Positions 1 through 35,024 of a DNA stretch of 35,024 nucleotides are shown one piece after another; within the stretch, counting starts at the first letter, position 1; every line of letters begins with the position of its first letter. The position numbers and the translations under genes are program-made. Source of the stretch: an uncultured Acidobacteriota bacterium (lineage in GTDB: Bacteria; Acidobacteriota; Polarisedimenticolia; Polarisedimenticolales; Polarisedimenticolaceae). The DNA is taken from the NCBI GenBank assembly GCA_945787955.1, contig CALZKF010000007.1:12057-47080 (forward strand), in the 5' to 3' direction. A model generated the notes under the pieces. The model did no database searches and had not been told where the DNA came from. It saw only the letters and a program-made list of their open reading frames with translations.

Positions 1-684
1 GCGGTCCAGCGCTGCAACCTGGAACACCACCGGGGATATGGGGTAGTGCGCCAGGGTCCGGCTCGGCGTCCGTTCCCCGGGCTCCACGATCACCGGCACA
101 TCCAGGCTGTCGAACAGACTCTCCCGCGTATTGCGGTCACCCGGCAGGGTCTCGAAGCGTCGGATCAGGAAGCCGGCGTCCCCTTCCATCGGGCCTTTCA
201 ACCGGGCCAGCCACACTTTTGCCGACCGGTCCACCAGGTCGAGAGCCGGCGTTTCGGAATACGGCAGGAGCAACGGCAGGACCTGTTCCACGAGACGCTT
301 CGGTCCCTCCGGCTTCCACCACGACCAGTCCACATGGAGATTGGCGGGCCATTTCTTCGCCAGCCAGCGGGCGGTGGGCCAGAAGAACGGGAACTGGATC
401 TCGGTGCCGGCGATGGCTGTCTGCCCCAGGTACCGGCGGAACCTTTTCAGGTCACTGCGCCGCGAGAATCCGGTCAGCATCGTCTCGACCTGGGCCAGGA
501 CCTCTCGGTTGTCCGGGTAGGCCCGTGCAAAGCAGAGGCACTCGTGAAGCCGCTCCACGTCTTCCGGTTCCGGCAGGCGGCGGCTATCCAGCTTGACCAG
601 CAGCTCCAGTCGCCTGTCGGCCACATCCCCGCCATGGACGGTCTTGATCCGTTCCAGGTCGTTCAGGATTTCAAGCGCTTTCAC
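1..684 (-). CDS. Unrecognised protein, N-terminal 228 residues (C-terminus beyond window)
   Basis: An open minus-strand frame runs without a stop from a GTG at 684 to the left edge. The stop codon of the cytochrome gene lies 2 nt upstream, so it is probably the next gene of the same operon. The protein is soluble-looking, with no signal peptide or membrane segment. It has an acidic/basic helical N-terminus (KALEILNDLERIKTV), a segment LHECLCFARAYPD, a Trp-rich patch (FFWPTARWLAKKW, then VDWSWWKPEG) and a later segment VIVEPGERTPSRTLAHYP. I do not recognise the family. The GTG start is chosen because it gives the usual tight spacing; its ribosome site is weak. An in-frame ATG at 753 would add 23 Arg/Gly/Ala-rich residues that look like out-of-frame cytochrome sequence, so I prefer 684. 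Confidence 0.6.
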   Translation of the reverse strand, partial: MKALEILNDLERIKTVHGGDVADRRLELLVKLDSRRLPEPEDVERLHECLCFARAYPDNREVLAQVETMLTGFSRRSDLKRFRRYLGQTAIAGTEIQFPFFWPTARWLAKKWPANLHVDWSWWKPEGPKRLVEQVLPLLLPYSETPALDLVDRSAKVWLARLKGPMEGDAGFLIRRFETLPGDRNTRESLFDSLDVPVIVEPGERTPSRTLAHYPISPVVFQVAALDR

Positions 685-686
685 CT

Positions 687-1265
687 TCAGGATGCCGGCT
701 TGTGCTCGTGAGCCGCTTCCAGCATGCCGTCGTCCCAGTCGTCGGTGTGGCATTTTTGGCAGAATCCCGCTGCCGGGAGCACCAGGCCTGCGGCGACGGC
801 CTGATCCCGGTCCTTCATGATCGACATCTTCTTGTATTCGCTTCCCGGGCCGTGGCAGGACTCGCAATCCAGAACCGGATCCAATTCCGCGTGGGCGGTC
901 CCGGACCAGGAAGCATGCTGGATCTTGTGACAGACCTTGCACTTGGCGTCGCCGATGCGGGTCAGACCCGGCTTAGTCGCGGCGACCTCAATTCGTGCTG
1001 CGGCATCGGCAACAACCTCGGCCGCGGCGGCCGGCGGAGGCGTTGGTGCCGGCGTCGGCGCCGGCGTCGGGGCCTCAGGCGACTCTGCCACCGGTGCATC
1101 CACGACAGTTTCAGTCGGTTCGACGGCAGCTTCGTTCTCCACCTTCTCAATGACGGGAGCGTCCGGCTCCGCAACTTCCGGCTCGTCCGCTTCTTTCGCC
1201 GCGCAGGCGGCGGCGAGGACCATGAGACCTGCAACGAGGATCAACAACAGGGATTTCTTCATCAT
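687..1265 (-). CDS. Three-haem c-type cytochrome lipoprotein (cytochrome c554-like)
   Basis: The mature protein carries three CXXCH haem-binding motifs: CKVCH (about residue 109), CESCH (134) and CQKCH (169). Around the first two are HASWSGTAHA and CHGPGSEY, the pattern of cytochrome c554/c-prime type multihaem domains, so it is probably an electron carrier on the outer face of a membrane. The N-terminus is a hydrophobic signal ending AAAC, a slightly atypical lipobox, which suggests a lipoprotein. A Pro/Ala-rich linker of about 45 residues (repeated PTPA) separates the anchor from the haem domain. The start is the ATG at 1265, with GAGGAG 5 nt upstream, 2 nt after the stop of the DUF4197 gene. 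An upstream in-frame start at 1289 would lie inside the preceding gene. The redox partner is unknown. Confidence 0.85.
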   Translation of the reverse strand: MMKKSLLLILVAGLMVLAAACAAKEADEPEVAEPDAPVIEKVENEAAVEPTETVVDAPVAESPEAPTPAPTPAPTPPPAAAAEVVADAAARIEVAATKPGLTRIGDAKCKVCHKIQHASWSGTAHAELDPVLDCESCHGPGSEYKKMSIMKDRDQAVAAGLVLPAAGFCQKCHTDDWDDGMLEAAHEHKPAS

Positions 1266-1267
1266 TC

Positions 1268-1993
1268 TCACTCCTCTCGTCCAAACCACTTTCGCAGAAG
1301 TTCGGTAGTACGGGCCACAGGATCGGTGCGAATGCGCTCCTCCTCCCGGGCCAGCATCAGGAACAGACCGTCCAGCGCCTGGCCGGTCACATAGTCGTTC
1401 AGATCGATTACCGGTCGGCTCACCAGCGGCAGATCATCGACCTTCCGCATCAGGTCGTTGAACGACCGTGTCGCCCCCACCGATTCCAGTTTGTCGTCGA
1501 CTATCGGCCGGAACATCCGCTCCAGTTCCGGTCCGGCGGAACCGCGGAAGTAATCTGTTGCCTCGTGGCCGTTCCCGCGCAGGATCGTCATGGCGTCCTC
1601 GAAGGTCATCCGCCGCACCGCGTCCAGGAATACATCTTTCGCCACCGGCGCCGCCGCTTCCGCCGCCCGGTTCAGGCTGGTTGTGAACTCGTCCACCATC
1701 CGGTCCGCGCCGACGAGGCGCAGGGCCTTTTCAACATTCTCCAGTTTTTGCGGCACCGGGATCTTGATGTCCGGGTTTCCCAGGTAGCCGTCCAGCCGGC
1801 CCACCGAACCGACCGCCCGGTCGGTGCCGACCCTTAGCGCCTCCCGCAGACCGTCGGACGGCGAGGTGGATGGGGTGGTCTCCAACTTGTCCAGTTCGGC
1901 GAGGAGTTCGGCGCACCCGGTGAGTGCAACCATCAGGAACAGGAGAACGGCAGCTGCGAGCCACCTGTTATTTTCTTTATGTACTTTCGTCAT
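1268..1993 (-). CDS. DUF4197 domain lipoprotein
   Basis: This is a 241-residue protein with a basic N-terminus, a hydrophobic stretch (AAAVLLFLMVAL) and a clear lipobox LTGC near residue 27, so it should be an acylated envelope lipoprotein. The rest is helical and matches the DUF4197 pattern: DGLREALRVGTDRAV near the start, VAKDVFLDAVRRMTFEDAMTILRG in the middle, and a C-terminal YVTGQALDGLFLMLAREEERIRTDP segment. The molecular function of DUF4197 proteins is not established. The ATG overlaps the stop of the upstream AttH-like gene by 4 nt (ATGA), which implies translational coupling and a role linked to the ABC system. Confidence 0.85.
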   Translation of the reverse strand: MTKVHKENNRWLAAAVLLFLMVALTGCAELLAELDKLETTPSTSPSDGLREALRVGTDRAVGSVGRLDGYLGNPDIKIPVPQKLENVEKALRLVGADRMVDEFTTSLNRAAEAAAPVAKDVFLDAVRRMTFEDAMTILRGNGHEATDYFRGSAGPELERMFRPIVDDKLESVGATRSFNDLMRKVDDLPLVSRPVIDLNDYVTGQALDGLFLMLAREEERIRTDPVARTTELLRKWFGREE

Positions 1994-3456
1994 TTCGATC
2001 TCCCGTTCTCTGGAGCCTCCGACCCGCCCATCATACCTTTACCGACAGTCGACGACCCCCGAAACGTTTCGGCGGAGCCTGTCTCCTGCATCGTGAACTC
2101 TTCCCCACCGAGCTTCGCACGCACCGTCCAGACCCCCCGCATCTGCAGCAGATCCATGGCAGGCGCCCGGCCGTCGCCCAGGAACGATGTCCGGGTGCGG
2201 TCAGCACCGGACACCTGAAACTCCATCCGTATCTCCGCATCCGGCCCGCTGCCCCGGACCAGGATACGCTGCGGCGCCTCACCTTCCGCGCCGCCCTGCT
2301 CTTCGATCTTGACATCCCGCAGGAATCGGCGCTCGCCGTCCACTCCCCGAAAAACAAGGACCGGCGGCATCTGATCGGGATCGGCAGCATCTTCCGGCGG
2401 AATCACCCGGCCGTAAAGGAACGACCCCTCCGCGCCGGCGACCTGGCCCCAGCGCCAGGTGACCCCGGCCCAGTAGCCCCAGTTGTGGTCGTGGTATCCC
2501 CTTCCCGCCTGAAGCGGCACGATGACGCCGTCCACGTTCAGAGTCCCCTCCAGGCGACCATCCGAAACCGGCACCACATATCCGGAAACCCAACCATGGG
2601 CACCGTACAGCTGCAAAGGCGGGATGAGCCCTTCGATCCCGCCCTGAATCAATAGGCTTCCTCGCAAGGGACGCGGATCGTTCTCCCGATGGTTCGAACC
2701 GGGGAAGTCCAAAGTGATGCGGTACCCGGTCGCATCGAGACGAACGCTGCAGCCGGCGATATCCAGGTCCGGCGCAGAACGCAGCAGTTCGGTTCCGTCC
2801 AGCATGTCCTCGGCCCACCAGCTTCCTTTCCATTCATCGGTTTCCAGCTGCAGACGGACTCCGGCGGGGCGACGGTCACCCGGTTCACCCTCGCCTACGA
2901 GGAAAGTCAGATAGAACCGGGTATCACCGGCGGTTCCGTTGAAGTACAACCATTCGGCCCAGGATCCTTGCCAGCGGGATTCCGCCGGGTGTTCGTGGAA
3001 GCGATCCGACTCCCTGAGAATCCATTCCAGGTCCGGGTTCAACCATGGGTCGTCCTGGGGGCCATCGGCCCAGAGCGCCTGGTCGCCGGTCTCCGGATCC
3101 CCCAGCGCCTGCTCCAGACTCGGAATACCACCCCTTGCTACGACCCGCAGCGGTCCGCCCTGTTGCCGCACGACATGGAACAGTCCGCCTGCCCTCGGGG
3201 AGGCCACCGCAATCCCTTCACTGGCGCGCAGAGGTCCGGCCAGGGCACGCAGGGCATGAGAACCGCGGTCGCCGGCAACTCCTACGAGAACGTCCCCGCC
3301 CCCTGCTAGTTCCGGTGAGCGGGCCTGTTCCAGGATCACCGCTCCGACGCCCAGGAGGCCGGCCATGGCTCCGACTCCAATACCGAATCCACCTGCCAGA
3401 ACCGCGGTTCGCAGCGGGCGGGTCATCAGGGACCTGACGGCCAGACGGATCATCAT
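1990..3456 (-). CDS. AttH/CrtC-like lipocalin-fold protein with FtsX-like N-terminal membrane segment
   Basis: This 488-residue protein is the likely AttH component of an AttEFGH-type ABC system. From about residue 125 it has the fold family shared by AttH and carotenoid 1,2-hydratase (CrtC): Trp/Tyr-rich beta strands (WQGSWAEWLYFNG), and the hallmark GRGYHDHNWGYW near the middle. CrtC hydrates carotenoids. AttH proteins have no settled activity, and no carotenoid genes are nearby, so a lipid-handling role is inferred. The first 60 residues are unusual. SLMTRPLRTAVLAGGFGIGVG plus a hydrophobic stretch reads like the start of an FtsX/MacB permease, followed by a short permease-like segment (GGDVLVGVAG). 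Its start overlaps the ATPase stop by 4 nt. Two adjacent ATGs (3456, 3453) are possible starts. Confidence 0.82.
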   Translation of the reverse strand: MMIRLAVRSLMTRPLRTAVLAGGFGIGVGAMAGLLGVGAVILEQARSPELAGGGDVLVGVAGDRGSHALRALAGPLRASEGIAVASPRAGGLFHVVRQQGGPLRVVARGGIPSLEQALGDPETGDQALWADGPQDDPWLNPDLEWILRESDRFHEHPAESRWQGSWAEWLYFNGTAGDTRFYLTFLVGEGEPGDRRPAGVRLQLETDEWKGSWWAEDMLDGTELLRSAPDLDIAGCSVRLDATGYRITLDFPGSNHRENDPRPLRGSLLIQGGIEGLIPPLQLYGAHGWVSGYVVPVSDGRLEGTLNVDGVIVPLQAGRGYHDHNWGYWAGVTWRWGQVAGAEGSFLYGRVIPPEDAADPDQMPPVLVFRGVDGERRFLRDVKIEEQGGAEGEAPQRILVRGSGPDAEIRMEFQVSGADRTRTSFLGDGRAPAMDLLQMRGVWTVRAKLGGEEFTMQETGSAETFRGSSTVGKGMMGGSEAPENGRSK

Positions 3457-4148
3457 CGATCGACCCCGGGCTCGTGAAGTCGGTGATCCCGGCCTCCAAG
3501 CACCAGTCGGCGATGGGCCGAAGAGGCCAGATTGCGGTCATGGGTGGCGATCAGGACCGTGGTGCCGTCCAGATGGACGCGATGCAGCAGCGCTGCGATC
3601 TGCTCTCCCGTCACCTCGTCCAGCTCCCCGGTCGGTTCATCGGCCAGGACGATACGGGGCCGGTTCGCCAGGGCCCGGGCGATGGCCACCCGCTGCATTT
3701 CGCCCCCGGATAGTTGGGACGGCCTGTGTCCGACCCGGTCGGCGAGTCCGACATAATCCAACAGCTCCAACGTCCGGCGGCGACAATCGCGGCGGATTGC
3801 CCCGGCTTCGAGCTGTGGCAGATCCACGTTTTCCCCGGCGGTCAGCATCGGCAACAGAAAGAAGCGCTGGAACACGAACCCGATGGTAGTCAGCCGCAGC
3901 CTGCTCCGGGCAGCATCGTTCAGGCCTGCAACGTCTACTCCGTCAATCAGGACCTGGCCGGAGGTCGGAGTATCCACACAGCCTAGCAGGTGCAGCAGGG
4001 TCGACTTGCCGCAACCGGATGGCCCGGTGATCGCCACCGACTCACCGGGATCAAGAAGCAGGTCAACTTCCTGAAGCGCCGTCACCGCACCGGACGGCAT
4101 CGGGAAGATCTTCGTCAGGCCGCGGGCTTCCACCACAGGTCGGCTCAT
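3453..4148 (-). CDS. ABC transporter ATP-binding protein, LolD/MacB type (AttE-like)
   Basis: This is a 231-residue cytoplasmic ATPase that should power the adjacent FtsX-type permeases. It has a Walker A GPSGCGKST (residues 42-50), Q-loop FVFQRFFLLP (91-100), signature LSGGE (146-150), Walker B IVLADE (166-171) and an H-loop in LIATHDRNLA. Q-loop and signature spacing fit the LolD/MacB/AttE family, which drives mechanotransmission or lipoprotein/lipid extraction rather than substrate passage through a pore. It overlaps both neighbours by 4 nt (ATGA on each side), so the ATPase, permeases and AttH-like protein should be made together. Confidence 0.93.
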   Translation of the reverse strand: MSRPVVEARGLTKIFPMPSGAVTALQEVDLLLDPGESVAITGPSGCGKSTLLHLLGCVDTPTSGQVLIDGVDVAGLNDAARSRLRLTTIGFVFQRFFLLPMLTAGENVDLPQLEAGAIRRDCRRRTLELLDYVGLADRVGHRPSQLSGGEMQRVAIARALANRPRIVLADEPTGELDEVTGEQIAALLHRVHLDGTTVLIATHDRNLASSAHRRLVLGGRDHRLHEPGVDR

Positions 4149-5347
4149 GTCGTGATCTCCTTCCGCAGAGTGGCGGCGATCGGAAGCCGGGCGGCGATCC
4201 AGGCCGGGTACACCAGCGACAACAGCCCCGTGCCGAGAATCAGGCCGACGAATCGGACCAGGACCCCATGGCGGTAGACGAAGAAGTGTAGCCGGTCGGG
4301 CAGCCCGGGCATGTCATGGAGTATCCCATCCAGAACCACCGCCAGGGCGGCTCCAACAGCCACTGCCAGCACCAGCCCGACAACCACCGTGACCGCCGTC
4401 TCCCACATGAGCATCGCCACGATCCGCCGACGGCGGAACCCCAAAGCTCGCAATCCGGCCACCTCCCCCAGGCGCTGGTTGACGGAGACGGTGAGTAGCG
4501 CAGTCAACAGCAGGAAGGTGAAGAACACGGTAAGGGTCGAGATCACCACGGCGATCTGACGGAAGTACGAGAAGTCGTGCGCCTGGAACTGCTGCACATA
4601 CTGGGCGTTGGAATACGCGTGCAGGTTTGGGAAGCGATCGCGGATCGCCTGCACCGTCTCGATGTCGGCGGATGCCGGCGCGGAAGAGACCATGAGGAAC
4701 GCCGCACGGTCCGGCTTCCGGCCCGCCAGGCCCTCCATGGTGTCCAGATCCATGGCGGCAGACGGGGTATGTCCTTGTTCGAACACGAACTCCACGATCC
4801 CGGTGATCCGGCAACGCTGTGGTGGCGCAGACCAGCGGTCGCGTATCTTCAATCCCCCCAAAAGGAGCTCATCGCCCGGATCAAGGTCAAGCTGCTCCGC
4901 GGCGGCACGGTTGATCACGACAGTTCCACTGGAGGCCGGTTCCCGAGGCAGGTCGTCCCCTTCCAGGACCTTCCAGCCTCCTCGAACCGTTCCCAGGTAA
5001 CCTTGAATCGGCAATGAGATCGCATCCTGATCTTCGGAACCTCGGGCGGCTATGGTTCCCAGCGCCACGGCGGCGACGTCGGCCACATGGTCGAGTTCGT
5101 CGATGTCGGCCACCAGGTCGCGCACCCCTTCAAGATACGGCCCCATTCCCGGAAGCGCCTCGGTGGCAGTGACCCGAACATCGAATCCGGTGCTGTCCAG
5201 GAGATCCCGGAATGAGGTCGCCAACCCGCCGGCCAGGAGCAGCATATCGAACAGCAGCGCCGCCACCGCCGCCACACCGAACACGCCGAGCACCGCCCGC
5301 GCCGGCTGGCGCAGCAGGGTCCGCCAGGCCAGGATCGCCAGTGTCAT
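4145..5347 (-). CDS. FtsX/MacB-type ABC permease (full-length, AttF/G-like)
   Basis: This 400-residue integral membrane protein has the four-helix FtsX/MacB layout. There is an N-terminal helix (RTLLRQPARAVLGVFGVAAVAALLF), then about 220 residues of periplasmic MacB_PCD-like domain (containing GTVVINRAAAEQL and DPGDELLLGG). Three C-terminal helices surround the conserved VNQRLGEVAGLRALGFRRRRI segment. It should pair with the shorter upstream permease and the LolD-like ATPase. The ATG at 5347 is chosen because it overlaps the upstream stop by 4 nt. An open extension upstream to 5497 would lie inside the preceding gene and has no permease character. Confidence 0.9.
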   Translation of the reverse strand: MTLAILAWRTLLRQPARAVLGVFGVAAVAALLFDMLLLAGGLATSFRDLLDSTGFDVRVTATEALPGMGPYLEGVRDLVADIDELDHVADVAAVALGTIAARGSEDQDAISLPIQGYLGTVRGGWKVLEGDDLPREPASSGTVVINRAAAEQLDLDPGDELLLGGLKIRDRWSAPPQRCRITGIVEFVFEQGHTPSAAMDLDTMEGLAGRKPDRAAFLMVSSAPASADIETVQAIRDRFPNLHAYSNAQYVQQFQAHDFSYFRQIAVVISTLTVFFTFLLLTALLTVSVNQRLGEVAGLRALGFRRRRIVAMLMWETAVTVVVGLVLAVAVGAALAVVLDGILHDMPGLPDRLHFFVYRHGVLVRFVGLILGTGLLSLVYPAWIAARLPIAATLRKEITT

Positions 5348-6210
5348 CGCTGTACCATGCTCAGGGGATCCTGGCGCAGAATCGACCAGGAGGCAGCCAG
5401 GCCTGCAACGACACCCAGCGGGATCGACAGGGCCAGGCATTTCGCGGCCAGGAGCGGAGTGATCTGCACGAACACCAGCGCCGTGTCGTATTTCCATTGG
5501 AAGAAACGGTTGATCGATCCCTGGGCCGCGGCAGCCAGCACGATGCCGAACAATGCGCCGGGAACGGCGATCAGAACCCCCTCTACCAGAACCTCGCCGA
5601 GGATGCGGCTTCGCCGGACTCCCAGGATCCGCAGGATGCCGGCCGTCTCACGCCGCTCCTCGGCCCGCATGACCATCAACGCCAGCAGGAACGCGCAGCT
5701 CCCCATGAGGGCGATAACGGCGATGGCCAGGTGGAATCGTTCCAGGACCGCAAATACGTCGATGTCGCCTCCCGCTCCCCTGGCCGGCCTGGCGTACAGG
5801 AACGGGTCCTGATTCAACTGATCCGCAACCTCACCGGCCCGGTCGGGATCGACCAGGCCGACGTTGATGTACTGGGCGTAGCGGCTCGGTTCGTCTCCAT
5901 CGGAAGACTGTTCACGATCCAGCAGGTCCTGGAGGTGCATCCTGATCTCGTAGCGCTTCCGGGTGATCTTGATCGGGTCCGGGATCGGCTCGTAGATGCC
6001 GACAATGCGATACGGCCAGGGGTCGGAACCGTCGCGGGTCCGTGCAAGCCGAATCGGATCTCCGGCCGCCAGATCCAGCGCTTCCGCCAATGGCCGGGAG
6101 ACAAGGATGTCCCCCCTGGAAGCGCCCTCCACCTCAACGCCGGAAATCGGCAGGAAAACGCCAAGCAGGAAAGCCGCAAGCACAAGTACCTTGACATCTC
6201 GCCGGATCAT
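5344..6210 (-). CDS. FtsX-type ABC permease with shortened extracytoplasmic domain
   Basis: This 288-residue membrane protein has a C-terminal FtsX domain with three helices and the conserved RAEERRETAGILRILGVRRSRI loop. The N-terminus is one hydrophobic segment (VKVLVLAAFLLGVFLPISG). It passes almost directly into GDILVSRPLAEALDLAAGD, a motif that normally sits in the second half of the MacB periplasmic domain. About 100-150 residues usual for the family are therefore missing, by comparison with its 400-residue partner. It may work only as a heterodimer. The start at 6210 gives a 4-nt ATGA overlap with the radical SAM gene, the rule in this operon; an ATG at 6225 is the alternative. Confidence 0.82.
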   Translation of the reverse strand: MIRRDVKVLVLAAFLLGVFLPISGVEVEGASRGDILVSRPLAEALDLAAGDPIRLARTRDGSDPWPYRIVGIYEPIPDPIKITRKRYEIRMHLQDLLDREQSSDGDEPSRYAQYINVGLVDPDRAGEVADQLNQDPFLYARPARGAGGDIDVFAVLERFHLAIAVIALMGSCAFLLALMVMRAEERRETAGILRILGVRRSRILGEVLVEGVLIAVPGALFGIVLAAAAQGSINRFFQWKYDTALVFVQITPLLAAKCLALSIPLGVVAGLAASWSILRQDPLSMVQR

Positions 6211-7085
6211 AACCCTCGTGACCATTCCGGACGGAAAGGCGCATGCTCCGGATCATTCAGCACATCATCCAGGGCCTGCACCATGCGGTCCCTGTCCTTG
6301 GGAAGCGTGCCGGCCAGAGCCAGGTAGTTGCTGGCATGGTTGGAGCGGAAAATGCTGCCGGTCAGTTCCAGGCCGGCCAGGAACACCCGGAGCTCCGCCG
6401 CCAGTTCGATCGGGGTCAGGTGCTCGAACTCGCCCTTGTCGTCCAGGTCTCCCAGCGGTGTTCCGGGAACAGGGCTCATAACCAGGGTCGACACGAACCG
6501 GGGCTGGATGGCGTTCACCACCCGGGCCGAGGCTTCGGCGTGGCGCCGGGAGCCTGCACGTCCTGCAGCGCCCAGCAGGATCATGGTGGAGAGGCGCACT
6601 CCGGACTCGTTAACCTTTCGGCCGCATGCGATCATCTCGGATGCGGTCACACCTTTCTTCATGTCCAGCAGCGCCGCGTCGTCGCCGGACTCGATCCCCA
6701 GGTAGTACAGGCCGAGGCCGGCCTCCCGGAGAGAGCGCATCTCCTCCACGGTGCGAACCTGGATCGATTGGGGCGAGGCATACGCACTGACCCGCCGCAA
6801 AGCCGGAAAAGCCCGGTTCAGTTCGTCCAGGATCCGGTGCAGGAAGGACGCCTTCGCAACCAGGGCATCGCCGTCGGCCAGAAAGACCTTGCGGACCCCG
6901 GGCACATGATCCCTGGCCCAGGCGATCTCTTCCCTGAGCTCGTCGAAAGGCCGGACCCGGAACTTTTTGTCCCGGTACATGGCGCAGAAGGTGCACTCGT
7001 TGTAACTGCAACCGATGGTGGCCTGCAGAATCAGGCTGTCTGCCTCCGAAGGCGGGCGATACATCTGGCCCTCGTAACGGATCAC
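6207..7085 (-). CDS. Radical SAM protein (CX4CX2C cluster motif)
   Basis: This is a 292-residue cytoplasmic iron-sulfur enzyme expected to cleave S-adenosylmethionine. The 4Fe-4S ligands are C26, C31 and C34 in GCSYNECTFCAMY. CX4CX2C spacing, rather than CX3CX2C, is usual for a broad group of uncharacterised radical SAM proteins with this signature. Downstream are a GD-type segment (VFLADGDAL), the SAM-contacting GIESGDD and a strand LSTMILLGAAG. No B12-binding or extra cluster domain is visible, and the substrate cannot be inferred. It overlaps the thioesterase upstream by 4 nt and the first permease downstream by 4 nt, so it is expressed with the lipid/ABC genes. Confidence 0.88.
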   Translation of the reverse strand: MIRYEGQMYRPPSEADSLILQATIGCSYNECTFCAMYRDKKFRVRPFDELREEIAWARDHVPGVRKVFLADGDALVAKASFLHRILDELNRAFPALRRVSAYASPQSIQVRTVEEMRSLREAGLGLYYLGIESGDDAALLDMKKGVTASEMIACGRKVNESGVRLSTMILLGAAGRAGSRRHAEASARVVNAIQPRFVSTLVMSPVPGTPLGDLDDKGEFEHLTPIELAAELRVFLAGLELTGSIFRSNHASNYLALAGTLPKDRDRMVQALDDVLNDPEHAPFRPEWSRGL

Positions 7086-7522
7086 TTCGGAAGGTCCTCC
7101 TCGAACGGCCGCCGCCAGTCGTCGGCCAGCGGTACGGTGCAGTGGGCGCCGTAATCGTACTGCACCTGCACCGAATTACCGTCGCAAACCAGGCGTCCGT
7201 CGGACCGGGCCCGGAACTCGTAGGCCAGTTCCCAGGACTTGTTGCCGACCCGGACCGGGCCGCAGTACAGATCCACCACCTCCAGCATCTGCACCGGGGA
7301 GCGGAAGTTCAAGGTGGCCGACGCCATGATGAAGCTGATCTCCCCGGCCGACATCCGTCCGATGCGGTCGACCACGTAGCAAGTGCGAACTTCTTCGAAC
7401 CAGTTCAAGTAAACACCGTTGTTGACATGGCCGACCAGGTCGGTGTCCCGCAGGGTCGCCTCCACGGCGAGATGACCGGGGAACGGCCGGGACGGAGCTG
7501 CAGGCTGTTTCGGATCAGTCAC
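7082..7522 (-). CDS. Hotdog-fold acyl-CoA thioesterase (4HBT/YbgC-like)
   Basis: This 146-residue protein has the single-hotdog thioesterase signature: an aspartate-containing RDTDLVGHVNNGVYLNWFEE near residues 25-44, followed by the long helix and strand pairs of the fold. The Asp in DTDLVGH (D28) corresponds to the catalytic acid of YbgC/4-hydroxybenzoyl-CoA thioesterase relatives. It should hydrolyse an acyl-CoA, or possibly acyl-ACP, in the cytoplasm. It overlaps the enoyl-CoA hydratase gene by 8 nt and the radical SAM gene by 4 nt. The neighbouring hydratase/isomerase makes acyl-CoA more likely as substrate; the acyl chain is unknown. Confidence 0.88.
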   Translation of the reverse strand: MTDPKQPAAPSRPFPGHLAVEATLRDTDLVGHVNNGVYLNWFEEVRTCYVVDRIGRMSAGEISFIMASATLNFRSPVQMLEVVDLYCGPVRVGNKSWELAYEFRARSDGRLVCDGNSVQVQYDYGAHCTVPLADDWRRPFEEDLPK

Positions 7523-8300
7523 CGGATTTCCCTCCCCCGGTCAATTGCCGTACCAGTCCCCGAATCCGTTCCTGGGTTCCGGTTGAGAACCAGCAGTCCA
7601 GGAACTCGTCGTGGTGCTCCGCCTCCCGGGACGCGATCCGTTCCGCCGTGGCGGAGCGCAGGTAGCGTTTGGTTACGGCGAAGGAGGCCAGGTCTTTGGA
7701 GGTCATCTCCACCAGACGCTCCCTTGCCCGGGCCGGCAACTCGTCCGGCTCGCACAGTTCATGGACCAGGCTGCTTGCCAGCGCTTGGTCGTCCTTGTAG
7801 TTGCGGCCGAACAGGGCGACCTCTTCCAGCCTGGGGCTGATGACCGCATCCCGCAGGATCATGGACACGCCGAACGGCAGCGGCACACCGACCTTGAGCT
7901 CGTTGAGGCCGATCATCGCCCCGGCCTGAAGAATTCTCCAGTCGGCCGCCAGGGAAATGACGGCGCCGCCGGCGAGAGTATGTCCGGACAGCGCCGCCAC
8001 CATCGGCTTCGGGAAGCGATAGAGCTGCAGCAGGCAGGCGGCGAACTTCTCCATGAACCGCTTCATTCCAGGCCGGTCCATGGCTGAAAGGTAGACCAGG
8101 TCCAGGCCGGGGCAGAACAGCTTCCCGGCAGCGGTCAATATGACTCCCGCTATCTCCGGATCGTGCTCCGCCTCCCCGGCGGTCAGCATCAGGCCGTCCA
8201 GGACGCTGTCGTCGATCGCATTGCCCCGCCGGCCGGAAAGGTGGATCTGCGCGCAGCCGCCATCCCGGTGAATCGTAACCGCATCTTGTTGCACGCTCAA
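7515..8300 (-). CDS. Enoyl-CoA hydratase/isomerase family protein
   Basis: This is a 261-residue crotonase-fold protein. The oxyanion-hole region is LFCPGLDL, and the active-site stretch runs GHTLAGGAVISLAADWRI to GLNELKVGVPLP. Hydratases use two glutamates. The first position (GGGxE in hydratases) is a non-acidic residue here, while the second is kept in LNELKVG, so isomerase or another crotonase chemistry is as likely as hydration. The start is a TTG at 8300, supported by GGAGGG 6 nt upstream. It heads the ten-gene minus-strand run, transcribed from a palindromic -10 region about 20 nt upstream. Confidence 0.87.
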   Translation of the reverse strand: MSVQQDAVTIHRDGGCAQIHLSGRRGNAIDDSVLDGLMLTAGEAEHDPEIAGVILTAAGKLFCPGLDLVYLSAMDRPGMKRFMEKFAACLLQLYRFPKPMVAALSGHTLAGGAVISLAADWRILQAGAMIGLNELKVGVPLPFGVSMILRDAVISPRLEEVALFGRNYKDDQALASSLVHELCEPDELPARARERLVEMTSKDLASFAVTKRYLRSATAERIASREAEHHDEFLDCWFSTGTQERIRGLVRQLTGGGKSGD

Positions 8301-8318
8301 ACCACACCCTCCAAAGGT

Positions 8319-8330
8319 CGATTATAATCG
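8319..8330. promoter_or_regulatory. Palindromic -10 element, candidate bidirectional promoter
   Basis: The perfect palindrome CGATTATAATCG presents TATAAT on both strands. On the plus strand the hexamer is 8323-8328, and 7 nt past its end lies the A of an ATG of dinB (8335). On the minus strand the hexamer is 8326-8321, giving a predicted start near 8314, just ahead of GGAGGG and the TTG of the enoyl-CoA hydratase gene. No convincing -35 box is visible on either side. Confidence 0.55.
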
Positions 8331-8334
8331 GATG

Positions 8335-9519
8335 ATGGTCTCCCACCACCAGCCCCGAGTGATCCTGCACCTGGATATGGATGCATTCTTCGCTGCGGTT
8401 GAAGTGCGGGACAACCCGGATCTGGCCGGTAAGCCGGTGATCATAGGCCATCCCGGCCCCAGGGGCGTCGTGGCGACCTGTTCCTATGAGGCCCGGAAGT
8501 TCGGGGTTCGATCGGCCATGCCTTCGACTACGGCGCTGAGGCTGTGTCCCGACGGGATCTGGGTCCGGGGACGGATGGATCGGTATTCCGAGATATCGAA
8601 AGCGATCCGGGAACGGATGAGGGCGTGCACACCGCTGGTGGAACCGCTTTCCATCGACGAGGCCTTCCTGGACCTGACCGGGATCGCCGCGGACCTGGCA
8701 GGTGGCGGAGATATCGGGCGAAATCTGAAAGCGATGATTGTTCAGGATCATGGTCTCACTTCATCGGTGGGGGTCGCCCCCAACAAGTTCCTGGCGAAAA
8801 TCGCCTCGGATCTTGAGAAGCCGGACGGGTTGGTGCTGTTCCCCCTTGAAGCGGTCAAGATCCGGCTGTGGCCGATGCCGGTGGAACGGCTATGGGGGGT
8901 GGGGCCAAAAACCGGTGAACGGCTCAAGGCAGGGGGTGTGCACCGGATAGAAGATCTGGCCGGCCGGCCTGAATCAGCCATCGCTTCCCTGGTTGGCGAG
9001 CGTGCCGGCCGACACCTGCAGGCTCTGGCCCGGGGAGAAGACGACCGGCCGGTAGTCCCCTCCCGGGAGGCGAAGTCGACCTCTTCGGAGAGGACCTACG
9101 AGACCGACCTGACCGATGCGGACGAACTCGACCGCGCGCTCCTGGCCCGCTCCGAGCACGTGGCCCGGGAACTGCGCAAGGACAGGTTGGCGGCCAGGAC
9201 AGTGCATATCAAGATCCGGACCGGCGATTTCAGGACCTGGACCCGGGCGGTGACCTTGGTGGAGCCGACTTATCTGGCGGAAGTGATCGTGAAGGCGGCA
9301 CGGGAAATGTACCGGGCGCGAATCGACCTCCACGGCAAGGGCATCCGGCTCCTGGGAGTCGGCGCCAGCCACCTGTTCCCGGCCGACTCCGGGCAGCCGT
9401 CCCTGTTCCCCGACCCTGTGGAGGAGCGGGCTCGGAAAGTGGCCAGGGCCACCGACGCGATCCGCGACCGCATGGGCGAAAAGGCAGTCACCCGAGCCAG
9501 GCTCTTAAAGAAAAAATAA
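8335..9519 (+). CDS. dinB: DNA polymerase IV (Y-family translesion polymerase)
   Basis: This is a 394-residue error-prone polymerase that bypasses lesions in the template. Catalytic acidic residues sit in LHLDMDAFFAAVE (residues 12-24) and SIDEAFLDLT (two acidic residues near 108-109). Palm/finger signatures CSYEARKFGVRSAMP, the thumb segment SVGVAPNKFLAKIASD and the HhH-type WGVGPKT are all in place, followed by the little-finger domain. Near the C-terminus, QPSLF fits the beta-clamp binding consensus. The start could be either of two adjacent ATGs (8332, 8335). I choose the second because it lies exactly 7 nt beyond a TATAAT and no ribosome site is present, consistent with a leaderless transcript. 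It is convergent with the MscS gene. Confidence 0.95.
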   Translation: MVSHHQPRVILHLDMDAFFAAVEVRDNPDLAGKPVIIGHPGPRGVVATCSYEARKFGVRSAMPSTTALRLCPDGIWVRGRMDRYSEISKAIRERMRACTPLVEPLSIDEAFLDLTGIAADLAGGGDIGRNLKAMIVQDHGLTSSVGVAPNKFLAKIASDLEKPDGLVLFPLEAVKIRLWPMPVERLWGVGPKTGERLKAGGVHRIEDLAGRPESAIASLVGERAGRHLQALARGEDDRPVVPSREAKSTSSERTYETDLTDADELDRALLARSEHVARELRKDRLAARTVHIKIRTGDFRTWTRAVTLVEPTYLAEVIVKAAREMYRARIDLHGKGIRLLGVGASHLFPADSGQPSLFPDPVEERARKVARATDAIRDRMGEKAVTRARLLKKK

Positions 9520-9520
9520 T

Positions 9521-9578
9521 TGGGGACATTCCGCTTTTCCACTCCGGAGCTGAGCCATGGAAAAGCGGAATGTCCCCA
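9521..9578. repeat. Inverted-repeat element, copy 1 (TGGGGACATTCC ends)
   Basis: Two arms of 21 bp (9521-9541 and 9558-9578) are perfect inverse complements around a 16-nt loop. The element fills the 63-nt gap between the convergent dinB and mscS stop codons. Read in the mscS direction, the hairpin is followed by a T-rich run (complement of 9511-9520), so it could end that transcript. The outer ends match those of the element at 23516-23639, but the interiors differ. This resembles REP-type or miniature elements mobilised in trans; no transposase is visible here. Confidence 0.8.
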
Positions 9579-9582
9579 TTTC

Positions 9583-10800
9583 TCAGAACTTGACCGGTTC
9601 TTCCCGACCGGTGCTCCCGGTTCGATCCATGACCTGTTTCGCCGCCTCGATGCCGGCCACCAAGGTGGCCGGATCTCCCGGAGGTACGATCTGGGGCGTA
9701 TCCGGCAGGGAAGAGACATGCAGGGTCTGGGTCGGGAAAGCGAACTCCACCCCCAGTTTTTTGGCCAGGTGCAGGATATCGATGTACAACCGCTGCCGCT
9801 CCCGGAGTTCGGTCCCCCAGTCCGGGACCTCGTGAAAGCAGTACAGACGGATCCCCAGGGAGAAGGCGTCGAAGCGGTCGAAGTACACCATGTAGAAATC
9901 TTTCCGGGTGTAGGGATGATTCCGGATCAGTTCCCGGATCCCTTCGCAGAACGCTTCAATGGTTGCAGGCGGCGTGTCGTACTGTACACCCAGTGCAGTG
10001 CTGATGCGGCGGTACTGCCGCTCACCGTAGTTGTCCACGGCGGTATTCACAAGGTTGGAGTTGGGTATGGTGATCAGGGAGTTATAGAACGTCCGGATCC
10101 GGGTCGACCTGAGCCCCAACTCCTCCACCGTTCCCTCCAGGTCCCCGATCACCACCCAGTCACCGATCTTGAACGGCCGGTCGGCCAGCACCGTAAACGA
10201 TCCGAACAGGTTCTCCACCGTGTCCTTGGCCGCTAGTGCGAATGCCAGACCACCGATGCCGAGACCGGCCAGCAGGCTGGTAACGTCTACGTCCAGGTTC
10301 TGGGCGATGAATACCAGGCCGAAGGCGGTGACGATAATCTTCAACGCGCGACGGATCATCGGAACCAGCAGGTCGTCCAGAGTCGATTCGGTTCGGGCGG
10401 CCATGGTCGCCAGCCAGGCCCCCAGCAGGTCGGCGACACGGTAAGAGGCCCATACTCCGGCCACCGCAATGATCAGCTTCACCGCCACGGTCAGGATGCT
10501 GACTGCTCCAACCGGCAGATCCAGGAGGTGCAGCATCCCGGACCAGGCAATCGCCATCGCCAGGATTCCCAGCGGCTGCTCCAGATGGATCTCCTTTTCC
10601 AACTCCAGTGCGGCGGTGTTATTCGCCAACAGTCGGCGAAGCCAGAAGGCGGCGGCATAACGGACAATGCGGTCGATGATGACACCGGCGAGGACGATTG
10701 CCACCAGTCCCAGCCACTGCCAACCCTCCAGCACAAAGAACGGGCTCCGCAGGAACTCCGGCACCCGCTCCCGGATCCAGTCTGCAAACGTGTTCGACAT
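9583..10800 (-). CDS. MscS-family mechanosensitive channel
   Basis: This 405-residue inner-membrane protein should open under membrane tension during hypo-osmotic shock. Three N-terminal hydrophobic helices precede the pore-lining helix GLGIGGLAFALAAKDTVENL. The conserved beta domain follows, with FKIGDWVVIGDLEGTVEELGLRSTRIRT and ITIPNSNLVNT, then the cytoplasmic vestibule. The start at 10800 is chosen for GGAGAG upstream at suitable spacing; an open extension to 10836 would remove that site. It is divergent from the M14-TlpA gene across an 85-nt gap and convergent with dinB. Confidence 0.92.
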   Translation of the reverse strand: MSNTFADWIRERVPEFLRSPFFVLEGWQWLGLVAIVLAGVIIDRIVRYAAAFWLRRLLANNTAALELEKEIHLEQPLGILAMAIAWSGMLHLLDLPVGAVSILTVAVKLIIAVAGVWASYRVADLLGAWLATMAARTESTLDDLLVPMIRRALKIIVTAFGLVFIAQNLDVDVTSLLAGLGIGGLAFALAAKDTVENLFGSFTVLADRPFKIGDWVVIGDLEGTVEELGLRSTRIRTFYNSLITIPNSNLVNTAVDNYGERQYRRISTALGVQYDTPPATIEAFCEGIRELIRNHPYTRKDFYMVYFDRFDAFSLGIRLYCFHEVPDWGTELRERQRLYIDILHLAKKLGVEFAFPTQTLHVSSLPDTPQIVPPGDPATLVAGIEAAKQVMDRTGSTGREEPVKF

Positions 10801-10885
10801 TGGAACTCTCCATTTTGGGAAGATAATCGGCACCAAGGATACAACGCCGGATGGTAAAGTTCAGGTCCCACGATGAGGAACCCTC

Positions 10886-13822
10886 ATGAAACGTCTTTTA
10901 TTGATTCTTGTGATCTCCTGCACCGTCTTTGCGGCAACAGCCGCAGACGGCACCCCGGACGAGTGGCGGACCTGGACCGAGTCCCACGACTTCCGCTCCA
11001 CCGGTTCTTACAGTGAGACATTGGAGTATCTGAAGAAGATCGAGGCCGCGCTGCCGGAGATGAATCTGACTACCTTCGGAATTTCCGGCCAGGGCCGTGA
11101 CATGCCGCTGGTGATCGTCTCAAAAGACCGGGCGTTTACGCCAAGAACCGCCGCCGCAACCGGCAAGCCGATCATCCTGATCCAGAACGGCATCCACGCC
11201 GGTGAAATCGACGGCAAGGACGCATCCCTGATGATCCTCCGGGACATGGCGCTGGGCCGTGGCAAGGAACTGCTGGACAACGCCATCCTGCTGATCATCC
11301 CGATCTACAACGTGGACGGCCACGAACGGGTCTCGCCGTACTGGCGGCCGGCCCAGAACGGCCCGGTGGACGGCATGGGGTTCCGTACCAACGCTGCAGG
11401 ATTGGACCTGAACCGGGATCACCTGAAACTGGACAGCCCGGAAGCCCGGGCGGTCATCGACCTGTTCAACCGCTGGCGCCCCCACCTCCATGTGGACAAC
11501 CACGTTACCAACGGCGCCCACCACGACTGGGTGCTGACCTACGCCTTCGTGAAGGCGCCCCAGGCGGCGCCGCCCATGGCGTCCTGGGTGGAGCCGGCCA
11601 TGAACCGGATCGTGGAAGCGACCCGCAAACGCGGCCACAGCCTGGGCCCCTACGTCGATCTGCTGGACTACTCGGACCCGACGAAGGGGTTCAGCTCCTA
11701 CGTCGGCCGGGCCTGGTACGCCACCGGCTACTACCCGCTGCGCAACGTCCCTTCCATTCTGGTGGAGAACCACGCGCCCAAGCCGTACAAGGACCGGGTC
11801 CTGACCAACCGGGCATTCCTTGAAGAGATCATCCGGGAGGTCAACCGGGATCCGAAATCGCTGATGGATGCCGTCGTAGCCTCGAAGGACTACATCACCT
11901 CCGGATCATCTGAAAACATCACACTGTCCTGGTCCCGTGACGAGGAACACCCTTCTTCCATCCAGTACCCCGGCAGGGACTGGAACATCGAAACCAGCGT
12001 CGCCACCGGCGACCCGGTGCTGCTGTACGACGACTCCAAACCGAAACCGATGGATGTTCCCTGGGTGAACCGGGCCAGAGCCGACAAGACGGCGCCGCGG
12101 CCACTGGGGTATCTCATCCAGCCCGGCTGGCCGGAGATCGAAGAGCGTCTTCGGCGCCATGATCTGGAATTCGTCAAACTCACCCGACCTGCAACTCTCG
12201 AAGTCGACACCCTGCGGGTATCCAACTCCCTGTATCGTCCCGGGTCCTACCAGGGCCGCAACATGGTTGGCTACGATCTTGAGGTGCGACGGGAAACCCG
12301 CACCGTACCGGTCGGCACCCTGTTCATTGCAGCAGGCCAACCGGACTTTGCACTGGCCGTGCAGCTTCTGGAACCGGACAGCCCCGACTCCCTGGCTTCC
12401 TGGGGAATGATGGCTTCTGCCCTGGAGTGGAAGGAGTACATCTCCCCGTCGGTGCTGGAACCGAAGGTCCGCAGATTGCTGGAGGAGGATCCCGCGCTCC
12501 GGACCGAGTGGGAAGCGGCCCTGAAAGACGAAACGTTCGCCGCCGACGGCAACGCCAGGTTCTTGTGGTGGTACACCCGCACGCCGCACTGGGATGAACA
12601 GGTCGGCATGCTGCCGGTGATGCGTCTGCCGCTTTCCGGAGATCATGAACAACTGCTGGACGCGCTGCCGCCGCTTCTCCCCGGTCCCTGGACTGCATCT
12701 CTTAAAACACCTGGTGGAATGCTCCCCTTCATGCTTGAGTTTATCCACAGCGACACCGGCCTGCAGGCGATCATCAGCAATGGGCTTGAGCGGCGGGATC
12801 CTGTTCCGGTAACGCTCACGGCAGGCGACACCTTCAGAATCACTCTGGAACCGTACGAGGCGTTCCTGAGCTTCAAAGTTCATGGTGGGCACCTGCAGGG
12901 CGAGTACAGGAAGCGACTGGGCGACAACAAATGGCGCAAGCTTCCGCTGGACGCCACCGTGGGGAGCGCTGCAATGCCTTCACTGCTTGACTGTGAGGAG
13001 GATGCGCTATCGGGCCGCTGGCAGGTTCAGTTCGAGAACGATCCCGTGCCTTCGGTCGGCATGTTCAGGCCGGCGCCGGGAGAGTGCCGCATCCAGGGCA
13101 CCTTCCTCAATGCCACCGGCGATTACCGCTATCTTGCTGGAGATGCCTATGGCGGCCACCTCTCTCTCTCCACCTTCGACGGCGCCCACACCTTCCTGTT
13201 CAAGGCAGAGCTGCAGGATGACGGCACCCTGAAAGGCGATTTCTGGTCCGGCGATTCGTACCACGAGACATGGACCGCCAGGAAAGATCCGGACGCCGCG
13301 CTGCCCGACCCGTTCGGGCAGACAACATGGTCCGGCACAGTGCAGCTATCCGAACTGAAGTTCCCCGACCTTGATGGGAATATCCGGTCCCTGGCCGATC
13401 CGGCGTTCCACGGGAAGGCCCGGATCATCGAGGTCATGGGGACATGGTGCCCCAACTGCAACGACGCCACCGCCGACCTGGTGAAGCTGGACAGGAAGTA
13501 CCGGGATCGGGGGCTGTCCATCGTTGCCCTGGCGTTCGAAGTCAGCGGCGAGTTCGCTACCGACTCCGCCCAGGTAAAACGATATGTGGAGCACCATGGG
13601 ATCGAGTTCCCGGTATTGCTCGCCGGAGAAGCGGACAAGGACACAGCCACCGAAGCGGTCCAAGGTCTGGACCAGGTGCGCTCGTTCCCCACGACGATCT
13701 TCCTGGATCGGGACGGCAACGTCCGTGCGGTGCACTCAGGCTACAGCGGACCGGCCACCGGCGATGCGTACCAGGATCAACTGAAAAAATACGAAACGCT
13801 CATCGAGTCGCTGTTGCAGTAG
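10886..13822 (+). CDS. Secreted M14 carboxypeptidase fused to a TlpA-like thiol-disulfide redoxin
   Basis: This 978-residue exported protein has a signal peptide (residues 1-20, ending FAATAA). The peptidase M14 domain (about 35-330) carries zinc ligands H104 and E107 in IHAGEIDG, H206 in HVDNHVTNG, an NR pair at N176-R177 and catalytic Glu294 in SILVENHAP. From about residue 595 the sequence reads like a complete TlpA-type protein. It starts with a beta-rich domain (GDYRYLAGDAYGG, STFDGAHTFLFKAEL, GDFWSGDSYHETW), then the thioredoxin fold with redox pair C855-P-N-C858 and the cis-proline loop SFPTTIFLD. The frame is continuous throughout. It likely acts outside the cytoplasmic membrane. The ATG has GAGGA upstream. 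Its 3' end overlaps the convergent PDZ gene by 23 nt. Confidence 0.9.
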   Translation: MKRLLLILVISCTVFAATAADGTPDEWRTWTESHDFRSTGSYSETLEYLKKIEAALPEMNLTTFGISGQGRDMPLVIVSKDRAFTPRTAAATGKPIILIQNGIHAGEIDGKDASLMILRDMALGRGKELLDNAILLIIPIYNVDGHERVSPYWRPAQNGPVDGMGFRTNAAGLDLNRDHLKLDSPEARAVIDLFNRWRPHLHVDNHVTNGAHHDWVLTYAFVKAPQAAPPMASWVEPAMNRIVEATRKRGHSLGPYVDLLDYSDPTKGFSSYVGRAWYATGYYPLRNVPSILVENHAPKPYKDRVLTNRAFLEEIIREVNRDPKSLMDAVVASKDYITSGSSENITLSWSRDEEHPSSIQYPGRDWNIETSVATGDPVLLYDDSKPKPMDVPWVNRARADKTAPRPLGYLIQPGWPEIEERLRRHDLEFVKLTRPATLEVDTLRVSNSLYRPGSYQGRNMVGYDLEVRRETRTVPVGTLFIAAGQPDFALAVQLLEPDSPDSLASWGMMASALEWKEYISPSVLEPKVRRLLEEDPALRTEWEAALKDETFAADGNARFLWWYTRTPHWDEQVGMLPVMRLPLSGDHEQLLDALPPLLPGPWTASLKTPGGMLPFMLEFIHSDTGLQAIISNGLERRDPVPVTLTAGDTFRITLEPYEAFLSFKVHGGHLQGEYRKRLGDNKWRKLPLDATVGSAAMPSLLDCEEDALSGRWQVQFENDPVPSVGMFRPAPGECRIQGTFLNATGDYRYLAGDAYGGHLSLSTFDGAHTFLFKAELQDDGTLKGDFWSGDSYHETWTARKDPDAALPDPFGQTTWSGTVQLSELKFPDLDGNIRSLADPAFHGKARIIEVMGTWCPNCNDATADLVKLDRKYRDRGLSIVALAFEVSGEFATDSAQVKRYVEHHGIEFPVLLAGEADKDTATEAVQGLDQVRSFPTTIFLDRDGNVRAVHSGYSGPATGDAYQDQLKKYETLIESLLQ

Positions 13823-14765
13823 ACCGGTGCAACGCCGGCATGGATGAGCGGTGCATTCGAGGCATGAGGTCCTCGGCGCTATCCTCTGGAATTGCCGCCG
13901 ACAGGCTCAGGGTGCGGCCGGCCCGGATCACGTCCAGATCCAGGCTGCCGCCGGCCGCTTCATGGATCGCTTTTAACAGATCGCCTGTATTGGAGATCGT
14001 CGTACCCCCCGCGGAGACGATTAAATCGCCGACCTGGATACCGGCAGCTTCCGCAGGCGATTGCGCAATCACTTTGCCCACCAGGACACCTGCATCCGGA
14101 TCACCACCCAGGTGCTCCCGGAGCTCAGCGGTGGCCCGAACCAGTTCCACGCCCAGTTTCGGGCGTGCGAACGGCAGCACCAGCCGCTCCTCCATCACGC
14201 CGTGCCAGTCCATATCCCCCAGACGCTCTTGCAGCTCCTCGGCATATTGCTCCCAGCGCTCGGCATAGTCTTCTCCGAACCGATCCACCAACGGAGCGAA
14301 ACTGTCCTCGTCGAACTCGAAGTTGAAATTGAAGTTCTCACCGAAGCCATCCTCGAATCGGAGACCGGACTCGGGCCGCTCCGCCAGAGTCGCCGTCAGG
14401 TTCAGCCGGTCGCCGCCCCGCATGACGGTGACTTTGACCTTGTCTCCAGGTTTGGCGTCACCGACCAAGTCAGCCACATCCCCGGTGTCTGCAACATCGT
14501 TGCCCCCGATAGCAACAATCAGGTCCCCTGTTTCGAGGCCGGCCTCTTCCGCAGGTGAGCCGTCCATGACCGACAACACCTTCACGCCTACAGCATCGTC
14601 GTCGCGCCCCATCATTATTCCTAGATACGCACCATCGCCGTCTCCGCGGATGACGATGACATTCCGATCAATCTTCCGGTTTTCATCGGCCAGGAGTGCG
14701 TTGGTTCCCAGGGCCAGACCGACCAGCACCAGGACGAGTACCGGAATCCAGATCTTTCTATTCAT
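13800..14765 (-). CDS. Exported protein with two PDZ domains and no protease domain
   Basis: This 321-residue protein begins with a signal peptide or anchor (IWIPVLVLVLVGLALG). Two PDZ domains follow: about residues 45-128 (VLSVMDGSPAEEAGLETGD) and about 202-292 (VIAQSPAEAAGIQVGD). The linker is Phe/Asn/Asp-rich and helical. HtrA/DegP proteases carry similar paired PDZ domains, but no serine-protease domain is present, so it probably binds peptides or C-termini as an adaptor or scaffold in the periplasm. The ATG has GGAGAGGG 8 nt upstream. It is divergent from the GNAT gene, and its 3' end overlaps that of the M14-TlpA gene by 23 nt. Confidence 0.85.
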   Translation of the reverse strand: MNRKIWIPVLVLVLVGLALGTNALLADENRKIDRNVIVIRGDGDGAYLGIMMGRDDDAVGVKVLSVMDGSPAEEAGLETGDLIVAIGGNDVADTGDVADLVGDAKPGDKVKVTVMRGGDRLNLTATLAERPESGLRFEDGFGENFNFNFEFDEDSFAPLVDRFGEDYAERWEQYAEELQERLGDMDWHGVMEERLVLPFARPKLGVELVRATAELREHLGGDPDAGVLVGKVIAQSPAEAAGIQVGDLIVSAGGTTISNTGDLLKAIHEAAGGSLDLDVIRAGRTLSLSAAIPEDSAEDLMPRMHRSSMPALHRSTATATR

Positions 14766-14849
14766 TGCAAGTTCCCTCTCCAGTGGAAGTTGGGTCTGTT
14801 CTCACCCTGGTATACGCTTGGTGCCCCGAAAAGACGCAGGAGCGGCACC

Positions 14850-15356
14850 ATGAGTCAAAACTCACCGGAACTTGTCTCCATCCGGCCTGCCGAGGTCGGA
14901 GAAGCAGGGCTGATCCTGGATATGATCCGGGAACTGGCCGACTACGAAAAGCTGCTCCACGAGGTTACCGCCACCGAGCAGGATATCCGCGCCACCCTGT
15001 TCGGGGAAGATCGCAGGGCCGAAGCGCTCCTGGTCTGCGTAGCCGATGAACCGGCCGGTTTCGCCATCTTTTTCCACAACTATTCCACATTCCTGGGAAA
15101 GAACGGCCTGTACCTGGAGGACGTCTATGTCAGACCGGAATTCCGCCACCAGGGGGTAGGCAAGGCGATCCTGAAACACCTGGCCGGCATCGCAAAGGAC
15201 AGGGATTGCGGCCGGTTCGAATGGGCGGTGCTGGACTGGAACCAGCCGGCGATCCGGTTCTACAAGTCGATGTCCGCTAGACCGCAGAAAGACTGGACCG
15301 TCTACCGGCTGGACCGGAACGGGATCGAGAAGCTGGCGGACGGCGTCAACCCGTAA
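14850..15356 (+). CDS. GNAT N-acetyltransferase, diamine acetyltransferase (SSAT)-like
   Basis: This 168-residue single-domain GNAT protein has the acetyl-CoA pyrophosphate loop RPEFRHQGVGKAIL, preceded by the strand LYLEDVYV. The C-terminal half (GRFEWAVLDWNQPAIRFYKSM, then DWTVYRL) matches the spermidine/spermine and thialysine acetyltransferase group closely, so a small polyamine or diamine is the likely acceptor. The start is the ATG at 14850, with CAGGAG 7 nt upstream. An in-frame start at 14790 lacks such a site. Its last 11 nt overlap the convergent esterase gene. Confidence 0.88.
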   Translation: MSQNSPELVSIRPAEVGEAGLILDMIRELADYEKLLHEVTATEQDIRATLFGEDRRAEALLVCVADEPAGFAIFFHNYSTFLGKNGLYLEDVYVRPEFRHQGVGKAILKHLAGIAKDRDCGRFEWAVLDWNQPAIRFYKSMSARPQKDWTVYRLDRNGIEKLADGVNP

Positions 15357-16374
15357 CCGCCCCGTACAGCAGCGGCAGCGACCGATCCAGGCGGTAGTCC
15401 AGGCCCAGGTGATCGTCGTCGAACTCCTCGTGGACATGTTCGACGCCGTGTTCCTTCAGCTTCCTGGACAGCACCCGGGTGCCATACTGGATGTGGTACT
15501 GGTCCCGGCTGCCGCAATCCAGGAACAACACGCTCAGATTGTTCAGCGCATTGCGGCACTCTTCACGATCGGCCATCACCAGCGGATCATGGTTCAGCCA
15601 GTTGTTCCAGCGCTCCGGGATCAGCTCGCAGGTCTCCACGTCTACCGGCAGGCGGATCCCCATGGGTGAATCCGGGTCCGGATCGTAGCTGGCCGCCATG
15701 GCCAGGGTCATGAGAGCGTGGAATTCGCCGCCGCCGATCTTGCGCTGTTCCTTCAGCGCCTCGATGAACACAGCAGGGTTCCCGTCGAATGCCGCCAATG
15801 CGCCCAGGCACTTGGGAAAGTCGCCGCGGTAGACCCAGTCGAAGCCGGCGTCGCCGGAATGGCTGGCGATCGCTCCCCAGTGTTCTCCGTGGAGCATGCC
15901 CTGGATCAGGGCGCCGTAACCGCCGGAGGATTTGCCGTAAATGGCCCGGTGCCTGGCGCCTTTTCGGACGCGGTAACGATCCTCAATCCGGGGGATAAGT
16001 TCGTCGGCAATGAACCGTTCCCAGTTTCCCATCACCGGCGTGTCCACGTACTGGTTGCCCCCCAGTGAAGTGAAGCCGTCAGGGAAGGCGTAGATCGCCG
16101 GGCCGATCTCGCCGGATGCGACCAGTCGATCCACGCGCTGGGGAACGCTCTCGCCGAATGACTGCCAGCCGATCCGCTTGAGACCGGATCCGGTGAAACC
16201 GGCAAGTTCCACCAGCACAGGGTAGTCGGCGTCGGAATCGTCGTAACCTTCGGGAAGGTACACGGCGACGGTGCGGACATGCGGATCGCCCAGCAGGTTG
16301 CCCTTGATCGCGTCCGAGTCGACGGTGAACTCAGTCAGCCTTCCCCTAGGACGCTCGAAGTTGTGCTGTGGCAA
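15346..16374 (-). CDS. Alpha/beta-hydrolase, esterase D-type putative esterase
   Basis: This 342-residue hydrolase belongs to the putative esterase family (S-formylglutathione hydrolase/Fes relatives). The nucleophile elbow is GKSSGG in AIYGKSSGGYGAL. The acid probably lies in FLDCGSRDQY and the histidine in FDDDHLGLDYRLD near the C-terminus. No signal peptide is visible. No ATG is available near the conserved N-terminus; a TTG at 16374 with GGAGG 5 nt upstream is the best start. It lies 11 nt after the stop of the molybdoenzyme gene, implying one transcript. The substrate is unknown. Confidence 0.82.
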   Translation of the reverse strand: MPQHNFERPRGRLTEFTVDSDAIKGNLLGDPHVRTVAVYLPEGYDDSDADYPVLVELAGFTGSGLKRIGWQSFGESVPQRVDRLVASGEIGPAIYAFPDGFTSLGGNQYVDTPVMGNWERFIADELIPRIEDRYRVRKGARHRAIYGKSSGGYGALIQGMLHGEHWGAIASHSGDAGFDWVYRGDFPKCLGALAAFDGNPAVFIEALKEQRKIGGGEFHALMTLAMAASYDPDPDSPMGIRLPVDVETCELIPERWNNWLNHDPLVMADREECRNALNNLSVLFLDCGSRDQYHIQYGTRVLSRKLKEHGVEHVHEEFDDDHLGLDYRLDRSLPLLYGAVTG

Positions 16375-16385
16375 TGACTCCTCCC

Positions 16386-18296
16386 TCAGGCCGGCCGGAT
16401 GCGCACCGGTGTTTCGTAATACGCGGCGCCGCCGCCGGCGTCGGTCTCCCAGGCCGGGGTGATGGCGTTGGCCGACCTGCCCGACGACAACCAGCCGCAT
16501 TTGTCCACCAGAACCAGGCCGGGACGCTGGCGATCGTCGAACTTCAGCCGGACGCCGAGGGTTCCGATCTCCGATTCCACGACGGCGACATCGCCCTCGG
16601 CGAAACGTGCGGCCGAGTCCGGATGTACGGTGGCGACTATCGGACCTTGCGGCTCCTCCCCTTCCCACTGGGCGCACTGGGCCTTGCGTGTAGACAGCGC
16701 CATGAGTTGCAGGGGGAAATCCGGCGGCGGCTCGGGGATCGCCAGGTCCGGGTCGTGGAGCAGGTTGACCTTCCCGGAAGCGGTGGGGAACTTCCTGTCA
16801 TGGAAAAGCACCCGGGGGGCGGCCGGGTTCCTGACGGCGCCGGCCGGAAGTGCATCCAGGGTATCCTTGCTCAGCATCCGCTCCTTCCAGGCCCGGACCG
16901 GTTCCTGGAACTCCCCGTTCAGTCCGACCCTGGGAGCCAGAGCCTGGACGATTCCATAGTCGGTTTTGACTTCTCCGGGAGCATCCGCCACCGGCGTCAC
17001 CTCCGCCAGCCAGTGATGGCCATAAGCCCCGATCAGGTCGTCGTCCTCCAGCATGGTGGTCACCGGCAGGACGATATCGGCGCAGCGGGCGGTATCGGTC
17101 AGGAAGGAATCGACCACAACGGTCAGGTCCCGGGTTCGCAGCGCCTCCCCCGTAGCATGGGAATCGGGCAGTGTCGCCACCGGGTTGCCGCAGGTCACCC
17201 AGACCATCCTGACCTGCGGCTCGGCGCTCAGTATCGACCTTCCCAGGCTGTGCTCCGGGATCAGCCGGGGCGCCGCCGCCTTCCCTTTCTGGAAGGAGGT
17301 ATCGAACGCCGCCCTGCGCTGAAAGTAGAACGACGCGCCGCCGCCGGGAACCCCGATGTTTCCGGATACGGCCGCCAGTGCATCCACCGCCCGGACGATG
17401 GTGGAGCCGTTGCGCCTGCGCTGCATCCCCCAGCCGATCTGGATCGCCGAGGGGCCGTCGGCATACATCTCAGCAAACGCCTCCAGACCGTTCACCGGCA
17501 CATCGGCCATGGCGGCCCATTCCGGCAGGGTCCGGGAATGCACCAGCCGTTGGTACTCAGGCAGATGGTCGCAGTATTCACCCGCCGCCGGATCGATACC
17601 GACGTTATTGAAGAGCCGGTAAGCCACACCCAGAGCCAGGGCCAGATCGCCACCGGTTCTCGGCTGGAGCACCAGGTCGGCCAGGTCGGCCCCCTTGTGG
17701 CGCACCGGATCGATGCTGACGATCCGTGCGCCTCGTTCCTTCGCTTCCTTCAGGACCGGCAACAGGTGGACGTTGCTGACGTACGGGTTCTTGCCCCACA
17801 GCACGATGGTCCGGCTGTTGAGCAGATCGGACAAATCGTTGCTGTCGGACAGGCCGAAATCGGTCTCCTGGGCAGCCTCCCCGGCGCCGCTGCAGATGTC
17901 CCCCCCTTTGACCGCCGTGGGGCCGAACCGTTCGAAAAAAGTGTCGGTGACGTGTTTCATCAAGCCGAGGGAGCCTCCTGAGCGGTAGTGCAGGATCGCG
18001 GCAGGGCCGGACTCGTCCCGAACGGTCAGCATGGTCGAGGCGATGCGGTCCAGGACCTCGTCCCAGGAAGCTATGCGGAAACTGTCGCCTTCGCGGATCA
18101 GCGGCGCAGTCAACCTGTCGGGGTGGTACTGGCGCTTCAGGAACCGGTTGGTGCGGTAGCAGAGAAACCCCCGGGTCACCGGATGGTCAGGATCGCCTTT
18201 CAGTTCCACCACCCGGCCGTCTTCCACCGCGGCGATCATGCCGCAAGCGTCGGGACAGTCCCGGTTGCAGGCGGTTTTGATTTCTTTGGTGCTCAC
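16386..18296 (-). CDS. Molybdopterin-dependent oxidoreductase (formate dehydrogenase-like family)
   Basis: This 636-residue cytoplasmic enzyme of the DMSO reductase superfamily has an N-terminal 4Fe-4S motif C10, C14, C18, C46 (CNRDCPDAC, then GFLCYR) and a likely molybdenum ligand C135 in GGDICSGAG. Cofactor-binding segments include IVLWGKNPYVSN, VWVTCGNPVA and the C-terminal molydopterin-dinucleotide-binding domain from about residue 525. There is no Tat signal. The substrate cannot be read from sequence. The start is a GTG whose G is also the last base of the hepT stop (TAGTG), so translation may be coupled to the toxin-antitoxin pair upstream. Confidence 0.88.
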   Translation of the reverse strand: MSTKEIKTACNRDCPDACGMIAAVEDGRVVELKGDPDHPVTRGFLCYRTNRFLKRQYHPDRLTAPLIREGDSFRIASWDEVLDRIASTMLTVRDESGPAAILHYRSGGSLGLMKHVTDTFFERFGPTAVKGGDICSGAGEAAQETDFGLSDSNDLSDLLNSRTIVLWGKNPYVSNVHLLPVLKEAKERGARIVSIDPVRHKGADLADLVLQPRTGGDLALALGVAYRLFNNVGIDPAAGEYCDHLPEYQRLVHSRTLPEWAAMADVPVNGLEAFAEMYADGPSAIQIGWGMQRRRNGSTIVRAVDALAAVSGNIGVPGGGASFYFQRRAAFDTSFQKGKAAAPRLIPEHSLGRSILSAEPQVRMVWVTCGNPVATLPDSHATGEALRTRDLTVVVDSFLTDTARCADIVLPVTTMLEDDDLIGAYGHHWLAEVTPVADAPGEVKTDYGIVQALAPRVGLNGEFQEPVRAWKERMLSKDTLDALPAGAVRNPAAPRVLFHDRKFPTASGKVNLLHDPDLAIPEPPPDFPLQLMALSTRKAQCAQWEGEEPQGPIVATVHPDSAARFAEGDVAVVESEIGTLGVRLKFDDRQRPGLVLVDKCGWLSSGRSANAITPAWETDAGGGAAYYETPVRIRPA

Positions 18297-18640
18297 TATG
18301 AGTTGTCTTCGAGGATCTTCATCAGCGGTGCAACAATCAGGGGAGGATCCTCCTGGACCGTTTTCCAGACGATGCTGTAATCAACCAAGAAATAGCCATG
18401 TGACAGGAAATTCCGCATGGCACGCATTTCATTCCATGGAAGCGAGGGATACTCCTTGCGAGTCTCCTCTGGAATGTGGCGGGAAGCTTCGCCGATAATT
18501 TCCAGGTTTCGGAGCACCGCATCAATAGTCAGCTGGTCGTTTGCAAACGTCTCATAATCCAGCTTCTCGACATAGGTCCGGATGCGCTCAACCGCCTGCA
18601 GCGTGTCCTCGATCCGAAGGAGCCAGGACCTACGCGGCAC
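18296..18640 (-). CDS. hepT: HepT-like toxin (DUF86, RX4HXY RNase)
   Basis: This is a 114-residue helical HEPN protein with the catalytic motif RX4HXY at R76-H81-Y83 (RNFLSHGY). HepT toxins act as RNases and are neutralised by oligo-AMPylation by MntA on the tyrosine of this motif. The GTG start lies within the last 11 nt of mntA, the usual coupled arrangement. The stop codon overlaps the molybdoenzyme GTG by one base. All key residues are intact, so it is probably functional. Confidence 0.9.
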   Translation of the reverse strand: MPRRSWLLRIEDTLQAVERIRTYVEKLDYETFANDQLTIDAVLRNLEIIGEASRHIPEETRKEYPSLPWNEMRAMRNFLSHGYFLVDYSIVWKTVQEDPPLIVAPLMKILEDNS

Positions 18641-18920
18641 GGACAGCCTCGCGGCGGATCGTGTCCCGCATGGACTCCCGGAGAGCCGCCGGTGTCACTA
18701 GATCAACTCGCGTACCCAGGAGTTCCTCCAGAAAGTCTCTCAGCCGTGCAAATTCGAAAAGTCCTACCGGCTCAGAAAACTTTACAAGAAGATCGACATC
18801 GCTGTCTTTCCCGGCGTCACCCCGAGCCACGGATCCGAATATCGACAGGGAATCGACATGGAACTCGCGAAGAGCCTCTCTCCGGGTGCCAAGCTTTCCT
18901 TTTACTTCACTCAGCGTCAT
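18630..18920 (-). CDS. mntA: MntA-like minimal nucleotidyltransferase antitoxin
   Basis: This 96-residue nucleotidyltransferase has the GSX10DXD motif complete in GSVARGDAGKDSDVD and a further Asp in RVDLVT that fits the third catalytic carboxylate. MntA antitoxins transfer AMP to the HepT toxin. It is first in the run, followed by hepT with 11 nt overlap. AGGA lies upstream of the ATG, and a TATAAA about 33 nt upstream may be its -10. Confidence 0.9.
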   Translation of the reverse strand: MTLSEVKGKLGTRREALREFHVDSLSIFGSVARGDAGKDSDVDLLVKFSEPVGLFEFARLRDFLEELLGTRVDLVTPAALRESMRDTIRREAVRAA

Positions 18921-18952
18921 GATGGGAGTTCCTTATTTAAGCTCAAGGTTAT

Positions 18953-18958
18953 TTTATA
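18953..18958 (-). promoter_or_regulatory. Possible -10 box for the mntA-hepT operon
   Basis: On the minus strand the hexamer reads TATAAA within TATAAAAT, 32 nt before the mntA ATG, in a locally AT-rich stretch. The -35 is not clear. A loose dyad (CAAGAC at 18962-18967 and GTCTTG at 18983-18988) lies just upstream and could be an operator, but arms of 6 bp are weak evidence. Confidence 0.3.
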
Positions 18959-19034
18959 CGACAAGACCGGCATTCGTGCAGTGTCTTGATCTTATGTCGA
19001 TATTTCCCTTTTTCATCAACAGCTCCTTCATGTG

Positions 19035-19040
19035 CATAAT
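19035..19040 (+). promoter_or_regulatory. -10 box of the nucleoside transporter gene, leaderless layout
   Basis: CATAAT, preceded by TGTG as in an extended -10, ends exactly 7 nt before the A of the ATG at 19047. There is no purine-rich ribosome site before that ATG, so a transcript starting at the ATG is plausible. The -35 region (TTTCAT near 19011) is weak. Confidence 0.4.
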
Positions 19041-19046
19041 ACCGCC

Positions 19047-20318
19047 ATGAACTGGATGAACCTTGGGTCCCTGGCAGGTTGGTGCACAATGGCCGTTCTG
19101 GCATGGCTGATCGGCGGCTGCCGCCGGCCGGTGCCGTGGCGGACGGTTCGGGGTGGGACGGCGCTGGTCTTCGGTCTGGGGGGACTGGTGTTCCTGTTCC
19201 CTCCGACCCGCACGGTTTTATTGTGGGTCAACGACGGCGTGATGGCCGCTCTCCAGGCCGGACTGGCCGGATCTTTGTTCGTGTTCGGCCCTTTGGCGGC
19301 GGGGCCGGGCCAAAGCACCGCCGCCGGTGAGCCGTCGGTCGGCTTCGTCCTGGCCACCCAGGCGCTGCCGGCGGTGATCTTCTTCGCCGCCTTGATGGCG
19401 CTGCTGTACCACCTGCGGGTGGTGCAGCCGGTGATCCGGCTGTTCGCCCTCCTGTTTCGGAAAACCCTGGGACTGTCCGGCGTGGAGGCGCTGGCCGGTT
19501 CGTCCAACATCTTCGTCGGCGTCGAATCGGCCGCCACGGTCAGGCCGTATCTCGCCACCATGACCCGGTCCGAACTGCTGACCCTTCTGACCTGCGGCAT
19601 GTCCACGGTTGCATCGTCCACACTGGCGCTGTACGTCCTGTTCCTCAAGGATGCTTTTCCCCTGATAGCAGGTCATGTGGTTTCCGCTTCTGTACTCTCG
19701 ATCCCCACGGCGGCGATGGTCAGCAAACTGCTGCTGCCGGAGACCGCGACCGCCGGACACGGAGCCATTCCGAAGGAAGATGAATCCGCCCGGGCCGGCA
19801 ACCCGATATCCGCCCTGTCCGCCGGCGCCATGGACGGCCTCAAGCTGGCCGCCGGCATCGCCACCCTGCTCATTGCGGTGCTGGGACTGGCGGCCCTCGT
19901 CGATCTTCTGCTGGGACTGGTTGCCCTGGACCTGGGGACGCTGCTGTCCTGGCTGTTCACACCGCTGGCCTGGCTTCTGGGGATCGAAGCGGCAGACCTG
20001 CCCGAGGCTGCCCGGCTCCTGGGGGAGCGGGCGGTGATGACCGAAGTGGTGGCCTACCGCAACCTGGGACATCTGGCTGAAGCCGGCACGCTGGCGCCGC
20101 GAACGATCCTGGTGCTGTCCTACGCCCTGTGCGGTTTCGCGCATCTGGCCTCGGTAGGGATATTCATCGGAGGAATTTCCGCCCTGGCGCCGGAGCGGCG
20201 CGAGGACCTGGCCGCCCTGGCCTGGCGCGCGCTGGCAGGGGCCACCCTGGCTACCCTGATGACCGGCGCCCTGGCCGGAGTGTTCTACTACGGGCAGAAA
20301 GGAATCCTGGGACTCTAA
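19047..20318 (+). CDS. Concentrative nucleoside transporter (NupC/CNT family)
   Basis: This 423-residue inner-membrane protein has many hydrophobic helices. CNT landmarks are present: FVGVESAATVRPYLATMTRSELL, where the family has FVGQTEAPLLxRPYL; the second hairpin region with TEVVAYRNL (family NEFVAY); and ALCGFAHLASVGIFIGG (family ALCGFANxxSxGI). These segments bind nucleoside and cation in characterised CNTs. Here the Gln of GQTE is lost by a short deletion and Asn of GFAN is His, so the substrate may differ. The start is the ATG at 19047; a GTG at 19032 is also in frame. The 3' end overlaps the convergent hydratase gene by 4 nt. Confidence 0.85.
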   Translation: MNWMNLGSLAGWCTMAVLAWLIGGCRRPVPWRTVRGGTALVFGLGGLVFLFPPTRTVLLWVNDGVMAALQAGLAGSLFVFGPLAAGPGQSTAAGEPSVGFVLATQALPAVIFFAALMALLYHLRVVQPVIRLFALLFRKTLGLSGVEALAGSSNIFVGVESAATVRPYLATMTRSELLTLLTCGMSTVASSTLALYVLFLKDAFPLIAGHVVSASVLSIPTAAMVSKLLLPETATAGHGAIPKEDESARAGNPISALSAGAMDGLKLAAGIATLLIAVLGLAALVDLLLGLVALDLGTLLSWLFTPLAWLLGIEAADLPEAARLLGERAVMTEVVAYRNLGHLAEAGTLAPRTILVLSYALCGFAHLASVGIFIGGISALAPERREDLAALAWRALAGATLATLMTGALAGVFYYGQKGILGL

Positions 20319-21091
20319 CGATTGTTCCAGTTCGGTTTGCGCTTCTCCATGAAGGCGTTGAGCCCTTCTTGAGCGTCTTCGGTCTGCATCAGCTCCTTGA
20401 TGTACTGCTTCTCGACCTTCGCCAGTTCCTTGCGAAATCGTTTGGCGTATCCGGTGCGCACCGCCCGGACGGCGTGGCGCAGCGACGATGCCGACTTCGG
20501 CAGGAGGTGCTCCTGGATGTACACCAGTGCAGAGGTCCACGGGTCGTCGGACAGGTCGTCCACCAGGCCGATGCGGTGGGCCGTTTCGGCGTCGATACTG
20601 CGGCCGCTGATACACAGGTCCTCGGCCCAGCCCCGGCCGACCCTTTCGGTCAGCGCCACGGAGGCGACCGGCGGGATCACGCCCAGGACGATCTCCGGCT
20701 GGCCAAGACTCGCGTCCGGTGACGCGAAAATGCGGTGGCAGACCATGGCCAGTTCCAGACCACCACCGAGACACTGGCCCCGAACCACCGCCAGCAGAGG
20801 GACGTGGCAGTTCAGGATCTTGTAAAACATGCCGTGGAAGCCGTGGAGCATCGCCACGTATTTTCCAGGCAGATGCTCCGGCACCGAGGCGCCGAAGGAG
20901 AAATGCGGCCCCTCACCTTCCACCACCATCGCCTTGAGCTCCGGTGTGCCCGCCGCCTCTTCGAACAGCCGGGTCAACTCGGCGCACTTCGCGCCGTCCA
21001 GGATATTCGCCTTCGGCGTATTCAGCCGGATCCTCCAGACCTGACCGTCTTCCAGTTGCTCAACCTTGATGATGTCGCTGTTCGCACTCAT
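20315..21091 (-). CDS. Cyclohexa-1,5-dienecarbonyl-CoA hydratase-like protein (Dch-like)
   Basis: This 258-residue crotonase-fold protein has both catalytic glutamates (CLGGGLELAMVCH and GQPEIVLGV). Several stretches match Dch of benzoyl-CoA degraders rather than generic enoyl-CoA hydratases: GPHFSFGASVPEHLP, LGVIPPVAS, SASSLRHAVRAVR and the C-terminal EKRKPNWNNR. Dch adds water to cyclohexa-1,5-diene-1-carbonyl-CoA after benzoyl-CoA reduction. No other genes of that pathway are present, so the true substrate is uncertain. It starts 12 nt after the ABC-2 permease stop, with a G-rich ribosome site, and is probably co-transcribed. Confidence 0.8.
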   Translation of the reverse strand: MSANSDIIKVEQLEDGQVWRIRLNTPKANILDGAKCAELTRLFEEAAGTPELKAMVVEGEGPHFSFGASVPEHLPGKYVAMLHGFHGMFYKILNCHVPLLAVVRGQCLGGGLELAMVCHRIFASPDASLGQPEIVLGVIPPVASVALTERVGRGWAEDLCISGRSIDAETAHRIGLVDDLSDDPWTSALVYIQEHLLPKSASSLRHAVRAVRTGYAKRFRKELAKVEKQYIKELMQTEDAQEGLNAFMEKRKPNWNNR

Positions 21092-21103
21092 GACGCCACC
21101 CCC

Positions 21104-22528
21104 CTATGCCATCCGGATCCACTTGATCAACGTTTTGAAGTTCGGCGGTTTGCCGTACATCAGGAGGCCGATGCGGAACACCTTGGCGGCTACCCTGAGA
21201 GCGACATAAACGCCTGCAATACCTATCAGAATCGACAGCCAGACCTGCCAGACCGGCGGCGGCGTGGACGAGGTCAACCTCAGGATCATGACGAACGGGT
21301 TGATCGGCGGCATGAAGCTCAGAACAACTGCGTAGGTGGCGTTCGGATCCCGGGAGATCGGCATCCAGAGCATGTACGGGATCATGATGGTAATGATTAC
21401 CGGCATCATAAGAGTCTGGGCCTCTCGGACCTCGTTCACCGCGGCGCCGATCGCCGCCATCCCGGAGGCGATCATGAAATACGCGATAAGGAAGAACAAC
21501 ATGGCATAGGCCAGGGTGGAGATCTCCACCAGGCCGAACAGGCTTGAGACCATCAGACCAACGATCCCCACACCGCCGTACAGCAGCATGATCAACAGCC
21601 CGACCCCAAGCTGTCCGATGATCTTCCCGGTCATCAGCTCCATGGGAGAAACCGCCGACAACAGCATTTCCACCACTCTGCTTGATTTCTCCTCGATGGT
21701 GTTGGTCATGAGTTGCTGCCCGCTGGTCATCACCGACATCATCAGTAGTGCCATGAACGCCACCGGCACCAGGAACCGAATGATTTCATCCTTCTTGGAG
21801 GCTTTCTTCTCACCGGCTTCGCCCACCGTCATGGTTGTTTTGGGCCTCACCGAGGTGATCCGGCCGATGTCTCCCCGGTCCAGGCCCCGGGCCTGCACTC
21901 GGGCTTCCACGATCGCCTCCCGCATCCCGCCTCGGATCTCATCCACGATGCGGTCGTCCAGTTTGTCGGCGGTGTACAGATCGTAGCTGCCGTAAGCCGG
22001 GTCGCCGGTCTCCGGGTCTTCCTTCGGGGTGACGGCGTGATCTTCCACCACTACAAGGGCCAATCTGCCGCCGGCCTCGCTTTCCTCCATCTTGAAATCA
22101 CGGATCGGCAGCTTCTCTGCCTCGACATCCGCCCCGCTACCCACATCAAGCACACCCAGTTGGGGGACCTTCCCCAGAATCAGGTCGAGGGTTTGCTGCT
22201 GCTGCTCGGCCATGCGCTCCCCGCCGATCTGCCTGACCGCTTCCGGCATTGCCTCATCGGTAGCGGCGGTCAGATCGCCTCGCCGTTTCGCGATCGCCTC
22301 AGGCCGGAGGTAACTCAGCAAGGCCGGGGCGATCTCACCGGTGGAGTCGACGATCGCGACCTCACCGACCACTCGCGGCGCCTTCTCCGCGCTCCGGATC
22401 AGTTTCGGGAACACCATCACCAGGAACAGGATCATCAATGGCAGGATCAGAAGGCCGATAAGAAATCCTTTGGTGAGAACCGTCGTCTTGAACTCGCGTG
22501 CTGCGATATAGAGGGTCTTCTTCATCAT
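21104..22528 (-). CDS. ABC-2 type permease (NatB-like)
   Basis: This is a 474-residue permease of the NatB/ABC-2 type. One N-terminal helix (GFLIGLLILPLMILFLVMVF) is followed by about 220 residues of extracytoplasmic domain. Then come five or six helices with the conserved NTIEEKSSRVVEMLLSAVSPMELMTGKIIG segment and a late MPYMLWMP-like stretch. It pairs with the NatA-like ATPase, whose stop codon overlaps its ATG by 4 nt. NatAB exports sodium in Bacillus, but many relatives have no known substrate, so the cargo is left open. Confidence 0.9.
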   Translation of the reverse strand: MMKKTLYIAAREFKTTVLTKGFLIGLLILPLMILFLVMVFPKLIRSAEKAPRVVGEVAIVDSTGEIAPALLSYLRPEAIAKRRGDLTAATDEAMPEAVRQIGGERMAEQQQQTLDLILGKVPQLGVLDVGSGADVEAEKLPIRDFKMEESEAGGRLALVVVEDHAVTPKEDPETGDPAYGSYDLYTADKLDDRIVDEIRGGMREAIVEARVQARGLDRGDIGRITSVRPKTTMTVGEAGEKKASKKDEIIRFLVPVAFMALLMMSVMTSGQQLMTNTIEEKSSRVVEMLLSAVSPMELMTGKIIGQLGVGLLIMLLYGGVGIVGLMVSSLFGLVEISTLAYAMLFFLIAYFMIASGMAAIGAAVNEVREAQTLMMPVIITIMIPYMLWMPISRDPNATYAVVLSFMPPINPFVMILRLTSSTPPPVWQVWLSILIGIAGVYVALRVAAKVFRIGLLMYGKPPNFKTLIKWIRMA

Positions 22529-23502
22529 GCACCCCCTTCCGCGGCGCCGGCACGCACCGAGGCCCGCAACTGCTCCGCCGCCTCGGCGTCCGCCGCATCT
22601 TCCTGGACGATGGCGATGAAGATGTCCTCCAGGCTGGGCCTGCGCAGTTCGATGCCCATGGCCGGCACCGCGGCTGCCAGGCGGGCGATCGCCTCCGATG
22701 GGTTCAAACCGTCGGTCAGGACGATCTCGAACGCTCCGTTCTCCCGGCGAACCTCCGTGACCCCCTGCACCGCCTGGAGCGCCGTTATGTCGATTGCGGA
22801 ATCCAGCGGCTCGAACCGGATCGACCGGGGATCGAATCGCCGCCGGACGTCGGCTAGTGAATCGTTCAAACGCATTCTCCCTTCATGGATCATGACAACG
22901 TGTTCGCAGATCTGCTCCGCCTGTGTCATGACATGGGTGGAGAAGATCACCGTGGCGCCTCGCCGATGTTCCTCGAGGACCAGATCCCGCAGGAGACGCA
23001 TGTTCACCGGGTCCAGGCCGGAGAACGGCTCGTCCAGGATCAGCAGATCCGGCTTGTGGATGACCGCGGCGATGAACTGGATCTTCTGCTGCATACCCTT
23101 GGACAGTTCCTCACACTTCTTCTGCTCCTCCTCGGCCAGGCCGACCTTTGCAAGCCAGCCTTTGACCCGGCCCCTGGCTTCAGAACCGTCCACACCCTTC
23201 AGGAGCGCCATGAACTGCAGGAACGCCCCGACCTTCATTTTTTTGTACACGCCACGTTCTTCCGGCAGGTACCCGATACGGTCCTTGGCATCCAGGGCGG
23301 AATCGTGGCCCAGGACCTGCACGTCTCCCTGATCGGAGAACAGGATCGACATGATCATCCGGATGGTGGTGGTTTTCCCCGCGCCGTTGGGGCCGATGAA
23401 CCCGTACAGACCACCCTTGGGCACGGTGAGATCCAGGTTGTCCACCGCCACCTTCTCACCGAAGGTCTTGCGCACCCCCCTCAGTTCAATCGCCGCCGCC
23501 AT
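22525..23502 (-). CDS. ABC transporter ATP-binding protein (NatA-like, with DUF4162 C-terminus)
   Basis: This is a 325-residue cytoplasmic ATPase. Walker A is GPNGAGKTT (residues 37-45), the signature is LSKGMQQK, Walker B is LLILDEP with D-loop SGLDPVN, and the switch His is in FSTHVMTQAE. The extra 90 residues at the C-terminus fit the DUF4162-type tail of NatA/YhaQ ATPases. The start at 23502 is chosen for AAAGGAG 5 nt upstream. The in-frame ATG at 23526 lies inside the inverted-repeat element and is spurious. Confidence 0.92.
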   Translation of the reverse strand: MAAAIELRGVRKTFGEKVAVDNLDLTVPKGGLYGFIGPNGAGKTTTIRMIMSILFSDQGDVQVLGHDSALDAKDRIGYLPEERGVYKKMKVGAFLQFMALLKGVDGSEARGRVKGWLAKVGLAEEEQKKCEELSKGMQQKIQFIAAVIHKPDLLILDEPFSGLDPVNMRLLRDLVLEEHRRGATVIFSTHVMTQAEQICEHVVMIHEGRMRLNDSLADVRRRFDPRSIRFEPLDSAIDITALQAVQGVTEVRRENGAFEIVLTDGLNPSEAIARLAAAVPAMGIELRRPSLEDIFIAIVQEDAADAEAAEQLRASVRAGAAEGGA

Positions 23503-23515
23503 GCCGTCTCCTTTA

Positions 23516-23639
23516 AATGGGGACATTCCACATTTGATTTCAATTCTTTTACTTACGCGGGATCGTCATCCAGGTTTAAACAGGAACCAGGAATTTATTC
23601 AGGTTCAGGAATTGCAAGATAAAGTGGAATGTCCCCATT
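23516..23639. repeat. Inverted-repeat element, copy 2 (same ends, different interior)
   Basis: Perfect 16-bp inverted ends, AATGGGGACATTCCAC (23516-23531) and its complement (23624-23639), bound a 124-bp AT-rich segment between glgC and the NatA-like gene. The TGGGGACATTCC core is shared with 9521-9578. The right end supplies the first two bases of the glgC TAA stop codon region. The left end stops just before the NatA-like ribosome site. No coding potential is seen inside. It is probably a non-autonomous mobile or REP-like element. Confidence 0.75.
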
Positions 23640-24918
23640 AAATGATGGTGTTGTCCGGGATGATCGCTCCCCGGCGAACCACAACCAGACCATCACGAAT
23701 CACCCAGCCGCCGCCTTCCGCCTCCTGGACGCCGTCCTTGTTGATCACCTGGACGTTGTTCCCGATCCGGCTGTTCTTGTCGATGATGGCGTTTTCAACA
23801 ACCGTGCCTGTGCCGATGCCGATCGGCGGCGCCCATTTGGGAATTTTCCCGCTCTGTAGCTGCAGGCCGCTGCCCATGATCAGCGCCCGTTTCACCTTGA
23901 CGCCATGCAGCCGCGTGCCGATACCCAGCACCGCCTCCTCCACGTGGCTGTCGGTGAGGATCGCTCCCTCCGCCAACATCGTCCGGGACAGGGTGCAGTT
24001 GTCCAGCCGGGAAGCGGGCAGGTACCGAGGCCTGGTGTAGAACGGCCAGTCCGGATCGTTGAACCGGAACGGCGGGTTCGGGATCACCATGTCCATATGC
24101 GCTTCAAAGAACGACCGGATCGTGCCGATGTCCCGCCAGTAATCATCGAAGAAGTACGACTGTACCCGGTGGGTCCCGACACAGGCGGGAATGATGTCCC
24201 GGCCGAAATCAGTCAGGTCACTGTCCAGACACTGCAGTAATGTCTTCTTGCGGAACAGGTAGATCCCCATGGAGGCGATGTACGGGCGTTCGGAGCCGAT
24301 CCCGCGCTTCTCCATCAGCTCCGGATCGACATCCATCCCTTGCCGGTCTTCAGGGGTCGCCGGCTTCTCGCGGAATTCCATAATCCTGCCGTCACCGTCC
24401 ACACGGACCGCGCCGAAATCGGCGATCTCGCTCTCCGAGCAAGGCAGGACGCCGATGGTGATGTCGGCTTCTTTATCCAGGTGCTCCCGTAGCATCAGGC
24501 GGTAGTCCATGCGGTACATGTGGTCGCCGGACAGGATCAGCACCAGATCGCCTGGAACCCCGGCGATCAACCGCAGGTTCTGCCGGATGGCGTCGGCGGT
24601 GCCCATGTACCAGGTCTGGTTGTCCGGGGTTTGCTGGGCGGCCAGTATCTGGACGTAACTCGGCGTGAACTGGTCAAACTTGTAGGTCAGGTTGATATGG
24701 CGGTGCAGCGACGTGGAGTTGAACTGGGTCAACACCAGGATCCGCCGCATCTCGGAGTGGATGGCGTTGCTGATGGGGATATCGATGAGACGGTACTTAC
24801 CGGCGATCGGCACGGCCGGTTTGCTGCGCTCGTCGGTCAGGGGAGACAGCCGGGATCCCTGTCCGCCTCCCAGCACAGCGACGATCACGTCCCGGGCACG
24901 GTCATTCAATTCCTTCAT
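23638..24918 (-). CDS. glgC: Glucose-1-phosphate adenylyltransferase (ADP-glucose pyrophosphorylase)
   Basis: This 426-residue enzyme makes ADP-glucose from ATP and glucose 1-phosphate, the committed step of glycogen synthesis. It has the nucleotide-binding loop GGGQGSRLSPLTDERSKPAVP, the effector/substrate segment KYRLIDIPISN, the catalytic SGDHMYRMDY, the sugar-phosphate site MEFREKP and a C-terminal left-handed beta-helix. Length matches the family. Of two adjacent ATGs, the one at 24918 stands 6 nt from GGAGG and is preferred. The stop codon coincides with the outer edge of the inverted-repeat element. No other glycogen genes are in the window. Confidence 0.95.
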   Translation of the reverse strand: MKELNDRARDVIVAVLGGGQGSRLSPLTDERSKPAVPIAGKYRLIDIPISNAIHSEMRRILVLTQFNSTSLHRHINLTYKFDQFTPSYVQILAAQQTPDNQTWYMGTADAIRQNLRLIAGVPGDLVLILSGDHMYRMDYRLMLREHLDKEADITIGVLPCSESEIADFGAVRVDGDGRIMEFREKPATPEDRQGMDVDPELMEKRGIGSERPYIASMGIYLFRKKTLLQCLDSDLTDFGRDIIPACVGTHRVQSYFFDDYWRDIGTIRSFFEAHMDMVIPNPPFRFNDPDWPFYTRPRYLPASRLDNCTLSRTMLAEGAILTDSHVEEAVLGIGTRLHGVKVKRALIMGSGLQLQSGKIPKWAPPIGIGTGTVVENAIIDKNSRIGNNVQVINKDGVQEAEGGGWVIRDGLVVVRRGAIIPDNTII

Positions 24919-24942
24919 CATCCGCCTCCCATCCCGTTCGGC

Positions 24943-25539
24943 TCAAAGACTCATGGTGCCTGTGGACAACCACCGCCAGCACGGTGCGCACAACCGGATC
25001 TTTTTGGTATCGAGATCCTGGAGGTTTCTGGTGGACGCATTGCCGCAGCGCGGATCGCCGCAATCCGGCAGGCCGACCAGTTGCCCTGCGCACCGCAGGA
25101 TCTCCTTGGCAAGCCTGGCCTTCTGTTTGTCCGGATCCGATTTCCGCCGATAAAAAGCTTCCCGCATCCGTTTTACCGAAACCAGCCCGGCCTTTCCCGC
25201 CGCTCCGGTCAGGCTGAAGACGAACTCCGTGTCATGCGTGTACATGTCCACGTCGGTGACCAGGACCAGGCAGGCCCTGCCCGCCCCTTCGACGCCTGAA
25301 TCGTCAACACCGATGTCCGATACTTTGCCCGCCCGCCCGCCGGCCAGGCTCAGCGAGGTCAGCAGTACAGCCGCCTTGTGTTGCCCCCGGGCAACATCCT
25401 CGGACCCACGTGGAAGGGGCACCACCTCCCGGAACTCCACCGGGCCTTTCAGCGCCTTGGCCACCAGGTGCAAGGCTGCTGCCACATCGGCCGGATCGAT
25501 CCGGCCCGCCGGCGCCACCGCAAGTTGGATTACCGCCAT
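24943..25539 (-). CDS. Archaemetzincin-like protein lacking the catalytic HEXXH motif
   Basis: This 198-residue protein has the archaemetzincin layout: VLVTDVDMYTHDTEFVFSLTG, a Ser-Val-Lys-Arg segment resembling the ISxxRL region, then the metzincin helix. Active archaemetzincins have HEXXHXXGXXHC. Here the equivalent reads RCAGQLVGLPDC, so all three zinc-binding histidines and the catalytic glutamate are replaced. The structural zinc site is kept (CX4C, then CX2C 18 residues later; the family Met after the second Cys is absent). It is probably a non-enzymatic pseudoprotease with a binding role. The ATG at 25539 follows GGGAGG by 6 nt. It is upstream of glgC and divergent from the 1586-aa gene. 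Confidence 0.75.
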   Translation of the reverse strand: MAVIQLAVAPAGRIDPADVAAALHLVAKALKGPVEFREVVPLPRGSEDVARGQHKAAVLLTSLSLAGGRAGKVSDIGVDDSGVEGAGRACLVLVTDVDMYTHDTEFVFSLTGAAGKAGLVSVKRMREAFYRRKSDPDKQKARLAKEILRCAGQLVGLPDCGDPRCGNASTRNLQDLDTKKIRLCAPCWRWLSTGTMSL

Positions 25540-25566
25540 CGGAAACCTCCCGAAGATTGAACAGCC

Positions 25567-25592
25567 ATTGTACCCCGACCGGGGACTATAAT
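25567..25592. promoter_or_regulatory. Compact divergent promoter region
   Basis: A plus-strand TATAAT (25587-25592) lies 26 nt before the ATG of the 1586-aa gene. A minus-strand TACAAT (25572-25567) lies 27 nt before the archaemetzincin-like ATG. Both genes have a G-rich ribosome site at the expected place. The -35 positions are poor matches on both sides, and each would lie in the other promoter, so expression may depend on an activator or be mutually exclusive. Confidence 0.45.
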
Positions 25593-25618
25593 TGTTTGAT
25601 CCAACCAGCGGGGAGATC

Positions 25619-28600
25619 ATGGACGGCGCCAACACTGAACTGACCACCGCCCTCGAAATCGTGCTGGACCGCTCGCCGCAGGATGCGGCGGAGATTCTGG
25701 GCCAAGCCCTCAGGCAGGCCGCCGCCGACCCGGTAGCGGCCTCCGGTCTGGACCCGGCGATCATCACAGGCCTCGTGAACCATCGCAAGGTTGACGATGT
25801 ATTGGCGCTACTGGATCTAAAGCACCTGGCGCCCTTGGTCAAACGCTGCTGCACCCGCCTCGAGTCGGCCGGCAAGGCGCCGGCACTGCATCTGCGGGAG
25901 CAGGGCTGGGCCCTGCTGGACATCCTGCGCAGGTCCAGCCTGCTCCGCCGTCGCCCACGTGAAAAAACCGGTTGTTGGGCCGACAACATACTCGCCCTGG
26001 TGGAGCAATCCGACTTCCCCGTCGGTCCCCTGTTCCGCCTGCGGGTGGCGGCCTACGGGTCCAAGGTCCTGTTCCGAATCCACGAGCAAGGCGAAGTCCG
26101 CGCCCTGCACTGGCGGCAGGTCGCCCTGCGGGTCGAGGCGATCGCCCGAGGCCTGGTTGAACTGCACCCGGATCACGATCCGGGGCCGGTGGCGATCCTC
26201 TCGGAAAACCGATTGGAAATGGCCCTGGTAGACCTGGCCTGCCTGACCTCGGGCATCTATAACGTCATGATCCCGGCCAACTCCACCCCGGAGGATGTCG
26301 GCTTCATCCTGGACCATTCCGGGGTCGAAACGGTGGTGGTCTCCGGCACCCGGCAGTTGGCCAAGCTGGCCGGCGCCCGGGAGGCCCATGCAACGTTGAA
26401 ACATGTAGTGCTCATGGATTCGACGGCGGATCAGGCCCGGGACCTTCTGACCCTGGACATGTTGTCGGCACGAGGCAACCGGGTGCCTGCGGCGGAAATT
26501 CGGGAGCGTTCCCTGGCGGTGTCCATCGACGATCTGGCCACTACCATGTACACCTCGGGAACTACCGGAAAACCGAAAGGTATCCAGTTCACCCAGCGCA
26601 ATATCGTTTTCAAGCGCTTCGCACGGGCCCTGGCCCTTCCGGAGATTGGTGACGAAGACGTCTTCGTCTGTTACCTGCCGCTGTTCCACACTTTTGGACG
26701 ATTTCTGGAAATGCTCGGGGCCGTATTCTGGGGTGCGACTTACAACTTCGTCTTGAACCCGTCCGTTGAGACGCTGATGCGTGTCATGCAGAGCACTCTC
26801 CCCACCGTCTTCATCAGCGTGCCGAAAAAATGGATACAGCTCCACGATGCCATCATGCAGCAGGTCGACCCGATCACTGCCGGCGACGATGAGCTCAAGG
26901 CGGCGATCCGGGCGGTCACAGGCGGCCGGCTGCGCTGGGGTCTTTCCGCCGCCGGACACCTGAATTCGGAAATTTTCCGGTTTTTCCAGAGCCAGGGAGT
27001 GGAGCTGATGAGCGGTTTCGGCATGACCGAGGCCACCGGCGGCATCACCATGACCGCACCAAAAGAATACAAGGACGACTCCCTGGGGACGCCGCTTCCC
27101 GGGATTGAAATACGATTGGCCGCCGACGGCGAACTCCTGATTCGGGGCCCGTACGTCATGGCCGGATACCTCAACCCCCCTGAAGGTGAAGCTGAAATCG
27201 ATTCCGAAGGATGGTTCCCCAGCGGTGATCTGATGGAGATGGACCGGGACGGCTACATCAGGCTGGTGGACCGCAAAAAGGAAATCTACAAGAACATCAA
27301 GGGGGAAACGATCGCTCCCCAGAGAGTCGAGAACCCTTTCAGGGATTTCGAGTCCGTGGGCCGCGTGTTTCTGGTAGGTGACCACCGGGAATACAACACA
27401 GCCTTGATTTGGCCGAATCCGGAATACGCCGCCAAGGAGCTGGCCGGCCTGGATATCGGCGAAGTCAAGGCTCACTTCCGCTCGGTTGTGATCTCCGTCA
27501 ACAAGTTCCTGGCGCCGTTCGAGCGGATCGTTGATTTCGCCATCATCGATCGGGACCTGGACCCTGAAAAGGGCGAACTGACCCCTAAGGGCACACCCCG
27601 GCGGCGGACGGTAGAGGCCAATTTCGCCGAGGTCATAAAACGACTCTATCGCCGGACCATCCTCCACGTCGGCGGTCAGGACATAATCGTACCGAACTGG
27701 CTGTTCCAGGCTCTCGGTCTTGTGGCCCAGGACCTGGTGATCCGGGACAACCGCATCAGCCTCCCGTCCTCCGACCGCATGCTCACGGTGGAACGGATCG
27801 AAGACGGCCTGACCCGGGTCGGATCGTGCATTTACCGCCACCGCCCCGGCCCGCTGGAGATCGGTTCCCTGCTGACCGTGACGGCACTGTGGCTGGGCAA
27901 CGGGGAGATGGTCGATTTCATAGGGCTGGATCTGGCCCCCTTCGAGCGGCCGGGCCGGATCCGGGAGGGATTGTCCTGGCAGGGGTACTCCGACGATCTG
28001 GACGCCCCGCCGCAGATCGGCGAACGGCTCAGTGAACTCATCAATCTGGACAGCCCGGACATGGCGGACCTGCATATCGCCGCCATCGCCATATCCGCCG
28101 GGAGCAGCCATGACGGCCTGACCGCCATCGACTTCCTGAACAAGACGGTGACCGGCCAGGACGGCATCCTGGCCGACCCGGCTCGCCTGTTGCTGGCTCG
28201 AGCGGCCTATTCCGGCCACGAGGCGGTTCGTAAACGAAGTTTCCAGGTCCTGGCGCCGGTAGAGAAGGACGCCGCATTCCCGGAAACCCTGGGGATCTAC
28301 TTGACCCACGCCGGTGATGTGTTGGACGCCGAGACCCGGGAGAGTGTCTGCGAGGGAACGCTTTCTTCCGCAAAGCTGAGGGCGTTCTTCGCAGCAGCCA
28401 CCGAACTGTGTGAGGCCGATTCGATCGCCCCCGGCAACCAGGACCTGACCCGCCGGATCCTGCGGTTGCTGAGCGATTACGGTACGTTCCATCCCACCAG
28501 TTACTCAGAGGTCCGTGCGTTCCTGGCAAGGGAGATGATGTTCGCCGTCAGCGAGGATGTGAGGAACTATGCCGGTGATGCCTTCCAGCACCTGGTGGAC

Positions 28601-30379
28601 GGGTTCCGCCAGTGGCTGGGGCCACCCTCCCGCATCGCCGTCGACCCGGAGACCGGCCAGGAGTATCGCTGGGCCGATGTAGTGGTATTCGATGACATGG
28701 TCCCGGAAAACGACCGACTGAGAATGCTCAGCGCCCTGCAGAAAACCCCGTTCCTACGCGAGGCGGTATTTTTGTTCTCGAAAGGCGTTACCATCCGTCT
28801 CAACGACATTCCCCCCGGAGGAGTATTCATCCGCCTTCTGGGAAGCAATCACGGTAAGTCGGTATATCGCGCCACGGTCCAAACCCGCTTCAAAGGCTCC
28901 TTCGACCTCGCCGTGAATATCAACCACGACCTGACCCAGGAAGAGGTCCGGGAAGAGATATTCTGGCTGATCCTGTGCGGCGAGTCGCCTCAATTGCCGG
29001 CCCTGGCCGAGGAATTCGGCGGCTACTGGCAGGCCCAGGATCTCTGGAGCGAGGAGTTCATCGCCGGCGAAACCCTGGACCGGGCGATGCGGCGGCTGTC
29101 CCGCCGAGGCGCCGGCGGCGAACGGCTGGAAAACATCTGGCCGTTCCTGGCCTGGACCACCTTGAACGCCTATGTGGACTTCTGGCACCGTACCGGAACC
29201 CGCTGGGAAATCAGTGATCCGGAGATGCCCAACGTGGTCGCGTCGACACACGATTACCAGACCAGTGCCAGGCTGGTATCGGTCACCCGCCGGCAGAGGC
29301 ACCGGGGACTCGGCCCGATGCTGATCCGACTCATGGACCGCCTGCTGCTGGGGGTCGAGGACACCTACCCCCGCCTCAAGGGTCTGGTCGGGTGGCACAC
29401 AGTCCTGTCCTCGGTGCTGGAAGTGCTCGGGGAGGCTGAAGGTCTCACCGCTCTGAAGGAATTGGCGGGCAACCCGATCCGGGAAGACCTGGACGAGGCT
29501 TTGCCCCGGTTCCTTGAAGAGGTGGAACAGGACGGTTTCACGCCCCTGAAGGTTTTCTTCGCCATAGAACGGTACCGCCGGTGGGCCGAGCTGAGCTCGG
29601 ATCCGACGCCTGAGGCACGGGCCCGGACACTCCGGGAACTGTTCGAGACCTACGGTCTGGCCGCAGTCGTCGGAAACCAGCCGGAGACCCGGGTGCGGTT
29701 CTTCCGCAAAACGGTGTTCCAGAGTGGCGGGCAGTTGGAGACCGGCCTCAGGGAGATTGAAGCACGCCTTCGCAACCGGGCCATCCCACCTGACGATGTC
29801 GCCGACAGCATCGCCGACCTCAGGGGCAACAAGGAGTTGAGCGACGACGAGGACTACTTCCTGGCGCGTCTTTCATTCCCCCACCTCCGACCGGAAGACG
29901 CCGCCACCTTCGTGGAAGCCGATTTCGGTGGCCGCCAAACGAGCGAAGTGGTGGTCAAACAGGAGGACCGGGAAGGGAACCCGTTCCGGATTCGACATGC
30001 TCTGAATCCAAGGGAAGTCGGCCGGCTGCACCGCCTGTTCCTGGCGGCCAAACTGGACGTTCGATTCCGAATGGAGCACCAGTACCTGGTCGCCCTCAAT
30101 CAACGCACCCAGGTCATCGGCGGCATCTTCTACGAGGTCGGCGAGGGGGAGGATACCGCCCATCTCGAGAAGATCGTCGTAGCTGAGGCGTACCGCCGCG
30201 CCGGCGTGGCCGACGCCCTGATGCACGAGTTGTTCAACCGGTTGCAGGCCGCCGGATATCAGACCGTCACCACCGGCTTCTTCCGGCCGGAGTATTTTTA
30301 CGCCTACGGCTTCACCATCGAGAAGCGGTATGCCGGGTTGGTCAAAACGCTGCATTCGGCGGAAGAAGAGAAAGGCTGA
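25619..30379 (+). CDS. Giant adenylate-forming enzyme with kinase-like segment and C-terminal GNAT domain
   Basis: This is a 1586-residue cytoplasmic protein. Residues about 130-680 form an AMP-binding (acyl-CoA synthetase-like) domain: YTSGTTGKPKG at 311-321, GFGMTEATGG near 466, GDLMEMDRDGYIRLVDRKKEIYK hinge region and a C-terminal Lys in GELTPKG. The next 380 residues are helical and unassigned. At about 1075-1260, GSNHGKSVYR, WSEEFIAGETL and a DPEMPNVVAST-type segment resemble an aminoglycoside phosphotransferase/protein-kinase fold, though degenerate. Residues about 1470-1586 are a GNAT domain (LEKIVVAEAYRRAGVADALM, YFYAYGF). No carrier-protein domain is obvious. The ATG at 25619 follows GGGGAG; an upstream TTG at 25592 is unlikely because it falls in the -10 box. 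The sigma factor gene begins 1 nt after its stop. Confidence 0.85.
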   Translation: MDGANTELTTALEIVLDRSPQDAAEILGQALRQAAADPVAASGLDPAIITGLVNHRKVDDVLALLDLKHLAPLVKRCCTRLESAGKAPALHLREQGWALLDILRRSSLLRRRPREKTGCWADNILALVEQSDFPVGPLFRLRVAAYGSKVLFRIHEQGEVRALHWRQVALRVEAIARGLVELHPDHDPGPVAILSENRLEMALVDLACLTSGIYNVMIPANSTPEDVGFILDHSGVETVVVSGTRQLAKLAGAREAHATLKHVVLMDSTADQARDLLTLDMLSARGNRVPAAEIRERSLAVSIDDLATTMYTSGTTGKPKGIQFTQRNIVFKRFARALALPEIGDEDVFVCYLPLFHTFGRFLEMLGAVFWGATYNFVLNPSVETLMRVMQSTLPTVFISVPKKWIQLHDAIMQQVDPITAGDDELKAAIRAVTGGRLRWGLSAAGHLNSEIFRFFQSQGVELMSGFGMTEATGGITMTAPKEYKDDSLGTPLPGIEIRLAADGELLIRGPYVMAGYLNPPEGEAEIDSEGWFPSGDLMEMDRDGYIRLVDRKKEIYKNIKGETIAPQRVENPFRDFESVGRVFLVGDHREYNTALIWPNPEYAAKELAGLDIGEVKAHFRSVVISVNKFLAPFERIVDFAIIDRDLDPEKGELTPKGTPRRRTVEANFAEVIKRLYRRTILHVGGQDIIVPNWLFQALGLVAQDLVIRDNRISLPSSDRMLTVERIEDGLTRVGSCIYRHRPGPLEIGSLLTVTALWLGNGEMVDFIGLDLAPFERPGRIREGLSWQGYSDDLDAPPQIGERLSELINLDSPDMADLHIAAIAISAGSSHDGLTAIDFLNKTVTGQDGILADPARLLLARAAYSGHEAVRKRSFQVLAPVEKDAAFPETLGIYLTHAGDVLDAETRESVCEGTLSSAKLRAFFAAATELCEADSIAPGNQDLTRRILRLLSDYGTFHPTSYSEVRAFLAREMMFAVSEDVRNYAGDAFQHLVDGFRQWLGPPSRIAVDPETGQEYRWADVVVFDDMVPENDRLRMLSALQKTPFLREAVFLFSKGVTIRLNDIPPGGVFIRLLGSNHGKSVYRATVQTRFKGSFDLAVNINHDLTQEEVREEIFWLILCGESPQLPALAEEFGGYWQAQDLWSEEFIAGETLDRAMRRLSRRGAGGERLENIWPFLAWTTLNAYVDFWHRTGTRWEISDPEMPNVVASTHDYQTSARLVSVTRRQRHRGLGPMLIRLMDRLLLGVEDTYPRLKGLVGWHTVLSSVLEVLGEAEGLTALKELAGNPIREDLDEALPRFLEEVEQDGFTPLKVFFAIERYRRWAELSSDPTPEARARTLRELFETYGLAAVVGNQPETRVRFFRKTVFQSGGQLETGLREIEARLRNRAIPPDDVADSIADLRGNKELSDDEDYFLARLSFPHLRPEDAATFVEADFGGRQTSEVVVKQEDREGNPFRIRHALNPREVGRLHRLFLAAKLDVRFRMEHQYLVALNQRTQVIGGIFYEVGEGEDTAHLEKIVVAEAYRRAGVADALMHELFNRLQAAGYQTVTTGFFRPEYFYAYGFTIEKRYAGLVKTLHSAEEEKG

Positions 30380-30380
30380 C

Positions 30381-30956
30381 GTGGCCGATCACGAAGCAAC
30401 CGCCCTGCTCTCGCAATGGAGAAAAGGAGACGACAAGGCGCTGGACGAGCTCATGCCGCTGGTTCACGCCGAATTGCACCGGCTCGCATCCGGCTACATG
30501 AGGCACGAGAACAAGAACCATACCTTGCAGGCGACCGCCCTTATCCACGAGGCTTACATCCGGCTGATCGATCAACGCAACGTGGAATGGAAAAACTCGG
30601 TGCACTTCATCGCCCTGGCAGCCAATACCATGCGCAGGATCCTCGTGGACCATGCCCGTGGCCGGGGCAGCGCCAAACGGGGCGGCGGAATACGCGACAT
30701 ACCTCTTGAAAACGTTCACGAGGTCGCGACGGAACACAATCCGGATCTGGTTGCCCTGGACGATGCGCTCCAGGAACTCACCGGGTTGGATCCGGATCTT
30801 GCCAGGATCGTGGAACTTCGTTATTTCGGCGGATTGAACAGTGATGAAATAGCGGAGGCGATGGAGATATCCTCGCCGACCGTTACCCGTCGCATGAAAA
30901 TGGCCAGGGCCTGGTTGCACCGGTACCTGAAGGGAGATCCGGGCGATGGACGCTGA
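30381..30956 (+). CDS. ECF-type RNA polymerase sigma factor (TIGR02999-like group)
   Basis: This 191-residue sigma-70-family factor has region 2 (about residues 25-90, containing HTLQATALIHEAYIRL) and region 4 (about 135-185, LARIVELRYFGGLNSDEIAEAMEISSPTVTRRM), the latter a helix-turn-helix for the -35 element. The long region-2 insert-like stretch and HTLQATALVHEAYLRL-type signature are typical of the ECF group found next to Ser/Thr kinases in Acidobacteriota and Planctomycetes. The start is a GTG, 1 nt after the upstream stop with AAAGG at good spacing. It overlaps the kinase gene by 11 nt. No anti-sigma gene is visible, so the kinase is the likely regulator. Confidence 0.9.
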   Translation: MADHEATALLSQWRKGDDKALDELMPLVHAELHRLASGYMRHENKNHTLQATALIHEAYIRLIDQRNVEWKNSVHFIALAANTMRRILVDHARGRGSAKRGGGIRDIPLENVHEVATEHNPDLVALDDALQELTGLDPDLARIVELRYFGGLNSDEIAEAMEISSPTVTRRMKMARAWLHRYLKGDPGDGR

Positions 30957-33543
30957 AAGGTTCGCACGGGTTGAGGCGATTTTCCAGGAGGCGCTCCCCC
31001 TTTCGGGACTGGAGCGGGATGACTGTCTGGCCCGCAGGTGCGGGGACGATTCGGACCTGAAACAGCAGGTCCTGTCCCTTCTGGCCGCTCACGACCAGGC
31101 GGGCGACCTGCTGGACCGGCCGGTAGTACCCCGCAGGCCCGACCAGGGACGGCTGGCGGAAACCAGGATCGGTCCTTACAAGCTTCTGAGAAAAATCGGC
31201 GAGGGCGGTATGAGCGAGGTCTACCTCGCGGTGCGCGCCGATGACGAATACCAGAAGCGGGTCGCACTGAAGATCATCCGCCAGGACCTGGACCGTGATG
31301 AGATGCTGCGGCGGTTCCGGATCGAACGACAGATCCTGGCCGGCCTGAATCATCCCAACATCGCCACCCTGTTCGACGGCGGCACCACCGAAGACGGGCT
31401 ACCGTTTTTCGTCATGGAGTACATCGACGGCACGCCGATCGACCTGTACTGCGACGAAAACGGCCTGACCCTTCCCCGGCGCGTGGAGCTGTTCCGGTCG
31501 GTCTGTTCGGCGGTGCAGTTCGCCCATCAGAACCTGGTCATCCACCGGGACATCAAGGCGTCCAATATCCTGGTCACCGCCGACGGTACGCCCAAACTGC
31601 TGGACTTCGGGATCGCCAAGCTGATCAACCCGGACCATCTGGCCGGCGACATGGAATTCACCATCACCGGAGTCCGGCCGATGACCCCCCGTTACGCCAG
31701 CCCGGAACAGATCGAGGGACGCCAGGTTGGAACGCCCAGCGACATCTATTCCCTGGGAGTCCTGCTGTACATCCTGCTGACCGGAGTACGCCCCCACCGG
31801 CTCAAGGGCCGCCCCGCCACCGAGCTGAGCAGGATCATCCTGGAGGAAGACGCCGAACGACCAAGCACCGCCGTGGCCCGCGCCGGCAGCTCCGTGCCCA
31901 ACATCGAACCGGGGCAATTGCAGCGGCAACTGACCGGGGATCTGGACAACATCATCCTGAAGGCGCTGCGTAAACAGCCTCAGAGGCGCTACCCGTCGGT
32001 GGAACATTTCGCCGAGGATCTCCGCAGGCACCAGGCCGGGTTGCCGGTGATGGCCCGCAAAGACACCTTCGGCTACCGGGCACACAAGTTCATCCGCCGC
32101 AACCTCCTGGGCGTCAGCGCCGCGGCGGTCATCATGGCGCTGGTTGTGGCGTTCGGCGTGGTCATGGCGATCCAGGCCAACCGCATCCGCCATGAGCGGG
32201 ACCAGGCCCAGCTGGAGCGTGACCGGGCGGAGCAGGTGGTCGGCTTCATGGAAGAGATTTTCGGCGTCACCGATCCGTACGAGGCGGACGGAGAAGAATT
32301 GACGGCGTCGGAAATCCTGGAGCGCGGGGCGGCCCGTGTCACCGGCGAACTGAACGATCAGCCGATCGTTCAGGCCACTCTGTTGCAGAAGATCGGCAAC
32401 GTGTACCTCCACCTGGGGCGGTACGACCAGGCGGAACCGGCCATGAAGCAGGCCCTTGAGATCCGGCGGCGGGAACTGTCCCCCGGGCACCACGATATCG
32501 GCAGATCCCTTCAGAGCCTCGGCCTCCTCCACGCCCAGAAGGGCGATCTCGAGAAAGGCGAGCAACTGATCCGGGAGGCGGTCCGGATCCTGGTGGCCGC
32601 CGAGACGACTCCCGGTGAGTACTCGGTCAAGCCCCGGCTGGAACTGGGGGTAGTTCTACGGAAAAGCGGCCAGTACGAGGAAGCCGAACAGGTGTATACC
32701 GCCGTTCTGGAGCTGCAGCACAACTTCAAAGACGACGACGTCCTGGCGTCGGCAAAGAACAACATGGCTGCGCTTCTGGCAAGCACCGGCCGGCTGGAGG
32801 AGGCCGAGCTGATGCTCCAGGAAACCCTGGCCCTTCGCAGGAAGGTCCATAGTGACCTCCATCCCCAGACCGCCCAGGCTCTCAGCAACCTGGGCGCGGT
32901 GCTGGGCATGCAGGGAAAATACGACGAGGCGGAGCCGCACCTGCGGGAATCGCTGGCATCGTTCAGGGAAGTGCTGCCTGCCGGACATCCGTCCCTGGTG
33001 GAAGCGCTCAACAACCTGGGGAAGCTGCTGCGCAGGATGGGTAAAACGGTCGAGGCTGAACCGCTGGTGCGGGAGGCGCTGGAGATCCAGCAGTCCACAG
33101 CCGGACCGGGACATCCCCAGGTGGGGATCCTGTACGCCACACTGGCCGAACTGCTACAGGCCCAGAAGCGCTATGACGAGGCGGAAGACAGTATCCGCAA
33201 GGCGGTCGCCATCTCCAAAGCGGCCTATTCCGGGCCCCACGTCAGCACGGGCAACGCCCTCATCCGCCAGGGCATGCTCACCATGGACCAGGGGATGCCG
33301 GAAGATGCCGAGCCGCTTTACCGGGAGGCACGGGAGATTTACCAGGCGACCCTGGCGGAAGGCCACTGGAAGCATGGCGGCGCTGAGAGCCGGCTGGGCG
33401 AAAGCCTGGCCGCCCAGGGCAAGCTGGAAGAAGGACTGGCCCTCATGCGGTCCGGACTGGCCACCCTGGAGGCCGGACTGGGCCCGGATCACCCCGGCAC
33501 CCGGGAGGCCAGGGAGCGGTTGGATCGGATCCGCCACCCATAA
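30946..33543 (+). CDS. Transmembrane Ser/Thr protein kinase with C-terminal TPR array
   Basis: This 865-residue membrane kinase has the kinase domain at about 78-355: glycine loop IGEGGMSEV (84-92), Lys109, catalytic HRDIK (200-204), DFG (220-222) and TPRYASPEQ activation end. One transmembrane helix lies at about 388-408 (VSAAAVIMALVVAFGVVMAIQ). Roughly nine TPRs of about 42 residues, kinesin light chain type, follow to the end and should face the outside of the cytoplasmic membrane. It probably senses an envelope signal and phosphorylates cytoplasmic targets, possibly the sigma factor whose gene it overlaps by 11 nt. All catalytic residues are present. Confidence 0.94.
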   Translation: MDAERFARVEAIFQEALPLSGLERDDCLARRCGDDSDLKQQVLSLLAAHDQAGDLLDRPVVPRRPDQGRLAETRIGPYKLLRKIGEGGMSEVYLAVRADDEYQKRVALKIIRQDLDRDEMLRRFRIERQILAGLNHPNIATLFDGGTTEDGLPFFVMEYIDGTPIDLYCDENGLTLPRRVELFRSVCSAVQFAHQNLVIHRDIKASNILVTADGTPKLLDFGIAKLINPDHLAGDMEFTITGVRPMTPRYASPEQIEGRQVGTPSDIYSLGVLLYILLTGVRPHRLKGRPATELSRIILEEDAERPSTAVARAGSSVPNIEPGQLQRQLTGDLDNIILKALRKQPQRRYPSVEHFAEDLRRHQAGLPVMARKDTFGYRAHKFIRRNLLGVSAAAVIMALVVAFGVVMAIQANRIRHERDQAQLERDRAEQVVGFMEEIFGVTDPYEADGEELTASEILERGAARVTGELNDQPIVQATLLQKIGNVYLHLGRYDQAEPAMKQALEIRRRELSPGHHDIGRSLQSLGLLHAQKGDLEKGEQLIREAVRILVAAETTPGEYSVKPRLELGVVLRKSGQYEEAEQVYTAVLELQHNFKDDDVLASAKNNMAALLASTGRLEEAELMLQETLALRRKVHSDLHPQTAQALSNLGAVLGMQGKYDEAEPHLRESLASFREVLPAGHPSLVEALNNLGKLLRRMGKTVEAEPLVREALEIQQSTAGPGHPQVGILYATLAELLQAQKRYDEAEDSIRKAVAISKAAYSGPHVSTGNALIRQGMLTMDQGMPEDAEPLYREAREIYQATLAEGHWKHGGAESRLGESLAAQGKLEEGLALMRSGLATLEAGLGPDHPGTREARERLDRIRHP

Positions 33544-33678
33544 CTCCCCAAAAAAGCCTTCAATAAAAATGTTTTTAGTTTAAATTACATTTTTGCGTTC
33601 CGGCTGATCAGTTTCGGTCCGGGTTTTCGCCTTACCAGGTGAACTCGGGAATACGAAACTGTAATGGAGGGACTCAAA
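33544..33678 (+). promoter_or_regulatory. AT-rich gap before the subtilase gene, probable promoter region
   Basis: The 135-nt gap contains an AT-rich core (33550-33594) that stands out from the surrounding GC-rich DNA. A small dyad TAAAAATGTTTTTA lies within it. The core probably carries the protease promoter, but no clear -35/-10 pair stands out. I see no strong terminator after the kinase gene. Confidence 0.35.
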
Positions 33679-35024
33679 ATGAAGAGCATCACGCACAAAT
33701 TACTGATTTTGGTAGTAGTTGCCCTGGCAACCACACTGATCCTGGCAGCACCGGGCTCCGGAAACGGAAAGGTTTCCCGGGATCTGGCCGATCTGCTTGA
33801 ACAGGGTTCCCCCCAGGCCCGAATCATCGTCACCTATACCAGCAACATGGACGAAGCGGACCTGAACCGTGCCAGGAGCAACGGCAACAAGCTGCACCGC
33901 TCGTTCAAAGGCGGCCGCGGTTTCGCCGGCACCCTCTCGAAACTGGACATCGAAGAACTGACCCTTGATCCCAGGGTTGCTTCCATCTCCCCGGACCGCA
34001 AGGTTTTCGGCAGCATGGATATCGCCGTCGAAGCGACCGGCGCCGGCCGCATTCAGCAAAACCTGGGTCTCACCGGCAGCGGCGTGACCATCGCCCTGCT
34101 CGACTCGGGCCTGACTCCAGGCGCAGCGGTGACCGGGAACCGGATTATCGCGTCCGAGGACTTCACAGGCAGCAACGCCGCCTCACACGACGGCTTCGGT
34201 CACGGCACCCACGTGGCCGGCATCATCGGCGGCTCGGGAAAAAACGGCGCGGTGGCCGGCGTGGCCCCGGGCGTCCGGTTCGTGAACCTCAAGGTGCTGG
34301 ACGATGAAGGCGCCGGATATGCCAGCAACGTCATCGCCGCCCTGGACTACTTGATCGAGAACCGCAGGGAACTGGATGTCCGCGTCGTGAATTTGTCCCT
34401 GGGCCACCCTGTGATGGAGTCGTACCGCACCGATCCTCTGACCCAGGCGGTGGAACGGGCCTGGGCAGCCGGCCTGACCGTCATCGCCTCCGCCGGCAAC
34501 CATGGCCGGGAAGGGTACATGACCATCAACTCACCCGGGAACGATCCGTATGTTCTGACCGTCGGAGCGATGAACGACCTGAACACGGAGGTCCGGGCCG
34601 ACGACATCATCACCACCTTCAGCAGCCGGGGACCGTCCTACGGTGACCACGTTCTGAAACCGGACATGGTCGCTCCCGGCAACCGCATCCTCTCTACCCT
34701 GGCCCCTGGAGCCCGTCTGGCCGAACTGCTTCCCGAACGGGTCGAAGGCCAAAGGATCGAACTGTCCGGCAGCAGCATGGCCACCGGTGTGGTCAGCGGC
34801 GCCGCCGCGATCCTGCTGGAACGGCAACCATACATGACCAACGATCAGATCAAGGCGACCCTGATGTTCTCCGCCGACAAGATCGGCGATGAAGACCCGT
34901 TCACCGTCGGCGCCGGGTACCTGCAGCTCGTGCGCGCCCTGGCCTTCACCGGCCCGAACCCTCCGATGCGTTTCGACAGCTCCTCGCCGATCGTTCAGCG
35001 CAACCCGGAAGGCGGCGAGGTCGA
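33679..35024 (+). CDS. Secreted subtilisin-like serine protease (S8), C-terminus beyond window
   Basis: The visible part is 448 residues. A signal peptide (KLLILVVVALATTLILAAPG) and a short inhibitor I9-like propeptide (about 45-115) precede the S8 catalytic domain. The triad is D142 (ALLDSG), H175 (GHGTHVAG) and S366 (GSSMATG), with the oxyanion Asn in SAGNHG. All are intact, so it should be an active exported endopeptidase after propeptide removal. The ATG at 33679 follows GGAGGG by 7 nt. An in-frame ATG at 33664 lies on that site and is less likely. The frame is open to the right edge. Confidence 0.92.
   Translation, partial: MKSITHKLLILVVVALATTLILAAPGSGNGKVSRDLADLLEQGSPQARIIVTYTSNMDEADLNRARSNGNKLHRSFKGGRGFAGTLSKLDIEELTLDPRVASISPDRKVFGSMDIAVEATGAGRIQQNLGLTGSGVTIALLDSGLTPGAAVTGNRIIASEDFTGSNAASHDGFGHGTHVAGIIGGSGKNGAVAGVAPGVRFVNLKVLDDEGAGYASNVIAALDYLIENRRELDVRVVNLSLGHPVMESYRTDPLTQAVERAWAAGLTVIASAGNHGREGYMTINSPGNDPYVLTVGAMNDLNTEVRADDIITTFSSRGPSYGDHVLKPDMVAPGNRILSTLAPGARLAELLPERVEGQRIELSGSSMATGVVSGAAAILLERQPYMTNDQIKATLMFSADKIGDEDPFTVGAGYLQLVRALAFTGPNPPMRFDSSSPIVQRNPEGGEV

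Follow-up and report, generated by a model that had tools for sequence, protein, structure and literature searches.

A probable gene fusion joining an M14 carboxypeptidase to a ResA/TlpA-like redoxin in a marine-sediment acidobacterium

One open reading frame in the stretch of DNA analyzed here (35,024 nucleotides, hereafter the window) encodes an M14 metallocarboxypeptidase that runs on into a beta domain and a ResA/TlpA-like thioredoxin domain. Very probably this is a genuine gene fusion, although it is seen in one assembly, and most likely a recent fusion of two genes that in relatives stand side by side as an apparently operon-like pair. As an explanation of the whole we lean toward a fusion specific to this lineage, giving a periplasmic enzyme that would both reduce and trim proteins taken as food. 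The host, known from a metagenome-assembled genome (MAG) of 3.8 Mb, is a marine-sediment member of the family Ca. Polarisedimenticolaceae in the Acidobacteriota. The phylum was sampled with 396 genomes. The relatives that matter most are one of the same genus (G001, Candidatus Polarisedimenticola svalbardensis MAG AM4, family Polarisedimenticolaceae) and three from other genera of the family (G003, G004 and G005). Alignments comprised 19 M14 sequences and 18 redoxin sequences.

Domain architecture of the fused protein

The features of the fused gene are given in Table 1. The frame runs from ATG to TAG through 978 codons without interruption, a purine-rich GAGGAA lies a few bases 5' of the ATG, and codon-position composition is alike along the frame on both sides of the junction. 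With one open frame and Pfam matches to both parts, the claim in the preliminary description that a single polypeptide holds an M14 and a thioredoxin-type domain is borne out. An AlphaFold model of the full-length protein (mean pLDDT 86.5, pTM 0.64) matched carboxypeptidases and ResA when compared with the PDB using Foldseek.

Table 1. Features of the fused gene (positions in the window; residues of the fused protein)
Feature	Positions	Strand	Residues	Basis
Fused ORF: M14 carboxypeptidase + beta domain + ResA/TlpA-like thioredoxin	10886..13822	+	978 aa	Pfam
N-terminal signal peptide (MKRLLLILVISCTVFAATA-ADG), read as signal peptidase I type	10886..10951	+		Direct reading by eye
M14 metallocarboxypeptidase catalytic domain	10964..11900	+	~27-338	PF00246, invariant residues, Foldseek
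C-terminal accessory region of M14 protein	11901..12631	+	~339-582	Alignment; kept in stand-alone relatives
Fusion junction, codons 66 nt apart	12623..12691	+	R580 to W602	Comparison with G003, G004, G005
Accessory beta domain, two successive 8-stranded antiparallel units	12674..13315	+	~597-810	Alignment, model
ResA/TlpA-like thioredoxin domain	13331..13819	+	~816-978	Pfam, NCBIfam, alignment, Foldseek

The protein had also been described as exported. In favor of this is a signal-peptide-like N-terminus, read by eye as about the first 19-20 residues. The residues VISC, which end at residue 12, resemble a lipobox; they are very near the start and are not present in the homolog from the same genus. 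The M14 signal peptide should bring the fused protein into the periplasm in soluble form.

The Pfam family Peptidase_M14 (PF00246) matches residues 46-181 (E 2.2e-16, 60.8 bits against a cut-off of 21.6), and the M14 half matches carboxypeptidases in Foldseek with E-values down to 8e-11, so that both profile and fold place it among M14 proteins. The zinc ligands (H104, E107 and H206) and the catalytic glutamate (E294) are at exactly the positions first described and are invariant in all 19 aligned sequences. N176 and R177 are invariant too; in the alignment they correspond to the residue pair by which carboxypeptidases bind the carboxylate of the substrate. The M14 half is thus predicted to be a metallocarboxypeptidase with a complete set of catalytic residues. 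Its C-terminal accessory region has no match in Pfam. Stand-alone exported M14 proteins of about 600 residues, found in Acidobacteriota, have the zinc ligands, catalytic glutamate, N-R pair and C-terminal region in common with it (36-53% identity outside the genus), but they stop at about residue 582-600 whereas the window protein continues into the redoxin. Comparison of the M14 part with its homolog in the same genus gave a dN of 0.085 and a dS of 0.51, indicating purifying selection.

In the other half, the Redoxin and AhpC-TSA families match residues ~823-955 (E 2.8e-10 and 3.8e-9, above the curated cut-offs). The motif CPNC at residues 855-858 is invariant in 18 of 18 redoxin sequences, and FPT at 934-936 probably supplies the cis-proline (residue 935). 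The domain therefore has a CxxC site in a thioredoxin fold together with a cis-Pro loop, and it matched the structure of ResA. Scores against NCBIfam models are nevertheless far below the curated cut-offs for ResA (50.8 against 170), TlpA (29.8 against 230) and DsbE, so the domain is ResA-like rather than ResA. ResA (1su9) and TlpA (1jfu) share the thioredoxin-like fold and CxxC site but are single-domain, membrane-anchored proteins, and their roles in cytochrome maturation are not implied for the fused protein.

Over its whole length of ~385 residues the redoxin half is homologous to a family of stand-alone redoxins of ResA/TlpA type (about 405 residues, often lipoproteins) in Bacteroidota and Acidobacteriota, which likewise combine a beta domain with a CxxC thioredoxin (34-49% identity, CPNC invariant). 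The beta domain and CPNC thioredoxin that had been placed from about residue 595 are accordingly upheld, and so is the statement that this beta domain is usual in stand-alone TlpA-like proteins, since it aligns as part of that family. The window redoxin differs in that it is not a separate gene: it has lost its own export signal and is joined to the M14 C-terminus. The stand-alone family occurs widely among Bacteroidota and patchily among Acidobacteriota, and has the conserved motifs GTF..TGD.R.L.G and LS.FD.

Modeled alone, the beta domain gave two successive eight-stranded beta units with a pLDDT of 88.8. No Pfam family matches it, a profile search of solved structures returned only a doubtful match to angiotensinogen, and Foldseek matches were weak and lipocalin-like; their TM-scores are low, so any assignment of the fold is tentative. 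The domain has cysteines at residues 703 and 734 (window positions 12992-13087) that are absent from all 17 stand-alone redoxins in the alignment. These two might form a structural disulfide gained with or after the fusion.

The junction and the two-gene locus of relatives

In G003, G004 and G005 the M14 protein and the redoxin are encoded by separate, adjacent and co-oriented genes at the same locus. The M14 stop overlaps the redoxin ATG by 4 nt in G004 (ATGA); the G005 stop shares 4 nt with a GTG (GTGA), and a redoxin ATG is 6 nt downstream. The G003 redoxin shares the frame of the M14 gene and comes after a TGA and about 36 nt. From its gene order and spacing the pair in these relatives looks operon-like. 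A search had returned an open frame of 1063 aa for G003, as if the fusion were present there too, but this was rejected because direct translation shows the TGA and a new lipoprotein-type start.

Each of the three separate redoxins starts with a hydrophobic stretch that ends in a cysteine (TAAC, LSGC and LPAC) and reads as a lipoprotein-type signal, and many other stand-alone redoxins start likewise. Unlike the fused protein, the stand-alone redoxin of relatives thus appears to be lipid-anchored.

The last conserved M14 codon (R580, at 12623) and the first conserved redoxin codon (W602, at 12689) lie 66 nt apart in the window, against 146 nt for the equivalent distance in G005, 224 nt in G004 and 186 nt in G003. 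The interval in the relatives holds a stop codon and a lipoprotein-type signal. Inspection of all three frames of the window junction revealed no remnant of either; because both are gone, the junction points to a clean in-frame joining rather than to a read-through stop or a single-base frameshift. A net loss of about 80-158 nt would have taken out the stop that ends the M14 gene, together with the export signal of the redoxin gene, while keeping the frame, leaving one protein that would be exported via the M14 signal peptide. No direct repeats were found flanking the junction, and viral contigs contained no exact match to it.

The preliminary description had suggested looking for the same architecture elsewhere. 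A single polypeptide with both halves is encoded in the window's own genome and, among the matches listed, in no other of the 396 Acidobacteriota genomes; nor was any description of an M14-redoxin fusion found in the literature searched. The genome of the same genus is silent on the point. Its assembly has a gap that covers the junction and the genes after it (contig C150 stops at residue 530 of the M14 protein and C20 resumes about 3.7 kb on), and since the gap falls exactly there, the fusion rests on one assembly.

Could the organism have two genes that were joined by a local deletion of ~80-160 bp in the assembly? The MAG, which is in 346 contigs, has a completeness of 87%, the assembly from the same genus is interrupted at this very locus, and all three other family members with the pair have two genes. 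Such an artefact would, however, have had to hit the right frame (about one chance in three) and to make a clean removal of the stop codon and all of the signal sequence while sparing conserved residues on either side, and it would have done so where there are no nearby direct repeats to promote collapse. Moreover, synteny with the three relatives extends on either side of the locus, with a DinB gene upstream and genes for a putative esterase and a molybdopterin oxidoreductase nearby. We therefore consider an assembly artefact improbable. A chimeric contig, at the scale of the contig, is rejected by the same synteny. Separate genes in relatives, together with a read-level error at the junction, had been named in advance as counting against a fusion. 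Separate genes do exist in G003, G004 and G005, but they are most simply read as the ancestral state and so are not evidence of error.

Possible roles of the joined activities

The redoxin family is present in 39 of the 396 genomes, which made it possible to ask how far the partnership extends. Outside the Ca. Polarisedimenticolaceae, the short flanks of 23 further Acidobacteriota redoxin loci contained no M14 gene, there was none within up to 6 kb of the redoxins at 79 loci outside the phylum, and no redoxin was found beside the M14 genes examined outside the family. Two genomes (G047 and G054) have the redoxin with no M14 match, and in many others the halves are unlinked or one occurs without the other. 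Pairing of the two genes was seen only in the Ca. Polarisedimenticolaceae, so the partnership is a feature of this family and not of either enzyme family.

What might the fused protein do? The genome encodes one CcdA/DsbD-type membrane protein, which could recharge the CPNC site of the thioredoxin domain. The latter would open disulfides in incoming proteins or peptides, the M14 domain would remove C-terminal residues from the opened chains, and the outcome would be digestion of disulfide-bonded proteinaceous food in the periplasm. The genus of the window organism is described as protein-degrading, and Ca. P. svalbardensis has seven predicted secreted proteases or peptidases and likely uses proteins as nutrients (PMC8528874). 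We infer the location, activity, electron source and substrate alike, and offer this mechanism, in which one molecule combines disulfide reduction with C-terminal trimming, as the simplest reading but a tentative prediction. A tighter version, a periplasmic 'reduce-and-trim' machine in which the CcdA-fed thioredoxin domain hands the opened chain to the covalently attached carboxypeptidase, is more doubtful.

Nearly as likely as the protein-feeding mechanism, though on balance also unlikely, is a neutral event in which neighboring genes were joined and each domain still serves its own clients, the two activities being uncoupled. Co-oriented neighbors fuse easily, and in most genomes the M14 and redoxin genes are unlinked and each is found without the other. 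Against this, the pair has stayed adjacent in three further genera at only ~43-51% protein identity, with overlapping stops and starts in two of them, and this adds support to a functional link between the halves. The earlier proposal that peptide trimming is joined to disulfide reduction is thus strengthened by the adjacent, operon-like genes within the family, but the link is weak outside it.

Less likely again is a dedicated substrate in place of food protein, whether a disulfide-bonded peptide, a cell-wall peptide or a particular secreted protein. Some M14 enzymes process peptidoglycan peptides or specific peptides, and the gene pairing is tight within one family, both of which would suit such a role. 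The neighbors scanned near the fused gene (MscS, a PDZ protein, DinB, the esterase and the molybdopterin oxidoreductase), however, included no recognizable precursor-peptide, cell-wall or maturation gene. The cell-wall substrate named in the preliminary description is not supported: nothing pointing to it was found, and what has been published on the physiology of the genus indicates feeding on protein (PMC8528874).

That the redoxin domain keeps the M14 domain reduced, or acts on it as a redox switch, is extremely improbable, because cysteine is absent from the mature M14 part of the fused protein and from those of G001 (first 530 residues), G003, G004 and G031 (signal peptides excluded). The redoxin thus neither serves nor switches the M14 domain by its thiols, and its client lies elsewhere. 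There is precedent for such control in redoxins fused to the enzymes they serve, for instance PilB, a thioredoxin-MsrA-MsrB protein. PilB/MsrAB-type fusions likewise hold an enzyme and a TlpA-like reductant within a single exported chain, but the partner enzyme is a different one and, unlike in the window fusion, the reductant recycles that enzyme itself.

Should the fusion prove genuine, it would be a 'Rosetta stone' clue tying an uncharacterized M14 family that is widespread among Acidobacteriota to a likewise widespread redoxin family of unknown client, and would suggest that both help sediment bacteria to digest proteins held by disulfide bonds. Its reach is limited, since two ordinary enzymes were joined in a single lineage; it is a modest, local variation on known parts which hints that both enzymes act together.

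Three further frames in the window were noted. A frame of 1595 aa (25592-30379) has an AMP-binding, acyl-CoA synthetase-like region at residues 157-688 and a GNAT acetyltransferase domain at ~1490-1575, separated by a long middle stretch with no Pfam match. A frame of 348 aa (24943-25989) has a Peptidase_M54 (archaemetzincin-like) domain in its C-terminal part, and a protein of 865 aa (30946-33543) has a protein kinase part and, after it, a long array of TPRs.
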